From NCBI GenBank assembly GCA_938023075.1, contig CALHDG010000087.1, forward strand, positions 1 to 60,637: DNA of 60,637 bases. The letters are read 5' to 3'. Position numbers and translations under genes: made by a program. Below the pieces are notes generated by a model. That model did no database searches. It was not told the origin of the DNA and saw only the letters and a program-made list of their open reading frames with translations. The DNA is from an uncultured Chitinophagales bacterium. Its GTDB lineage: Bacteria; Bacteroidota; Bacteroidia; Chitinophagales; JAHDHT01. The number at the start of each line of letters is the position of its first letter. Positions within the stretch are counted from its first letter, which is position 1. This document shows, piece after piece, positions 1 through 60,637 of this stretch.

Positions 1-137
1 ATTAAAATTACAATAAAATTTGACATTAAACAAATTATTCATTATCAAAATTATATAATTACACATTTATTTAACTTATTATTGATTAGTTATGTATGGT
101 GCTCTTTGTCAATATGTTGCAAAAGTAACAAGTCTAA

Positions 138-239
138 TTAATAAAATTATACATCGATGACAATTTGAAACTAGCCAAACAAACGGTTCATCCGAAAAAT
201 ATTATGAATCCTGGAGTTTTATTAGAAGATAAAAAGTGA
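138..239 (+). pseudogene. C-terminal remnant of an FAD-linked oxidase (probable)
   Basis: A short open stretch between a TAA and a TGA encodes about 33 residues ending in HPKNIMNPGVLLEDKK. The pattern DPxNIMNPGxLL is the usual C-terminal tail of FAD-linked oxidases of the GlcD/D-lactate dehydrogenase type, where it follows the last helix of the oxidase C-terminal domain. No start codon, FAD-binding domain or further homology is visible in the preceding 137 bases, which are very AT-rich and in which I recognise nothing. I infer a decayed gene tail rather than a small gene; with so few residues a chance match remains possible. Confidence 0.35.
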
Positions 240-341
240 GTTAATTCATTAAAGAAAACTGTTAAGTATAAAATGAAAATTTGTAGTAACTTTAACTAAT
301 TAAATTTACACAACTAACTATATCATTTTAAAATAAAAACG

Positions 342-566
342 ATGAGTAAGATAACTTCAACATCTTTAAATAAGGCTCAATTAGAAATATTGCAATTGTT
401 TTCACAAGACTTAACCGAAAAACAAATAGAGGAATTAAGAAGTATCTTGGTTGGCTTTAGAGCTAAATTATTAGAAGACCATGTTAAAAAGGTTGTAGTT
501 CAGAAAAAAATGACCAACAACGAAATCAATGATGCCTCAACTGTTCATAGGCCTAAGGTTGGTTAA
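342..566 (+). CDS. Antitoxin partner of a PIN-family toxin
   Basis: A 74-residue soluble protein with a helical, charged N-terminal half (LNKAQLEILQLFSQDLTEKQ) followed by a lysine-rich tail. The pattern of a short 'LLQLFSRDLSEEEL..LR..L' helix pair directly ahead of a PIN protein is typical of antitoxins that accompany the TIGR00305/COG1569 PIN family. The stop lies 16 nt before the toxin start, so the two are almost certainly co-transcribed. By family knowledge it should bind and neutralise the PIN ribonuclease and probably repress its own promoter; no DNA-binding motif is obvious by eye. The ATG is preceded by an AT-rich stretch without a clear Shine-Dalgarno, as usual in this phylum. Confidence 0.7.
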   Translation: MSKITSTSLNKAQLEILQLFSQDLTEKQIEELRSILVGFRAKLLEDHVKKVVVQKKMTNNEINDASTVHRPKVG

Positions 567-582
567 TAATAATTAGTGTCAT

Positions 583-1011
583 ATGAAGGTAGTAATTTAT
601 ACTAATGTTATGTTAAATGCTATATTTCCAAATTCAAAAAACTATTGGATTTGGGAAGCTCTTTTAAACAGGGAAATCCACATATGTGTTACCTCAGACA
701 TTCTTAATGAATATGAAGAGATATTTGAACAATTTTATGACTCCTTAACCGCTATACTATTCTTAGATACTTTAGAGATTTTACCTAACTTAATTTTTAT
801 TCGTAAGTATTATTTTTGGAATCTTATTATTAAAGACCCTGACGACAATAAATTTGTAGACTGTGCTGTAGCAAGTGGTTCGGATTATTTAGTAAGCAAT
901 GATAAACATTTTAATGTTTTAAAAGATATTGATTTTCCTAAGGTGTTTGTTTTAACTGAAACTGAATTTAAAAAGGTGTTTAATGATAAAAAGAATGATA
1001 CAACAAATTGA
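583..1011 (+). CDS. PIN-domain toxin (TIGR00305/COG1569-like), first catalytic Asp replaced
   Basis: A 142-residue PIN-domain protein, of normal length for the COG1569 group of putative toxin-antitoxin ribonucleases. The start MKVVIYTNVM aligns with the family signature (V)(V)(L)DTNV, but position 6 is Tyr (TAT) rather than the metal-binding Asp (GAT/GAC). The remaining acidic positions look intact: the Glu cluster in SDILNEYEEIF and the acidic group in KDPDDNKFVDCAVASGSDYLVSND. PIN nucleases coordinate Mg/Mn through three or four acidic residues, so the substitution predicts weak or absent activity. It follows the antitoxin by 16 nt and overlaps the start of the downstream cupin by 29 nt. 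Confidence 0.8.
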   Translation: MKVVIYTNVMLNAIFPNSKNYWIWEALLNREIHICVTSDILNEYEEIFEQFYDSLTAILFLDTLEILPNLIFIRKYYFWNLIIKDPDDNKFVDCAVASGSDYLVSNDKHFNVLKDIDFPKVFVLTETEFKKVFNDKKNDTTN

Positions 1012-1360
1012 TCTCAACAAAAAGTTTAACAAAATAAATGAATATTGGACACCCAAAATAATAGGGGAACTAAACGGTCAATATGTAAAACTGGCAAAGT
1101 TGAAAGATGAGTTTATTTGGCATAGCCATCAGGAAGAAGATGAGCTTTTCCAAGTAATGAAGGGTACTTTGATTATGGAGTTTAGAGACAAGGTAACTCA
1201 AACGAAAGCGGGCGAAATATTAATTATACCAAAAGGGGTAGAACATAAACCCAAAACCAATGGCGAAGAAGTTTGGATAATCTTATTTGAGCCAAAATCA
1301 ACCAAACATACTGGTGAAATTGTGGACGAGCTAACCGTTGAAAAGCCGGAATGGATTTAA
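983..1360 (+). CDS. Cupin-domain protein
   Basis: A small single-domain cupin of 125 residues. Cupin motif 1 is visible as FIWHSHQEEDELFQVMKGTL (the H-x-H-x4-E arrangement that holds a metal) and motif 2 as AGEILIIPKGVEHKPKTN with its conserved PxGxxH. These are the features of cupin_2 proteins, which range from isomerases to metal-dependent dioxygenases and sensors; the substrate cannot be named. Two in-frame ATGs, 12 nt apart, both lie inside the end of the PIN gene; the second (position 995) would shorten the overlap. Overlap suggests translational coupling with the toxin-antitoxin pair, although a functional link is not implied by the sequence. Confidence 0.8.
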   Translation: MIKRMIQQIDLNKKFNKINEYWTPKIIGELNGQYVKLAKLKDEFIWHSHQEEDELFQVMKGTLIMEFRDKVTQTKAGEILIIPKGVEHKPKTNGEEVWIILFEPKSTKHTGEIVDELTVEKPEWI

Positions 1361-1597
1361 ATGAAACAACCTAATGTAGAAACCTTAAAAATTTGAAAGT
1401 CTATTATATACGAATACGAATTGTTGATGAATACCAAAAAACAAGGTATTCCTAATTTGGATAATGTTTTTTACATCGCCCTTTTATTTAAAAACCAGAT
1501 TGACGACTTTAAAGACATAGCACTCTTCAAATATAACAAAAAAGTAAGCTGGCAACTTAAAATAAGTGATTATTGTTGGATTAAAATTGAGATATGA
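1361..1597 (+). pseudogene. Interrupted small ORF (in-frame TGA after 11 codons)
   Basis: Directly after the cupin stop an ATG opens a reading frame that meets TGA at 1394-1396 after MKQPNVETLKI and then continues open for another 66 codons to a TGA at 1595. The downstream part can also start at the ATG at 1427, giving a 56-residue peptide with a plausible soluble composition (IPNLDNVFYIALLFKNQIDD...). I do not recognise the family. Either a small gene has been broken by a nonsense change, or the real gene is only the 56-residue part. It is followed by the convergent end of the minus-strand lipoprotein gene. Confidence 0.35.
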
Positions 1598-1598
1598 T

Positions 1599-2210
1599 TT
1601 ATTTTTTGTTCAGCTCAACCACTGCAAAACTAATATGGATATTTCCAGTAGTGGCATCTACAAATAACTCTCGGTCTTTTGAAGTGCCATTGCAAGTAGT
1701 GGTATTGCAAAAAATAGAACCGCCGGCAAGGCGAACTTTCATTGGGTCATTACTTGCGGTGATATCCCAATAGTTGCCCACTAAATTGGCTTCACGCGCT
1801 TTAGCAAAAGTGTTGATATTAAACATTATTTTCCGGTCATCTTGTTTAACCAATTCCCAATATTCTTCGTAACTGGGTAATCGGGTATTTGTCCAATTGC
1901 AATAGGCAACCGCATCGTTGTGACTTACTTGTGCCACCGGAAAATCAGCTTTTGCCGAATCTAATCCATTTGGCACATGCCAAGTAGCGCCTTCTACCAC
2001 TTCAAAATCAAAAACATCATATTGTACAACAGACCAACCGAATTTTTCTGCATCAGTTGTGTAACCGGTCTGTTGTACAAATTTAGCAAAGTCCTCTACT
2101 GTTACTGGTTTTAGATAAAATGATTTTGTGTCATCACATCCAAACAATAACAAGAGTATACCAGCTAAATTTAATATTTGAACTTTATATATAATTTCCT
2201 TAATCAACAA
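1599..2210 (-). CDS. Lipoprotein with a short formylglycine-generating-enzyme-like (SUMF1) domain
   Basis: A 203-residue protein with a lipoprotein-type signal (hydrophobic stretch ending LLLLFGC, Cys 25) followed by a compact FGE-sulfatase/SUMF1-like domain. Recognisable blocks are PVAQVSHNDAVAYCNW (family PV..VSW.DA.AYC.W), TRLPSYEEYWE (RLPTEAEWE), RLAGGSIFCNTTTCNG (RGGSF.C....C.GY) and NIHISFAVV (NHIGFRVV). The Cys-x4-Cys spacing used by catalytic FGEs is kept near residues 168-173. FGE family members either activate sulfatases or act as substrate- or carbohydrate-binding modules; no sulfatase is seen here. The domain is shorter than the usual 220-280 residues. It follows another lipoprotein gene on the same strand with a 41-nt gap. 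Confidence 0.65.
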   Translation of the reverse strand: MLIKEIIYKVQILNLAGILLLLFGCDDTKSFYLKPVTVEDFAKFVQQTGYTTDAEKFGWSVVQYDVFDFEVVEGATWHVPNGLDSAKADFPVAQVSHNDAVAYCNWTNTRLPSYEEYWELVKQDDRKIMFNINTFAKAREANLVGNYWDITASNDPMKVRLAGGSIFCNTTTCNGTSKDRELFVDATTGNIHISFAVVELNKK

Positions 2211-2251
2211 ACCGTATTTCCAGAGTTTTAATTAATGATGATTATAATTAA

Positions 2252-2908
2252 TCAATTATAGTCGATGTCTCGGTCACTCAATTGGCGAATAAATTCAGCA
2301 TTAGTACCTTCATCAATAGTTTTACGGTAAATTAAACCAACCCTTGCTTCATAATAATAAGCACTAATGGAAATCAATTGTTCATTTTGGTAGCGTTCTC
2401 TTTTTATCTTAAATACATTATCAAACCCCAAAAAATTTAAGCCAACCGAGTCAATGGACAATATTTCTTTAAAATCAGTACTCGTTTGAACTTCCCAAGT
2501 TTCATTTAACTGCCGGTTTAAATCTACAACAGGCACTTCAAGAATGTTTGTGGGATTACCATTAAATAAGCGAGGTTCAAAAATAGAATTCACTACAAAG
2601 CGATATATAAAAAAGGGTAATTGCGTGCCATCGTTTTGTACTAAAGCAAATACTTTATAGGGGTTGCCATTGATGATAGAATCTTTGGCTTGTTTAAAAA
2701 CATTTGCCGGGCTTGAGGTTAAGGTATCGCCATTTTGTGTAGTCGTGTATTCCCAATAAGAACCGGCAAGTGTATGGTCTATAAAGTTTTTGCTAAAGTC
2801 GATATCCCCAGGGGTTTTGTCTACCTTATCTTTGTTGCAACTGGTGCTTATAAAAATTATGATAAAAACAAATGGATAAATAATAATTGGTAATTTATAA
2901 TTAGTCAT
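2252..2908 (-). CDS. Hypothetical lipoprotein
   Basis: A predicted outer-membrane or periplasmic lipoprotein of about 218 residues. I place the start at the internal ATG (MTNYKLPIIIYPF...) because it begins a proper signal peptide ending in FISTSC and avoids overlap with the TRAP permease gene; a longer reading would start at 2947. The mature part contains a 'GSYWEYTTTQNGDT' segment and beta-rich sequence with no recognised catalytic motif. Proteins of this general kind are frequent in Bacteroidota, but I cannot assign a function. It lies between the TRAP permease and the FGE-like lipoprotein on the same strand. Confidence 0.65.
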   Translation of the reverse strand: MTNYKLPIIIYPFVFIIIFISTSCNKDKVDKTPGDIDFSKNFIDHTLAGSYWEYTTTQNGDTLTSSPANVFKQAKDSIINGNPYKVFALVQNDGTQLPFFIYRFVVNSIFEPRLFNGNPTNILEVPVVDLNRQLNETWEVQTSTDFKEILSIDSVGLNFLGFDNVFKIKRERYQNEQLISISAYYYEARVGLIYRKTIDEGTNAEFIRQLSDRDIDYN

Positions 2909-2933
2909 TAATAATGTATAATTAAAAAAATAT

Positions 2934-4280
2934 CTAACCAAAAACATAAATAATTTGTGGAAATATAATAATAAGCGTAATTAATATAATTTGAATGATG
3001 ATAAAGGGTATGATTCCTTTGTATAAATGTTGCGTGGTAATTTCTGGAGGAGCTACTCCTTTTAAATAAAATAATGAAAAGCCAAAAGGAGGCGTTAAAA
3101 AAGAAGTCTGCAAGTTGAGTGCCATTAAAATACCCACCCAAAGCATATCAACTTCGTAGGTATTGAAGATGGGGGTTATAACCGGAACGAATATGAAAAT
3201 GATCTCAATAAAATCGATGAAAAAACCAGCAATAAAAATTACGATCATTACAATGGTTAAAAATGCCATAGGGCTAAGGTTGGCTTGTTCAATTAAATGT
3301 ATTAAATAATCATCGCCACCAAGGGTTCTAAAAACTAAGGTAAAGGTTGTGGCACCAAGCAAAATCCAAAAGACCATGGCACATAAATGCATGGTTTGCC
3401 GCATCACTTCATTTAGAATTTTCCAAGAGAATTTCCGTTCAAAAATAGTGAGTAAGGTGGCACCCATTGCACCAACTGCGGCTGCTTCGGTAGGTGAGGC
3501 GATACCCGCGAAAATAGAACCCAATACCGCAACTATCAAAAGCATTGGTAAGAAAAAGGCTTTAAACACCCGCTTGCCAAAACCTTTACCACGCATGGCT
3601 TTAATATCTGCTACGGGTATTGGTGGCGCCCAATCTTTTTTAATCATACTAATAATGGCGATGTACACAATATAAGCCACCACTAAAATTAAGCCGGGCA
3701 AAAAGGCAGCTTTAAACATTGAACCCACATCTACTTGAGACATACCTCTTGAACTTGCCCCAATTTGATCGGCTAACAAAATCAATACAATGGAGGGTGG
3801 AATAATTTGCCCTAAAGTACCCGATGAAGCGATAACGCCGGTTGCCAACTCAGGTTTATAACCTCGTTTTAACATGACCGGTAAACTCAACACGCCCATA
3901 GTAACTACCGTTGCTCCAACTATACCCGTTGAAGCTGCTAACAAAGCCCCCACAATAACTACCGATATGGCTAAACCGCCATGCATTCTCCCAAACAGGT
4001 TTGCCATAGTTTCTAATAAACTTTCTGCCAAGCCCGATTTTTCTAACATAATACCCATATAAATAAACAAGGGTACCGCCATTAACATGGTATTATTAAT
4101 GGTACCCATAAAGCGAGAGGGTAGGAGGTTGAAGTCGGTAAATCTGAAAGAGTCAGGTACAATAATCATCACAATTAACGCAAACAATACCGAAACACCG
4201 CCTAAAGTAAAAGCTACCGGATAGCCTTTTAAAATCAATATAAAAATGATTAAAAATAAAATTAAGGCTAAAGCTCCCAT
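2934..4280 (-). CDS. dctM: TRAP transporter large permease subunit (DctM-like)
   Basis: A 448-residue polytopic inner-membrane protein with about 12 hydrophobic segments. Family hallmarks are the N-terminal FLIIFILILKGYPVAF start, the repeated small-residue loops (GALLAASTGIVGATVVTMG; ASSGTLGQIIPPSIVLILL) and the matching C-terminal half with NLQTSFLTPPFGFSLFYLKG. This is the ion-coupled translocation subunit of TRAP transporters, which import carboxylates, sulfonates and similar acids using the sodium gradient. It overlaps dctQ upstream by 13 nt, indicating translational coupling. No DctP binding-protein gene is visible next to it. Confidence 0.93.
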   Translation of the reverse strand: MGALALILFLIIFILILKGYPVAFTLGGVSVLFALIVMIIVPDSFRFTDFNLLPSRFMGTINNTMLMAVPLFIYMGIMLEKSGLAESLLETMANLFGRMHGGLAISVVIVGALLAASTGIVGATVVTMGVLSLPVMLKRGYKPELATGVIASSGTLGQIIPPSIVLILLADQIGASSRGMSQVDVGSMFKAAFLPGLILVVAYIVYIAIISMIKKDWAPPIPVADIKAMRGKGFGKRVFKAFFLPMLLIVAVLGSIFAGIASPTEAAAVGAMGATLLTIFERKFSWKILNEVMRQTMHLCAMVFWILLGATTFTLVFRTLGGDDYLIHLIEQANLSPMAFLTIVMIVIFIAGFFIDFIEIIFIFVPVITPIFNTYEVDMLWVGILMALNLQTSFLTPPFGFSLFYLKGVAPPEITTQHLYKGIIPFIIIQIILITLIIIFPQIIYVFG

Positions 4281-4831
4281 GTTCCGTCAACTTTTTGAGT
4301 AGTTTGAGCATTTGTATCTTCAGTATCGTCCATGTTTTCACCTCTTAAAATACCGATGGATTCAATTACCGAAGCAAGGGCTTGAAATAACAACAGTACA
4401 AAACCTAATACAATGCAAAATTTTAATACATACAAAGCTGGTAAACCACCTGGTTGGGCAGAGCTTTCGCCCATCTTAAAAGAAGTCATAAAATACTTCC
4501 AGCAAACAATTATAGATACGATGCACCATGGAATTAAAAACAGTATCCCACCAATTAAATTCACTCGTGATTTTCCTTTTTTTGACCAACGGGCATAAAA
4601 CAAATCCACCCGAACGTGCTTATCATGTTTAAAAGCATAGCCCGAGGCAAATAGAAATGAAATAGCAAAGAAGTATATTTCTAATTCAATAATCCAAATG
4701 AAGGATTGATTGACAACATAGCGCATAATAACATCTATGCAAATTATCCAAACCATTAGTGAAGTACTCCACGCAAAAAGCTTACCGGTGTTTTCATTTA
4801 TCCATTCTAAGCCTTGTTTAATTTTTTTCAA
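4268..4831 (-). CDS. dctQ: TRAP transporter small permease subunit (DctQ-like)
   Basis: A 187-residue protein with four predicted membrane helices, matching DctQ/TRAP small permeases in size and pattern: FAWSTSLMVWIICIDVIMRY in helix 1, the 'ELEIYFFAISFLFASGYAFKHDKHVRVDLFY' core and a C-terminal GFVLLLFQALASVI helix. DctQ joins DctM to form the membrane complex that accepts substrate from a periplasmic DctP protein. The first ATG gives a sensible cytoplasmic N-terminus. The last ~20 residues are acidic and polar (MDDTEDTNAQTTQ). It is the first gene of the dctQM pair and is separated by 166 bp from the peptide transporter upstream. Confidence 0.9.
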   Translation of the reverse strand: MKKIKQGLEWINENTGKLFAWSTSLMVWIICIDVIMRYVVNQSFIWIIELEIYFFAISFLFASGYAFKHDKHVRVDLFYARWSKKGKSRVNLIGGILFLIPWCIVSIIVCWKYFMTSFKMGESSAQPGGLPALYVLKFCIVLGFVLLLFQALASVIESIGILRGENMDDTEDTNAQTTQKVDGTWEL

Positions 4832-4997
4832 ATCGCTTATTTAAACAGCTAACATACTATTTTTATGTCAATTTAAATGTAAATGATGCAATTATGAATT
4901 GAGCAAGATTGAGAAAGACTAAGTTTAACCAATTTGCTTTGAAAGATAGACCTCGCCTTATTTCAAAAGTTCAATTGTATGGTGTTATCACAAACAG

Positions 4998-6836
4998 TTA
5001 TTCAATGTCTTCTTTCTTCTGTATATAAGATTCTTCTTTGTAAAAGCGACTGATAAAACTAAAAACTATTGCCGTTAAAAACATTAAAATTGCAAACGTA
5101 TAAAAATAACGGGGACCACTTATGGCAAACCTATTAGCATCTGCATTTTCATTTTTAATAAAACTACCAATGCTGGTAATTTTATTTCTATGTATATCTT
5201 CTAATACAATGTTATTAGAACCCTCTTTCAATGCCCCAACAATAAATGTTCCGGTTAGGGCAACAGTATCTTGTTTTTTAGTATTGGTTTTTCTATCTAA
5301 AAAAGTTCTGATGTATTCTAAACCGTTATCGCCTGACAAATTAATTTTTTCGCCAACAACAAAAGCACTGGCATTGTTAAACTGCACTTCGGTAGTAGTG
5401 CCTGGTGTAATACTGGTTAAAGCTAAAGGAACAATAATTAACTTACTCACTATTTTAACAATAATGCTTCCAAAAGAAACCGCTAAAAGCCAAAAGCCCA
5501 ACATTAACGATTTCATAGAATTTGGTGCTTGGGTGTAGGCAAACTCTAAGCCTGTAATAGAAACCATTACTTCGGCTGCGGTTAATATCATAAAAGCAAA
5601 AAACTGCCAACCTACCGAAACGGTTTGTCCGTTAAATATAAAACTTTCGGCATAACCTACAATAACAAATGAGAATGCTGTAATAAACAGTCCAATCCCA
5701 ATTTTGCGCAACATAGTAAGCGGAAAGAACTTGTTGATTAACGGATATAAGATAAAGGTAAATATGGGCGTAAAAATTAAGATCAATAAGGGGTTAGCCG
5801 CTTGTATTTGAGCAGGGTCTAAGGTATAGCCGAATAAATTCTTATCCATTAAATCAGATTGTGCCTGTAATACCCAAGTAGTTGCGTTTTGATCGAAAAG
5901 CGACCAAAATACCCCAACAAAAATATTAAGCACTAATAAAGTTAATACTGCCTTTACCCCTTTTGGGCTAAAAGCATCTTTTAAAAACTCATTTTTAAAA
6001 GTAACTTTACCAAGTGTGCCACTTCGTTGTAACAGCCAAACAACAACTGCCAGCAAGGCGAAGAAAACCGGTAAGAAATAACCGACCCAAACGGGCATAT
6101 ATTCACCACTAGCGGTAGCAGGTATCAGTGCAAAACTTAATAGGGCTAAAAAAGGTAAGAGTGCTTTTACCAATTTCAATCCATTCAAATCTTCCCAAAT
6201 GTTGTTTTTAAATGGTCTGATGGCAATGTATTTTCTGCGCCCTAACCAAAACAAAATGGTGGCAATAAACATTAATATGCCGGGTATACCAAAAGCTAAT
6301 GCCGGACCATGAGTTCTTAATATAATTGGTATGATAAGTGTAGATAAAAAAGCACCTGCATTAATAGAAAGGTAAAAATAACTGTAAACCCGTTCTAACA
6401 AATGCGAATTTCTATGGTCAAATTGATCGCCAACATGGGCAGAAACGCAAGGCTTAATACCACCACTACCTATTGCAATTAAGCCAAGCCCCGTTGCCAA
6501 AGCTGCCTTAGGCGAAAGGATATCATGCATAAACGGTAAATCGCCCAAAGCCAAAACCGCATGACCTAAACAATATATTAATGATAACCATATGATGATT
6601 CTGTATTTTCCAAAAAAAATGTCGGAAAGTAAGGCACCAATAATTGGAAAAGCATATACCCCAATAATAAAGGTATGTGTCCAATCAGAAGCAGCCGATT
6701 GACTCATTAGCAAATAATCTGTCATAAAAATGAGCAGAATTGCCTTCATACCATAAAAACTAAATCGTTCTGCGGCTTCATTACCAATAATGTAAGGGAT
6801 GCCGCCGGGCATTTTATTTGATTTTATTTCTGACAT
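4998..6836 (-). CDS. Proton-dependent oligopeptide transporter (POT/PTR family)
   Basis: A 612-residue major-facilitator transporter for di- and tripeptides. The POT signature is present at the start as GNEAAERFSFYGMKAILLIF (ExxERF in helix 1) and the PTR2 motif as SYFYLSINAGAFLS near residues 148-160. About twelve helices are visible. Unlike the ~500-residue bacterial norm, it carries a ~110-residue hydrophilic beta-rich insertion between the last two helices (roughly residues 460-575), expected to face the periplasm. It is transcribed alone, with a structured repeat element in the gap upstream. Confidence 0.92.
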   Translation of the reverse strand: MSEIKSNKMPGGIPYIIGNEAAERFSFYGMKAILLIFMTDYLLMSQSAASDWTHTFIIGVYAFPIIGALLSDIFFGKYRIIIWLSLIYCLGHAVLALGDLPFMHDILSPKAALATGLGLIAIGSGGIKPCVSAHVGDQFDHRNSHLLERVYSYFYLSINAGAFLSTLIIPIILRTHGPALAFGIPGILMFIATILFWLGRRKYIAIRPFKNNIWEDLNGLKLVKALLPFLALLSFALIPATASGEYMPVWVGYFLPVFFALLAVVVWLLQRSGTLGKVTFKNEFLKDAFSPKGVKAVLTLLVLNIFVGVFWSLFDQNATTWVLQAQSDLMDKNLFGYTLDPAQIQAANPLLILIFTPIFTFILYPLINKFFPLTMLRKIGIGLFITAFSFVIVGYAESFIFNGQTVSVGWQFFAFMILTAAEVMVSITGLEFAYTQAPNSMKSLMLGFWLLAVSFGSIIVKIVSKLIIVPLALTSITPGTTTEVQFNNASAFVVGEKINLSGDNGLEYIRTFLDRKTNTKKQDTVALTGTFIVGALKEGSNNIVLEDIHRNKITSIGSFIKNENADANRFAISGPRYFYTFAILMFLTAIVFSFISRFYKEESYIQKKEDIE

Positions 6837-7012
6837 ATTTTTCTATCTCTTTAATAGCGTACTACACCAATTGTATAATCAATTTGGTATTAATCTATTT
6901 TTTGTGGAAATATAAAATTTTATGATTTAAATATTCAAAAAAGTGGCTTATTTTTGAAAAGTTTTCCTATTCAATGTATCTCTTTTTTGAAAACAACCGG
7001 CTAACACTATTA

Positions 7013-7100
7013 AATGGCAGTCCCGCTTTTCGCTAAATCTTTTTATGCCACGCTGCAAGCCTGCGCTTCATAAAAAGGATACCGCTACAATCGGGTTTAG
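7013..7100 (-). ncRNA. Structured intergenic element, copy A (candidate Flavo-1-like RNA)
   Basis: Read on the minus strand: CCCGAT, AGCGG, a variable stem, AGCG and GCGGG. The variable stem pairs ATCCTTTTTATG with CATAAAAAGAT around a loop containing GAAGCG. It shares its invariant loops with five other copies in this window. This copy lacks the TTTCGCTTCAAA tail seen in most others. It lies just downstream of the barrel-like protein gene on the same strand. Confidence 0.65.
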
Positions 7101-7133
7101 ATTGGTGACTTCGGTGCTTCGTTAGGCAAGGTT

Positions 7134-7742
7134 TTACTTGTTCAACAAAAAGCCAAATGTAAGCTTTGATAAGATTGTAATAGGTACGCCATTAAGATAA
7201 ATCTCAGGTAAATCAGCACGAACAAAGCCTAGCCCTAAACCTAGCTCAAAATTGATGCTCATCGGCTCCACATTATTTTGATAACCCCAAACTACACCAG
7301 CTACAGCGGCAGTAAACTCATTAAAACTAGGTTGAAAGCCAACAACTAATTGCTGTACTTCTAACTTTCCGGCTACATAAGGTCCTGTATTATATTGATA
7401 AGCTTTACCCATTTTTTTACGCCTTGCTATGCTATAATAATGCCGGTTAGCAATTTCTAATTTTGGCAATAAACCAAATGCAAAACGGAGTGATCTCCTA
7501 TTTAAATAGGGTAATAAAAATTCTGAATTTACGCTAAACGCAATGGTATTTTTGTTGGCATAGGCTCTTTCAATATGAATACCAACTAAATCAATTCTAT
7601 GCAGTTTAGGTTCTAAAACAGCATCGGGCTTATCATTTTTTATTATACGATTTGGAGGTTTATAGCCCGGCACCGATGGATTTTGAGCAAATACCAACAT
7701 CACAACAAAGTTAAATAATATTATATTTAATATAAATTTCAA
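7134..7742 (-). CDS. Hypothetical secreted or outer-membrane protein
   Basis: A 202-residue protein with a clear signal peptide (MKFILNIILFNFVVMLVFAQ) followed by a short proline-rich segment and then alternating beta-type sequence (FAFGLLPKLEIANRHYY..., SINFELGLGLGFVRADL, KLTFGFLLNK). The pattern and the aromatic-ended last strand suggest a small outer-membrane beta-barrel or barrel-like protein. No named family is recognised. It is transcribed alone on the minus strand, downstream of the T9SS Kazal protein gene and separated from it by a terminator-like hairpin. Confidence 0.65.
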   Translation of the reverse strand: MKFILNIILFNFVVMLVFAQNPSVPGYKPPNRIIKNDKPDAVLEPKLHRIDLVGIHIERAYANKNTIAFSVNSEFLLPYLNRRSLRFAFGLLPKLEIANRHYYSIARRKKMGKAYQYNTGPYVAGKLEVQQLVVGFQPSFNEFTAAVAGVVWGYQNNVEPMSINFELGLGLGFVRADLPEIYLNGVPITILSKLTFGFLLNK

Positions 7743-7800
7743 ATTTATAAATACTAATTGGTAAGTTTATATAAGAATAACCATTGTTTTATATAAAAAT

Positions 7801-7832
7801 AAAGACCTGCTAAATTGTTTTAACAAGCCTTT
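7801..7832 (-). terminator. Intrinsic terminator after the Kazal-domain gene
   Basis: On the minus strand AAAGGCTTG pairs with CAGGTCTTT (nine pairs with G-U wobbles) around an A/T loop and is followed by ATTTTTATAT. It sits 15 nt past the stop of the T9SS protein gene. Confidence 0.55.
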
Positions 7833-7846
7833 AAAAATTGTATCTA

Positions 7847-9991
7847 TTAATGAATAATTATTTTTTGTGAACTGCTATGATTAATTGACCTCAACTGCAA
7901 CCAATAAACACCTTTAGAAATATTTGGTAAATTAACCGTAGTCTTTTGCTGATTTGGAGCCACCTTGTAACTTTGTATAACTTTGCCATTTAGATCTAAT
8001 AAATGTAAATTTTGTGTATCGCTATGAGAGTTAGATAAGGTAACATTAAATGTTCCTTTATTTGGGTTAGGCACAATGTTGAACAGCTCCTCATTTGTTG
8101 GTATTAATGTTTTATTGCCACCATCCTTGCAAGTCCAAACCTTAGTAGGATACGCCAAATTAAATTGCTTTAAACAAACCGATGCCTCTTCATCTGAACA
8201 AAATAAAAAACCATTTTGATAATATAAATTGCACATAGTGCTGCTTTCAACAAGTATATATTTATGGCTTCTTTTTTCATATTGTTTTATGGTAAGGCCT
8301 TCGCAATTATCAACATCAATTATTGGATTAAGCCATGCGTAGTTATCAAAAAAGAATGGGTCTGCAAGAGTTATACCTTTGCATTGCCAACTATCCAATG
8401 GCTCGCCAAAATTAAAGAACTTTAAACAAGTCGCACGATCACCCGTTTCACAAATAATTGTACCATTCTCAAAATACATACGATCAATACCGGTAATATA
8501 TTGAATGTGTATAAAATAAAAATTGCCAGCTTTGTAAAGGTCTACTTGCGTGCCTGTTTCACAACTGTTTACATTTATAAGATCATTTAACCAAGGATAA
8601 TCAACAAATATTTTCGGTAAGGCATTGCATTCGCCATGGTATGCTACTTCAACATTAGCACAAGCAGCTAAACAGGCATTGCTATAAGTTTCTCCATCTG
8701 CTCCACAAACTGGGTCAACTAGGGTTGTGCATAAGCAATCACTACATTCAGGGTCTTGCACAGCTATTCCAAAATCATTGCCGCAACCAGTAATGGCATC
8801 GGTAGGGCGAAAATAATAATACTCCTGACCTGTTTTTAAAGTTATAAAATTCTCACCGGCTACACCTACTACTATATTACCGGTATAATCCTCTCCTATA
8901 ATGTATTTGCCTGATGCTCCCGTTATGGTAATGCCAACCGTAAATAAATCTTCATTAATACAATAAGGTTTGGTGGTTATGAGATAACCTGGTGCTTCGG
9001 CACGTTCAATTTCGAAACAATCTGTAATAGTGTAAGTGGCTTCGGCATTTAGTATTTCACTAAATGTTGTGGCTGTAAAATTAGGAACATCGCAATTGTT
9101 ATCATAAGCAATACCATAATAGCAAGCACTGTCATCAGCAACCGCAGTGTTGGTTAACACTTCGAAACTATCATCGGCTTTGCTCACCTTCACAAACACA
9201 TAAATAAAATTTCGATTAGGGCTTTCAAAGTCTGTTTCTAAATTAACTACTCCACGACCACAAATTACCGGATTGGAAGTAATTTTACTTGCAGGAACTT
9301 GGCAAGTAAATGCCGGCTCAATTGCTCTAATACAATTTATTTCAATGTTAGTATAGTTTTCACAATTAGTATCAAAATACCTTCCGCTATTGGAGTAAGA
9401 GAATTCTACTTTCTGCCCAACTTCAAAAGAGAATTCATTATAAATATCTTGAACAAAAAACTTAATGAATGGATTGCTTTCGATATAAAATCCGCAACCT
9501 TCCGCATCATTAAATTTTACGATACCCGTTGTTTCATAATTGCAGGCATAGTCACAATAGGTCCAGATAATTTTTCCTTTAGATCGATAATCTTTCTTAA
9601 AATCATCGGCACAATCGTCTTTGCATATCAACTCACCCTCGCAATTAAAAAATTCAGTTTCAACCGGTTTTGGATCAACTGCCGCATCGTAAATGGTAGC
9701 CATACAACCGAAAGCTCCATCATTCAAAGCAAAATAAGTAATTGATTGGTGTTGAAATTGAGTAATGGTGCGCAATGTTCTGCTAGTTGCCTGGTCTATT
9801 TTATCAGCTAACCAAGGCAATTTTAGCGGATTGTCAATAGCACAACTTTTACGAATGTTATAATCCACCGGACTGTAAGCCGATGCTTGATGTGCGATAC
9901 CGATGCTGAAAAATAACAGCAACATGAATTGTAAGATATGGTTAGGTTGGATGAGTTTTACATTAAATAGTTTCTTTGTTAAATAATTCAT
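7847..9991 (-). CDS. Secreted T9SS protein with a Kazal-type inhibitor domain and repeated Cys modules
   Basis: A 714-residue exported protein. The signal peptide region ends near IGIAHQASA. A Kazal-type protease-inhibitor domain lies around residues 415-452 (VDPVCGADGETYSNACLAAC...HGEC). Three related modules of about 80 residues surround it: each has a WL..I motif, a 'Y......C' strand, G..IC, a short Cys/Phe helix and a closing W.C; copy 1 is near the N-terminus and copies 2 and 3 follow the Kazal domain in tandem. The C-terminal ~75 residues (PNPNKGTFNVTLS ... KGVYWLQL ... QKIIIH) are a type A T9SS sorting domain, so the protein is probably exported and attached to the cell surface. A role against foreign proteases is inferred. 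Confidence 0.88.
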   Translation of the reverse strand: MNYLTKKLFNVKLIQPNHILQFMLLLFFSIGIAHQASAYSPVDYNIRKSCAIDNPLKLPWLADKIDQATSRTLRTITQFQHQSITYFALNDGAFGCMATIYDAAVDPKPVETEFFNCEGELICKDDCADDFKKDYRSKGKIIWTYCDYACNYETTGIVKFNDAEGCGFYIESNPFIKFFVQDIYNEFSFEVGQKVEFSYSNSGRYFDTNCENYTNIEINCIRAIEPAFTCQVPASKITSNPVICGRGVVNLETDFESPNRNFIYVFVKVSKADDSFEVLTNTAVADDSACYYGIAYDNNCDVPNFTATTFSEILNAEATYTITDCFEIERAEAPGYLITTKPYCINEDLFTVGITITGASGKYIIGEDYTGNIVVGVAGENFITLKTGQEYYYFRPTDAITGCGNDFGIAVQDPECSDCLCTTLVDPVCGADGETYSNACLAACANVEVAYHGECNALPKIFVDYPWLNDLINVNSCETGTQVDLYKAGNFYFIHIQYITGIDRMYFENGTIICETGDRATCLKFFNFGEPLDSWQCKGITLADPFFFDNYAWLNPIIDVDNCEGLTIKQYEKRSHKYILVESSTMCNLYYQNGFLFCSDEEASVCLKQFNLAYPTKVWTCKDGGNKTLIPTNEELFNIVPNPNKGTFNVTLSNSHSDTQNLHLLDLNGKVIQSYKVAPNQQKTTVNLPNISKGVYWLQLRSINHSSSQKIIIH

Positions 9992-10312
9992 GTTTTTGTG
10001 AGTTTAAAATTAAAAAATATGATAAAACGACTGTGTAACGATCACTTATTTAATCATAAATTGACTTGTAGGTAAATGCAGGCATTTATATTTTCATTAA
10101 GTACAAAATAAACTTTTGTATAAAAAATTATACCAGTCTCAATTGTTTAATAACCTAATAGTTTCAAAAAATTGTAATGCAAATATAGCAGAAAATTATG
10201 ACATGTAAATCCAAAATATGCAACCTTCAAAAAAAAGACTTGTCTTTAAAGGAAAATAAACAATCAATTGTTGAAGTTCTTTATTCAATCAAATAAATTA
10301 ATTGAACAGTAT
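9992..10312. other. Divergent intergenic region with a short palindrome
   Basis: About 320 bases separate the T9SS protein gene and the ECF-sigma operon, which diverge, so promoters for both should lie here. I see no confident TTG/TAnnTTTG pair. The clearest structure is the perfect inverted repeat AAAGAC-TT-GTCTTT at 10234-10247, upstream of the sigma operon, which could be an operator. No gene remnant is recognised. Confidence 0.4.
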
Positions 10313-11059
10313 ATGCTAAAATTAAAAATGTTGAGTTGCCTATTGTTGTTACTTTCTTTAACAATAGTACAAGCACAAACAAAAGTACAAAACCAAACTG
10401 CTACACACGATCAATTTTTAACCGATAAAAATGGTGTTCGGATATCCGGTTTTCTAAGCTTAGATTCTGAGTTTTCTGCAATTGGAAATAATTTAGCGGT
10501 TGGCAATGGGGCAAGTTTAGGATTGATTTTCAATCGCTCATTATATTTTGGACTTTATGGAATGGGCGTGGTATATGATTTACCAAATTTAGATTATGAT
10601 TTTCATATTGATGATTACGAACAGTATGATAGCTTATACAATTATAACTTTAAAGTGTTAGGGCACGGTGGCTTATTGATTGGTGGAGTTTTTCAACCAC
10701 ACAAAATATTTCATGGTGGTGCAAGTTTAAGATTAGGCTATGGTGATTTAGCCATGTTTGATTACGATAATGATATAGTAACGAACGATTTTACTTTTAT
10801 TATTTCCCCTCAGCTTGAAGCAGAAATTAATGTAGCACGTTGGTTTAAAATTAAAGCTGCCGGTGGTTATCGCTTTGCAACAGATTTGCGGACTGATTTA
10901 TTTTATGATAAAAGTTATGTGAATAGTCCAACAGGTAGCTTATCGTTAATATTTGGTTGGTTTGGTGCAAGAAAGGATAAACATGCCAAAAGAAATAAAA
11001 CCAATGATACACCTAAGCGAAAATGGTTTAACAAAGATGGAAGACAAATTTCTCTATAA
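10313..11059 (+). CDS. Outer-membrane protein heading the ECF sigma operon
   Basis: A predicted 248-residue outer-membrane protein. I choose the ATG that starts MLKLKMLSCLLLLLSLTIVQAQ, a textbook signal peptide; an ATG 45 nt further upstream is also in frame but adds a charged extension ahead of the signal. The mature part is rich in Gly, Tyr and Asp and alternates in beta fashion (LYFGLYGMGVVYDLPNLDYDF..., GGASLRLGYGDLAMFDYD). The tail is strongly basic (RKDKHAKRNKTN...), unusual for a barrel end. No specific family is recognised. Only nine nucleotides separate it from the sigma gene, so it is likely the first gene of that operon. Confidence 0.7.
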   Translation: MLKLKMLSCLLLLLSLTIVQAQTKVQNQTATHDQFLTDKNGVRISGFLSLDSEFSAIGNNLAVGNGASLGLIFNRSLYFGLYGMGVVYDLPNLDYDFHIDDYEQYDSLYNYNFKVLGHGGLLIGGVFQPHKIFHGGASLRLGYGDLAMFDYDNDIVTNDFTFIISPQLEAEINVARWFKIKAAGGYRFATDLRTDLFYDKSYVNSPTGSLSLIFGWFGARKDKHAKRNKTNDTPKRKWFNKDGRQISL

Positions 11060-11068
11060 GAACTTTAG

Positions 11069-11665
11069 GTGATAGTAGCAGTTAAAACAAATCATATTCT
11101 TGAATCAGCAGAATTGAAAGAACCTGTTTATGTACAACATAAAAACCTGATTGAGCAAAGCAAAAAAGGAGACCGAACGGCTCAGTTTGCCTTGTACAAT
11201 CAATATGTAGATGCTATGTTTCAAATTAGTTTGCGGATGTTAAACAACCGTGCCGATGCAGAGGATATATTACAAGAAAGTTTTGTAAAAGCTTTTAATA
11301 AACTAACACAATTTAAATATGAAAGTTCGTTTGGTGCCTGGTTAAAAAGGATTGTAATTAATAATTGTATTAACCAATTAAATAAAAGAAAACTCAATTG
11401 GATTACTATAGAAGAGGTGCGATTTGAAGACAACCTAACTATCAATGAGCCAGATGAAATATTGTTCAATCAGTTACCCAAAATTCAAAAAATTAAAGAA
11501 AGTATTCAACAATTACCCGATGGTTTTAGAGTAGTGTTGACTTTATATTTGTTAGAAGGTTATGACCATAAAGAGATCAGCCAGATTTTAAATATATCGG
11601 AATCAACCTCTAAAACACAATACCATAGAGCAAAAAATAAATTGAAACAATTAGTCAAAATGTGA
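11069..11665 (+). CDS. RNA polymerase ECF sigma factor
   Basis: A 198-residue sigma-70 family ECF factor. Region 2 covers roughly residues 40-105 (YNQYVDAMFQISLRMLNNRADAEDILQ..., then SSFGAWLKRIVINNCIN), and region 4 covers roughly 140-195 (LPDGFRVVLTLYLLEGYDHKEI followed by the helix-turn-helix ISESTSKTQYHRAKNKLKQL). It directs RNA polymerase core to a small regulon, typically envelope-related. The start is a GTG nine nucleotides after the preceding stop. It is followed after four nucleotides by a membrane-anchored anti-sigma-like gene. Confidence 0.93.
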   Translation: MIVAVKTNHILESAELKEPVYVQHKNLIEQSKKGDRTAQFALYNQYVDAMFQISLRMLNNRADAEDILQESFVKAFNKLTQFKYESSFGAWLKRIVINNCINQLNKRKLNWITIEEVRFEDNLTINEPDEILFNQLPKIQKIKESIQQLPDGFRVVLTLYLLEGYDHKEISQILNISESTSKTQYHRAKNKLKQLVKM

Positions 11666-11669
11666 GGCA

Positions 11670-12200
11670 ATGGACGATTTTGAAGTATATATAAAAAGTA
11701 ACAGCAATCAGTTTAAAGAAGAGCCATTAGATAAAGCCTTGCTTTGGGAAAAAATTGAACAAGATTTAGATGCGAAAACCCAATTGAAGGTGTTTGTATT
11801 ATCTCCCATTTTAAAAGTGGCTGCAATAGTTACAATATTTTTTGGCTTTGGATTATTGGCTTACTTAATCAATAACAAACAAACGCCTCATAATCAATAT
11901 GCTGATGAGATAATTGAAATTGAAGCACACTATAATCATTTGATCAACCTTAAGATCAATCAAATAGAAAACACACAGCCACTTACTGCATCCGAAAAAA
12001 ATACCTATTTAAAAATATTTGAAGATTTAGATAAAGCTGCTATTGATCTTCATCAAGAATTACAGCAAAACATCAATAATGAAGTGCTAGTTGAAGCGAT
12101 GGTTCAAAATTATAAACAACGATTGCACTTGTTAGAATTGTTACAAAGCCGTTCACAAAAAAATAAAATAAAACATAATGAAAAGGTCATTCTTATATAA
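11670..12200 (+). CDS. Putative anti-sigma factor, single-pass membrane protein
   Basis: A 176-residue protein with a ~40-residue cytosolic N-terminus (MDDFEVYIKSNSNQFKEEP...LLWEKIEQDL), one transmembrane helix at about 42-67 (LKVAAIVTIFFGFGLLAYLI) and a helical periplasmic part. This layout and its position immediately after an ECF sigma gene are typical of anti-sigma factors, though no zinc-binding ZAS motif (HxxxCxxC) is present. It would hold the sigma factor at the membrane until an envelope signal arrives. It overlaps the next gene by 23 nt, implying coupled translation. The assignment rests mainly on position and topology. Confidence 0.7.
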   Translation: MDDFEVYIKSNSNQFKEEPLDKALLWEKIEQDLDAKTQLKVFVLSPILKVAAIVTIFFGFGLLAYLINNKQTPHNQYADEIIEIEAHYNHLINLKINQIENTQPLTASEKNTYLKIFEDLDKAAIDLHQELQQNINNEVLVEAMVQNYKQRLHLLELLQSRSQKNKIKHNEKVILI

Positions 12201-13266
12201 TATTACAACAATAGTTATTCTACTTACTTTAAGTGAAAACATGCTATTTGCACACCATCGCCTAACCGAAGAAATTACCCAAGTTTTTGAAGTAGGCGAT
12301 CAACCAACCTTAATTATTGATAATAAGCATGGAAATATAGATTGTAAAGTTTGGGAAAAGGATAGTATTAAAATTGTGATTGAAATTGAAGTAGAAGGCA
12401 ATGATAAACATCAAGTGGAAGAAGCGATACATAATATTATTCCACGCTTTTCATTTTTTGAAAATGTGGTGGAGGTAGAAACAAAAATTATCAAAGAAAG
12501 AAAAAGCCTTTTGGAACGCTTGGTTGAGGCAGTTGATATTTTTGATAAACACGATATTGATGTAGATTATACGGTTTGGGCACCGGCAAGTACTTCTATG
12601 GATATTAAAAATAAATTTGGTGATGTGTTGTTAGAAAACTTTAGTAGTCCGGCACGGGTTGATATTAGTTATGGTGATTTAAGAACGGATGTAATTCCGG
12701 TGAATTCGAAATTGGATTTGAAATTTGGTAAACTGATTGTGCAACGTATTGAACAAGCAGAAATGAATTTGAAACATTACACTGCCAAAATTAAGTCAGC
12801 TAACAATTTACAATTAACATCTTCGGGTAGCGATATTCAAATTATAAAGTTACATACCTTAGATGTTGAATCGAACAAAGACGATATTGAAATAGATTCG
12901 TTGGGAAGCATTAATGGAACTGCAAGACTTTCGGACTTTACTTTTAATTATGTGTATGATTCTACTTGGCTAAATTTACAGAATGTGGCTTTAGAAATAG
13001 ATGCCATTGCCCCGGCGTTCAATAATTTTGAGATTGATCAAACCGGTTCGCATATCAATGTGAATATAAAGGGAACTGCATTTAAACTAAAAGTTGATCT
13101 TGAAGGTAGTGAAATGACTGTACCCAAAACGGTGTACAAAATAGCCAAAGATGTAATAGATGAAAAGAAAAATCATCGCCGGGTGAATTTAATTTATGGT
13201 GAGCATCCAAAACAAACGGTGGTACTTTCCGGTAAAAATGGTAGTTTTAATTTGTTTGATTTTTAA
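12178..13266 (+). CDS. Exported DUF4097-like (putative adhesin) protein
   Basis: A 362-residue protein with a signal peptide (KRSFLYNITTIVILLTLSENMLFA) followed by a repetitive beta-strand pattern: 'FEVGDQPTLIIDNKHGNIDCKVWEKDSIKI', 'VWAPASTSMDIKNKFGDVLLEN' and 'DISYGDLRTDV'. The alternation of 'vpl...l.v...G.v.i' turns is the mark of DUF4097-type beta-helical proteins, often called putative adhesins and commonly encoded in ECF sigma/anti-sigma operons of Bacteroidota. Location is expected to be periplasmic or on the surface. Its biochemical role is not established. It is the last gene of the operon. Confidence 0.75.
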   Translation: MKRSFLYNITTIVILLTLSENMLFAHHRLTEEITQVFEVGDQPTLIIDNKHGNIDCKVWEKDSIKIVIEIEVEGNDKHQVEEAIHNIIPRFSFFENVVEVETKIIKERKSLLERLVEAVDIFDKHDIDVDYTVWAPASTSMDIKNKFGDVLLENFSSPARVDISYGDLRTDVIPVNSKLDLKFGKLIVQRIEQAEMNLKHYTAKIKSANNLQLTSSGSDIQIIKLHTLDVESNKDDIEIDSLGSINGTARLSDFTFNYVYDSTWLNLQNVALEIDAIAPAFNNFEIDQTGSHINVNIKGTAFKLKVDLEGSEMTVPKTVYKIAKDVIDEKKNHRRVNLIYGEHPKQTVVLSGKNGSFNLFDF

Positions 13267-13302
13267 GCTTTGATATTTTTGCTACCGACAGCAAGTTTCT
13301 TT

Positions 13303-13902
13303 TTATTTTTTCCAGCCAACCGTTTTTTTCCATTGGTCCAATTCTATTTTTCGGTTTAAAAAATCTTTTGGTGGCGTTTGATTTTCGTTATTTACTTGTG
13401 CTCGCATAATTTGAGTTTGTTCTTCAAGCGTATTCAATCCAATAGATAGTCTACGTTGGTTTACTTTTGCCAAATCATCATAATCTTGTGGACTCATGGC
13501 TCCATGTTCATCCCAATCAAATTGAGTTCCGTACAATTGTGGTTTACCTTCAAATACAGCTATCCGGTCAGTCAAATACGCTAAATTGATGGGGTTAGCC
13601 GTTTTTTCATTAACCGCCTTTTCTAATAATGCCGCACACTTTTTCATAAAGGCAGGTTGCCCGATAGCGTGTTGTATAACCAACCAAGCTGCATCGCTAC
13701 TTGCTTTCCCTACTTTGTCAATAGTTGGATAGCCAATGGATTCCATTATTTCGTTCAAAATTGCTGCGTTTTGCTTGTGTACCTTTGCCATATCTTTATG
13801 GTATCCATGACCAAGTTCTCCATTTCGGATGAGCCTGTTGCGAAGTTCCAAGTCTTTATTTTTTAGTTCGATTATTTGTTTGGCAATTTCTTTAAATTTC
13901 AT
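13303..13902 (-). CDS. DUF6624-type protein
   Basis: A 199-residue cytosolic protein. The central block SSDAAWLVIQHAIGQPAFMKKCAALLEKA, followed by YLTDRIAVFEGKPQLYGTQFDWDEHG, matches the DUF6624 pattern (AAWL..QHAD..P.FQ......YL.DR......G..Q.YGTQ). No enzymatic function is known for the family. The first 40 residues are helical and charged. It ends close to the convergent sigma-operon end (36 nt apart) and is 25 nt downstream of the VOC protein gene on the same strand, perhaps an operon. Confidence 0.8.
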   Translation of the reverse strand: MKFKEIAKQIIELKNKDLELRNRLIRNGELGHGYHKDMAKVHKQNAAILNEIMESIGYPTIDKVGKASSDAAWLVIQHAIGQPAFMKKCAALLEKAVNEKTANPINLAYLTDRIAVFEGKPQLYGTQFDWDEHGAMSPQDYDDLAKVNQRRLSIGLNTLEEQTQIMRAQVNNENQTPPKDFLNRKIELDQWKKTVGWKK

Positions 13903-13927
13903 TTTGGTTAGTTAATTCTACTATTGC

Positions 13928-14326
13928 TTATTGAAGGTTCAACTGCCAAGACATACCAAATTGATCTTCCACCCAACCAAACTTCTGGCTGAAACCATAG
14001 TTGTTTAAAGGCATCATTACTTTTCCGTTTTCAGATAACTTTGTGAATAAACGGTCAAGTTCGTTTTCGTTTACACATTCAACATAATTGGAGACGGCAG
14101 GTGTAAAATCCCATTTATGAATCGGTGGGCTGTCGCTGCACATAAATAGTTTGCCATCCAAACTAAAGGTAGCAGACATGATGGTTCCTTCTTTTCCTGG
14201 TTCTTCCTTTCCCCAACGTGTTAAATTCACAATTTCGGAATTGTCAAACAACTCCACGTAAAAGTTCATGGCTTGTTCTGCGTCTTCTTTTTGAAAAGTC
14301 AAGAATGTGATAATTTTTTGGTTCAT
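13928..14326 (-). CDS. VOC/PhnB-like glyoxalase-superfamily protein
   Basis: A 132-residue protein of the vicinal-oxygen-chelate superfamily, PhnB/3-demethylubiquinone-methyltransferase-like subgroup. Signature elements are KIITFLTFQKEDAEQAMNFY at the start, ATFSLDGKLFMCSDS in the middle, and GWVEDQFGMSWQLNL at the end, where the family ends in 'G.V.D.FG..W.l'. Members bind small molecules or metals and some confer drug resistance, but the specific activity cannot be told from sequence. It precedes the DUF6624 gene on the same strand. Confidence 0.88.
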   Translation of the reverse strand: MNQKIITFLTFQKEDAEQAMNFYVELFDNSEIVNLTRWGKEEPGKEGTIMSATFSLDGKLFMCSDSPPIHKWDFTPAVSNYVECVNENELDRLFTKLSENGKVMMPLNNYGFSQKFGWVEDQFGMSWQLNLQ

Positions 14327-14386
14327 TGTTTATAAATTTCGATAACGTAAATATACAAACTTTTAATGCAAATTCCTATTTTGAGA

Positions 14387-14797
14387 TCAAGCCTCCAAAA
14401 ATCGCTGCAACTCATCGGCAGTTGGTATCCGGCAAGTATCATGTTTGCCAAACCAACGATAACGGTTTTTGGCTACAAAGTCATAAATAATATTTCTAAA
14501 ACGGATGGGCAAAAATGAAAAGATAGAAAGGTATTTAAAAGGCTTATCTAAATGTTTGGCAATACGCAATGCCGCTTCTGATTTGTGATAGAGCTGCCCT
14601 TTATTAAAAAAGTAAATAGTTGATAACTGCTGAAGACTGATGTCATACTGTTTAAAAAAATTAAGAGCAAAGGGAGATTGTAGAGAACTGAAATATAAAT
14701 TTTCCGAGCTATTGTGTTTCATTACAAAATCAACTGTATGGTTGCATAAATTGCAAACCCCATCAAAAAAAACAATATGTTCGTATCGCTTGTTCAT
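14387..14797 (-). CDS. Thiol-disulfide oxidoreductase DCC family protein (DUF393)
   Basis: A 136-residue DCC-family protein. The defining motif DGVCNLCN (residues 12-19) contains the CxxC pair of this thioredoxin-like family, and the typical YFSSLQSPFA and STIYFFNKGQLYHKSEAALRIA blocks follow. The substrate is unknown; proteins of this family are thought to act as small thiol oxidoreductases. Length is normal. It lies 59 nt from the EamA transporter gene upstream on the same strand. Confidence 0.9.
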   Translation of the reverse strand: MNKRYEHIVFFDGVCNLCNHTVDFVMKHNSSENLYFSSLQSPFALNFFKQYDISLQQLSTIYFFNKGQLYHKSEAALRIAKHLDKPFKYLSIFSFLPIRFRNIIYDFVAKNRYRWFGKHDTCRIPTADELQRFLEA

Positions 14798-14856
14798 CCA
14801 ATTAATCTAATAAGTATAACTAATTATAGTGCTATATTAGTTCCATCTAAACATAA

Positions 14857-15762
14857 TCATTTAGAAAGGTGTGCTTGTTTTTTTAAACTAAATCCACTAA
14901 CCAAAAATACGGCGGTAAAAATTAAGATGCACGAAATAATTTTCACCGTATCTAAAGTATCTACTTTTAGTACAACCGATAAGATGGTGTTGACTATAAC
15001 CTGAAAATATATGTAAAAGCCCACCATGGAGGCATTAACTCTTTTTAAGGCATAAATGTTTAATAAATAAGTACCAAAGGTGGCAAACAAAATAACATAA
15101 CTAATAGCGAGCCAATTGTTTATGCTAATGCTTTGCCAATCGGTTTGCCACACCTCTTTAAAAGTAACCGGTAGCATAGCCAATAAGCCAAACAAAAATA
15201 CCCACTTAATAACGGTGAGTGGCTTGTACTTTTTCATGAGCGATTTAACATACACTAAATAAAACGAATAGCTCACCACATTCCCACAAATCAACAAATC
15301 GCCCGATAAGCTGGCAGTACTTGACCCTTTAGAGGTACTGCCAACAATTAAAATAATGGAACCGGTTAAGCCCAATAAAATACCCAATACTTTTTTTATA
15401 CCGATGGATTCTTTCAACATTAAATAAGAAAAAATTAACACCACTACGGGAGTAGTGATAACAATAATAGAAGCATTAATGGTACTGGTTAAAGCTAAGC
15501 CCGAGAGAAAAAGTGTTTGGTTAATGGTAATGCCGGTTATGCCACAAACCATTAATTTAAAAAAATCTTTACGTTCAATTTTTTCTGTATCTTTTAAAAT
15601 TAAGTGTAGTAACCAAAACAAAATCATAACCGTAGAAGCTCTTAAAAAAGTAAGTGCCAAGGGTAAAATGGCTTCGGACATCGCACCCTTTGCCACCGTA
15701 TAGTTAATACCATAAAACAGCGAGACGCAACTTAGGGCAACATGAGCCTTCCAGTTTTTCAA
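14857..15762 (-). CDS. EamA/DMT-superfamily transporter
   Basis: A 301-residue inner-membrane protein with ten predicted helices arranged as two EamA repeats, the hallmark of the drug/metabolite transporter superfamily. Helix 1 begins HVALSCVSLFYGINYTVAKG, and the end of repeat 1 reads VLGILLGLTGSIILIVG. Members export amino acids, nucleotides or other small metabolites; the cargo is not predictable here. Translation probably starts at the first ATG (MKNWKAHVAL). A second EamA paralogue is encoded about 20 kb away in the opposite orientation, but the two are clearly divergent. Confidence 0.9.
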   Translation of the reverse strand: MKNWKAHVALSCVSLFYGINYTVAKGAMSEAILPLALTFLRASTVMILFWLLHLILKDTEKIERKDFFKLMVCGITGITINQTLFLSGLALTSTINASIIVITTPVVVLIFSYLMLKESIGIKKVLGILLGLTGSIILIVGSTSKGSSTASLSGDLLICGNVVSYSFYLVYVKSLMKKYKPLTVIKWVFLFGLLAMLPVTFKEVWQTDWQSISINNWLAISYVILFATFGTYLLNIYALKRVNASMVGFYIYFQVIVNTILSVVLKVDTLDTVKIISCILIFTAVFLVSGFSLKKQAHLSK

Positions 15763-15809
15763 ACTATAAAATTGATCTTAAATTAGTTGAATATTGATAA
15801 GTGTATAAT

Positions 15810-16304
15810 TTAAAATGTGATCGATTCTTCCACCACATCACCAGCAAAAAGGAAACCGGCTTTTTCTTGCTTATAAAAAATTTGAACCAGATTTTGCTGT
15901 TGTGGAAACTGCTCAAACATCATCTTGTTTTTCATAGCAATACGCTTCACCTTTTTTTTATGATGAATAGGGCTAAATTCAATAGTAGTTATACCATAGT
16001 CCACCCATTTTTTCGATAAACTTAACTCCACCGGTTTTTTGTTAATGTACAATTCAATAGTTTCATTTAAATATGCCGTTATCAACGCATCACAATTTTC
16101 TACTTCTTTGCTTTCGCCCAAATGTACATCAGTAATAAAATATTTATTTAAAGCGTATTCAAAATGATCGGTTTCAATTGTCAACTCCACTTCAAAAGAG
16201 CGCGTCTCTTTATTGTACTGCATACTCATTAAAGTAGAATGGTTATCGTGCACTAAACTGCTGCCGAAAATAGTAAAAGTAGAAATTAAAAAATATAACA
16301 TCAT
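15810..16304 (-). CDS. DUF6702-like exported protein
   Basis: A 164-residue protein with a hydrophobic N-terminus (MMLYFLISTFTIFGSSLVHD) serving as signal peptide or anchor. The block STLMSMQYNKETRSFEVELTIETDHFEYAL matches the DUF6702 pattern of Bacteroidota (H.f..s...i.yn...k.leIs.kif.dDfe.aL), and the end has a Q.NLVQIFYKQEKAGFLFAGD block. These proteins often accompany peptidase or membrane genes, but no function is established. It is followed by the EamA gene and preceded by a structured repeat element. Confidence 0.7.
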   Translation of the reverse strand: MMLYFLISTFTIFGSSLVHDNHSTLMSMQYNKETRSFEVELTIETDHFEYALNKYFITDVHLGESKEVENCDALITAYLNETIELYINKKPVELSLSKKWVDYGITTIEFSPIHHKKKVKRIAMKNKMMFEQFPQQQNLVQIFYKQEKAGFLFAGDVVEESITF

Positions 16305-16386
16305 ATAAAAATCACAACAAAGATAAAGCTATTTGTTAGAAAACGGTTGACCTATTAAAATTGCATGTAAATAGTTCGCATGATTA

Positions 16387-16500
16387 GAAGCGAAAGGATA
16401 AAACAGGTTGGAAACGGGCTCCCCGCTTTCCGCTCAAATGCCATTTGCCTGCGCTGCAAAAGCCACTCAAAATGGCATAACCGCTGCAATCGGGGCTAAA
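16387..16500 (-). ncRNA. Structured intergenic element, copy B (candidate Flavo-1-like RNA)
   Basis: Minus-strand order: TAGCCCCGATTG, AGCGG, variable stem, AGCGG, AAAGCGGGG, then a tail ending TTTCGCTTC. The variable stem ATGCCATTT/AAATGGCAT is a perfect nine-pair helix of different sequence from the other copies. It sits between two minus-strand membrane-protein genes. Confidence 0.7.
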
Positions 16501-16542
16501 CTTCCAACCTCACTAGTACTTAAAAACACATTAAATTTAAAG

Positions 16543-17814
16543 TCATCGTTTAAACATCCGTTGCTTGAGTTTTTCGAAATCAATCATCAAAAACAGAACC
16601 GGTAATAGCAGCGGTAATACCACACTTTTATAACGAAACAAGGTACCTAAATTAGGCACCAACAAACCAATTAAACTTAAATATAACATACTAATAACTA
16701 CACTATATACTAACAAAGGTTGCCGGCTAAACCAAAACCATTTTCTGCTAAAAACAGCAACAATTAGAAGTATACTAATTGTCAAAGTTTCTAAGGCAGC
16801 TGGCAATTGCATCCATATATTTTGCGAATTTACATCGAACAAAGCAGGACGAAATAAACTATTCAACAAGGCTTTGGGCGTGTTGATAATTAAACTCCAA
16901 ATGGTAGGTTCTAAATGTAATATAGCTATATCGGAAGCACCAAAACTATAATGTTCAAAATAGTTTTGCGTTTCAATAAAATGGTTTAAAAAATGATAGT
17001 TGGGTTGAACATTCCCTAACAAAAACCCCATCAGTAAAAGGGCAAGATAGCTGAGGCAATATTTAAGCAATGTTTTATTTGGGTACAGAAAACTATAATA
17101 CAACAATACCCCCGCAGGTAAAATAATGGCTAAAGTATATATTCTGATTAAACCCAAAATCAATAAAAACAGGAAGGTTACGATATACAAAAGAAAGGCT
17201 TTTTGTTTGGTGCTTAGTTGAATGACAGACCATGTAGTTAAGCCAATAGCAGCAATACTAAGGGCTTCTTTATGAATGCCAGAATGCCAAAAAATAATAG
17301 ATGGTAAAAAGAAAATGGCTACAATTAGCTTTGGCTTTTCAGTTCTATAAAAAAAGACAAAACTTTTAAACAAAGCAACTAAGCCCAACATAGAAAAGAG
17401 TTGCCAAAAAATTACATGTAAATAATAATTACCCAAACCAACAAACGCCATAAGGGCATTTATACGGACTAAAGTATAAGCCGAAGTATCCGTCCAAACG
17501 CGGGTTGCCTTTACATATGGTTTTAAGTCAGGTTTAGGTTTTACATTGTTTGGTCCAAAACATAAACGCATAAACAAGTCAACATTTTGATGGACGTGTG
17601 ATTGTATTAATGCGCCACGGTTAACGTACAAATGTGTATCGCCACCATTGTAGTATTTTTGATGTATAGAACCATACAATAAACCAGCCGCCACTTTCAT
17701 TAAAAAAATACAGACTAATAACCGAAAACTGATCTGGCAGTTTTTGAAGAATGGAAGGTATTTTAATCCAATAATACCAACTATACTATATAATATAAAC
17801 AAAAAGAAAGCCAC
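16543..17814 (-). CDS. Polytopic membrane protein of unknown function
   Basis: A 423-residue inner-membrane protein with roughly ten hydrophobic helices. A soluble loop after helix 2 carries YYNGGDTHLYVNRG, then charged sequence and a WTDTSAYTLVRINAL segment; a second loop holds FLPSIIFWHSGIHKEALS. The 'GGD...Y' loop and the 'PS..FW.SG..KE' motif occur in membrane proteins that resemble polysaccharide polymerases or glycosyltransferase-type enzymes, but I cannot name the family and no glycan gene cluster is nearby. It is transcribed alone, with a structured RNA-like element 43 nt downstream. Confidence 0.75.
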   Translation of the reverse strand: MAFFLFILYSIVGIIGLKYLPFFKNCQISFRLLVCIFLMKVAAGLLYGSIHQKYYNGGDTHLYVNRGALIQSHVHQNVDLFMRLCFGPNNVKPKPDLKPYVKATRVWTDTSAYTLVRINALMAFVGLGNYYLHVIFWQLFSMLGLVALFKSFVFFYRTEKPKLIVAIFFLPSIIFWHSGIHKEALSIAAIGLTTWSVIQLSTKQKAFLLYIVTFLFLLILGLIRIYTLAIILPAGVLLYYSFLYPNKTLLKYCLSYLALLLMGFLLGNVQPNYHFLNHFIETQNYFEHYSFGASDIAILHLEPTIWSLIINTPKALLNSLFRPALFDVNSQNIWMQLPAALETLTISILLIVAVFSRKWFWFSRQPLLVYSVVISMLYLSLIGLLVPNLGTLFRYKSVVLPLLLPVLFLMIDFEKLKQRMFKR

Positions 17815-17964
17815 AATAATTGGAACAAGATAAAATAGTTAGTTGGATATTTTTTATTTTTGATTGGGTAGTCAGTCAAGCAGGTATTTGCGTCGAAATG
17901 AAAAAAATATATACTCCAAATTGATAAATTTATATTCTCAGCATCTCTTTCCAGCAGTTTATTG

Positions 17965-20900
17965 TTACATTTTTACAACTCGTTTTATAAGTTGATGAGT
18001 ACTCATAGTGATGGTTAAAAAATAATTGCCTTGTGATAAGTTGCTTGTATCAATAGAAATATTGCTTTTATGCATTTCGATTGTAGACGTAACTAATCTT
18101 CCGGTGGCATCTTGCAGGTAAACTGATGCCTTATTAGATGGCATTTTGTCTAACCATTCGTCCAATTCAATATGTAACAAATCAATTGCTGGATTAGGAT
18201 GAATTTTTATAGCACCATCAGTTTGACTCTCATCTATACCTGTAGGCATTCCAACATTAGTCGCGTTAGGCGTTGGAGGCATCAATTGCCAATTACCCAT
18301 GCCATCTTCAAATTGCCCGTAAGTCATTTCAGCAGTTTGTTCGCCAAAAGTAATATGGTCTAAAACAACCGTATCATTAAGGGCAACATAAATTAATGCC
18401 AGTTCTTCACCCGAAGCGGACAATCTAAAATTGCAATGCAACACACCTTGCTCGGGGTCATTATCTAACCAAAGTAATTTGAATTCGCCAGGTTTAATTA
18501 TGGTAGAATCTATATTGGCTCTTGTAATTCTCCATTTGGTTGGATGGGCTAAACTGTCGGTTAGGTACAGCCCTCCTAAATCAACAGCTTCGGTTCCGCC
18601 ATTGTATATTTCTACCCAATCTTCAAATTCACCGGCTTCGTCGCTGATGGTGTTTTCGTTATCTGCCATCAGTTCATTAAGGTAAAGGTTAGTCACTTTT
18701 TCCTGCACACTATTGGCTGCGCCGGGCGTACCTTTTTGTATAAAACTGCTGTGCCAATTGAAAGGATTGGTATTATCAAAAATTGCATCGTATAACTCAA
18801 GGGTGTTGCAATAGCCATTTGCACCACGGGACCAAGGAAACTCATTATCATATTGAATGAAGTTAACCAGGCTTTTATTTTCATCTAATAATTTTATGGC
18901 TTCACCATTATTGCTCAACCCAAAAACAAAATCACCTATAGCATTTACTTGCGGATAATTTTTTTGAAAGTTCTCCAAATCTCTGCACAACACTAAATAG
19001 TTACCTGCTGGTATTTCAGTATTTTTTGGTAAGATGAATTCATTTTCACCGCTTTTCAAAATCCAACCCGAAACATCCATAGCCGAGTTTTGGTTGGTAT
19101 TATACAGTTCTATCCAATCTGCTATATTACAAGTTATGCCGGAGTTGTAATTGATTTCATTTATCACAACATCAACAGGATTGCTGGGTTGATAGTTAAA
19201 TGCTGCGCCAATGTCCGTAATGGTATTGTCCGGGTCTAACGGACTATTAGGGTCACCAGCATCTATACAGGGAGAACTATCTTGCAGCTCAAAATTAAAA
19301 ATGCCAGCATTTACAAATTGCGGATTCGCTAAAATATTGTTTTCGCCCTCCAACAATTCAGTATCCGATAAACAGTAAGTTGTGGTTACGGTTGAGAGGT
19401 CATCCACGAAAATTGCCGCTTCCTCTGATTGGGCGATGATGGTGTTTTTTACGGCTACTTTACCACCGCCGTCTCCGGCATTTTTTTCGAAGACGGCAAT
19501 GCCATAGGTATTTCCAAAAAGCGTGTTATGGTCTAATTCGGCAAAGGAACCGGTATCTTTTATACCAAGCCCTTGAGCGCAAGCCACAATTATATTTTGA
19601 TTAACGGCGCAGGTAGAAGCCTGCCCAACCGAAATACCTTTATCTGAACAATTGCTAATAAAATTGCCTTTAATTAAAAGATTGGTGCAGCCCTCGCCGA
19701 GGTCGATACCATCGCTGTTAAAGCCTGTAAAATTTTCAATTCGATTATTTCGGATGATACCATTGCTTAAACCGTCGTAGTCAATTGCATCGGTATCTTC
19801 CGCATCATTTCCTTTAAAAATACAATTTTCAACTAAGGCTTGGTCAGCGTATTTTATATTGATGAAGTCGCCGGTTAAGCCGGTATAAAATTCTGAATTG
19901 GTAATGGTCACGTTGCCATATTCGCTGTAAAAGGGTTGTACGGCATCGGGTATTTTGGTATGATGAATTTCAATAATTGAGTTGAAGGCATTGATGGAGG
20001 CTTTGGCTTGGTAACGGTTTCTTCCGTAAGAGGAGTTGCTTAAGATGCTATGATTTAATTGGGTAATTCCGGTAGCATCTTGAACGGTAATCGCTCCCCA
20101 TTTTGATGGGTGTTTTTTATTAGGGCAAGGAAGATTTTCGTTTAAAGCAAACTTCACTTCATTGCCTTTCTGTCCATTTGTAATTAACGAACCGTGCACT
20201 ATAATGTTGACTTGTGGAGAAAGTAAAAAAGAAACACCGGGTTCGAGCGTAAGTGTGGCAAAAGAATCTACTACTACATCTTGCATCACATAATAGGGGC
20301 TGTTAGCTGCCATAAGTGTAGTATCAGAATAAATGGTATCTGTTAAAAATGAAACCGCTTCTTCTGTAAAAGTTGGTACGAATAAACTATCTTTTTTGGT
20401 AAGATAATTTATAGTCTCTTCTTCAAAAACCTCATTCCAATTTTCAAATTGATTACCAATATTTGCCTGAGCAACTATCCTGATTTCTTGATTTTTGATG
20501 TACTCGCCCTTAAACAAACCTTCCTTTAACTTCACTTCATTGATAAAAATATTGCCTGTTTTATATGATGGCACTTCTATGCTTATGCTAACTATTTCCT
20601 GCTCCTCTACAAAATCTTTTAAGTGTTGATAAACGGCTGCGGGCCTACATTCAGCAAAATTTCGCAGGGCTTCTACTTCACTTTTCCAACTGTTGTAAGA
20701 TGGGATGGCATTGCTATCAAAACTCCATTTATTAATATGGTCGGGCATTTCCGGGTCGTAAATTTTTTCTAATTCATTAATAATTTCAATAATGTGTTCG
20801 CTGTTAAATGTAGTTTCGAGATAGCCCAAAAAACGTTGTACAAATTCATTTTTAAATTGAGTGTTTTGTAAGAGTTTGGTAAAAACTAAGGTAGACCATT

Positions 20901-22557
20901 CCGGTAACTCGCTGCCACCATTCATCACTCTTTCTATGGTGTTGACTTCACAGGCATCGCCGGTTAGTTCAGCAAAGGAATGTTCTAAATCAAAAGCCAA
21001 ATATTGCCATTTGCCTCCGTCTTGATGTTTCCAATATTTTAGGTTCACTAAATCTACCCAATAGCCAATAAATATTTTTAGAATCTTATAATCTAAATAA
21101 TTATCCATATCAATTTGTGATGCGACGTAATCATAATTTGCTGGAATCGCTAAATCTTCATTTTTAATAAATTCAATTAAAGTTTTATAATCATCAACTT
21201 TACCGTGATTGAGCTCTATATCATCTTCTAAAATATCAATAGCGTTTGGGTTAACATTATGCAAGTAGGACACATAACGTTCATTCAACTTTTCCCGCAA
21301 ATTGTAAATGCCCCAGTAGATGCCATTTAAATAAACGGCAACCGGCTCAAAGGCTTGGTAATCTATTTTCAAATTCGATTTTTCGATGATGGACATGACT
21401 AAAGCATCTCTAAAATAAGATAAACCCGTATCGTTTCCGCCATTGCGTAACACAAAGTTTTTATAGACAATTTCTCCGCGCTCTTCAAACAATGGATACC
21501 CCAAATCATCAGTACCAAACTTTCCTTTCAAAGCAACATCAAAGGGTTTTTGTTGGGCATTGAAAATGTTAGAACCAAATAATTCTATTCCGGCGTTTAC
21601 ACCAAATAGTAATTTACCATCCGAATCAAACATTTCCATAGTGGCAGGCACTTCGCGGTTTTTATAGCTGTTTTGATAAATGCCGTATTTTAAATTCCAT
21701 AAATCATTATCTACAGTAGAAATAGATATAGTTGGTAAGTTGGTGGTATTATCAATTAGGTAAGATTGCGTATTGATTTTGCTTGCTAACTTACCTGCTT
21801 TAAAAGTTCTTGAGCGAATAACCAAAGGGTAATGCACTTGAATAGGTGCGGTATACTCAAAAGATTTTTCAGTTGGTACTGAACCGTCCATTGTGTATCT
21901 TATCGTGGCATCCGGCTCAGTTGTAGATAACTCAACCGTTATGGGCGTGGCAGGAAAAATGCCTCCGTTTTGGCTGTGCGTTGGTGTTTCTGTATACGCT
22001 ATGCTCAATGCTTCAATGGTATTATTAGTTTCATTTGGTGTTGGAACGCTGTAATAAAACCATTTCTCGGGTTCCTCTAATTTTCTACCAAAAGAAACAT
22101 CGCCGGCTTGTTTGCCGAAGGTTATTTTATCTATTGCTTTCCCATTGGCATCAAACAAGCCGATTGCCTCACCTTCTGCACTTAGCTTGAAGTTGGTGTG
22201 TAAGACATTTACCCTAATAAACAAAGTATCGGTTAGCAACAACGTATCCTGTTCACCCGGGATTTTATCTTTTCCATCTGCCCAAATTAATAAGTAATCT
22301 TTGGCATTAATTAAAGTGCCTTCAGGGAAAATCCATTTTAAAGAATCGCTCAAATTATCGGTTAGGGTATAGTTAGTTAGGTCAATGGCTTCTTCGCTGC
22401 TGTTGTACAATTCAATCCAATCGTTGTAGTCATAATAATCTTTTTCATCCACATTTACGGTGGTGTTGGAGGCAAGAAATTCGTTGATTAAAAGTTGGGC
22501 GTTTGCATTTAAATTAAATACTATTAAGCTCAAAATGGTTGAGTAAAAAAATTTCAT
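17965..22557 (-). CDS. Giant T9SS cell-surface protein: lamin-tail, CotH, beta-helix domains
   Basis: A 1,530-residue secreted protein. Signal peptide: MKFFYSTILSLIVFNLNANA. A lamin-tail domain (about 21-145, LLINEFLASNTT...NDWIELYNSSEEAIDL) is followed by a chitobiase-like beta-sandwich (about 185-265, DATIRYTMDGSVPTE) and a CotH-type domain (about 270-640; VAVYLNGIYWGIYNLREKLN near 405 and AFDLEHSFAEL near 519). A right-handed beta-helix follows (about 770-1110), then two more lamin-tail domains (from about 1129 and 1289) and a T9SS type A sorting domain (from about 1449, IHPNPAIDLLHIEL). CotH proteins can be protein kinases or lipid-linked spore/surface proteins; activity here is unproven. 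It probably acts on or coats the outer surface. Confidence 0.9.
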   Translation of the reverse strand: MKFFYSTILSLIVFNLNANAQLLINEFLASNTTVNVDEKDYYDYNDWIELYNSSEEAIDLTNYTLTDNLSDSLKWIFPEGTLINAKDYLLIWADGKDKIPGEQDTLLLTDTLFIRVNVLHTNFKLSAEGEAIGLFDANGKAIDKITFGKQAGDVSFGRKLEEPEKWFYYSVPTPNETNNTIEALSIAYTETPTHSQNGGIFPATPITVELSTTEPDATIRYTMDGSVPTEKSFEYTAPIQVHYPLVIRSRTFKAGKLASKINTQSYLIDNTTNLPTISISTVDNDLWNLKYGIYQNSYKNREVPATMEMFDSDGKLLFGVNAGIELFGSNIFNAQQKPFDVALKGKFGTDDLGYPLFEERGEIVYKNFVLRNGGNDTGLSYFRDALVMSIIEKSNLKIDYQAFEPVAVYLNGIYWGIYNLREKLNERYVSYLHNVNPNAIDILEDDIELNHGKVDDYKTLIEFIKNEDLAIPANYDYVASQIDMDNYLDYKILKIFIGYWVDLVNLKYWKHQDGGKWQYLAFDLEHSFAELTGDACEVNTIERVMNGGSELPEWSTLVFTKLLQNTQFKNEFVQRFLGYLETTFNSEHIIEIINELEKIYDPEMPDHINKWSFDSNAIPSYNSWKSEVEALRNFAECRPAAVYQHLKDFVEEQEIVSISIEVPSYKTGNIFINEVKLKEGLFKGEYIKNQEIRIVAQANIGNQFENWNEVFEEETINYLTKKDSLFVPTFTEEAVSFLTDTIYSDTTLMAANSPYYVMQDVVVDSFATLTLEPGVSFLLSPQVNIIVHGSLITNGQKGNEVKFALNENLPCPNKKHPSKWGAITVQDATGITQLNHSILSNSSYGRNRYQAKASINAFNSIIEIHHTKIPDAVQPFYSEYGNVTITNSEFYTGLTGDFINIKYADQALVENCIFKGNDAEDTDAIDYDGLSNGIIRNNRIENFTGFNSDGIDLGEGCTNLLIKGNFISNCSDKGISVGQASTCAVNQNIIVACAQGLGIKDTGSFAELDHNTLFGNTYGIAVFEKNAGDGGGKVAVKNTIIAQSEEAAIFVDDLSTVTTTYCLSDTELLEGENNILANPQFVNAGIFNFELQDSSPCIDAGDPNSPLDPDNTITDIGAAFNYQPSNPVDVVINEINYNSGITCNIADWIELYNTNQNSAMDVSGWILKSGENEFILPKNTEIPAGNYLVLCRDLENFQKNYPQVNAIGDFVFGLSNNGEAIKLLDENKSLVNFIQYDNEFPWSRGANGYCNTLELYDAIFDNTNPFNWHSSFIQKGTPGAANSVQEKVTNLYLNELMADNENTISDEAGEFEDWVEIYNGGTEAVDLGGLYLTDSLAHPTKWRITRANIDSTIIKPGEFKLLWLDNDPEQGVLHCNFRLSASGEELALIYVALNDTVVLDHITFGEQTAEMTYGQFEDGMGNWQLMPPTPNATNVGMPTGIDESQTDGAIKIHPNPAIDLLHIELDEWLDKMPSNKASVYLQDATGRLVTSTIEMHKSNISIDTSNLSQGNYFLTITMSTHQLIKRVVKM

Positions 22558-22670
22558 TTTTTGTTTTTATCTTGTTCTTAGTTTTTAAATGAATGCTTTA
22601 TTAATGGCATGTTTATAATTCCAAAACAGGAACTAATTTTTGTAAAAAAATCAATAAACTGCTGCTCAAT

Positions 22671-22865
22671 TTACCAACAACTATCTGCTTCCCAGATATA
22701 ATTTTTTAGAGCTCCAAACAAAGAAGGTTTTGGAGTATCCTCAATTTTTTTTAACTCTATGAACGGTTTATTGTTGTTGGCAATAATTACGGTTTGCCCT
22801 TCTAAAACCATTTTTATTAAGGCTGATAGTAAGGTTTTTGTTTTATGAATATTTCCTATTTCCAT
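22671..22865 (-). CDS. Orphan Phd/YefM (VapB-like) antitoxin, C-terminally truncated
   Basis: A 64-residue antitoxin-like protein. The N-terminus has the Phd/YefM pattern: IGNIHKTKTLLSALIKMVLEGQTVIIANNNKPFIEL corresponds to the family's I...eAk..Ls.Li..v..Ge.viI...gkPva.L. The tail ends IWEADSCW, whereas related VapB-type proteins continue past 'IW.ADDFDAPL'. No toxin gene follows; the next gene downstream is the CotH protein. I infer a leftover of a VapBC-type system whose toxin has been lost. Confidence 0.65.
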   Translation of the reverse strand: MEIGNIHKTKTLLSALIKMVLEGQTVIIANNNKPFIELKKIEDTPKPSLFGALKNYIWEADSCW

Positions 22866-22905
22866 TATATGATTAAGTTAGCTAATTTGTTCTGAATATT
22901 CCAGT

Positions 22906-24456
22906 TTAATCGCAAGAACCGATTTTTATTTGAAGTGTACTATTGGCTGGTGCCGAAAAATGATTAAGCAATGTAACATTGTTGCCTCCTTTTAAAGTTA
23001 CATCATTATCTTGAGCAATATTGCCGTAAGAAGTAATAGTAATTCCTGCCTGGTAAGTCCCACTGCTTAGTTCGGCATCTTGCAATTCTAAAATTGCAGA
23101 ACAAGCAGGAGATATAGCCATATTTTTAAATACAGTTAAGGTACTGGAGAAATCATTGTTGAGTAAAACAAAAATATCCAAATCGGTATCGTTATCAATA
23201 TCGGCAACGCTTAGGGTAGGAATGGTGGAACTGTATTGGCTATTGAAATTGACTGTTTGTGTTGTATTAAAATTACCATTTCCATCGCCAAAATACCAAT
23301 GTAATTTTCCTTGAGGTACATTTACGCTTAAGATATCTAAATTATCATCGGCGTTTTGTTGACCAAATTGCATATGAAAGGCATTGTCAAGAATTTGTGG
23401 AGAACCATATTGCGATTCGTCCACCACATAACCATGTAACCACGAATTATAGTCTTCTAAAAAATTGAATTCTTTATTTTGAACATCATATTCCATCACA
23501 TAAAATTCAGGTTTACTTCCGCAAATTTCTCCATGTATGCCACATCTATTGGTTTGGGCAAGCTCTATCAATAATTCTTCTTTTCCATCACTATTAATAT
23601 CTTGTGTTTTAATGTTAGAAAAAAAATATACTAAGTGACTATTGGTGTAGTAGTCGAAAGCCAATATTGGATTTTTATAAAAATTGTTTGAACCTAAATT
23701 TTCATATAAAGTAATAATTGAAGTGGTTGAAAAATAATTGAACCGTATCAAATAGGCATACTGTCCGCTGCTGATTACATCCATATCACCATCTTCATCA
23801 ATATCTACTGTTTTAATGGTAAAAAACATTTCGGGTCTTTCATTGTCTAAATAGATATAGTTGGTAAATGTACCACTGCCATTATTATAGCCTATTATAC
23901 ATTCACCAATAGGATTGTATCTCATATACGTTCGAAGGATATCGGTTTTATTCCAAAAAATACCATCCATATCGCCGTCGCCATCCATGTCGGCTATCTG
24001 TTTTAAATCAGATTCTAAAGGATTATCAAAAGTTACTTCATTAGCTATTTGTGTAAAAATATTGCCTTGCCCATCACTTATTAAAATTGTAAATCTGGTA
24101 TTACTATTTTGAAATACAATATCTTTAATATTATCACCATCCATATCTTCATAAAAAATGTCTTTATTTATATGATTGTTATCCACTTCAAAAAGAGTAG
24201 TTTGCTCAATAAAATTTCCACTTCCATCACCTTTGTACCAAGTGAGTTGATTTGGGTTTTCATCTTTTACAACAAGAATATCTAACCAACTGTCGTTATC
24301 AAAATCAACCACTTTAAAATTTTTTTGTATAGCACCAAAGTTGAATTCGCCGTTTACTGAATGGATTACTGTCCCGGCATCGTATTGGGCAAACAGCTTG
24401 GGTGTTAATATTAAAACACTGAAGAATACTTGAAAGATAATTGTAAGAAGTTTCAT
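22906..24456 (-). CDS. FG-GAP/VCBS repeat surface protein with 3-coathanger-stack C-terminus (paralogue 2)
   Basis: A 516-residue secreted protein with signal peptide MKLLTIIFQVFFSVLILTPKLFA. Calcium-binding-like FG-GAP/VCBS repeats recur through the chain (DFDNDSWLDILVVKD, DMDGDNIKDIVFQN, DMDGDGDMDGIFWN, DIDEDGDMDVISSG, DIDNDTDLDIFVLLN), consistent with a beta-propeller. The C-terminal ~65 residues (ELSSGTYQAGITITSYGNI..., ending IGSCD) resemble the 3-coathanger-stack domain that ends many T9SS-exported proteins. Tandem paralogue of the gene 44 nt upstream; signal peptides and 5' leaders are nearly identical. Binding or adhesion is a likely role. Confidence 0.88.
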   Translation of the reverse strand: MKLLTIIFQVFFSVLILTPKLFAQYDAGTVIHSVNGEFNFGAIQKNFKVVDFDNDSWLDILVVKDENPNQLTWYKGDGSGNFIEQTTLFEVDNNHINKDIFYEDMDGDNIKDIVFQNSNTRFTILISDGQGNIFTQIANEVTFDNPLESDLKQIADMDGDGDMDGIFWNKTDILRTYMRYNPIGECIIGYNNGSGTFTNYIYLDNERPEMFFTIKTVDIDEDGDMDVISSGQYAYLIRFNYFSTTSIITLYENLGSNNFYKNPILAFDYYTNSHLVYFFSNIKTQDINSDGKEELLIELAQTNRCGIHGEICGSKPEFYVMEYDVQNKEFNFLEDYNSWLHGYVVDESQYGSPQILDNAFHMQFGQQNADDNLDILSVNVPQGKLHWYFGDGNGNFNTTQTVNFNSQYSSTIPTLSVADIDNDTDLDIFVLLNNDFSSTLTVFKNMAISPACSAILELQDAELSSGTYQAGITITSYGNIAQDNDVTLKGGNNVTLLNHFSAPANSTLQIKIGSCD

Positions 24457-24500
24457 AAATTGTTTTTTATTAATTTAATGTAAAGGTGGAAAACATATTT

Positions 24501-25961
24501 TTAATTGCAAGGGTCAATCCTCACTTTTACCGAACTGTTTGGTGGAATATGAAAACCACTTTCTAACTTAACGCGGTTGCCTGCTTTTAAAGTTACCATA
24601 CTTCCGTCAATAATATGACCATTAGAAAGCGTAGTTGTGCTGGCTTGATAGATTCCGTTACTAACAAAACTACCGGCTAAATCTAAAACTGGCGAACAAG
24701 TTGGCGATTGGCTCAAATTTTCAAAAACGGTTAAAGTGCTTGAGTTATCATCATTTAGTAAAACAAAAATATCTAAATCGGAGTCATTGTCTATATCAAC
24801 CGCTCTAAGCGTGGGAGGAATACTACTGTATTGATTGTTGAAGTTAACTACCTGACCATTGCTGAAACCTCCGTTGCCATCGCCATTGTACCAATGTAAT
24901 TTACCTTGTGGTACATTTACGCTTAAAATGTCTAAATTGCTATCATTGTTTTGGTTGCCGAATTGAATGTGGAATGCATTATTATAGAGTTCATTTGTTA
25001 TGCTGGATGAAAAACCCGGGATATTGTAACTATGCAACCATTTGTATTCTTCTAATTCAATAAATTTTTCAGTTTGGGTGTTATAACTTAATACCTTAAA
25101 CCGGTCTACAATAACAGTTGGACCATGGTAAATATATCCAATATAATTATACTCAATTAATAATTCACCAATGCCATTATTATCAAGATCTCTAATTTTT
25201 ATATTCGCAAATTTAGAGGAAAGCGATGTGGCTATTTCTTCTTCAACCGGAAAAGTATTTGACCCGGAATTCTTGTATAATCGCACAAAAGGTGAACCAA
25301 TAGATGTAGATCCACTTCCAACAATATCTACATTGCCATCTCCATCAATGTCTCCTGTTTCAATAAGTAAATGCTGTTCAAAAATATCGATATCACAATA
25401 AGTGAAACTTGAGAATATGCCAGAACCATTATTAAACCCTATCGTACAATTCGAGAATATTAGGTCAACATCTCCATCTCCATCAAGGTCAGTTACTTCT
25501 TTTAAAAAAGCAAACAGGAAAATATCCGTAGTTATATCGCTATCTACTTGAGCTGTAATATGACCTTGCCCATCATTTAACAAAACCGTAAAGTCAGTAT
25601 CACTATTTTGAAAAACAATATCCTTATTGCCATCTCCATTCATGTCTTCATAAAAAATTTCATTTTCTTTATGATTGTTATTTACACTTAACAAATTTGT
25701 TTGTGGAGAAAAATCACCATTTCCATTGCCTTTATACCAAGTGAGGTTGTTGGTATTATTTGCAGCGTCATTTTTTATCATTATGATATCAACATAGTTG
25801 TCGCCATCAAAATCAACTACTTGATAGTTTTTTAAAACCGTCTGTAAGTTAGTACCCGTTTCTGAATGGATTATTGTTCCGGCATCGTATTGGGCAAACA
25901 GCTTGGGTGTTAATATTAAAACGCTGAGGAATACTTGAAAGATAATTGTAAGAAATTTCAT
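24501..25961 (-). CDS. FG-GAP/VCBS repeat surface protein with 3-coathanger-stack C-terminus (paralogue 1)
   Basis: A 486-residue relative of the gene immediately downstream, sharing the signal peptide (MKFLTIIFQVFLSVLILTPKLFA) and the domain order: repeated Asp-rich FG-GAP/VCBS loops (DFDGDNYVDIIMIK, DMNGDGNKDIVFQN, DLDGDGDVDLIFSN, DIDGDGNVDIVGSG, DIDNDSDLDIFVLLN), then a C-terminal coathanger-type domain ending KVRIDPCN. The closing segment VPQGKLHWYNGDGNGGF is almost identical in both. Probably displayed on the surface through the T9SS or released. It is first in the pair; the leader carries the same AACAATTT-ATG sequence as its paralogue, so the duplicated unit includes the leader. Confidence 0.88.
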   Translation of the reverse strand: MKFLTIIFQVFLSVLILTPKLFAQYDAGTIIHSETGTNLQTVLKNYQVVDFDGDNYVDIIMIKNDAANNTNNLTWYKGNGNGDFSPQTNLLSVNNNHKENEIFYEDMNGDGNKDIVFQNSDTDFTVLLNDGQGHITAQVDSDITTDIFLFAFLKEVTDLDGDGDVDLIFSNCTIGFNNGSGIFSSFTYCDIDIFEQHLLIETGDIDGDGNVDIVGSGSTSIGSPFVRLYKNSGSNTFPVEEEIATSLSSKFANIKIRDLDNNGIGELLIEYNYIGYIYHGPTVIVDRFKVLSYNTQTEKFIELEEYKWLHSYNIPGFSSSITNELYNNAFHIQFGNQNNDSNLDILSVNVPQGKLHWYNGDGNGGFSNGQVVNFNNQYSSIPPTLRAVDIDNDSDLDIFVLLNDDNSSTLTVFENLSQSPTCSPVLDLAGSFVSNGIYQASTTTLSNGHIIDGSMVTLKAGNRVKLESGFHIPPNSSVKVRIDPCN

Positions 25962-26072
25962 AAATTGTTTTTTATTAGAATATAAAGTTACAAATAAAAA
26001 TTGATTTTTTAATTATAGGCATTGGTTCTTGCTAAAAAATTGATGTTGATTTTTATGAGTTCTTCATCAATT

Positions 26073-26306
26073 TCAACAAATGTTATTCTTAATCCACTCT
26101 ACAATTTGCTCATATTTGAGTTTACCAGAAGCAACGCCAATTACAAAATTGTACTTCTCATCTTCGGTAGCATTTACATCTAAGTTGAAATGTAGTAAAG
26201 TAGCCCGCATCAAATAATAGCTAATTCTTTTGTTTCCATCATTGAAAGGATGATTTACAACTACACTTTCCATTATAGCTGCAGATTTTTCGATTGGGGT
26301 TGAATT
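26073..26306 (-). pseudogene. Truncated Doc/Fic-family toxin
   Basis: The C-terminal half of a death-on-curing (Doc) protein. The catalytic motif NHPFNDGNKR is intact, preceded by EKSAAIMESVVV, which matches the E.KAAALL..L..NHPF.DGNKR core of the family. The frame is closed by a TGA only 11 codons before the first ATG, and the N-terminal ~60 residues expected in a ~125-residue Doc protein are absent. An antitoxin-like gene lies just upstream on the same strand. I infer a remnant of a toxin-antitoxin module, with the toxin deleted at its 5' end. Confidence 0.6.
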
Positions 26307-26331
26307 TCAAATATTTGATTTATATAAAACA

Positions 26332-26523
26332 TCAAGCAAACCGTTTTATCAGTTCTTTTTCTTCAGACAGAATTTTGTCAGCAAATTTTTTGAGATCAAT
26401 TTTTTCAATTTTAGAATCTTCAAATAGAAGTTCTTTTTCAATCTTATCTAACAAATTCTCTTCGTCAATAGCCATTATTTTTTTGATTAGTTTATATTTT
26501 TTTGATGATACATCTTTAGCCAT
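26332..26523 (-). CDS. Small antitoxin-like protein upstream of the Doc remnant
   Basis: A 63-residue, highly charged helical protein (MAKDVSSKKYKLIKKIMAIDEENLLDKIEKELL...). The pattern 'K..LI..I...D.e.lL.kIE' is typical of small antitoxins or partner proteins found ahead of toxin genes in Bacteroidota. The next frame downstream on the same strand is the truncated Doc toxin, so it is probably the surviving partner. No DNA-binding motif is obvious. A second, plus-strand toxin-antitoxin pair starts 196 nt away in the divergent direction. Confidence 0.55.
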   Translation of the reverse strand: MAKDVSSKKYKLIKKIMAIDEENLLDKIEKELLFEDSKIEKIDLKKFADKILSEEKELIKRFA

Positions 26524-26719
26524 ATTGTTTTTTTTGAGGATTAAAGATACAAAGGTTTAATATTTTTGTGTAAAAATAGAAAAGCTTACCCACGTTAATT
26601 CGGACTTTACCGACAAATTGAATTAACTTGCAGCTATAAGTAATTGCAGTATAGCCATTATAAAAAAAGTGCATTAACTGTTTAATTCTTGGTTTACCGC
26701 AAATAAAATATGACAAAAT

Positions 26720-26965
26720 ATGACAAAACGAAGCCAACAAATTAATAAAATAGTAAAAAAGATAGCAACAATTGCTGAGGAAGACTTAAATAAAGTGGAA
26801 GCTTTTGTTGATGAATTAAACGGCAACAAAAATGAAAATTCAGTAAAAAAAAATAACCGCTTGCGAACAACAGACTTCTCTTTTGCCAAAGCCAGAAAAA
26901 TCACAACAAAACTAAACAGTGCTTTAGCTGATGAGATTATTAGTGAACGAGCATTAGAGCAATGA
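26720..26965 (+). CDS. Antitoxin of a VapBC-type pair
   Basis: An 81-residue lysine-rich protein, helical in its first 35 residues (SQQINKIVKKIATIAEEDLNKVEAFVDEL), whose stop codon overlaps the following PIN gene in ATGA. Small size, charge and four-base overlap with a PIN ribonuclease mark it as the cognate antitoxin. A 10-bp tandem duplication (AATATGACAA twice, 26707-26726) covers the start codon, producing two ATGs in different frames; the second gives this protein. The duplication may serve as an operator. Confidence 0.7.
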   Translation: MTKRSQQINKIVKKIATIAEEDLNKVEAFVDELNGNKNENSVKKNNRLRTTDFSFAKARKITTKLNSALADEIISERALEQ

Positions 26966-27393
26966 AAATATTCTTAGATACTTCGTCACTTGTTAAGCTT
27001 TATCATAATGAAAGCGGTTCAGAAGAATTAATCAGACTGCTTGAAGAACAAAATATTGAAGCCATATTTCTTTCTGATATTGCAAAATTAGAGTTCAGTT
27101 CAGCTGTTTATAAAAAGGTTAGAACAAGAGAATTGAGTGAAAATGATGCCTCTGAATTAGTTCAATGTTTTGAGTCTGACTGTAGCAAATATTCCTTCAT
27201 CAATTGCAACAATGAAATAATTGAAGCTGCAAACCAATTACTTAAAGCGTATGGAACTAAGGGGTTAAGATCTTTAGACTCTATACAATTAGCTTCCGCT
27301 CTAAAAGTGAAAACTAAAATTTCATTAGCCTTATCTGCTGATGAAAAATTGAAAGCTTTTATATCTTCCAAAGGTATTAAAATAGATACCTAA
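26962..27393 (+). CDS. VapC-type PIN-domain ribonuclease toxin
   Basis: A 143-residue PIN-domain protein with all expected acidic residues: DTSSLVKLYHNE at the N-terminus (Asp 6), Glu in IAKLEFSSAVYKK, Asp in GLRSLDSIQLASAL, and Asp in LALSADEKLKAF. This is the VapC arrangement; the enzyme is a Mg-dependent endoribonuclease that usually cuts tRNA or rRNA and is inhibited by the antitoxin encoded just upstream with a four-base overlap. Length is normal. In contrast to the PIN toxin at the start of the window, this one looks catalytically complete. Confidence 0.88.
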   Translation: MKIFLDTSSLVKLYHNESGSEELIRLLEEQNIEAIFLSDIAKLEFSSAVYKKVRTRELSENDASELVQCFESDCSKYSFINCNNEIIEAANQLLKAYGTKGLRSLDSIQLASALKVKTKISLALSADEKLKAFISSKGIKIDT

Positions 27394-30017
27394 CTCTCCT
27401 CCACCTCCTCAGCACTCTTCACATTATCATCAGGCGTTCGGTCAATTAAAATATTCAACGGGTCAACCCCCGCTTTTTTGGGGCGAACTTTGAGTGGAAT
27501 GGTTAACTCATTCACCTCTTCGGTAATTTTATGCTTCTTTAAATAAATTAAACTATCAGCATAATTGTACACGCCTACGTCTACCCAATCGTTTAAGGGT
27601 AGGGCGGTTTCGTTACCCAAACTGTCGGCTTCGTATTTTTTACTGTTGAATTTCAGGGTCAATTCAAATTGCTTGTCAGCTATTTTTTTGTAAGAAGCTT
27701 CTTCAGTTTTGTTTTCGTAGATCGTAATGTTTTCAAACATATCGGTAATTAAATATTGCAGACTGTCGGGTGTAGCGGCTTGTAAATAGCGCATCAAATC
27801 TATGGTGGTTGGATAGCCGGTTTCTACCCAATCAAATTCATTTAAATAATTTTTTAATGCGGCATTTACAACATCTTCGCCAATAAAATCTTGCAAGGCA
27901 TATAACAATAAAGAGCCTTTATTGTAATGAATATATTGCTGCCCTTCGGTTTTAACAATGGGCTGTTCTTTTTTGGTTTCAAGCGTTCTACCTGTTAAAT
28001 AACTGTCCAACTCTTCTTTCAAAAATTGTTGCATCATTTCGCGTTTAAAGTTTTTCTTCATCACCATTAAAGCACTATACTGCGAAAGCGACTCCGACAA
28101 CATCGCACTTCCCTGCACATTGGCTTCGGATACCTGATGCCCCCACCATTGATGCGCCACCTCGTGTGCCGTTACATAAAACGTTCCGTCAATGTCATCC
28201 GCACCGGCATCTTGCATAAAACCGATACCTTCACTAAAAGGCACGGTGTTGGCAAAACTTTGAGCAAAAGTACGGTAGCGCGGAAACTCCATAATACGCA
28301 GTTGCCGGTATTGATAAGGACTAAAATTTTCTGAGTAATAGGTCAACGATTCTTTCATCCCCTTCATCATTCTATCCAAATTATGCTCGTGCCCTTTGTG
28401 ATAATAAATTTCAAGGTTTACGTTTTTGCCATCTGCCGACTGCCAGGTATCTTTCAGCACTTCATACTTTGCCGAAACTATCGAATAGAAATTAGCCATC
28501 GGCATATCCATCTTATAATGAAAATATTTACGCTTGTTTTCTTCCCATTCTTTTTGCAAATAACCGGGTGCAATCGCAATTTGGTCGGTACTGGTACTTA
28601 CAATAATTTCAAAGTTAATATGGCTGGCATCATCTCCAAATAAATTTTCACTTAAGCCACGTGGGTCATCCCTTTTCATCATCCTTTCCTTTTCAGGTAA
28701 GTCTTGTTCTTTTCTTTTACTGTCGCTGCCTAATTCAAAATCGGCACTATAACCAAAAGTTGGAAAGTAATCGTAGTTGTTAAAAAAGGTGCCGTTTTTT
28801 ACAAGGCTCGTGCTGGTGCCACTTTCTTTAAAGCCTATAGTTTTCCGGTTGACGGCAAAGGTCATTTTTATTTGGTCGCCGGGTTGCATGGCTTGGTTCA
28901 GGCTAAAAATTTCGTAGTTATAGTCTTCATATTTTTTGTAAGATGTTGCTCCGCCTTCAAATTCAAGCAGGGTTAATTTTGCATCGTCATCACTTGATTT
29001 TTGTATATGAATTTGCTCAATTACTTCATTCGTTTTATTTTTTATAAGATAATATCCATTGGCTTCAATAGCCGTTGTTTCCGGATAAATATCAACTTCC
29101 ACATAAGTATCGGTTATTTGTGGTTGCGCAATAAATTCATATTGTTTTAAATCTTTTTCGTAGTTTGCTTGCAAGGCTTCACGGGCATCCGAATTTTGAT
29201 ATTTATTTAAAATATTGTTATTATAAAAAATATAACAACCCGATAACAGAAACATTAAAAAAGAAGTAATGGTTAACATAGCCACCGGACGAGCAAAGCG
29301 TAACTTAGCAATTCGCCAGCGCATTTTTAGCATCGTTTCTGCTCCTCGTGCCGAAAGCAAAGCGATACCTCCAAAAATTAAAACACTAAAAGCCAACCAA
29401 TAAAATTTGTACCAACTAAAGGTGGGTATTTGCAAACTGTAGCCATTCATATCGGAATAAGGACCTAAACTGCCACTCTTAAATTCAAATAAATTATGCT
29501 CAATACCCAACTGCCCCATAAACATTTGCGACACAATAAACAACAAAATAATGGCGTGCCCTACAAATTTATTATTAACTACGGTATGAATAAATAAAGC
29601 CAAAACAGTAGTAAAGAGCAGGTCTATTAATGAATTGCCAAACAGCACTTTCAGGTACAAGGCAACATCAATTTCATAAAAGCCTCTGCTAACTTGAATT
29701 AAAATACCTGCCAGCATCAGCACTAATTTAATGATGATAAAAATAGCCAGCATAGCCAAAAATTTTGAAATGATATTGGTGAAATTTTTAACCGGTGTGG
29801 CATCGTGAATGAGGTTGAATTTTACATCCCGTTCTTGCCAAATTAACTCACCGGTGTAGTAAATAATAATAATGTAAAAGAAAAAAGTAAAGCCTGAAAT
29901 TACATTGCAAACCAGATAGGTTGTGGCTAACATTTGTGTTCCAAAAATTTGCCCCATATTAATGGCGTTAATTAATAATAAGCCCAAACCCATTAAAACA
30001 ATTGCTGCAAAAGGCAC
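27390..30017 (-). CDS. ABC-2 permease (C-terminal half) fused to M1-family aminopeptidase, 3' part of a frameshifted gene
   Basis: An 875-residue product starting with a GTG inside what should be a longer protein. Residues 1-270 are polytopic membrane sequence; the rest is an M1-type metallopeptidase with the zinc motif HEVAHQWWGH at about 617 and the downstream SES at about 635. Proteins joining an ABC permease to an M1 domain are common in Bacteroidota and usually total ~1,200 residues. The preceding frame ends only five nucleotides away, and the reading frame here is open back through NILKS. Together they equal a normal-length protein with one base missing. The role is probably export or processing of peptides together with the ATPase upstream. 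Confidence 0.85.
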   Translation of the reverse strand: MPFAAIVLMGLGLLLINAINMGQIFGTQMLATTYLVCNVISGFTFFFYIIIIYYTGELIWQERDVKFNLIHDATPVKNFTNIISKFLAMLAIFIIIKLVLMLAGILIQVSRGFYEIDVALYLKVLFGNSLIDLLFTTVLALFIHTVVNNKFVGHAIILLFIVSQMFMGQLGIEHNLFEFKSGSLGPYSDMNGYSLQIPTFSWYKFYWLAFSVLIFGGIALLSARGAETMLKMRWRIAKLRFARPVAMLTITSFLMFLLSGCYIFYNNNILNKYQNSDAREALQANYEKDLKQYEFIAQPQITDTYVEVDIYPETTAIEANGYYLIKNKTNEVIEQIHIQKSSDDDAKLTLLEFEGGATSYKKYEDYNYEIFSLNQAMQPGDQIKMTFAVNRKTIGFKESGTSTSLVKNGTFFNNYDYFPTFGYSADFELGSDSKRKEQDLPEKERMMKRDDPRGLSENLFGDDASHINFEIIVSTSTDQIAIAPGYLQKEWEENKRKYFHYKMDMPMANFYSIVSAKYEVLKDTWQSADGKNVNLEIYYHKGHEHNLDRMMKGMKESLTYYSENFSPYQYRQLRIMEFPRYRTFAQSFANTVPFSEGIGFMQDAGADDIDGTFYVTAHEVAHQWWGHQVSEANVQGSAMLSESLSQYSALMVMKKNFKREMMQQFLKEELDSYLTGRTLETKKEQPIVKTEGQQYIHYNKGSLLLYALQDFIGEDVVNAALKNYLNEFDWVETGYPTTIDLMRYLQAATPDSLQYLITDMFENITIYENKTEEASYKKIADKQFELTLKFNSKKYEADSLGNETALPLNDWVDVGVYNYADSLIYLKKHKITEEVNELTIPLKVRPKKAGVDPLNILIDRTPDDNVKSAEEVEES

Positions 30018-30022
30018 TGATT

Positions 30023-30970
30023 TTAAGATGTTTTAAAGTAGATGCTCGTCATATTTTGAATGCTTTTGAGCTGATTGCCAAAGCCAAAACTAAAGCTTGC
30101 TTGTGGCAGTTGCATCGGCGCACTTTGATTAGAAACTTTATTTACAACAGCTTTTTTCTTCTTCCATTTGCTATCTCTAACCACATTAAAATTAAAAAAG
30201 AAATAACTGATGAACAGACAAAGACAAGCAATAGGCAACCAAACCATACGATAAAAAGCAACGATTCCGCCGGTTGGTGGAGGTAAGGAATTTTTTTCGG
30301 CGGTAGTCCAATATTGCGTTTCATAAAAAAAGGCATTTAGCCCAAATGGGTCGAATAGGGAAGCCAGTTTTTTATTTTCTATATCCGATGTAAAAGAATC
30401 AACGCCTAAATACAACACAATCATTAAAACCCCAATTACATAAACGTAGGTTATTTTCCGGCTCAATGCGCCACCCATAAAAAATATAGAACCCAAAATA
30501 AATAAAGCAGGTATGCCTTGCAAGTAGGGATAAATATAGTTCATCAAATTAACGGCAACAAAATGTTCTTTTTCTGCCCAAGGTGATAATTGACCAAACA
30601 GCATACCCAAAATGGGTCCCAAAAAAATAAACAAAACGACAATAAAAGAACCGATAAATCTGCCACTTAAATATTGCCATTTTTTAGTAGAAGTTGTAAA
30701 AATGATAGAAGAGGTGTTGTGTTCAAAATCGCGCACAATTGGCACGCCCATCACTGCCGAAATAATCAACATACCCAAGGCAACAAATACCAAATGAAAA
30801 AAGGTTAAAGTGAACATCGCGTTGGGAGCTACCTTTCCGCTACCTATGCTTACTTGAACTACATCGGTAGTTACCATAAACATAGCCAAGGCAAAAAGCA
30901 AGGCAAAATAAATATAGGTTGCGGGTCGTTTTAGGCGGTATTGTAGTTCGAATTTTATGGTTTCTAACAT
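30023..30970 (-). CDS. ABC-2 permease, 5' part of the same frameshifted gene
   Basis: A 315-residue membrane protein: MLETIKFELQYRLKRPATYI then about six helices, typical of ABC-2 permease subunits. It ends abruptly at IYFKTS, right where the family would continue with more membrane helices. Adding one A to the A-run at 30031-30034 (minus strand) turns the ending into IYFKNILKSVPFAAIVLMG and joins this frame to the aminopeptidase frame downstream, giving about 1,193 residues. I therefore read it as the N-terminal part of one gene, split by an indel (real or sequencing error). Confidence 0.8.
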   Translation of the reverse strand: MLETIKFELQYRLKRPATYIYFALLFALAMFMVTTDVVQVSIGSGKVAPNAMFTLTFFHLVFVALGMLIISAVMGVPIVRDFEHNTSSIIFTTSTKKWQYLSGRFIGSFIVVLFIFLGPILGMLFGQLSPWAEKEHFVAVNLMNYIYPYLQGIPALFILGSIFFMGGALSRKITYVYVIGVLMIVLYLGVDSFTSDIENKKLASLFDPFGLNAFFYETQYWTTAEKNSLPPPTGGIVAFYRMVWLPIACLCLFISYFFFNFNVVRDSKWKKKKAVVNKVSNQSAPMQLPQASFSFGFGNQLKSIQNMTSIYFKTS

Positions 30971-31041
30971 GGTTTTTTAATTTATTGAATTATTAATTAG
31001 GAAGTATGAAATAAGAACTACCCCGACCTTTATCTTGCGAT

Positions 31042-31090
31042 AAAGCCCACCCCTTCGCAAGCGAAGGGGAATTAGTTCGGCAGACTGAAG
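31042..31090. repeat. GC-rich hairpin of a second short repeat type
   Basis: CCCCTTCGC-AA-GCGAAGGGG is a perfect nine-pair inverted repeat (31050-31069), embedded in AGCCCACC...GAAGGGGAATTAG...CGGC. A partial relative with the same AGCCCACC and GAAGGGGAATTAG flanks occurs near 36135-36195. Confidence 0.5.
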
Positions 31091-31094
31091 TTTC

Positions 31095-31191
31095 TAATAT
31101 AGCCCCGATTGTAGTGTTTCCTGTCACGCAGTGCAGGAAGTAGCGGAAAGCGGGGAGACTGCTAATGCGAGCCAAACTGTTTCGCTTCAAA
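31095..31191 (+). ncRNA. Structured intergenic element, copy C (candidate Flavo-1-like RNA)
   Basis: Plus-strand order: TAGCCCCGATTG, AGTG, variable stem TTCCTG/CAGGAA, TAGCGGAAAGCGGGG, then a 35-nt tail ending TTTCGCTTCAAA. This is the shortest stem of the six copies. It lies between the ABC ATPase and permease genes, antisense to them. Confidence 0.7.
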
Positions 31192-31225
31192 TAATTTAAA
31201 AAATGACTTTGCATAAGATGTACTT

Positions 31226-32113
31226 TTAAGTTATTGCCAATTCTGCACTACCAAATATCTGCGCAAAATAAACATCCTCCAAATCGGGGGTAACACTTTC
31301 AAAACCATCACCAGGATTGGTATCACTTAAAATATGAATAATGGGCTTACCCGCAATCAACTTTTCAGAAACTACATTAAAGTTAGTTTTGTATTCGCTT
31401 AAGGTTGTTTTATCAATAATTTTTTTCCACACTCTTCCTTGTATAGATTCAATGGCATCCAACGGATTGCCTTGCAACAATAGTTCGCCTTTGTTAATTA
31501 CAGCCATATCGGTACACAATTCTTTTACATCTTCTACAATGTGAGTAGATAAAATAACCACCGCATGATCGCCCAACTCGCTCAATAAATTTAAAAAGCG
31601 GTTGCGCTCTGCCGGGTCTAAACCTGCTGTGGGTTCATCAACAATAATTAATTTAGGATTGGCAATTAAAGCCTGCGCTATACCAAAACGTTGTTTCATT
31701 CCACCAGAATAGCCGCCCAAGTTTTTCTTTCGTTGCTCGTATAAATTGGTTTTGTTTAGCAAGGCTTTCACCAATTCTTTGCGTTCCCCTCGTTTGTTAA
31801 TGCCTTTTAAAACCGCTACATGATTCAATAAAGTTTCGGCATTAATTTTAGGATAGACACCAAACTCCTGCGGTAAATAACCTAAAGTTTTTCTCAACTT
31901 ATCTTTTTCTTTTAGGATGTTGATGTCATTAAAAACAGCGATGCCAGTATCGGGTTCTTGCAAGGTAGCGAGTATGCGCATTAAGGTAGATTTGCCTGCG
32001 CCGTTTGGTCCTAATAAACCAAACATTCCTGTTTTAATAGTCAGGCTTACATTTTTAAGGGCTTCTACACCATTGCTGTAGGTTTTTGATAGATTGTTAA
32101 TGGATAGTTGCAT
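31226..32113 (-). CDS. ABC transporter ATP-binding protein
   Basis: A 295-residue ABC ATPase. Motifs in order: Walker A GPNGAGKST (about 34-42), Q-loop YLPQEFG, signature YSGGMKQRFGIAQAL, Walker B LIIVDEPTAGLDP and switch His in STHIVED. The C-terminal ~80 residues form a short accessory domain as in ABC-2 type exporters. It would power the permease/aminopeptidase product encoded downstream after a 255-bp gap that holds two repeat elements. Its promoter is well formed (see the promoter upstream). Confidence 0.93.
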   Translation of the reverse strand: MQLSINNLSKTYSNGVEALKNVSLTIKTGMFGLLGPNGAGKSTLMRILATLQEPDTGIAVFNDINILKEKDKLRKTLGYLPQEFGVYPKINAETLLNHVAVLKGINKRGERKELVKALLNKTNLYEQRKKNLGGYSGGMKQRFGIAQALIANPKLIIVDEPTAGLDPAERNRFLNLLSELGDHAVVILSTHIVEDVKELCTDMAVINKGELLLQGNPLDAIESIQGRVWKKIIDKTTLSEYKTNFNVVSEKLIAGKPIIHILSDTNPGDGFESVTPDLEDVYFAQIFGSAELAIT

Positions 32114-32164
32114 TTTAATTAGTGGTTTATATTTTTTATTAATGTAAGAAAATTAATTGAGTTG

Positions 32165-32204
32165 CAAATATAAATAATTTTTAGCTATTATGCAATGCAT
32201 AGTA
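32165..32204 (-). promoter_or_regulatory. Promoter of the ABC exporter operon with overlapping palindromic operator
   Basis: On the minus strand TTG, 20 nt, TATATTTG fits the Bacteroidota promoter consensus (TTG-N19/20-TAnnTTTG). The -33 TTG lies inside the perfect palindrome TATGCATTGCATA (arms of six around one base; two further matched pairs beyond one mismatch). A repressor bound there would block sigma contact. No candidate regulator gene is adjacent. Confidence 0.6.
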
Positions 32205-32289
32205 CTTTGCTTTGTTGTTACATAAAGAATACTAATTCAACTTGCTCAAATAATAACTCAAATAAAACTAAACATGGTTGTTGAAAAAT

Positions 32290-33195
32290 TTAGTTTAGTT
32301 GAATTCTTTCGGCTCTAAAATCAAAAATCCATTGTAAAGCATCTTTAGTATTACGCCATATATGCCAATTGTTAGCCGCATAAACTATCGCTTCACTTTC
32401 ATCGCCAAAACCTATATGGCTAGGTAGTTGTTTGGGTATGGTTTTTTCGCCTATTAAAAAATCAATTACATGTACGTTTTGCTTATAGGCTTTTAATAAA
32501 AATTTATATGCTTTTTCACTGTAAGCATTTTTTTTGAAATGATACAATGCCCAATTATAATTATAAGCGGCAGAAGCTCCTTTCGGCAATTTTCTATACA
32601 GTTCTTTAAAACTCCTTAGTTTGTTATTTTCTAAATATAAAGTTGAAAGGATATACCGTATGCCCTGATTATCAGCTTGGTTTAACCTCATCAATTCTTG
32701 ATAAATTTTAATGGCTTCTTCTGTTTTACCCAAGCCTAAGAGACAATCAGCTATACCTGCTTTTGCTTCCATATAGGGACGGGTTTCAAAAACACCCCAA
32801 AAGTTACCCTTGTATTGTTTAAACAATTCTTCACCCAATTTTTTTTCTACTAGTTCAGCAGCAGTTGTGAACAGGCTAATGGCTTTGGGAATGTCATTTT
32901 CTTTTCTACCTAAATATACAAAAGCATCAGCGTTGTTGGGGTCTAATTCCAACGCTTTTTTTACTAACTGTCGTCCTTTGATTTCCGATAATTCATAAGC
33001 TTCATAAACCATATCCTGGCTTTTTTCTATAGTGGTTCTTTCTTCTGGAAAATCAGACAAACTTTTGCCCTCCATATTTTTCATAAATGCTTCTTTCTCT
33101 TCATCCGAGTTAAATTGCTTACGGTTTAATTTTCTGAAAAAATCTTTGAATTCTTTTTGAACCTTACTAACATCGTCTTTGTCTTTTTTTGGCAT
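32290..33195 (-). CDS. Tetratricopeptide-repeat protein (ST7-like)
   Basis: A 301-residue cytosolic protein with a charged N-terminus (MPKKDKDDVSKVQKEFKDFF) and TPR-type helices from about residue 65 onward: SEIKGRQLVKKALELDPNNADAFVYLG and AGIADCLLGLGKTEEAIKIYQELMRLN are canonical. The segment GNFWGVFETRPYMEAKAG resembles the conserved core of ST7-like proteins, which occur as unannotated TPR proteins in bacteria. Probably a protein-protein interaction scaffold. A TAAATTTG -7 box lies 17-24 nt before the start codon on the minus strand (33212-33219), implying a very short leader. Confidence 0.75.
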   Translation of the reverse strand: MPKKDKDDVSKVQKEFKDFFRKLNRKQFNSDEEKEAFMKNMEGKSLSDFPEERTTIEKSQDMVYEAYELSEIKGRQLVKKALELDPNNADAFVYLGRKENDIPKAISLFTTAAELVEKKLGEELFKQYKGNFWGVFETRPYMEAKAGIADCLLGLGKTEEAIKIYQELMRLNQADNQGIRYILSTLYLENNKLRSFKELYRKLPKGASAAYNYNWALYHFKKNAYSEKAYKFLLKAYKQNVHVIDFLIGEKTIPKQLPSHIGFGDESEAIVYAANNWHIWRNTKDALQWIFDFRAERIQLN

Positions 33196-33395
33196 AACTT
33201 TTACTTTTTATCAAATTTACTTATTTATAGCGGATTATTAGAACTTAGAAGCCAGTAATGCGAAGAAAATAAATTTATCATTCTTACAGATTATAATTTA
33301 CTTTGGAACAATGAGAAAATAAATTTACTATCTATGATAAAACAGTTTTTTATTAGGCGAGGCGAAAAACGCAGGCTTAGCGGGGTTAAGACAAG

Positions 33396-33451
33396 GCTTT
33401 TCAACAAAGTATATCAGAAAATTGCAAAGTCAGAATATAAAGTTATTTTTT
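33396..33451 (+). promoter_or_regulatory. DEAD-box helicase promoter with conserved upstream box
   Basis: TTG (33422-33424), 19 nt, TATTTTTT (33444-33451) is a near-consensus promoter. The 40 bp from GCTTTTCAAC to AGAA are 33/40 identical to the greA promoter region. This also shows that the TTG in this stretch is a promoter element rather than a start codon. Confidence 0.65.
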
Positions 33452-33481
33452 TCTTATTCCTTTGCAACAATCTTATTACTT

Positions 33482-34813
33482 ATGCAATTTGAAGATTTAA
33501 ATTTAAACAAACCCTTATTGGCTGCATTAAGCGATTTACAATTGAGTGAACCCACCGTAATTCAGTCAAAAGTTTTTTCGCCTATTATGTCAGGTAAAGA
33601 TGTGGTGGGTATCGCCCAAACCGGCACCGGTAAAACGTTTGCCTACCTCTTACCCATTTTGCGCTTATGGAAATTTAGCAAAGTACCATACCCGCAAACC
33701 TTAATTATTGTACCTACCCGCGAGTTGGTGGTGCAAGTAGTAGAAGCTATAGAACAATTAACCCCTTATATGAATACAGTAGCAGCCGGCGTTTACGGTG
33801 GTACAAACATAAAAACACACAAAGCATTGGTATATGAAGGAGCCGATATAGTAGTGGGCACACCCGGAAGAATGATGGATTTAATTTTAGATGGCGTGCT
33901 AAAAACCAAAACATTAAAGCATCTAATAGTTGATGAAGTAGACGAAATGTTGAATCTTGGTTTTAGAACCCAACTCAAAAACATTATTGACTTGTTACCG
34001 CCTAAACGGCAAAATTTAATGTTTTCCGCAACACTAATTCCTGCAGTAGCTGAGGTTATTCATTTAGTAAGCGAGTATTATACAGTTATAGAGGCGGCAC
34101 CTTCGGGGGCACCATTAGAAAATATTGAACAATATTCATATCCGGCTCAAAATTTCAATACGAAAGCCAATGCCTTAAGTTGGTTTTTGCAACAAGATAA
34201 AAGCATGACTAAAGTATTGGTGTTTGTCGGCACTCGAAAAATGGCGGATGCTTTATTTCAGCGGATGCAGTTGGATTTTGAAATGGAAGCGGGTATTATT
34301 CATTCATCTAAATCACAAAACAATCGCTTTGCAACCGTTAAAAGTTTTGAAGATGGCACTTGCCGCTTTTTAATAGCAACCGATATTATTGCCCGTGGTT
34401 TAGATGTTTCGGGTATTACCCATGTAATCAATTTTGATTTGCCTGATACAGCTGAAAAATATATTCATAGAATTGGAAGAACGGGTAGGGCAGAACAAAA
34501 GGGGATTGCCGTTTCTTTAATAGCCGAAAAAGAAATGGATAATAAAACTAAAATAGAGCAATTGATGAAATTATCGATTCCGCTAAAAATACTGCCCAAT
34601 GAAATTGACATTAATGAAGACTTAATTGACTTAGAATTAGTAAAAGATATTGAGCCATTTCAAGATTACAAAAATAAAACGCCTAAGGCTTCGGGCGGTG
34701 CTTTTCACGAAAAAAAGGAAAAAAACAAAAAGGTGAATGTTAAACTAACACGAGCTATGAAAATGAAAAAGAAATATAAAAAGCCGCAGAAACGAAGACC
34801 AAAAAAACGATAA
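33482..34813 (+). CDS. DEAD/DEAH-box ATP-dependent RNA helicase
   Basis: A 443-residue RNA helicase from the ATG of MQFEDLNLNKPLL; an upstream in-frame TTG is rejected because it falls in the promoter. Motifs: Q-motif near SEPTVIQ, I AQTGTGKT, Ia PTRELVVQ, Ib TPGRMMD, II DEVD, III SAT, V DIIARGLDV, VI HRIGRTGR. Motif II reads DEVD rather than the common DEAD, a tolerated variant. The C-terminal ~50 residues are strongly basic (KKYKKPQKRRPKKR) and likely bind RNA. Role: RNA remodelling in ribosome assembly, decay or cold adaptation. It is transcribed alone. Confidence 0.93.
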   Translation: MQFEDLNLNKPLLAALSDLQLSEPTVIQSKVFSPIMSGKDVVGIAQTGTGKTFAYLLPILRLWKFSKVPYPQTLIIVPTRELVVQVVEAIEQLTPYMNTVAAGVYGGTNIKTHKALVYEGADIVVGTPGRMMDLILDGVLKTKTLKHLIVDEVDEMLNLGFRTQLKNIIDLLPPKRQNLMFSATLIPAVAEVIHLVSEYYTVIEAAPSGAPLENIEQYSYPAQNFNTKANALSWFLQQDKSMTKVLVFVGTRKMADALFQRMQLDFEMEAGIIHSSKSQNNRFATVKSFEDGTCRFLIATDIIARGLDVSGITHVINFDLPDTAEKYIHRIGRTGRAEQKGIAVSLIAEKEMDNKTKIEQLMKLSIPLKILPNEIDINEDLIDLELVKDIEPFQDYKNKTPKASGGAFHEKKEKNKKVNVKLTRAMKMKKKYKKPQKRRPKKR

Positions 34814-34868
34814 AGTAGGTGAATCTTCTTTTATTATTAACGTGGCATATAATAACTATATTTTTTTT

Positions 34869-34985
34869 AGTAGCGAAACGGTAAAACAATTTGGAAAGGG
34901 GCTGCCCGCTATCCGCTCAAATGCCATTTTGCAATCGCTTCAAATCAACACCGCAAATGGCATAACCGCTGCTATCGGGGCTAAA
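34869..34985 (-). ncRNA. Structured intergenic element, copy D (candidate Flavo-1-like RNA)
   Basis: Minus-strand order: TAGCCCCGATAGCAGCGG, variable stem ATGCCATTTGC/GCAAAATGGCAT, TTGAGCGGATAGCGGG, tail with TTTCGCTACTA. The apical loop contains GAAGCGA. It fills most of the 336-bp gap between the helicase and EamA genes and lies antisense to both; nothing else is recognised in that gap. Confidence 0.7.
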
Positions 34986-35149
34986 CTTCCAACATCATCA
35001 CTTTTTAAATACATTCCAAATACATAGCCATCAGATTAACACTTGCACTATATTGATGGATGTAATACATTTTAATTAATACAATATATAAAAATTATTG
35101 AAAAATATAAACAACTACTTAAAAGTTATTTTCACTAAATTGCTTGCCA

Positions 35150-36040
35150 ATGTTTAAACCTTCGCAAAGTGCAGTAAGCCGGCAAAGTTGGTTAATTTTT
35201 GTACTCTTATCCATTATTTGGGGCAGCTCTTTCATCTTAATAAAAAAGGGCTTGTTGGCTTTAAGCTATTGGCAGGTAGGCTCCTTACGTATTCTTTTAT
35301 CGGCTATTACCTTACTACCGTTTGTGTATATTACCCGAAAAAACATTACTCGAAAAAATATTTTACCCATAATTGGGGTGGGCGTTTTTGGCAGTGGTAT
35401 CCCGCCATTTTTATTTGCCATTGCGCAAACTCAAATTGATAGTGCTTTAGCCGGTATGTTGAATACGCTTAATCCCTTATTTACCTTTATTTTCGGGGTG
35501 TTTATTTTTAAAGCTCTGTTTCAATGGAATAAACTGACTGGCGTATTGATTGGCTTAGTTGGTGCTTTACTTATTATTGCTGCCGAACCCTCTGGCGATA
35601 CAACTGGAAACAATTTATATGGAATTTTTATTATTTTAGGAACTATATGTTATGCCATTAGTATAAATATTATACAAAATTACTTAAAAAACACCTCGCC
35701 TTTAACTATAACAACTTGGTCTTTTTTTATGATGAGTTTGTTTGCTTTAGTCATCTTTTTATGGAGCAATCCTGTAGAAACCTTTACCAACGAACCACAA
35801 ATTGTACCATCTTTTATGGCAATTGTAATCCTATCAGTGGTTTGTACGGCTATAGCAAATCTCATGTTTTTTAAAATGACACAAGAAACCAATGCTTTAT
35901 TTGCTTCAACCATAACCTACACTATACCTATAGTTGCTTTGTTTTGGGGTATGGTTGATGGTGAACAATTTCAAATTGTTTATATTTTGGGCATGGTTTT
36001 AATTTTGTTGGGTGTCTACATTACTGGTAAACAACAGTGA
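35150..36040 (+). CDS. EamA/DMT-superfamily transporter
   Basis: A 296-residue ten-helix membrane protein, starting at MFKPSQSAVSRQSWLIFVLL; a TTG six nucleotides earlier is also in frame but less likely. The EamA repeats are evident: helix 1 WLIFVLLSIIWGSSFILIKKGL, GVLIGLVGALLIIAAEPSG at the end of repeat 1, and ILGMVLILLGVYITGKQQ at the end of repeat 2. It is a probable metabolite exporter of unknown substrate, paralogous to but distinct from the transporter at 14.9 kb. A perfect 15-bp hairpin follows 29 nt after the stop. Confidence 0.9.
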   Translation: MFKPSQSAVSRQSWLIFVLLSIIWGSSFILIKKGLLALSYWQVGSLRILLSAITLLPFVYITRKNITRKNILPIIGVGVFGSGIPPFLFAIAQTQIDSALAGMLNTLNPLFTFIFGVFIFKALFQWNKLTGVLIGLVGALLIIAAEPSGDTTGNNLYGIFIILGTICYAISINIIQNYLKNTSPLTITTWSFFMMSLFALVIFLWSNPVETFTNEPQIVPSFMAIVILSVVCTAIANLMFFKMTQETNALFASTITYTIPIVALFWGMVDGEQFQIVYILGMVLILLGVYITGKQQ

Positions 36041-36069
36041 TTTAATATTACAAAATCAGAACTCCTTAT

Positions 36070-36102
36070 AGACCTGACAGGTTTCAAAAACCTGTCAGGT
36101 CT
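36070..36102. repeat. Perfect 15-bp inverted repeat (3-nt loop)
   Basis: AGACCTGACAGGTTT and AAACCTGTCAGGTCT flank CAA. The hairpin is symmetrical and follows the EamA gene; no T-tract follows on the plus strand, so it is more like an interspersed palindromic element than an intrinsic terminator, though it could stabilise the 3' end. Confidence 0.75.
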
Positions 36103-36245
36103 TGATAGCTGAAACTAAAAGATTTCTTTCGAATAGCCCACCTACCGAAGTATCTGTACAAGCTATTCAACATTTGAAGGGGAATTAGCCCGGCTTACTT
36201 TATTGTATATTTACATAGCTATTGTTCTCTTAAAATTGGTAGTAG

Positions 36246-36481
36246 TACTTTACTTAAGTTTCGGTAGTAAAATAAATGCTATTCCAATGGAACCTGTTCC
36301 ATTTTGTCAACAAAAGCTTAACCACTTTACAACAACAAGTGAACAGGTTCACTTAGATGATTTTATGCTTTATATTTTGAATTGAGTTAACTTAACCTTA
36401 TTGAGTACTTCAATTTCCATAAATAATTTATATTTCAAGTTATTATAAAATAAATACTACTGCCGAAACTTAAGTACTTTA
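36246..36481. mobile_element. Candidate MITE 2 with terminal inverted repeats and TACTTTA target duplication
   Basis: Terminal repeats CTTAAGTTTCGGTAGTA (36253-36269) and TACTGCCGAAACTTAAG (36458-36474) match at 16 of 17 positions in inverted orientation. The 7-bp TACTTTA occurs directly outside both ends (36246-36252, 36475-36481). The ~222-bp interior has no convincing gene and contains two palindromes, AATGGAACCTGTTCCATT (36286-36303) and AAGTGAACAGGTTCACTT (36337-36354), that are inverted relatives of each other. No transposase is present. Confidence 0.6.
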
Positions 36482-36570
36482 TTAAGTAAAAGCCTATCAA
36501 AGTGGTTGAGACTTTGCTGTTTTCTACTGAGTCTATTATTTATTTTTCTACGAAGAACGGGCGTTTTTAA

Positions 36571-36688
36571 ACTAGCCCCGATTGCAGCGGTTATGCTGCC
36601 TGAAGCGCATGATTTTGCAGCCAAGCCGCAGCATTTGAGCGGAAAGCGGGACTGCCGTTATTATAATGCTGCAAGGATTCGCTTCAAA
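36571..36688 (+). ncRNA. Structured intergenic element, copy E (candidate Flavo-1-like RNA)
   Basis: Plus-strand order: TAGCCCCGATTGCAGCGG, variable stem ATGCTGC/GCAGCAT, TTGAGCGGAAAGCGGG, tail ending ATTCGCTTCAAA. The loop sequence GAAGCG is complementary to CGCTTC in the tail. It lies between the convergent MITE-bearing region and infB. Confidence 0.72.
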
Positions 36689-36771
36689 AAAAATTAATGC
36701 AAAAGTGTAAACTACTTTAGTTTGTGGAAAAACTTGTGTAATGAATCAATCAATTATGAATAATCAATTAT

Positions 36772-39720
36772 TTATTTCAATGTACGTTTAATTTCTACCT
36801 CTTCGTAGCCCTCAATTACATCGTCGGCTTTAATGTCGTTGAAGTTTTTAATTGATACCCCGCATTCCATACCCGATTGTACTTCTTTCACATCATCTTT
36901 ATACCGTTTTAAGGAGCTTAATTCACCCGTATAAACAACTATGCCATCGCGTACTAACCTAACTTTGGTACTGCGTTTTATTTTACCTTCTTTTACAAAA
37001 CAACCGGCAATGGTGCCCACTCTTGAAATTTTAAACACTTCTTGTACGGTTAAGTTACAAACAATCCGTTCTTCAATAGTCGGTTCGAGCATACCCTCCA
37101 TAGCTGCTTTAATTTCTTCTACGGCTTTGTAAATAATAGAGTATAAACGGATTTCAACGCCTTCGTCTTCGGCTAACCGGCGGGCGTTACCTGAGGGCCG
37201 AACCTGGAAACCTACTACAATGGCATCGGAAGCCGAAGCTAACATCACATCAGTTTCAGATATTTGACCAACTGATTTGTGTATAACGTTCACCTGAATT
37301 TCTTCGGTTGATAATTTTTGTAAGGCATCGGAGGTTGCTTCTATCGAACCATCCACATCGCCTTTTATTATTAAGTTGAGTTCTTTAAAATTACCAAGGG
37401 CTAAACGTCTGCCAATTTCATCTAACGTAATATGTTTTCTGGTGCGTAAACCTTGTTCGCGAATAATTTGAGTTCGTTTATTAGCTACTGCTTTGGCTTC
37501 TTGTTCTGATTCGTATACCTTAAATCGCTCGCCTGCTTGTGGTGCACCATCTAAGCCAAGTAATAAAACTGGTCGGGAAGGACCAGCTACGTTCGTTTTT
37601 TGGTTCCGCTCGTCAAACATTGCTTTTACTCTACCATAATTACCACCCGATACTACAAAATCTCCAACTTTTAGGGTGCCGCTTTGTACTAAAATATTGG
37701 CTACATAGCCTTTTCCTTTATCGAGCGAGGCTTCAATGATGGTACCCATCGCATCTCTGTTGGGGTTGGCTTTCAATTCTAACAACTCTGCTTCTAACAG
37801 CACTTTTTCCAATAGTTTGTCAACATTTAAACCGGTTTTTGCTGATAGCTCCTGACTTTGGAATTGCCCGCCCCAATCTTCTAACAAAATATTCATTTGC
37901 GAGAGTTGGTCTTTTATCTTATCTGGATTGGCAGTATCCTTATCTATTTTGTTAATCGCAAAAATCATTGGAACGCCGGCTGCTTGTGCGTGGCTAATGG
38001 CTTCTTTGGTTTGCGGCATCACGGCATCATCTGCTGCTACTACAATAATGGCAAGGTCGGTAACTTTAGCTCCTCTGGCACGCATAGCGGTAAAGGCTTC
38101 GTGACCTGGCGTATCTAAAAAGGTAATTTTATTACCATCTTGCAAGGTAACTTCGTAGGCACCTATGTGCTGGGTAATTCCACCAACCTCACCGGCAATT
38201 ACGTTGGCTTCTCTAATGTAATCTAATAAAGAAGTTTTACCATGGTCAACGTGCCCCATAATAGTTACAATTGGCGGTCGAGGTTTTAGATCTTCCGGCG
38301 CATCAATAATTTCTTCTTCTTCTTCTTCTTGATCTTTTACATCAATAAATTCAATTTCGTGACCAAACTCGTTAGAGACTAATTCAATCACCTCAGCATC
38401 TAAGCGTTGATTGATAGATACAATAACACCCAGCCCCATACACTTGGAAATTACTTCAGTTACAGAAACCTCTAACAAGCTGGCTAACTCACTTACCGAA
38501 ATAAATTCGCTTACCTGTAGCTTGGCATCCATTCTTTCTAACTCTTCACGTACCATTTCGTTTTCCGCAATGGTTTCGCGCTTCTGTTTTCTTAGTTTAG
38601 AGCGGGCATTTTTACTTTTACCACCGCCCATTTTAGCCATAGTGGCTCTAATCTTTTCTTGTATTTCTTTTTCTGATACTTTTGGTATATCGTTGGCTTG
38701 CCGGCGACGATCTCTTCTACTTTTACCTCTGTTGTTACTATTGTTGTTATTATTTCTGTTATTGTCTTTTCTAAATGGACGATTGTTACCGGAACGATTT
38801 TTATTTTGATTGTTATTATTAGAACCGGCACCTGTTTTCGCGCTGGGCTTTACAATTCTTTTTCGTCTGCGTTTTTTGTCTTTTCCTTTACCTTGTTTGT
38901 CTTTATCTTTAGCAGGTAATACTATTTTACCCAATACTTTGGGTCCGGAGAGTTGAATTTTTTTAGTTTCTCTAAAATCTTTTCGTTCTTCTTTAGCTGG
39001 TTTATTTTTAGTTGTTTGGGTTACTTTCTTTTGTTCAACTTTTGCTTTAACTGGTGGTGGAGGGGTTACTTTTTCTTTAACAGGCTTTTCTTTAGCTTTG
39101 GCAGTAGCAGGTGGAATAGTCTCTTTTTTCTTTTTAGGTGGCTTAGGAGTCTTTTTCTTTTCAAATGCCTCCAAGTTTACCTTACCGACTACTTTAGGCT
39201 TTTCATTAATTGGTGCTTTTGCCTTAATTACATTTTTAGGAGGTTCTTCTACATTAGGAGTTGCAGCAACTGGTTGTTCTATTGCTGTTTCTTTTACTTC
39301 TGCCACTGGAACAGGTTCTGGTTTTGTTGCTATTGCTGGTTTCTTTTCTATAGGAGGCGGAGGAGGAGGAGGTGCTGGAGGCGGAGGTTTTGGAGTAGCG
39401 GGTTGAATTGGCGGTGCGCTGGTAACTACATTGGTTTTTATAATCACTTCTTCCTGAGGTTCAGGTTTTGTTTGAGGTTGTTTTTTAATGGTGTTCAAAT
39501 TGATGTCTTCTTTTTTAGTACGACCAAGGCTAATTTCGTCAGCCTTTTCTTTTAGTTCGGCATCTTTATAAAACTCTTTTAGCAACATGTTATACATGTC
39601 GTCGTCAATCTTAGAACTTGGCTTGCTGGCTATCTCAAAACCTTTGTCATTGAGATAGTCGGCAATTGTTTCTATACCAACGTTTAATGTTGATGCTACC
39701 TTTCCGAGCCTTTTTATCAT
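36772..39720 (-). CDS. infB: Translation initiation factor IF-2
   Basis: A 982-residue IF-2. The N-terminal ~50 residues form an IF2_N domain ([25 protein letters not shown]), followed by a ~350-residue linker rich in Pro/Lys/Asn and a second N-domain near 400. The G domain has GHVDHGKTS (G1), GGITQHIG (G2), DTPGHEAF (G3), NKID (G4) and SAK (G5), then domains II, III and the C-terminal fMet-tRNA-binding domain. It places initiator tRNA on the 30S ribosome in a GTP-dependent manner. Last gene of rimP-nusA-infB, 128 nt after nusA. The long low-complexity linker is normal for Bacteroidota. Confidence 0.98.
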
Positions 39721-39848
39721 TAACTTTTTTAAACTTTAATTAATTATTAGAAAAGATAATTATAAATGACCAAAAAAACAAGCCCAATTTCTAATTCATA
39801 CCGCTGTATTGTTACATAAAAGAAATCATTATTTATTTTTTTGATGCA

Positions 39849-41096
39849 TTATTTTGTATCTTTTTCAAATTCTTCTTCTAATATTTTTAGAATTTCATCT
39901 ACCATTTCTTCCTCTAAATCGGTTCGTCTAACCAATTCATCTTTACTTAATTCTAACACACTTTTGGCTGTGTCACATCCAATTTTTTTCAACTCATCTA
40001 ACATCCAACCGGCAATTTCATCGCTAAACTCGTCAATATCAATATCTACATCATCATCATCAATATCCCGGTAAACATCAATTTCGTAACCTGTTAAGCG
40101 GCTGGCTAATTTAATATTTAAACCACCCTTGCCAATTGCTTTCGATACTTCTTCCGGCTTCAAATATACGGAAGCTGTTTTGTTTTCCGCATCTACATTC
40201 ATCGATAATATTTTTGCCGGTGATAATGCCCGTTGAATTAACAACTGCTGATTATCAGTATAATTAATAATATCAATGTTTTCATTTTTCAATTCACGCA
40301 CTATACCGTGTATACGCGAACCTTTCATACCAACACAAGCACCAACCGGATCTATTCTGTCATCATACGATTCAACTGCTACTTTTGCCCGTTCGCCCGG
40401 TTCTCTTTCAATGCGTTTAATAGTAATTAAGCCATCAAAAATCTCGGGTACTTCTAACTCTAACAATTTTGCCAAAAAGGCTTTATCGGTTCTCGACAAA
40501 ATTATAACCGGCGAATTATTCTTCAATTCTACTTTTCTTACAACCGCTCTCATAGTATCCGATTTTTTAAAAAAATCAGCACTTATGGTTTCACTGCGTG
40601 GCAAAATTAACTCATTCCCTTCATCATCCAAACAAAGTATCTCTTTTTTCCAAATTTGATATACTTCAGCAGTTACTATTTCACCAACTCTATCTTTATA
40701 TTTTTTATAGATGTCGTCTTTTTCTAAATCTAAAATTCTGGAAACTAAAGTTTGCCGGGCTGCTAATACCGCTCTTCTTCCAAAATCCAAAATTTGAACC
40801 TCTTCATACAACTCCTCTCCAATTTCATAATCCGGATCTACTTTTTGAGAATCAGAATAAGAAATTTCCGCTAAATCATCTTCTACCTCGCCATCTTCTA
40901 CAATTTCGCGGATTCTCCAGATTTCCAAATCACCTTTATCTGTATTTACAATAACATCAAAATTATCATCCGAACCATATTTCTTTTTAACTAAGGTTCT
41001 AAATACATCTTCAACCACCCGCATCATGGTCGGGCGATCTATATTTTTAAATTCTTTAAATTCAGAAAATGAATCAACTAAATTTATGCCGCTCAT
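39849..41096 (-). CDS. nusA: Transcription termination/antitermination factor NusA
   Basis: A 415-residue NusA. The N-terminal domain binds RNA polymerase; the S1 domain follows around residues 135-200 (DRVGEIVTAEVYQIWKKEILCL); KH1 contains ACVGMKGSRIHGIVREL and KH2 contains AIGKGGLNIKLASRLTGYEID. The tail is acidic (DDDDVDIDIDEFSDE) with a short helix-hairpin-like end (ELVRRTDLEEEMVDEIL). NusA modulates pausing, termination and antitermination. It is seven nucleotides downstream of rimP, as in most bacteria, and could feed back on the operon leader. Confidence 0.97.
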   Translation of the reverse strand: MSGINLVDSFSEFKEFKNIDRPTMMRVVEDVFRTLVKKKYGSDDNFDVIVNTDKGDLEIWRIREIVEDGEVEDDLAEISYSDSQKVDPDYEIGEELYEEVQILDFGRRAVLAARQTLVSRILDLEKDDIYKKYKDRVGEIVTAEVYQIWKKEILCLDDEGNELILPRSETISADFFKKSDTMRAVVRKVELKNNSPVIILSRTDKAFLAKLLELEVPEIFDGLITIKRIEREPGERAKVAVESYDDRIDPVGACVGMKGSRIHGIVRELKNENIDIINYTDNQQLLIQRALSPAKILSMNVDAENKTASVYLKPEEVSKAIGKGGLNIKLASRLTGYEIDVYRDIDDDDVDIDIDEFSDEIAGWMLDELKKIGCDTAKSVLELSKDELVRRTDLEEEMVDEILKILEEEFEKDTK

Positions 41097-41103
41097 ACTT
41101 CAA

Positions 41104-41580
41104 TCATTTAAATGTAATTTTCTTTTTTACGCTTTTTAATTCATCATAAGGTAGTTCAACTAATTCAATTTCAGGTGGCATTCGCTTTTTCACATGCTTA
41201 TGCAATTCTAACACAATAGTGGCTTCATCAGCCGACTTCAAAATTCCATTCATCTCTTCAAAGTCTGTAGTAATTACCTGCACTGCTCTACCCAAATTTT
41301 TTTGATACTGTTCTTTTACTTTAAAGCCATTCGTCATACCTGGTGAAGATACATCTATTTTATAGCGTTCGCCCACCAACCCATTTTCTTCTAACTCCTT
41401 TTCTAAATACCGGCTTATTTTAGCACAAGTATCAATATTAATGTTTTTAGTACTTCTGTCAACAAATACTTGTATCGCATTTCCTCCAGATATTTTAATA
41501 TCTACCAGAAACAAATCGGTGTCTTGAAAAAAATCTTCCAAAAAACCAATAATATGTGTTGACAAATTATTTGCTACCAT
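41104..41580 (-). CDS. rimP: Ribosome maturation factor RimP
   Basis: A 158-residue RimP, needed for 30S subunit maturation. Typical blocks: FLVDIKISGGNAIQVFVDRS, CAKISRYLEKELEENGLVGERYKIDVSSPGM and a C-terminal SH3-like half (GRAVQVITTDFEEMNGIL...). It is first in the rimP-nusA-infB operon. The ATG directly follows the T-tract of a terminator hairpin, an arrangement that suggests the leader is an attenuator. Confidence 0.95.
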   Translation of the reverse strand: MVANNLSTHIIGFLEDFFQDTDLFLVDIKISGGNAIQVFVDRSTKNINIDTCAKISRYLEKELEENGLVGERYKIDVSSPGMTNGFKVKEQYQKNLGRAVQVITTDFEEMNGILKSADEATIVLELHKHVKKRMPPEIELVELPYDELKSVKKKITFK

Positions 41581-41583
41581 AAT

Positions 41584-41606
41584 AAAAAAGGGAGCTCATT
41601 GCCCCC
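41584..41606 (-). terminator. Terminator hairpin in the rimP leader (candidate attenuator)
   Basis: On the minus strand GGGGGC-AATGA-GCTCCC (six pairs, one G-U) is followed by TTTTTTATT and then the rimP ATG. It may terminate the preceding small membrane-protein gene, but it also lies downstream of the only visible -7-like box (TAATTTTG), inside the expected rimP leader. A start-stop ATGTAG overlaps the base of its 5' arm. Confidence 0.6.
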
Positions 41607-41626
41607 TACATTTTGGTTTCAAAGTG

Positions 41627-41634
41627 CAAAATTA
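41627..41634 (-). promoter_or_regulatory. Candidate -7 box for the rimP-nusA-infB operon
   Basis: TAATTTTG on the minus strand matches TAnnTTTG and would start transcription about 40 nt before the rimP ATG. No TTG is found at the -33 position, so support is partial. Confidence 0.4.
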
Positions 41635-41730
41635 ATAAAATTTATCGAATAATTATAATTTAATGTAGCTAAACGAAATAGAGCGTTTGATAGCTTTTTT
41701 ACTTCATGTTGGATGCTTTAGCTTGCAACA

Positions 41731-42153
41731 TCATTCCTCCCTGTAATCTCTTCTAATTTGATGTGCCGTAGCCAATTCAATATAAACCATTAATAGTATA
41801 ATTGATACTTCACATGTAATATATATCCATCCCAAACCAGTCAACTTAGGCAAATGATACCACGCCAAACTTAAAGACAAACCAACATAGCCTAAATTAG
41901 CATAAGCAATAATGATTAAATACCTTGAAAGCTTAGATTTCGTATAGCGATATACTAAAAAATCAAAAGCGGCAAAAAGGCAAGGAAAAAAAGCCAAAAC
42001 ATAAAGCACTTTTTTAGGGATGCCGAACCAACTTTCTAAATATACTAAAATTATACCCAACATAACAGCCGAAACTATTGCTCCAATCCCATCAATTAAA
42101 AATAATTTTTTTGGGTTTTGATAGAATTGATTTAATAGAGTATGAATCCTCAT
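41731..42153 (-). CDS. Small four-helix membrane protein, unknown function
   Basis: A 140-residue integral membrane protein with four hydrophobic helices: IDGIGAIVSAVMLGIILVYL, LYVLAFFPCLFAAFDFLVYRY, YLIIIAYANLGYVGLSLSL and WIYITCEVSIILLMVYIELA. It ends with a basic/acidic tail (HQIRRDYREE). Proteins of this size and topology are common in Bacteroidota without assigned function. It lies between the tRNA-Ser gene and the translation-factor operon, transcribed away from the tRNA. Confidence 0.7.
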   Translation of the reverse strand: MRIHTLLNQFYQNPKKLFLIDGIGAIVSAVMLGIILVYLESWFGIPKKVLYVLAFFPCLFAAFDFLVYRYTKSKLSRYLIIIAYANLGYVGLSLSLAWYHLPKLTGLGWIYITCEVSIILLMVYIELATAHQIRRDYREE

Positions 42154-42223
42154 TTTGGTAAAGATAAAGAATGCTGAGAAAATTATTTTCCTGCCCTTTC
42201 TTCCTAAAACAATTTAAAAACAA

Positions 42224-42231
42224 TAATTTTG
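42224..42231 (+). promoter_or_regulatory. Probable -7 box of the tRNA-Ser gene
   Basis: TAATTTTG fits TAnnTTTG and lies 19 nt before the tRNA 5' end, giving a plausible short precursor leader. The -33 position has TTC rather than TTG. Confidence 0.4.
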
Positions 42232-42250
42232 CAGTATTATCAATTGAAAC

Positions 42251-42338
42251 GGAGAGGTGGCCGAGCGGCTTAAGGCGCACGCTTGGAAAGCGTGTATACC
42301 TCAAAAGGGTATCGGGGGTTCGAATCCCTTCCTCTCCG
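42251..42338 (+). tRNA. tRNA-Ser(GGA)
   Basis: Cloverleaf seen directly: acceptor stem GGAGAGG/CCTCTCC, D-arm GCCGAGCGGCTTAAGGC, anticodon stem CACGC/GCGTG around loop TTGGAAA (anticodon GGA, reading UCC and UCU), a long variable arm typical of serine tRNAs, T-arm GGGGGTTCGAATCCC with TTCGAAT, and discriminator G. CCA is not encoded. Confidence 0.97.
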
Positions 42339-42442
42339 CTTTTTATAAAAGTGCTTTTCGTTTTATATTCAATCACTTTTTCACCTCAAACTGCACAAAC
42401 CATAATTCATCATTTCTTACATTTACCCCACATTTTAACTGA

Positions 42443-43381
42443 ATGAAAAAAAAGGTTTTAGTTATAGGTAACATCCAACAGATTTTAATACAAAATCTGG
42501 AAGCTGCCGGTTTTACATGCGATTATAAAAGTGAACTCAATAAACGCCAATTAATAAAACATATTCACGGCTATCATGGAATTGTGGTAAGAACCTATTT
42601 AATAGATAAAGAAGTAATTGATGCAGCACCCAACTTAGAATTTATCGGTCGTTCAGGCAGTGGTTTAGATAAAATTGATGTGGCTTATGCTGAAAGTAAA
42701 AATATACACGTAATTAATTCACCCGAAGGCAATGCAGATGCAGTTGCCGAACATGCCATTGGTATGATATTGGGGCTGCTTCATTTTATTGTAAAATCAG
42801 ACCGGGAAATGCGGCGCTTTATTTTTAAAAGAAAAATTAATACCGGTTTTGAACTAAGCAATAAAACGGTAGGCATCATCGGTTTTGGAAATACCGGATC
42901 GCGTCTCGCAAAAAAATTGCTTGGTTTTAATTGCAAAATTCTTGCTCATGATAAATATCTATCCGGTTTTGGCAACGAAAAGATAGTTGAAACCAGCCTG
43001 CAACAAGTATACAACCAAGCTGATATTGTAAGTGTACATCTGCAAGGCAACGCAGAAACTAAAGAGTATATTTGTGAAGCCTTTATTAATCAATTTAAAA
43101 AACCAATTTATTTAATTAACACTTCAAGAGGTATGATTATGAATACCAAAGATGTTTGGAGGGCTTTAGATAGCGGTAAAATAATTGGTTTAGGTTTAGA
43201 TGTTTATGAAAATGAAGATTTAAGCTCTATTACGTTTCGGCAAAAACAACTCTACAAAAAATTAGTTCGGTCAAACAAAACGATTGTAACCCCACACGTT
43301 GCCGGTTGGTCGCATGAAGCCGAATACAAAATTGCGGACATCTTATCTAAAAAAATAATTAGTACAGTGCAAGCCGTTTAA
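42443..43381 (+). CDS. D-2-hydroxyacid dehydrogenase (phosphoglycerate dehydrogenase-like)
   Basis: A 312-residue NAD-dependent dehydrogenase. The Rossmann motif GIIGFGNTGSRLA is at about 144-156; the catalytic triad is represented by Arg in INTSRG, Glu in GLDVYENED and His in TPHVAGWSHEA. The N-terminal catalytic domain includes the typical IGRSGSGLDKIDVAYAESKNIHVINSPEGNADAVAEHA block. Substrate cannot be fixed; 3-phosphoglycerate or another 2-hydroxy acid is likely. No ACT domain, so it is a short form. It follows the tRNA by about 100 nt on the same strand. Confidence 0.9.
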   Translation: MKKKVLVIGNIQQILIQNLEAAGFTCDYKSELNKRQLIKHIHGYHGIVVRTYLIDKEVIDAAPNLEFIGRSGSGLDKIDVAYAESKNIHVINSPEGNADAVAEHAIGMILGLLHFIVKSDREMRRFIFKRKINTGFELSNKTVGIIGFGNTGSRLAKKLLGFNCKILAHDKYLSGFGNEKIVETSLQQVYNQADIVSVHLQGNAETKEYICEAFINQFKKPIYLINTSRGMIMNTKDVWRALDSGKIIGLGLDVYENEDLSSITFRQKQLYKKLVRSNKTIVTPHVAGWSHEAEYKIADILSKKIISTVQAV

Positions 43382-43420
43382 GTGCTCCATCATTGTATCT
43401 AAAATACAAATATTTTGTTG

Positions 43421-43728
43421 GTAATTTTGACAAGTTTATCTAAACAACAAAGTAGTTTACACTTAATTCAAATTTTAGATAAGAAGAGGCTATTGACCCC
43501 CCAGAAATTCCCAATACCAACTGGCGTCATCGCAGAAAATGTGGAGAGTAACGGAACATTTATCAGCGATCTCGCCTAAGGATTTCCCCTAAATTCAAGG
43601 TTTAAGCGGGTGTTTTTAGGAGAGATGCCGGATAATCTACTCCGCAAGCTCCGCAGATTTTCGGCATGACGTTTGTTTTACTTACTTTAATCGAGTGTCA
43701 ACTACCTTGATAAACTTGTCGTAATTTT
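43421..43728. mobile_element. Candidate MITE 1: 292-bp insert with inverted ends and 8-bp target duplication
   Basis: The 12-bp ends GACAAGTTTATC (43429-43440) and GATAAACTTGTC (43709-43720) are perfect inverted repeats, and similarity continues inward (TAGTTTACACTTAATT against TAGTTGACACTCGATT, 13/16) after a 9-nt offset. The 8-bp GTAATTTT lies directly outside both ends (43421-43428, 43721-43728). The interior is more GC-rich than its surroundings, has no coding potential and holds a nested hairpin (ATGCCG...CGGCAT, about 43624-43667). No transposase is present. Confidence 0.75.
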
Positions 43729-44078
43729 CTTGCCTGTCATACTAAAGTAAAAGAAATGTCAAAAGGCGCAACGTTACTTTGTACTATATTATTTTGTGGA
43801 TATATTTGTTTTTGAGCGGTAAATCAATAATTTTGTCAAACCTCTCAACTTAACAAGGTTAAGAAAATAGGTTACGCCAAATTTTACCCTGCTATTTTAC
43901 CCTGCTATTTTATATTGATATACATAGATGATACACTTTCATAACGGTAAAATGATATGATGAGTTGCCCGCCTAAGTATATTATAAAAGTTAGATTAAA
44001 GTAGTGTGTTTTAGCTTAAGCTAACTTTGTAAAATAGTTTAATTAATAAATTATAAATACAATTATCAATAAAGCAAT
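43729..44078 (+). promoter_or_regulatory. Upstream region of the TonB-receptor operon
   Basis: About 350 bases without a gene. Features: a 13-bp tandem duplication ATTTTACCCTGCT (43881-43906), and a perfect 14-bp palindrome TTAGCTTAAGCTAA (44011-44024) that overlaps a consensus -7 box TAACTTTG (44022-44029). The -33 TTG is not evident. I infer a regulated promoter with an operator at the -7 box. Confidence 0.45.
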
Positions 44079-47000
44079 ATGACTAAACATTTTACTTTTT
44101 TATTATTCATGCTGTTTTCGGTATTTACTGCTTTTGCCCAACAAGGCGAAATACAAGGTAAAGTTACTGATACGGATTCGGGCGAAGGTTTACCCTTTGC
44201 CAACGTTGCTATAAAAGTAGGCGGCGTTACCACGGGTGCCCAAACCGATTTCGACGGATATTATTCTATAAAACCAATTCCTCCCGGCACCTACGACGTT
44301 ACAACATCTTATTTAGGCTATCAATCCAATGTAACTAAAGGGGTTTTAGTAACTGCCGATAAAAGTACATTTTTAGATATAAAAATGGCTGAGGAAAGCG
44401 AAATATTAGCTGAAGTTGTAGTGGTAGACTATAAGGTGCCATTAATAAAAGCAGATGAAACTTCTACAGGAACAACGGTTACCAAAGAAGATATTGATAA
44501 CCTTCCAACCAGAAATGTAAACTCTATTGCCTCTACTTCTGCCGGTGTATATCAAGAAGATGAAGGGGAAAGTGTTAATGTTAAAGGTTCTCGATCAGAA
44601 TCAACAGATTATTATATTGATGGTATTAAAGTAAGAGGTTCTTCACAAATACCAACTCAATCTATTGAGCAGGTAACCGTATTAACCGGTGGTTTACCGG
44701 CAAGATATGGAGATGCCATTGGAGGTATTATTAACGTAACCACCAGAGGTCCTTCTAATCAATTTTCAGGGGGTGTTGAGTTAATTACTTCTCAGTTTTT
44801 AGATCCTTATGGTTATAACTTGGCTACAGGCTTTTTATCTGGTCCCTTATTAAAAATTAATAAAGGTACCGAGCAGGAAAGACCAATATTAGGCTTCCTG
44901 TTTTCGGGTGAATACCTTCGCGAAAAAGATGATGATCCTTCGGCATTGGGTATTTATGTGGTTAAAGATGAGGTGTTGAATAATTTAAGAACTTCTCCAT
45001 TAATATTACAAGATTCTCAAAGTGGCGGAATATTTCAAAGAAGCTCCGAATTTATTACAGCAGATGATTTAGAGTTATTGAAATACAAACCGAACGCAGT
45101 GAAAGATAGAATTGGAGCTACCCTTAAATTAGATTTTCAGCCGGTTAGTGGGTTAAATTTCACATTCGGAGGAACCTATAATTTCGAAAATAGAAACGAA
45201 TGGCTTAGAACCTATACATTGGCTAATAGTGATGGAAACCCCGATAGAACAGATGAAACCTTTAGAGGTTTTGTACGTTTTACCCAGCGTTTCGGCAATC
45301 AAAATTTGGATGCAGATAGTGAACCATCTGTTTTTTCTAATGCTTATTATTCTATTCAATTAGATTATACCAAAGATCTTTTTCAAAGACAAAGTAACAG
45401 ACACCAAGACCGGTTTTTCGACTATGGCTATGTAGGGCAGTTTGCCTCTAATAGAATTCCTTCATTGGGTTTTACCAGTTTTCCTGAATTGGGCGACGAG
45501 GAGTTTGATTTACGCCCTGTTTTAAATGGCTTTAGCAATCAAGGAGTAAATTTTACACCAGGTATTCAAAATCCGGATATGGCTTCGCATACACAACAAT
45601 ATTTTAACTTGGCTAATGGCGATCTAAACTTTATCAATTCAGTTAATTTAATAGAAGCACAAGGTGGCTTGGTGAACGGTTCGCGTATATTATCAAGCCA
45701 AACTATGTATAACATATGGTATAATCCTGGTAGAGTGTTCAATGGTTTTAGCAAAGCAGAAACCGATCAGTACAGAGTTGTTTTCAATGGTTCATTCGAT
45801 ATAAAATCAAGAGGAAAAAAAGATAGAAATAAACATGCTATTGAATTTGGGTTAGAATATGAACAACGCATTGACCGCTCGTGGGGTATTAATCCTGTTG
45901 GTTTATGGCCCCGTATGAGGTTAGATGCCAACAATCATTTAGATGCCATTACAGAAGATTCTAAAGGCAGACCTAATTTATTTGTTTTGGTTCGCCCTAA
46001 TGAAGATAATTTGCCTTATACTATACTTGATTACCGGGATGCTGAAAGTGATTTATATGATGAAAATGGAAATATAAATGAAGGTAATGTGGAGTATGTA
46101 AGCATTTATGATTATGAAAGTGAAGGTAACTTTATTGATAATTATGACTTACTAACTTATCAATTTGGAGCAAGTTCAAACCCTTCCTATTTTGCTCAAA
46201 ATATTAGAAATGCTATTGGAGTGGGAGCAGATGATTGGGTAGATGTTGATAATTTAGACCCCAGCAATTTTAGTTTAGATATGTTTTCGGCAACAGAGCT
46301 AATTGATGCAGGTGTTCTGGGAGGATATTATGGTTACAACTATTTGGGCGAAAAATTTAGTTCTCAACCTCGTTTTGAAGACTTTTTTACCCAAAGAGAT
46401 GGTGCCGGCAATTTATCATTTGATGTACCGGCATTTCAACCGATTTATGCTGCCGGTTTTATTCAAGATAAATTTGCTTTTAAAGATTTGGTATTTAACG
46501 TTGGTCTACGGGTAGATCGATACGATGCCAATCAAAAAGTTTTAAAAGACCCCTATAGCTTATTCGGTGTACGAACGGCAGAAGAAATTACCGAATATAT
46601 ACACCCCGATAATGTTGAAAATGATTGGGTAGTGTATGGTGACGATCCTATTGCTTCTCAGGTTAGTAATATTGTAGCCTATAGAGATGGGGATGATTGG
46701 TATAATGCACTTGGTGAATTTGTAAAAGATCCACGCGAGTTTTCTGATATTAACCCCATACCCATTACCGCAGCAAATGATGAATCGCAATTAAATTTGC
46801 AAAGCCCAAGCTACATACCCAGTTTGTCTTTTGAAGATTATGAACCACAAATAACCTTAATGCCACGTTTGGCATTCTCCTTCAATATGTCAGAAAATGC
46901 ACAATTTTTTGCACATTATGATCAACTGGCTCAGCGTCCACAAGGTAGGTCGGTAGCAACTGCTTATCATTATTATTTTTTAGTTGAAAACAACATTAGC

Positions 47001-47921
47001 ACCTTAAACAATCCGAATTTACGTCCAGAAAAAACAATAGATTACCAAATTGGTTTCAAGCAATTGTTAAGTAAGTCTTCGGCATTAACCATAGCAGGAT
47101 TTTATCGCGAAATTAAAGATCTAATTCAATATTCACTTGTAAACTTTGCTTACCCAAGAGAATATGGAACCTTCTTAAATAGAGATTTTGGTACAATAAA
47201 AGGTTTAGAATTAACCTATGATTTAAGAAGAACCGGTAACGTTCGTTTAAACACAACCTATACCTTGCAATTTGCAGAGGGTACTGGTTCTGATGATGTG
47301 AGCGGCTTTAATGTAGTTTCTTCAGGGCAGCCTAATTTAAGAGCCATCGCTCCATTAGACTATGATTCAAGACACTTATTTGTTTCTTCTCTTGATTATC
47401 GTTTTGGGGATGGTAGCAAATACAATGGTCCTAAAATAGGAGATTTAGATGTTTTAGCCAATTTTGGAGTTAATGTAACACTTAGGGCTCGTTCAGGTGA
47501 ACCCTATTCTAAACAAAGAAGCATTACACCAACTGCTATTATAGGTAGAGCAGGAAGAAACGTTTTAGATGGCAGTATTAATGGGTCGCGTTTACCTTGG
47601 AATGCCAAAGTTGACATTAGAGCCGATAAAGATTTTATTTGGGAATCAGGAAAGAAAGATGGTGGCGCAAAGCGAGAATATAGTGCCAGTATATACTTAC
47701 AAATACAAAATTTATTTAATACTCAAAATATTATTAACGTATATCAATTTACGGGTATACCCGGTGATGATGGATACTTAAATTCAACAGAAGGGCTAAT
47801 TGAACAAGAACAAGTAGCCAACAAACAATCTTTTGTTGATTTATATCAGATATCAGTAAATAATCCGAATAATTATTCAAGACCAAGAACAATACGTCTC
47901 GGTGCTGCCTTTAATTTTTAA
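44079..47921 (+). CDS. TonB-dependent receptor with carboxypeptidase-like regulatory domain
   Basis: A 1,280-residue outer-membrane transporter. Signal peptide MTKHFTFLLFMLFSVFTAFA; residues ~23-108 are a carboxypeptidase-regulatory-like domain (GEIQGKVTDTDSGEGLPFANVAIK...); the plug runs ~135-235 (NVNSIASTSAGVYQEDEGESVNVKGSR... VLTGGLPARYGDAIGGIINV); the rest is a ~1,000-residue barrel ending in Phe (RTIRLGAAFNF). It is not followed by a SusD gene, so it is not a standard polysaccharide locus. Instead a very large secreted protein and a PorV-like protein follow. Substrate unknown; a role with the T9SS-exported partner is inferred. Confidence 0.92.
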   Translation: MTKHFTFLLFMLFSVFTAFAQQGEIQGKVTDTDSGEGLPFANVAIKVGGVTTGAQTDFDGYYSIKPIPPGTYDVTTSYLGYQSNVTKGVLVTADKSTFLDIKMAEESEILAEVVVVDYKVPLIKADETSTGTTVTKEDIDNLPTRNVNSIASTSAGVYQEDEGESVNVKGSRSESTDYYIDGIKVRGSSQIPTQSIEQVTVLTGGLPARYGDAIGGIINVTTRGPSNQFSGGVELITSQFLDPYGYNLATGFLSGPLLKINKGTEQERPILGFLFSGEYLREKDDDPSALGIYVVKDEVLNNLRTSPLILQDSQSGGIFQRSSEFITADDLELLKYKPNAVKDRIGATLKLDFQPVSGLNFTFGGTYNFENRNEWLRTYTLANSDGNPDRTDETFRGFVRFTQRFGNQNLDADSEPSVFSNAYYSIQLDYTKDLFQRQSNRHQDRFFDYGYVGQFASNRIPSLGFTSFPELGDEEFDLRPVLNGFSNQGVNFTPGIQNPDMASHTQQYFNLANGDLNFINSVNLIEAQGGLVNGSRILSSQTMYNIWYNPGRVFNGFSKAETDQYRVVFNGSFDIKSRGKKDRNKHAIEFGLEYEQRIDRSWGINPVGLWPRMRLDANNHLDAITEDSKGRPNLFVLVRPNEDNLPYTILDYRDAESDLYDENGNINEGNVEYVSIYDYESEGNFIDNYDLLTYQFGASSNPSYFAQNIRNAIGVGADDWVDVDNLDPSNFSLDMFSATELIDAGVLGGYYGYNYLGEKFSSQPRFEDFFTQRDGAGNLSFDVPAFQPIYAAGFIQDKFAFKDLVFNVGLRVDRYDANQKVLKDPYSLFGVRTAEEITEYIHPDNVENDWVVYGDDPIASQVSNIVAYRDGDDWYNALGEFVKDPREFSDINPIPITAANDESQLNLQSPSYIPSLSFEDYEPQITLMPRLAFSFNMSENAQFFAHYDQLAQRPQGRSVATAYHYYFLVENNISTLNNPNLRPEKTIDYQIGFKQLLSKSSALTIAGFYREIKDLIQYSLVNFAYPREYGTFLNRDFGTIKGLELTYDLRRTGNVRLNTTYTLQFAEGTGSDDVSGFNVVSSGQPNLRAIAPLDYDSRHLFVSSLDYRFGDGSKYNGPKIGDLDVLANFGVNVTLRARSGEPYSKQRSITPTAIIGRAGRNVLDGSINGSRLPWNAKVDIRADKDFIWESGKKDGGAKREYSASIYLQIQNLFNTQNIINVYQFTGIPGDDGYLNSTEGLIEQEQVANKQSFVDLYQISVNNPNNYSRPRTIRLGAAFNF

Positions 47922-47943
47922 TCCCCATCAAATTATTAATATA

Positions 47944-50900
47944 ATGAAAAAAATATATAACTTATTATTAACATTGTTGGTACTGATTGTATGTTCAAAT
48001 TGGAGCAATGCCAAAGAAAATGTTTTAAAAATTGGTAAAACAACTACTAAAGAAAGAGCCGGCGCTATTATTAAAAAAGCCGCCGCCGATTGTGCAAACC
48101 CAACTCAATTTACGCAGTTAAATGTTAACAATGTTAGAGCCGGTATTTTAAATGGTGGTGATATGTGGTGGGACTTAAGCAATGCAAGATACGAAGTACC
48201 AAAAGTAGAAAGTGGGCAAGGTACTTCTAAGCACTCTATTTTTGCCGGTGCCTTATGGATTGGTGGTATTGATGGATCAGGGCAATTAAAAGTTGCGGCG
48301 CAAACCTATCGTCAATCAGGTAATGATTTTTGGCCCGGACCCTTAGATGAAACTGGTAATGTAGAAGCCCTTACCTGCAGTAACTACGATCGTTTTTTTG
48401 AAGTACGTAGCGATGTAGTGGAAAGACACCGAGCCAAATTTACCGATGAAGTAAACAGTATACCCGTTAGTCAGGTCGATCCTTCTTTATTAGAATGGCC
48501 CGGGCAGGATAACGAATATTTTGGATCAGAAGTTGGCTTTAATCTTCCTATTGGTAAAGTGATGGCACCGTTTTTTGATTTTGATGGAGATGGAATTTAT
48601 AATCCAACAAGAGGAGATTTTCCAGCACTCGGCGAATGTCAGGGGCAACCTTCCAACGTAATTCCCGATCAAATGATTTGGTGGGTATACAACGATAAAG
48701 GGAATATCCATACAGAAACAAATGGAGAATCGATTGGTTTAGAAATTAATGCCACCGCCTTTGCCTTTAAAACCAACGACGAAATTAACAACATGACCTT
48801 TTATAAATACATTGTAGCAAATAAAGCAACTACCAATTTAGATTCAGTTCACTTTGCCCAATGGGTGGACCCCGATTTGGGCTTTTTTGAAGATGATTAT
48901 GTTGGCTGCAATGTTGAAGCTAGTTTAGGTATCGTGTATAACGGAGAAGATTTTGATCCTGGACTTGAAGGATATGGAGAAGAAATTCCAATGCTAGGGG
49001 TTGATTACTTTAAAGGTCCTTTAGACGAAGAAGGCAATGACCTTGGCATGTCTGCTTTTATTTATTATAATAATGATTTTACAGATATTGGTAATCCAGA
49101 AAATGCAGCACACTATTATGGCTACATGGCAGGTGTGTGGAAAAATGGAAATCCCATAACCTTTGGCGAAAATGGAGCTATGCCTGGTAATGAACCTACA
49201 TCATATATGTTTCCAAGTGATCCAACCGATCAAAGTGAAGATGCTTGGTCGGAATGCAGTGTGCCAAATGACCCGGCAGACAGACGTTTTCTGCAAGTAT
49301 CTGGTCCCTTCCAATTACAACCCAATGCAGTAAACGATATAATTGTAGGGGTAGTTTGGGTGCCTAGTGCCAATTATCCTTGTCCATCTTTTCAACCTAT
49401 TTTAGCGGCTGATGAGAAAGCACAAGCCTTGTTTGATAATTGTTTCGAATTGTTAGATGGACCGGACGCTCCTGAATTAATTATCAGAGAATTAGATCAA
49501 CAGTTAATTATTTCAGTTTACAATACACCAAACTCAAACAATTACAAAGAGTTGTATAATGAAGTAGACCCTTTATTAAGAGGTTTAGAAGATTCAACCT
49601 ATACCTTTCAGGGATATAAATTATATCAATTAAGAGACGCAAAAGTATCTGCCTCCGAATTGAATGACGAAGATAAAGCGAAATTAATTTTTCAATCGGA
49701 TAGGAGAGATGGAGTTAGCAGTATCATTAACTTTGCTCCAGACCCTTTAACCGGCTTGCAAGCAGGCGAACTAAAAGTAAGCGGTGCAAACGAAGGTATA
49801 CAACACACTTATGTAGTTGAGTTAGATGTGTTTAATAATGTTCGACTAATAAACAACAATGCATATCATTTTATGGCAGTGGCTTATGCGCACAACGAGT
49901 TTAAACCCTTTTTACCCGATCAAGATGGGCAAGCCTCTCCTTACCTGGAAGGCAGAAAAAACATTAAACGTTATGTAGGCATACCACATATCCCTACACC
50001 TCAACAAGGTGGTACGCAATTGAATTCAAAATATGGCGAATCTGTTGAGATTACTACACTTGGTGGAACTGGAAATGGAGGTTTATTTTTAGAATTAACT
50101 GATGAAAGTGTAGAAACTATTTTAACAAACGGTAATATGCCTTATCCTGTATATAAAGCAGGTGCAGGTCCAATTGAGGTCACTATTTATGATCCTTTTT
50201 TAATTGCTAACAATAGCTACGAAGTGAATATGTATGATGCAAATGCCAATTCTGCTATTTTAGATAGAACGTCAACTTGGGATATATTAAATGAATCTAC
50301 TTCTGAAAGATTTCCTGGTTTGGATGATCAATATTCTTTTACCACCGGACAGGCAATTCCATATTTTGATAGCCCTGGTGCTGGTTCGCCACCGCCACAA
50401 GGTTTTATTGTTGGAGCCAGTCACGTTACCGGACCAGACCCAGATGATAATACCAATAAAACAACCCAAGAATTTATTGGTCATCGATTTGACAACTCAG
50501 ATTTATTAAATGTATGGCTAACTTTTCAGCCGGATGCCAATGGCTCAACGCCAATTAACTGGGTACGTTCGGGTAATTCTGAAGGAATTGAAGACGCTGA
50601 TGGAAATGTACTTTTTGCTGATTTTCCGTTCGATCCGGAAGGCATTTACGACAATATTGCCAATAGAACTATGGCTCCATATTGTTTAACTTCTAATGAG
50701 TATCCTGGTCCTGGTTTTGCCAGACCAAATAACAATACCAACACTTTAGATAAACTAATGAGTGTTGATATTGTGATGACACCGGATAAAAAGAAGTGGA
50801 CCAGATGCCCGGTAGTAGAAATGGCAGAAAGTGAAGATTTAAGTAGTGGCAATGTGAAAAGACATGGTTTAAGAAGCGGAGCATCGCTGGATGAAAACGG

Positions 50901-51753
50901 AAACGCTTCGGCTACTGAAAATGGAATGTCTTATTTCCCGGGTTATGCTATTGATGTAGAAACCGGAAGAAGATTGAATATGATGTTTGGCGAAAATTCA
51001 TTTTTTGCCGGCGATAATGGAGATGATATGATGTGGAATCCGACCAATAATGTATTGAGACAAGTTGGTAGAGATTTAGTATTGGGCGGTATGCACTATG
51101 TATATGTAATGTTTAGTAATTACGATCAAGGCGTCACTTTAAAAACACAATTTGACGATGGCTCACTTGGTAATATTTATAAAGATGCCGCTTGGGCTTT
51201 CATTCCATTATTAGCAAATGCTAATATAGAATATAAATCTATGGCAGATGGCTTAGTACCTAATGAAACCACTATTAGATTAAGAGTTTCTAAACCATAT
51301 AGAAGTTATGATAATAATGGAGATGGAGAATCAGAAGATCCAAAGTACAAATTCAGCTTTACTGGCAAAGCACCCTTAGTTGGCGACTTAACTTTGGCAG
51401 AAACCGCTTTAGATCAGATTCAAATAGTTCCTAATCCATATTACGCTTATTCTTCTTATGAAACAGCTCAATTGGATAATCGTATAAAAATTACCAACCT
51501 GCCAAATGCCTCTAATATCACCATCTTAACATTAGATGGAACACTAATTAGAAAATTTCAAACCGATGTGGGCGATTTTGATTATTCAAAAGGCGATTTA
51601 CAAATAAATACGGTCGAATGGGATTTAACGAACAGTAAAAACGTCAAAATTTCCAGTGGCATGTATATTTTTCATATTGAAATACCTGGTGTAGGTGAAC
51701 GAACCATGAAGTGGTTTGGCGTATTGCGACCAACAGATTTAGATACATTTTAA
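47944..51753 (+). CDS. Very large exported protein with T9SS-type C-terminus
   Basis: About 1,269 residues from MKKIYNLLLTLLVLIVCSNWSNA, a clear signal peptide; an in-frame ATG 42 nt earlier overlaps the receptor gene and is rejected. The body has many Asp/Asn/Gly loops (FDFDGDGIYNPTRGDFPAL, RSYDNNGDGESEDP) and conserved SIFAGALWIGGIDGSGQLKVA and NNMTFYKYIVANK segments, a pattern common in large Bacteroidota surface proteins encoded between a TonB receptor and a PorV-like protein. The C-terminus (QIVPNPYYAYSSYET... ISSGMYIFHIEIPG...) has the layout of a T9SS sorting domain. No enzyme domain is recognised. Confidence 0.8.
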   Translation: MKKIYNLLLTLLVLIVCSNWSNAKENVLKIGKTTTKERAGAIIKKAAADCANPTQFTQLNVNNVRAGILNGGDMWWDLSNARYEVPKVESGQGTSKHSIFAGALWIGGIDGSGQLKVAAQTYRQSGNDFWPGPLDETGNVEALTCSNYDRFFEVRSDVVERHRAKFTDEVNSIPVSQVDPSLLEWPGQDNEYFGSEVGFNLPIGKVMAPFFDFDGDGIYNPTRGDFPALGECQGQPSNVIPDQMIWWVYNDKGNIHTETNGESIGLEINATAFAFKTNDEINNMTFYKYIVANKATTNLDSVHFAQWVDPDLGFFEDDYVGCNVEASLGIVYNGEDFDPGLEGYGEEIPMLGVDYFKGPLDEEGNDLGMSAFIYYNNDFTDIGNPENAAHYYGYMAGVWKNGNPITFGENGAMPGNEPTSYMFPSDPTDQSEDAWSECSVPNDPADRRFLQVSGPFQLQPNAVNDIIVGVVWVPSANYPCPSFQPILAADEKAQALFDNCFELLDGPDAPELIIRELDQQLIISVYNTPNSNNYKELYNEVDPLLRGLEDSTYTFQGYKLYQLRDAKVSASELNDEDKAKLIFQSDRRDGVSSIINFAPDPLTGLQAGELKVSGANEGIQHTYVVELDVFNNVRLINNNAYHFMAVAYAHNEFKPFLPDQDGQASPYLEGRKNIKRYVGIPHIPTPQQGGTQLNSKYGESVEITTLGGTGNGGLFLELTDESVETILTNGNMPYPVYKAGAGPIEVTIYDPFLIANNSYEVNMYDANANSAILDRTSTWDILNESTSERFPGLDDQYSFTTGQAIPYFDSPGAGSPPPQGFIVGASHVTGPDPDDNTNKTTQEFIGHRFDNSDLLNVWLTFQPDANGSTPINWVRSGNSEGIEDADGNVLFADFPFDPEGIYDNIANRTMAPYCLTSNEYPGPGFARPNNNTNTLDKLMSVDIVMTPDKKKWTRCPVVEMAESEDLSSGNVKRHGLRSGASLDENGNASATENGMSYFPGYAIDVETGRRLNMMFGENSFFAGDNGDDMMWNPTNNVLRQVGRDLVLGGMHYVYVMFSNYDQGVTLKTQFDDGSLGNIYKDAAWAFIPLLANANIEYKSMADGLVPNETTIRLRVSKPYRSYDNNGDGESEDPKYKFSFTGKAPLVGDLTLAETALDQIQIVPNPYYAYSSYETAQLDNRIKITNLPNASNITILTLDGTLIRKFQTDVGDFDYSKGDLQINTVEWDLTNSKNVKISSGMYIFHIEIPGVGERTMKWFGVLRPTDLDTF

Positions 51754-51776
51754 TAAACCGAACAAAACCGATATAA

Positions 51777-52829
51777 ATGAAATTAATTATAAAACTTGTT
51801 ATTTGTTTAACTTTTATTACCAGCATAAGTTATGCCGGTAACACAGATAGAGCAGGTGAAGCTGGAGCATACCAATTATTAATTAATCCATGGGCACGTA
51901 GCAGTGGTTTCATGGGCTTAAATACCGCTTCAGCATTTGGCATTGAGGCAATGCGTGTTAATGTAGGTGGTTTAACCAAATTAGATAGGACTCAAATTAT
52001 ATTGTCTAGCTCAATTTGGTGGCAGGGAAGCGATATTAGTATAAGTTCTGCCGGTTTTGGTCAAAAAATTGGCGATTCTGGCGTAATTGGGTTAAGTATT
52101 ATGTCTACCTCAGTTGGCGAAATTGAAATAACTACCGAAAACTCGCCAGAAGGTACGGGTGCAACTTTTAGCCCAACTTACTTTAATATGGGCTTATCTT
52201 ACGCACATATTTTTTCTAATAGTATTAGTGGTGGAGTCACCTTACGGGTAATTAACGAATCAATTTCTAACGTTACTGCTTCTGGTATTGCTTTAGATGT
52301 AGGCATTATGTATACCGCAGGTGATAAAGACAATATTCGATTTGGTATTGCTTTACGAAACGTAGGTACGCCAATGACTTATGCAGGTGATGGTTTAGCG
52401 CAAGGTTTTCAACAAGCTCCGGAAGGCAACTATCCGTATACAGCAAACCATAGAACAGCTAAATACGAATTGCCCAGTTTGTTAAACATTGGTGCAGCCT
52501 ATGATATTCATTTTAACGAAAAAAACAGATTGACTTTAATGGGTAGTTTTAGATCAAACTCGTTTACTAGAGATATGATTGGCGGTGCAGCAGAATTTTC
52601 TTTGTTTGATATTTTTATGCTAAGAGCAGGATATCGCTACGAAGAAGGCTTGTTTGATCCTTTTGACGAAAATGGAGCAACTAATATTCACAACGGCTAT
52701 AGTGCCGGTTTTTCAGTTGAATTACCGCTCGGCAAAGAGACCAATACCCGCTTCGGTTTAGACTATGCTTATGTGGGTACGCGCTTATATAGTGGCACTC
52801 ATAAACTTGGTTTAAGAATAGATTTGTAA
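51777..52829 (+). CDS. PorV/PorQ-family outer-membrane protein
   Basis: A 350-residue outer-membrane protein with signal peptide MKLIIKLVICLTFITSISYA. The N-terminal ~100 residues (AGEAGAYQLLINPWARSSGFMGLNTASAFGIEAMRVNVGGL...) match the PorV/PorQ family pattern of an 'a..fL.i...ar..gmg.a..a...d..a...NPAgl' start, and the remainder is a beta-barrel closing in KLGLRIDL. PorV proteins shuttle T9SS cargo to the attachment machinery; dedicated copies beside a large cargo gene suggest it serves the protein encoded just upstream. 23 nt separate the two genes. Confidence 0.85.
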   Translation: MKLIIKLVICLTFITSISYAGNTDRAGEAGAYQLLINPWARSSGFMGLNTASAFGIEAMRVNVGGLTKLDRTQIILSSSIWWQGSDISISSAGFGQKIGDSGVIGLSIMSTSVGEIEITTENSPEGTGATFSPTYFNMGLSYAHIFSNSISGGVTLRVINESISNVTASGIALDVGIMYTAGDKDNIRFGIALRNVGTPMTYAGDGLAQGFQQAPEGNYPYTANHRTAKYELPSLLNIGAAYDIHFNEKNRLTLMGSFRSNSFTRDMIGGAAEFSLFDIFMLRAGYRYEEGLFDPFDENGATNIHNGYSAGFSVELPLGKETNTRFGLDYAYVGTRLYSGTHKLGLRIDL

Positions 52830-52855
52830 AAGTTAAAATAAAAAATTATTTTTAA

Positions 52856-52890
52856 GGGAACGTTTCGGCAAATGAAGCGTTCCTTTTTTT
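52856..52890 (+). terminator. Intrinsic terminator of the TonB-receptor operon
   Basis: GGAACG-TTTC...GAAG-CGTTCC hairpin followed by TTTTTTT, 27 nt after the stop of the PorV-like gene. A clear rho-independent terminator. Confidence 0.9.
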
Positions 52891-52966
52891 GTGATGTGTA
52901 GAAATTAAATTTACATTTTGTTGGCGTTTTATTTTTTGATAGACTAAACACTGCAAAGCTATAAAT

Positions 52967-53022
52967 GCTTTTCAACGATTGTTATCAAAAAATTGCAAAG
53001 TTAGAAATGTCAATTATTTTTG
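52967..53022 (+). promoter_or_regulatory. greA promoter with conserved upstream box
   Basis: TTG (52993-52995), 19 nt, TATTTTTG (53015-53022) is a full consensus Bacteroidota promoter. The preceding GCTTTTCAAC box and the intervening sequence match the helicase promoter region (33/40 identical from 52967 to 53006). Confidence 0.8.
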
Positions 53023-53060
53023 CAGTATCGCTTTATATAACTATATTCAAACGAAAATAT

Positions 53061-53534
53061 ATGTCGAACATAAAATATTATACAGAAGAAGGCTTGCAAA
53101 AGCTAAAGGAAGAGTTAGAACATTTAAAAAGTAAAGGAAGATCGGATATGGCAAGGCAAATTGCGGAAGCCAGAGAAAAAGGAGATCTCTCAGAAAATGC
53201 AGAATACGATGCTGCTAAAGAAGCGCAAGGCATGATGGAAGCCAAAATAGCTAAATTAGAAGGTGCGGTAGGCAATGCCAGAATATTAGATAAAAGTCAG
53301 ATAGATTTAAGTAAAGTTATGATCCTATCTAAGGTTACTGTATTAAATAAAAAATTAAATAAAGAATTTACTTATACTATTGTATCTGAAGAGGAAGCTA
53401 ACTTTAAAGAAAAGAAAATATCCATTTCTTCGCCTATTGGAAGAGGCTTAATCGGAAAAAAAATTGGTGAAGTAGCAAAAATAAAAGTGCCAGCTGGCTT
53501 AATGGAATTTGAAATTAAAAATATTGCAGTATAA
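53061..53534 (+). CDS. greA: Transcription elongation factor GreA
   Basis: A 157-residue GreA from the ATG of MSNIKYYTEEGL; longer in-frame starts fall inside the promoter. The N-terminal coiled coil (KLKEELEHLKSKGRSDMARQIAEAREKGDLSENAEYDAAKEAQ) carries the acidic tip (DLSENAEYD) that enters the RNA polymerase secondary channel to stimulate cleavage of backtracked RNA. The C-terminal globular half ends ISSPIGRGLIGKKIGEVAKIKVPAG. Its TAA overlaps the ATG of the next gene by one base, so the two are coupled. Confidence 0.98.
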   Translation: MSNIKYYTEEGLQKLKEELEHLKSKGRSDMARQIAEAREKGDLSENAEYDAAKEAQGMMEAKIAKLEGAVGNARILDKSQIDLSKVMILSKVTVLNKKLNKEFTYTIVSEEEANFKEKKISISSPIGRGLIGKKIGEVAKIKVPAGLMEFEIKNIAV

Positions 53535-53926
53535 TGGCATCAATTTTCACTAAAATAGTAAATAGTGAAATACCCAGTTATAAAATTGCTGAAAATGAAG
53601 ACTATTTTGCTTTTTTAGATATCAATCCCTTGCATAGAGGACACACCTTGGTAATTCCAAAATTAGAGGTTGATTATATTTTTGATTTGCCAGAAAATAT
53701 ATATGAAGGATTGTTCCGCTTCAGCAGAAAAATTGCTTTATCTATCAAAAAAACAATTCCTTGCGAGCGCATAGGAGTGGCGGTTATAGGCTTAGAAGTT
53801 CCTCATGCACATATTCATTTGGTACCCATTAATGGTATACACGATATTGATTTCAAAAAGCCAAGAGTGGATTTAACAAAAGAGCAATTTGTTGAAATTG
53901 CGGAAAAAATAGCCGCCAATCTATAG
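53534..53926 (+). CDS. HIT-family hydrolase
   Basis: A 130-residue histidine-triad protein of the HINT type. Signature: HAHIHLVPI (HxHxH) near residue 95, after FAFLDINPLHRGHTLVIPK at the start. HIT proteins cleave adenosine- or purine-phosphoramidates and related compounds; the exact physiological substrate is unknown. Translation is coupled to greA by a one-base overlap, a pairing that recurs in Bacteroidota and hints at a housekeeping role. Confidence 0.95.
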   Translation: MASIFTKIVNSEIPSYKIAENEDYFAFLDINPLHRGHTLVIPKLEVDYIFDLPENIYEGLFRFSRKIALSIKKTIPCERIGVAVIGLEVPHAHIHLVPINGIHDIDFKKPRVDLTKEQFVEIAEKIAANL

Positions 53927-53995
53927 TCTGCTACTTGTTTTATGGCTGTATTGGCATTTGAAATTTCTATTTTTGGAATTTTTTCATAGGAATTT

Positions 53996-55810
53996 ATGAC
54001 GCATAAGCAGTACAAAGAAAATTTAGCAACCGTGCTACCCAACAAGCCAGGCGTTTACCGGTTTGTGGGTAAGGAAGAAGAAGTACTGTATGTAGGTAAA
54101 GCCAAAGATTTGAAAAAAAGAGTTGCCAGCTATTTTGGTGCAAATAAATACGGGCGCATACGGGTGTTGGTAAAAAAGGCAATAACCGTTGCCTTTACTA
54201 TAGTTGAATCAGAACAAGATGCATTTTTATTAGAAAATAGCTTAATTAAAAAATACCAACCTCGTTATAATATTCAATTAAAAGATGACAAAAGCTACCC
54301 CTACATCTGTATAAAAAAAGAACGATTTCCGCGTGTATTTTTAACCAGAAGATTTATAAAAGATGGTTCAGAATATCTTGGTCCTTATACTTCTGTACGC
54401 AGAGTGCGTACCATTTTAGATTTGCTAAAAAATATTTTTCCTCTACGAACCTGCAATTTCAACTTAAGCAAAGACAATATTGAGAAAGGAAAATTTAAAG
54501 TTTGTTTGGAATACCATTTAGGTAATTGCTTGGGTCCCTGCGAAAACTTACAACACGAAGAACACTATAATGAGGGCATTGCCCAAATGCGTAAAATTTT
54601 AAAAGGACATAGTGGTGCGGTAATTCAATATTTAAAAGAAGAAATGAAACGCCTTGCTGATAATTATGAGTTTGAAAAAGCAGCGGCTTTTAAAAAAAAG
54701 CTAGACATTTTAGTTGAATACAAAAGCAAATCAACTATTGTAAACAATGCTATAAACAATGTAGATGTATATGCGATGGCAGTTGAAAATAAGCATTATT
54801 ACATCAACTGTTTTAAGTTGGTGGAAGGCACCATTATTCAAACCAAAATTATTGAATTAAGCCCAAAATTAGAAGAAGACGAACCAAGTATTTTGAGTTT
54901 TGGTGTAATGCAATTGCGTGAACAATTAAATAGTAATGCTCAAGAAATAATTGTTCCCTTTGAAGTTGATGTTCCCTTAACAGATTTAAAAATTACGGTT
55001 CCTCAACGAGGCGATAAGTTGAACTTGCTTCAATTAGCTACAAGAAATATTGAGTACTACAGAAATCAACAAACGTTAAAAAATATTGATAATAAGTATA
55101 AGAAAAAAGGCTTAGAAGTATTGGCGCAACTCAAAAGTGATTTTCGGTTAACTGAATTACCTATACACATTGAATGTTTTGATAACTCTAATTTGCAAGG
55201 TAGCTATCCGGTGGCATCTATGGTAGTTTTTAAAGATGGCAAACCTGCCAATAAAGAATACCGGCATTTTAACATTAAAACCGTTACCGGTGCCGATGAT
55301 TTTGCCAGTATGGAAGAAGTGGTTTACCGCCGTTACAAAAGACTGAAAGAAGAAGCATTGCCTTTGCCCCAATTAATTATTATTGATGGAGGTAAGGGGC
55401 AATTGAGTTCAGCAGTTAAAAGTTTGAAAAAATTAGAGTTGTATGGAAAAATTGCCATTGCCGGTATTGCCAAACGTTTAGAAGAAATTTATATGCCCGA
55501 AGATTCTTTTCCATTATTGATCAGTAAAAAATCACCCAGTTTAAAATTAGTACAAAAACTACGGAATGAAGCGCACCGCTTTGCCATTACCTTTCATCGT
55601 AAAAAAAGATCGACCGGCAGCATTAAAAGTGAATTTACCGATATTAAAGGTATCGGCACTAAATCCATTGAAAAATTATACCAACATTTTAAATCGTATA
55701 CAGCCATTAAAAGTGCTTCAATAGAAGATTTAGCTAAAGTGTTAGATAAAAAGAAAGCCCAGTATTTAGCAGAACATTTTAGAGCAGCCGAAAATGACAG
55801 TGAAGAATAA
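53996..55810 (+). CDS. uvrC: Excinuclease ABC subunit C
   Basis: A 604-residue UvrC, which makes both incisions in nucleotide-excision repair. GIY-YIG domain at about 15-95 (KPGVYRFVGKEEEVLYVGKAKDLKKRVASYF), Cys-rich segment near 155-180 (CNFNLSKD...CLEYHLGNCLGPC), a UVR segment near 205-235 binding UvrB, an RNase-H-like endonuclease core (IECFDNSNLQGSYPVASMVVFKDGKP ... IIIDGGKGQL) and C-terminal helix-hairpin-helix motifs (SEFTDIKGIGTKSIEKL). Length is normal. It follows the HIT gene after 69 nt, plausibly in the same operon. Confidence 0.98.
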   Translation: MTHKQYKENLATVLPNKPGVYRFVGKEEEVLYVGKAKDLKKRVASYFGANKYGRIRVLVKKAITVAFTIVESEQDAFLLENSLIKKYQPRYNIQLKDDKSYPYICIKKERFPRVFLTRRFIKDGSEYLGPYTSVRRVRTILDLLKNIFPLRTCNFNLSKDNIEKGKFKVCLEYHLGNCLGPCENLQHEEHYNEGIAQMRKILKGHSGAVIQYLKEEMKRLADNYEFEKAAAFKKKLDILVEYKSKSTIVNNAINNVDVYAMAVENKHYYINCFKLVEGTIIQTKIIELSPKLEEDEPSILSFGVMQLREQLNSNAQEIIVPFEVDVPLTDLKITVPQRGDKLNLLQLATRNIEYYRNQQTLKNIDNKYKKKGLEVLAQLKSDFRLTELPIHIECFDNSNLQGSYPVASMVVFKDGKPANKEYRHFNIKTVTGADDFASMEEVVYRRYKRLKEEALPLPQLIIIDGGKGQLSSAVKSLKKLELYGKIAIAGIAKRLEEIYMPEDSFPLLISKKSPSLKLVQKLRNEAHRFAITFHRKKRSTGSIKSEFTDIKGIGTKSIEKLYQHFKSYTAIKSASIEDLAKVLDKKKAQYLAEHFRAAENDSEE

Positions 55811-55836
55811 TTTCTTTGAAATTCCAAAAAATAAAT

Positions 55837-55873
55837 TCCAAATTCCAAAGTTCAATAAAATATGGAATTTGGA
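55837..55873. terminator. Hairpin between convergent genes (uvrC / dihydropyrimidinase)
   Basis: TCCAAATTCCA and TGGAATTTGGA form a perfect 11-pair inverted repeat with a 15-nt loop. It lies between the converging stops and could act in both directions, though no T-tract is strong. Confidence 0.4.
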
Positions 55874-55923
55874 GCTTAGAATTTTAACCCAATCAGAGTG
55901 TCTCAAAGAGGGCTCTGAAAAAT

Positions 55924-57303
55924 CTAAATAGTCAATGAAGTTTTACCACGCTTCACAAACTGCCCGTAACCAGGTTCAATTAAACATTCATTATTGTCAA
56001 TGGCGAGTTGCCCGCGCATAAAAACAGTTTCCGTTTTGCCGGTTACTTTAAAGCCTTCATACGATGAATAATCGGCATTCATATGATGGGTTTTTTTAGA
56101 AAGAGTATGTTTTTTATTTGGATTGAAAATAACGATGTCTGCATCAGCCCCAATAGCAATGGTTCCTTTTTTGGGATACATACCAAAAATTTTAGCTGCA
56201 TTGGTTGAACTGACTTCCACAAACTTATTAAGTGAAATGCGCTTTTTCTTTACCCCTTCTGAAAACAACAATTCCATCCGGTGTTCAATTGCCGGATGCC
56301 CATTGGGTATCTTTGAAAAATCTTTCGCACCCAATTGTTTTTGTTTCCAGGTAAAAGGGCAATGATCGGTGCCAACCACTTGAATCAAACCCTGATTTAT
56401 GCCAGCCCACAAAGCAGTTTGGTCTTTCTTCTCACGCAACGGTGGGCTCATTACCCATTTAGCGCCATCTTTCTTTTTGTATAAACTCGCATCTAAGGTT
56501 AAGTATTGAGTGCAAGTTTCAACAAAAACTTTTTGATTACGCTGTGTCGCTTTTCTAATCGCATTCAAAGCACCCTCACAAGTCATATGCACAATGTATC
56601 CAGGACATTTGCTATAGGCTAACATATCCGCAAATCTACCGGAGGCTTCGGCTTCCGTAATTTCAGGTTGGGATAAATAATGGTATAATGGGCTTAATTT
56701 TTTTTCGGCTCTATGCTTGGCAATCAACGAATCGATCATATCACCATTAGTGGCATGTACCGTTACCAAGCCGCCATGCTTTTTCACTACCTTCATTAAT
56801 TGAACCATTTGCCCGTCATCTATCATTAAAGCACCTTTATAAGCCATAAAGGTTTTAAAAGAAGTGATGCCCTCTTTCTCAATAAAATGTACAACTTCTT
56901 TGGCAGTTTTTGCATTAAAATCAGTCACCGCCATATGATAACTATAATCGCCTAAGGCTTTACCATTCGATTTTGCCTGCCATGTTTTCAAAGCATTTTT
57001 TAAACTATCCCCTTGGGTTTGCAAAATAAAATCGATCACCATAGTAGTGCCGCCAAATAAAGCCGCTCTAGTACCGCTGGTATAATCATCACTGGAAAAA
57101 GTACCCATAAAAGGCATATCCAAATGAACGTGCGGATCAATCCCCCCAGGAAATACTAAGCGGTTTTTGGCGTTCACTATTTTATCAGCTTGATACGGTA
57201 AATTTTTTCCAATGGCTGCTATTTGCTCACCTTCTATATAAATATCGGCTATATAATCAGAAGCAGCCGTTACTATTCTTCCATTTTTTATTAATACTGA
57301 CAT
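55924..57303 (-). CDS. hydA: Dihydropyrimidinase (D-hydantoinase family)
   Basis: A 459-residue cyclic amidohydrolase. Metal ligands are seen in PGGIDPHVHLDMPF (HxH), in SFKTFMAYKGAL (carbamylated Lys), in the His residues of VTVHATN and YIVHMTCEGAL, and in GTDHCPF (Asp). The enzyme opens dihydrouracil, dihydrothymine or hydantoins in reductive pyrimidine breakdown. It is followed in the same strand order by no partner; upstream lie a sodium symporter and an HpsN/HisD-type dehydrogenase, so a catabolic neighbourhood is plausible. No beta-ureidopropionase or dihydropyrimidine dehydrogenase is in the window. Confidence 0.94.
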   Translation of the reverse strand: MSVLIKNGRIVTAASDYIADIYIEGEQIAAIGKNLPYQADKIVNAKNRLVFPGGIDPHVHLDMPFMGTFSSDDYTSGTRAALFGGTTMVIDFILQTQGDSLKNALKTWQAKSNGKALGDYSYHMAVTDFNAKTAKEVVHFIEKEGITSFKTFMAYKGALMIDDGQMVQLMKVVKKHGGLVTVHATNGDMIDSLIAKHRAEKKLSPLYHYLSQPEITEAEASGRFADMLAYSKCPGYIVHMTCEGALNAIRKATQRNQKVFVETCTQYLTLDASLYKKKDGAKWVMSPPLREKKDQTALWAGINQGLIQVVGTDHCPFTWKQKQLGAKDFSKIPNGHPAIEHRMELLFSEGVKKKRISLNKFVEVSSTNAAKIFGMYPKKGTIAIGADADIVIFNPNKKHTLSKKTHHMNADYSSYEGFKVTGKTETVFMRGQLAIDNNECLIEPGYGQFVKRGKTSLTI

Positions 57304-57718
57304 TTTAATTATCTATTTATTTAATGTAATTGATGATTGTACAATATATGAAAGTTCTTGGAAATAATAAATATCCGGGCTAACCGGCTTGCTAAAGATG
57401 CTATTATTATATTATGTACCAGTTTGCTGGTTATGTATTAACTTTCATATAATAATGTCTAGTTACTTCCTCTTCTCTAATTTTTTATGCTGAGGAATAA
57501 TGCAACTTATAAATCAATATAAATTTGCAGTGCTTTTTTAACCTATTTATCAAAACAGGCTTTTAAGTTTATCATTAGAAGTTTGTACTTTCAATTTATC
57601 TTTAAACAAGTTGCCAATTTGCTTTAATTGTATTTTACAAATAATCCTTGCGGAACAATTACGTCAGCTTTGCAAAACGTTTGCGCTCACCTGTGTCAGC
57701 TTAGGGAATAACAGATGT
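57304..57718. other. Intergenic region with a nested inverted repeat upstream of hydA
   Basis: No gene is recognised in these 415 bases. The notable structure is a 107-bp segment (57345-57451) whose ends TATATGAAAGTT and AACTTTCATATA are perfect 12-bp inverted repeats. Inside, on the minus strand, are the hairpin ACCAG-CAAA-CTGGT and a stem AATAATA/TATTATT enclosing GCCGGTTAGCCCGG. This could fold as a three-way junction in the hydA leader, or be a small mobile repeat. The rest (57452-57718) shows nothing I can name. Confidence 0.45.
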
Positions 57719-59326
57719 TTAAATCCACCACATTAACCCTAATAAAAATAAAACGGTACAAACAAAAAAGGCGAATAAGTAGTAGCTCACCTTATCTAAT
57801 TTCCCTGGCACTACCGACCAACCGTTTTCTTTTTCGGTTATTCCTTTTGTTTTAAATTGTGCTTTTTGCCCGGGTATGGAATAGGGCGACCATTCCGCTT
57901 GTTTACCATCTAATAAAATACTACTAAAAACAGATACTATAATATTGACTAGCGCACCAATAACAGCATACCAGGGCCAGGCGATATCGGTTTGAGTAGC
58001 GACATAGGCTAAAGCTAAAAAACCGGCTGCAACTCCAATAAGCAGACCTTTTTGTGTGGTATGTTTACTGTAAAAACCTAAACCATACATGCTTAATTTT
58101 GCCCCCACAAAGTAAGAACCTACTTTAGTTAGCAACTCTAAAATTGAACTGGTAGTGCTGGAAAAAGCAATTGCCGGAATTAAAACCAAGCCTGCCCAAA
58201 CCACCGTTGACCATCTTGCCACTTTTAAATAGTGCTGCGGACTAGCTTCAGGTTTTATATATTTTTGATAAAAGCCTTCGGTAGAAATGGTGGCAAATGA
58301 GTTGAGTGCCGAAGATAAACTGGACATACTGGCTGCTAAAACGGCGGCTGCAATAATACCAATAAATCCATTGAAGCCACTTTTTTCTGCAAACTCCAGC
58401 ATAATGGTGTTGTAATTTTCAAAGGCTTTTCCATCATAATATTGATAAAAAAGTACCCCAATAAATATAAACATAAAGTAAATGAAAAATGCCGCAAAAC
58501 CCATTAAGGCTAACGATTTTTTGGCATCGCCCATATTTTTTGCACCTAAGGTACGCTGCATCATCATTTGATTGGCACCGTAAACCGTTACGTGATATAT
58601 GGTCATGGCTAATATTCCTGCCCAAACTGTAGTTGCTTTGCTAAAGTCGGCACTCCAATCAATCGGGTTAATTTTGCCTTGGGTTTTTAGGTTAGCTAAA
58701 GTATCGGATAGATTAACCGGCATATTGTTGAGCAGTACCACTAAAATAATAATACCCCCCAAAATAAATATAAACGACTGCAGCACATCCGTCCAGATGA
58801 CGGCGGTAATGCCACCCAAGGTTGTGTAAACTAAGGTGATGATGGCTACTACCACAATACTTTCAACCACACCAAAGCCGGTTATGTAACTAATTACCAA
58901 TGCCGAACCATACAACACGGCTGCCGAAGACAATAATTGTGTCATTAAAAAAATGAGTGAAATGACTGTTCTGGAAGCTTTGCCAAACCGTTTTTCCTGA
59001 TATTCATAAATGGAAACTACCCCACTTTGCATAAAAAAAGGCAAAAACATAGCCATTACAATAATAATAACCAATGGGTAGTTAAGATGAATGGCAATTA
59101 CGGATAAGCCTTCTTGATAGGACCAAGCCGGTGCGCCCAAAAAAGTCATGGCACTCACATAAGTAGCTAAAACCGAAATGCCGATTGCCCACCATGGTGT
59201 ATTTTTTCTGCCCAAGTAAAAATCTTTGGCAGTACTTACTTTCTTCGACAATACAAAACCCAACAACAAATTGGCTAACAAGTAAATAATAATGATGGAC
59301 CAATTCAGCAGACCAATTTCTTTCAT
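57719..59326 (-). CDS. Sodium:solute symporter (SSS family)
   Basis: A 535-residue inner-membrane symporter with about 13-14 helices, of the SSS (SGLT-like) family. Typical features: FYLGRKNTPWWAIGISVLATYVSAMTFLGAPAWSYQEGL near the N-terminus, YEYQEKRFGKASRT, TLGGITAVIWTDVLQSFIFILGG (family sequence after helix 5) and ASMSSLSSALNSFATI. Such carriers import sugars, amino acids, pyrimidines or organic acids with sodium. Substrate is not certain; proximity to dihydropyrimidinase and the HpsN/HisD-type gene suggests a small organic catabolite. It lies 213 bp from the HpsN/HisD-type gene with a structured element between. Confidence 0.93.
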   Translation of the reverse strand: MKEIGLLNWSIIIIYLLANLLLGFVLSKKVSTAKDFYLGRKNTPWWAIGISVLATYVSAMTFLGAPAWSYQEGLSVIAIHLNYPLVIIIVMAMFLPFFMQSGVVSIYEYQEKRFGKASRTVISLIFLMTQLLSSAAVLYGSALVISYITGFGVVESIVVVAIITLVYTTLGGITAVIWTDVLQSFIFILGGIIILVVLLNNMPVNLSDTLANLKTQGKINPIDWSADFSKATTVWAGILAMTIYHVTVYGANQMMMQRTLGAKNMGDAKKSLALMGFAAFFIYFMFIFIGVLFYQYYDGKAFENYNTIMLEFAEKSGFNGFIGIIAAAVLAASMSSLSSALNSFATISTEGFYQKYIKPEASPQHYLKVARWSTVVWAGLVLIPAIAFSSTTSSILELLTKVGSYFVGAKLSMYGLGFYSKHTTQKGLLIGVAAGFLALAYVATQTDIAWPWYAVIGALVNIIVSVFSSILLDGKQAEWSPYSIPGQKAQFKTKGITEKENGWSVVPGKLDKVSYYLFAFFVCTVLFLLGLMWWI

Positions 59327-59393
59327 AATTTCATTTATTTTTTATTATTTCTGTAAGATGAGTTCGTATGTTGGTTAAACTGAACCTGGAAAA

Positions 59394-59500
59394 TTAGCCC
59401 CGATAGGAGCGGTATCCTTTTTGTGGAGAGAAGCGGAACAAAAAGATTTAGCGGATAGCGGGTAGCCTGTTTCCATTTACGGCTGTCCTTTCGCTTCAAA
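59394..59500 (+). ncRNA. Structured intergenic element, copy F (candidate Flavo-1-like RNA)
   Basis: Plus-strand order: TAGCCCCGATAGGAGCGG, variable stem ATCCTTTTTGT/ACAAAAAGAT, TTAGCGGATAGCGGG, tail ending TTTCGCTTCAAA. The loop GAAGCGG faces the complementary CGCTTC of the tail. It is antisense to the two flanking minus-strand genes. Confidence 0.72.
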
Positions 59501-59539
59501 TAAAAATTAACCGAATTATTGTTGTTTATCAAACGGCGA

Positions 59540-60637
59540 TTAATTTGATTGTTCTTTTTTTCCATATCTTCTAACGCGTAAATCGGCTTGCTCTTTGTGT
59601 GCCATAAAACCTTCTATTTCGCAAAGGCGCGAGCAGTAGCTGCCTACCAAAGCACTGGCTTCGGGGGTAGTAATTTTTTGGTAAGTGCAGGTTTTTATAA
59701 ATTTGCCAACCCATAAACCACCTGTATAGCGTGCCGCCTTTTTGGTAGGTAAAGTATGGTTAGTACCAATGGCTTTGTCGCCGTAAGCAACATTAGTATA
59801 GTTACCCAGAAAAAGTGCGCCGTAATTGGTCATATTATTTAAAAAGTAGTCTGGGTTTTTCGTATTGATTTGCACGTGTTCGCTGGCAATATCGTCGGCT
59901 ACTTGTACCAACTCTTCTTCGGTATCTACTAAAATAATTTCACCATAGTCGCGCCAAGCTTTGCCTGCCATATCGGCTGTTGGCAAAACTGCCAATTGCT
60001 TTTCAACTTCGGCTTCTATGGAATTGGCAAGTGCTTCACTGGTAGTTAAAAGTATAGCAGGTGAATTCGGTCCGTGTTCTGCCTGCCCTAACAAATCGGT
60101 TACTGCTTGCACTGCATCACAAGTTTCGTCCGCAACTACTAATACTTCGGTTGGTCCGGCAAGCAAATCAATACCAACCTGACCAAACAATTGCCGTTTA
60201 GCTTCGGCTACATATTGATTACCCGGTCCCACAATCATATCTACCTGCATCATACCTAAACAACCAAATGCCATAGCTGCCATTGCCTGTACTCCTCCTA
60301 AAATATAAATTTCATCCGCCCCACCAAAATGCATGGCAGCAACGGTTTCGGCAGGTGGCGTACCCGTTTTGGGGTCGGGCGGTGTACAAGCGATTACCTT
60401 TTTTACGCCAGCTACTTTTGCCGTTAATACACTCATATGTGCCGAGGCCACCATAGGGTACCGTCCACCCGGCACATAACAACCCACGGAAGTGACCGGT
60501 ACATTTTTATGCCCTAAAATCACACCGGGAATAGTTTCAATTTCAATATCGCGCAAAGCAGATTTTTGTATTTGAGCAAAACGGCGTACTTGCGTTTGCG
60601 CCCACTTAATATCGTCTTGCGTTTGCTGCGGAACGGT
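59540..60637 (-). CDS. Histidinol-dehydrogenase-family enzyme, HpsN-like (partial, runs off the window)
   Basis: The last ~366 residues of a HisD-family NAD-dependent alcohol dehydrogenase; the frame stays open to the window edge, so the N-terminus is missing. Blocks: [90 protein letters not shown]. The TYQ..T and [11 protein letters not shown] endings resemble sulfopropanediol dehydrogenase (HpsN) and its relatives more than biosynthetic HisD. No other his gene is nearby, while a sodium symporter follows. I therefore favour oxidation of a small alcohol in catabolism; histidine biosynthesis remains possible. Confidence 0.88.

What the first reader, a model, noticed from the sequence alone, without database searches (positions are those of the whole stretch)
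36571..36688. Six-copy structured intergenic element with covarying stems
Copies at 7013-7100 (-), 16387-16500 (-), 31095-31191 (+), 34869-34985 (-), 36571-36688 (+) and 59394-59500 (+) share the order TAGCCCCGAT..(A)GCGG - variable stem - AGCGG - .AGCGGG. The central stem is different in each (ATCCTTTTTATG/CATAAAAAGAT; ATGCCATTT/AAATGGCAT; TTCCTG/CAGGAA; ATGCCATTTGC/GCAAAATGGCAT; ATGCTGC/GCAGCAT; ATCCTTTTTGT/ACAAAAAGAT) yet remains paired, and an outer CCCCG/CGGGG pairing frames the conserved internal loops. Such compensatory change argues for selection on RNA structure. From memory this resembles the Flavo-1 motif of Bacteroidota, whose function is unknown; the identity is inference. Copies lie in either orientation relative to neighbouring genes.
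Basis: partly seen in the sequence, partly recalled or inferred. Interest (0 to 1): 0.78.

Follow-up and report, generated by a model that had tools for sequence, protein, structure and literature searches.

The report
Flavo-1: a dispersed hairpin DNA repeat
The six elements are copies of Flavo-1, a motif catalogued as a bacterial small RNA, but in this genome (about 375 copies) and its relatives it behaves like a scattered hairpin-forming DNA repeat that hitch-hikes inside one mobile element and is the fixed landing site of others.

Summary
All six copies are Flavo-1 (Rfam RF01705): two exceed the curated cut-off (57.8 and 57.2 bits) and four fall below it (37.4 to 32.8; cut-off 42). Pairing and covariation are real: in 83 diverged cores the 8 core pairs are 96.7% standard, and the covariation score is 0.516 against 0.158±0.013 shuffled.

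The inference "selection on RNA structure" is only partly supported. Changes are almost all two-sided: 117 such cells against 6 G·U and 3 A·C in 664. tRNA stems from these genomes have 10.4% G·U. This points to pairing at DNA level.

The element behaves as a dispersed DNA repeat. There are about 375 copies in this genome, in either orientation, mostly just after stop codons. Distribution is patchy across the class, and congeners mostly lack each other's copies at syntenic sites. About a third of sampled copies, including the named one, sit inside a ~250-bp MITE (12-bp inverted ends, 8-bp target duplications).

Flavo-1 is also a landing site: a ~220-bp structured non-coding cassette (68 matches genome-wide) and one IS110-family transposon are inserted at one bond, GATT^GCAGCGG.

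The family is known. Its DNA-repeat nature, the MITE capture and the landing-site role are new here. What moves Flavo-1 itself remains unidentified; RAYT is not required.

The parts
36576..36651 (+). Flavo-1 core of the copy named in the finding (unit roughly 36546-36696)
36487..36738 (+). MITE that carries this Flavo-1 copy; terminal inverted repeats decayed (left end keeps TATCAAAGTGGTTGA, right end GAAAAACTTGTG), no target duplication left at this copy
   Evidence: (subterminal repeats 3 and 1 mismatches from the family pattern), intact relatives
7021..7096 (-). Flavo-1 core, no TIR (unit about 6976-7124)
16421..16495 (-). Flavo-1 core, no TIR (unit about 16376-16525)
31104..31155 (+). Flavo-1 core, short central stem, no TIR (unit about 31076-31200)
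34904..34980 (-). Flavo-1 core, no complete TIR pair (unit about 34860-35008)
59398..59463 (+). Flavo-1 core, no TIR (unit about 59370-59508)
43429..43720 (.). related MITE of the same TIR family (GACAAGTTTATC ... GATAAACTTGTC) without Flavo-1, with exact 8-bp target duplication GTAATTTT

Best explanation
Flavo-1 is a dispersed, non-autonomous, hairpin-forming DNA repeat, a Bacteroidota counterpart of REP, BOX and ERIC repeats, and not a conventional small-RNA gene. Its folded form is conserved at DNA level: Watson-Crick pairs that co-change, plus invariant A.G and G.A mismatches on one strand. The most economical reading, which is inferred, is that one strand folds when DNA becomes single-stranded and is recognised in that form by a mobility enzyme or host factor not identified here. 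In this genome many copies were additionally spread by a cut-and-paste transposase after one Flavo-1 was captured inside a ~250-bp MITE with GACAAGTTTATC ends and 8-bp target duplications (ends and duplications shown by sequence; the transposase inferred); the copy at 36571 is one of these. Copies persist mainly just downstream of genes, where insertion is tolerated. Once common, Flavo-1 became the fixed landing site of IS110-type elements (position shown; RNA guidance inferred).
For: Copy number: an unbiased 294-kb sample gives 18 complete copies, about 61 per Mb, about 375 per genome. Distribution: 76 of 198 genomes of the class, uneven inside single genera (0, 1 and at least 22 in genus g45). 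Site polymorphism: of 7 copies mapped between two congeners, 2 are shared and 5 absent. Identical or near-identical units occur in unrelated contexts of two genera. DNA-level pairing: 636 of 664 core cells Watson-Crick, G.T 6, A.C 3; inner stems 1842 of 1948 WC, 23 G.T, 14 A.C; tRNA control 20 G.U of 192. Fixed mismatches: A.G 93/93 twice, G.A 93/93 and 92/93. MITE: 28 of 93 copies have both subterminal repeats; exact 8-bp duplications ATATTTCT, GCTTTTTT, AATTACTT, GAAATAAG, GATTTTTT, ATGAAAGG, AAAAATGT. Location: median 42 nt from a gene 3' end against 105 nt from a 5' end. Landing site.
Against: No enzyme that moves Flavo-1 itself was found, and no clean empty site of a non-TIR copy. The non-TIR copies show no clear target duplication, so independent insertion rests on dispersal pattern and unit boundaries. 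G.T slightly exceeds A.C (29 to 17, p=0.10), so a strand-specific, possibly RNA, contribution is not excluded. One shared site between congeners has diverged with its pairs kept, which could also mean a selected host function. The tRNA control is small (16 tRNAs).
Confidence: 0.68

Rival explanations
1. Flavo-1 acts as RNA: a small RNA or mRNA-end element whose hairpin is selected, as Rfam's 'Gene; sRNA' label implies.
For: Significant covariation; conserved purine mismatches that also suit RNA; 3'-proximal position; some 5' transcribed regions coincide with hits (PMC9723704); one orthologous pair diverged with pairing kept.
Against: G.U almost absent; sense and antisense both common (24 to 44); patchy presence; hundreds of copies; many Flavo-1 hits in F. 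psychrophilum not in transcribed regions (PMC9723704); no conserved flanking promoter or terminator in the consensus around copies.
Confidence: 0.15
2. Flavo-1 is a REP-type substrate of a RAYT/Y1 transposase acting on folded single-stranded DNA.
For: Strand-specific purine mismatches; no TIR and no clear target duplication in non-TIR copies; Y1_Tnp genes common in the class (143 of 198) and nine matches in this genome.
Against: G033 has at least 22 copies and no Y1_Tnp match; no Flavo-1 within about 1.5 kb of the nine Y1_Tnp matches by Rfam, although one IS200 lies close to two interrupted copies; RAYT genes are normally flanked by their REPs (own knowledge); no GTAG foot.
Confidence: 0.1
3. 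The co-changing stems come from DNA template-switch or conversion between palindrome arms and copies, not from selection.
For: Near-perfect Watson-Crick stems with hardly any one-sided intermediates are what quasi-palindrome correction produces.
Against: The A.G and G.A mismatches are never 'corrected' and the same pairs co-vary in independent genera.
Confidence: 0.12
4. Host-useful DNA signal (nucleoid, termination or repair site) spread and kept for the host's benefit.
For: Intergenic, 3'-proximal; pairing kept at one shared site.
Against: Absent from most genomes of the class; no clear replication-strand bias by eye in a single-contig genome (30 copies, origin assumed at contig start); several lineage-specific peripheries.
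Confidence: 0.08

Closest known systems
Flavo-1 RNA motif (Rfam RF01705; Weinberg et al. 2010, PMC2864571)
   Same: Same core sequence and structure; two window copies above the gathering score, four homologous below it.
   Different: Described as a candidate RNA of unknown function; here it is shown as a high-copy dispersed repeat with DNA-type (wobble-poor) pairing, partly inside a MITE.
REP / BIME repeats with RAYT (enterobacteria and others)
   Same: Short intergenic hairpins in high copy number, targets of IS110-family elements (IS621 into REP, PMC11208160).
   Different: No GTAG or CGTC foot, several times longer (REPs 20-40 bp, PMC3733652), no RAYT association.
BOX and RUP repeats of Streptococcus pneumoniae (PMC3049150)
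   Same: Dispersed structured intergenic repeats; RUP proposed to ride on IS inverted ends.
   Different: Unrelated sequence; here a structured repeat is nested inside the TIR element.
Bacterial MITEs
   Same: 12-bp TIR, 8-bp target duplication, ~250 bp, non-coding.
   Different: Carries a complete Flavo-1 as cargo; parent insertion sequence not found.
IS110-family elements with bridge RNA (IS621)
   Same: An IS110-family gene and a structured non-coding cassette interrupt a repeat hairpin at one fixed bond with a short shared core.
   Different: The cassette has no transposase gene and forms tandem arrays; guide pairing not demonstrated.

Membership tests
Flavo-1 (RF01705) | covariance-model score at or above gathering (42 bits) | tested here: met
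   met for 7015-7102 (57.8) and 59392-59469 (57.2); not met for the other four (37.4-32.8), which align with them in the conserved core
Flavo-1 (RF01705) | found in Bacteroidetes | tested here: met
   76 of 198 genomes of the window's class positive, 0 of 14 control genomes; nearest infB relatives are Bacteroidota
Small-RNA gene | discrete transcript from the element | not testable with these tools
   no RNA data for this organism; literature on F. psychrophilum argues against for many copies (PMC9723704)
Structured RNA | compensatory change including wobble pairs | tested here: inconclusive
   two-sided change strong, wobble nearly absent
MITE (copy 36571 and its subgroup) | terminal inverted repeats, no coding gene, short length | tested here: met
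   28 of 93 copies with both subterminal repeats, most 221-230 bp between them (246-253 bp TIR to TIR)
MITE (copy 36571 and its subgroup) | target-site duplication | tested here: met
   exact 8-bp duplications in several members; decayed at the window copy
MITE (copy 36571 and its subgroup) | matching autonomous insertion sequence | tested here: not met
   none among 93 TIR-pattern hits at 1-3 kb spacing; the one 2.5-kb span contained two small elements and an ordinary gene
REP/RAYT system | RAYT gene flanked by the repeat | tested here: not met
Retroposed element | excess of 5'-truncated copies with constant 3' end | tested here: not met
   18 five-half-only against 15 three-half-only copies
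IS110-type bridge-RNA element (the ~220-bp cassette) | guide loops in the non-coding RNA that pair with target and donor | tested here: inconclusive
   strong RNA fold and fixed target bond, but shared words with the target are only 5 nt

The most novel reading that the evidence does not exclude
Flavo-1 is the single-stranded-DNA substrate of an unknown recombinase or transposase, i.e. a new class of non-autonomous mobile DNA long mislabelled as an RNA family, and is at the same time the RNA-programmed landing pad of a transposase-less IS110-type cassette that builds tandem arrays inside it.
Probability: 0.27. Interest if true: 0.75.

Novelty: new variant of a known kind. Interest (0 to 1): 0.52.

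Why it matters
RF01705 is annotated as a small RNA across Bacteroidota genomes. If it is a dispersed DNA repeat, those annotations mislead sRNA surveys: PMC9029176 already lists Flavo-1 among the most abundant small RNAs. The near-absence of wobble pairs is a cheap test that could re-sort other orphan RNA families into RNA and DNA elements. The nesting order (Flavo-1 in a MITE, IS110-type cassette in Flavo-1) gives a natural, high-copy target set for studying RNA-guided insertion and a handle for finding the enzyme that moves Flavo-1.

Tried and rejected
RAYT/Y1 as mobiliser: no proximity, and a genome with many copies but no Y1 gene. Retroposition: truncations not 5'-biased. Replication-orientation bias: roughly even in a 3.47-Mb single contig (18 to 12, tallied by eye assuming origin at contig start). 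Autonomous parent of the TIR MITE: not found. Shared neighbour gene near copies in other genomes: none of note. Target duplication for non-TIR copies: none in the narrow test, p 0.84; p 0.05 in the wide one. Plasmids and phages: no match; 4 viral contigs match a strict pattern. Orthologous infB loci from named genomes: too distant (68-69% identity at best) for a presence/absence test. attC-like reading: ends do not fit the RYYYAAC/GTTRRRY order (by eye).

Full report
Observation. Reading the six places and scanning with Rfam confirms the finding. All six are Flavo-1 (RF01705); two pass the curated score and four score 32.8-37.4 bits, below 42. Three of the latter belong to a subgroup whose central stem (ATGC.../...GCAT) differs from the ATCCTTTT stem of most high-scoring copies; the fourth (31104) has a short stem. 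There are four, not six, distinct central stems in the window.

Copy number and context. The genome holding the window (6.12 Mb, 288 contigs) is full of Flavo-1: 143 of 150 scored candidates match. An unbiased sample of contigs C1-C21 gave 18 complete copies in 294 kb, about 375 per genome. In 752 kb chosen around hits I collected 93 copies. They are intergenic in both orientations. Among copies between co-directional genes the median distance is 42 nt to the gene 3' end and 105 nt to the next start. In the window all six lie 34-84 nt after a stop codon; the named copy lies after infB.

Structure. The conserved core is GATNGNARYGG ... ARYGGAN'AG. N pairs with N', R-Y and Y-R pair, an outer CCCG/CGGG helix closes it, and A·G, G·A, A·G, G·A mismatches are essentially invariant (93/93, 93/93, 93/93, 92/93). 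On 83 diverged cores from this and other genomes, 96.7% of cells form standard pairs, covariation scores 0.516 against 0.158±0.013 in shuffles (0/500), and slid registers give at most 0.114. Mutual information ranks two of these pairs first and second in other genomes taken alone. So the helix is real and constrained.

RNA or DNA. Wobble pairs are nearly missing: 6 G·T and 3 A·C of 664 core cells, 23 and 14 of 1948 inner-stem pairs. Acceptor and T stems of 16 tRNAs from the same set of loci have 20 G·U and 0 A·C of 192 (Fisher p 3e-9 for G·U in the core). RNA helices normally evolve through G·U (own knowledge). The shortage, and the weak asymmetry between G·T and A·C (p=0.10), suggest that pairing is constrained as DNA. 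The mismatches are purine-purine on the Flavo-1 strand and would be pyrimidine-pyrimidine on the other, which favours that strand folding alone, as single-stranded DNA. This step is inference. Published transcriptome work also found no transcript logic (PMC9723704).

Dispersal. Across the class, 76 of 198 genomes have it, with strong differences within genera. Between two congeners, 7 copies could be mapped to syntenic sites: 2 shared, 5 absent. One shared pair has diverged strongly and still pairs, either in-place compensation or conversion. Recent copies in other genomes show sharp unit ends and different flanks, and identical or near-identical units sit in unrelated contexts of two genera. 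Peripheral sequences differ by lineage, while the core does not.

MITE capture. In this genome 28 of 93 copies, including 36571-36688, lie between inverted repeats (GACAAGTTTATC ... GATAAACTTGTC) of a ~250-bp element. Exact 8-bp target duplications flank several members. Members without Flavo-1 exist, one in the window at 43429-43720 with duplication GTAATTTT. At 36571 the ends have decayed (about 36487-36738) and no duplication is left. The parent transposase was not found. Forty-five of 93 copies have neither repeat, so the MITE is a vehicle, not the definition, of Flavo-1.

Landing site. Half-copies of Flavo-1 in this genome are often split by a ~220-bp non-coding cassette. It has 68 matches genome-wide. 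Of 36 rows examined in 30 overlapping loci nearly all are inside Flavo-1 at the same bond, CCCGATT^GCAGCGG, with ATT at both junctions, and a few sites hold two or three cassettes head to tail. The cassette folds strongly as RNA (z -3.8, 0/200). On contig 89 an IS110-family gene (NF033542, 148 bits, cut-off 140), truncated beside an IS200 element, follows a Flavo-1 half broken at the same bond. IS621, an IS110 element, inserts into REP repeats under guidance of a bridge RNA (PMC11208160). By analogy the cassette may be a transposase-less, RNA-guided relative; guide pairing was not shown (shared words of only 5 nt).

Verdict. Flavo-1 membership is settled. The RNA reading is weakened, not excluded. 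A dispersed, DNA-level, non-autonomous repeat that is both cargo and target of other mobile elements fits best (0.68). The mobilising factor of non-TIR copies is unknown and RAYT is not required.

Noticed in passing
window 43429-43720: MITE of the same TIR family as the one carrying the 36571 Flavo-1 copy, but without Flavo-1; exact 8-bp duplication GTAATTTT.
   Followed up: partly
own genome, e.g. L048:3143-3371, L296:1044-1740, L297:1500-2170: ~220-bp structured non-coding cassette inserted at one bond of Flavo-1 (GATT^GCAGCGG), 68 matches genome-wide, sometimes in tandem arrays.
   Followed up: partly
L069:143-2450 (contig C89): IS110-family transposase gene (N-terminally truncated) beside an IS200/IS605 element, downstream of a Flavo-1 half broken at the same bond; a second Flavo-1 nearby holds the cassette.
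   Followed up: partly
L109:9081-9148 and L122:8706-8770 (genomes G088, G124): Flavo-1 at the same syntenic site and orientation in two congeners, strongly diverged yet still paired.
   Followed up: partly
L091, L092, L156, L157 (genomes G057, G193): Flavo-1 with a common 5' neighbour that looks like a terminator hairpin with variable arms plus T-run, nearly identical in two genera in different contexts.
   Followed up: no
window 23855-23940 (+): Sub-threshold match to RAGATH-35 RNA (32.8 bits, gathering 38.9), on the strand opposite a predicted coding sequence.
   Followed up: no
window 42251-42338 (+): tRNA gene with a long variable arm.
   Followed up: no
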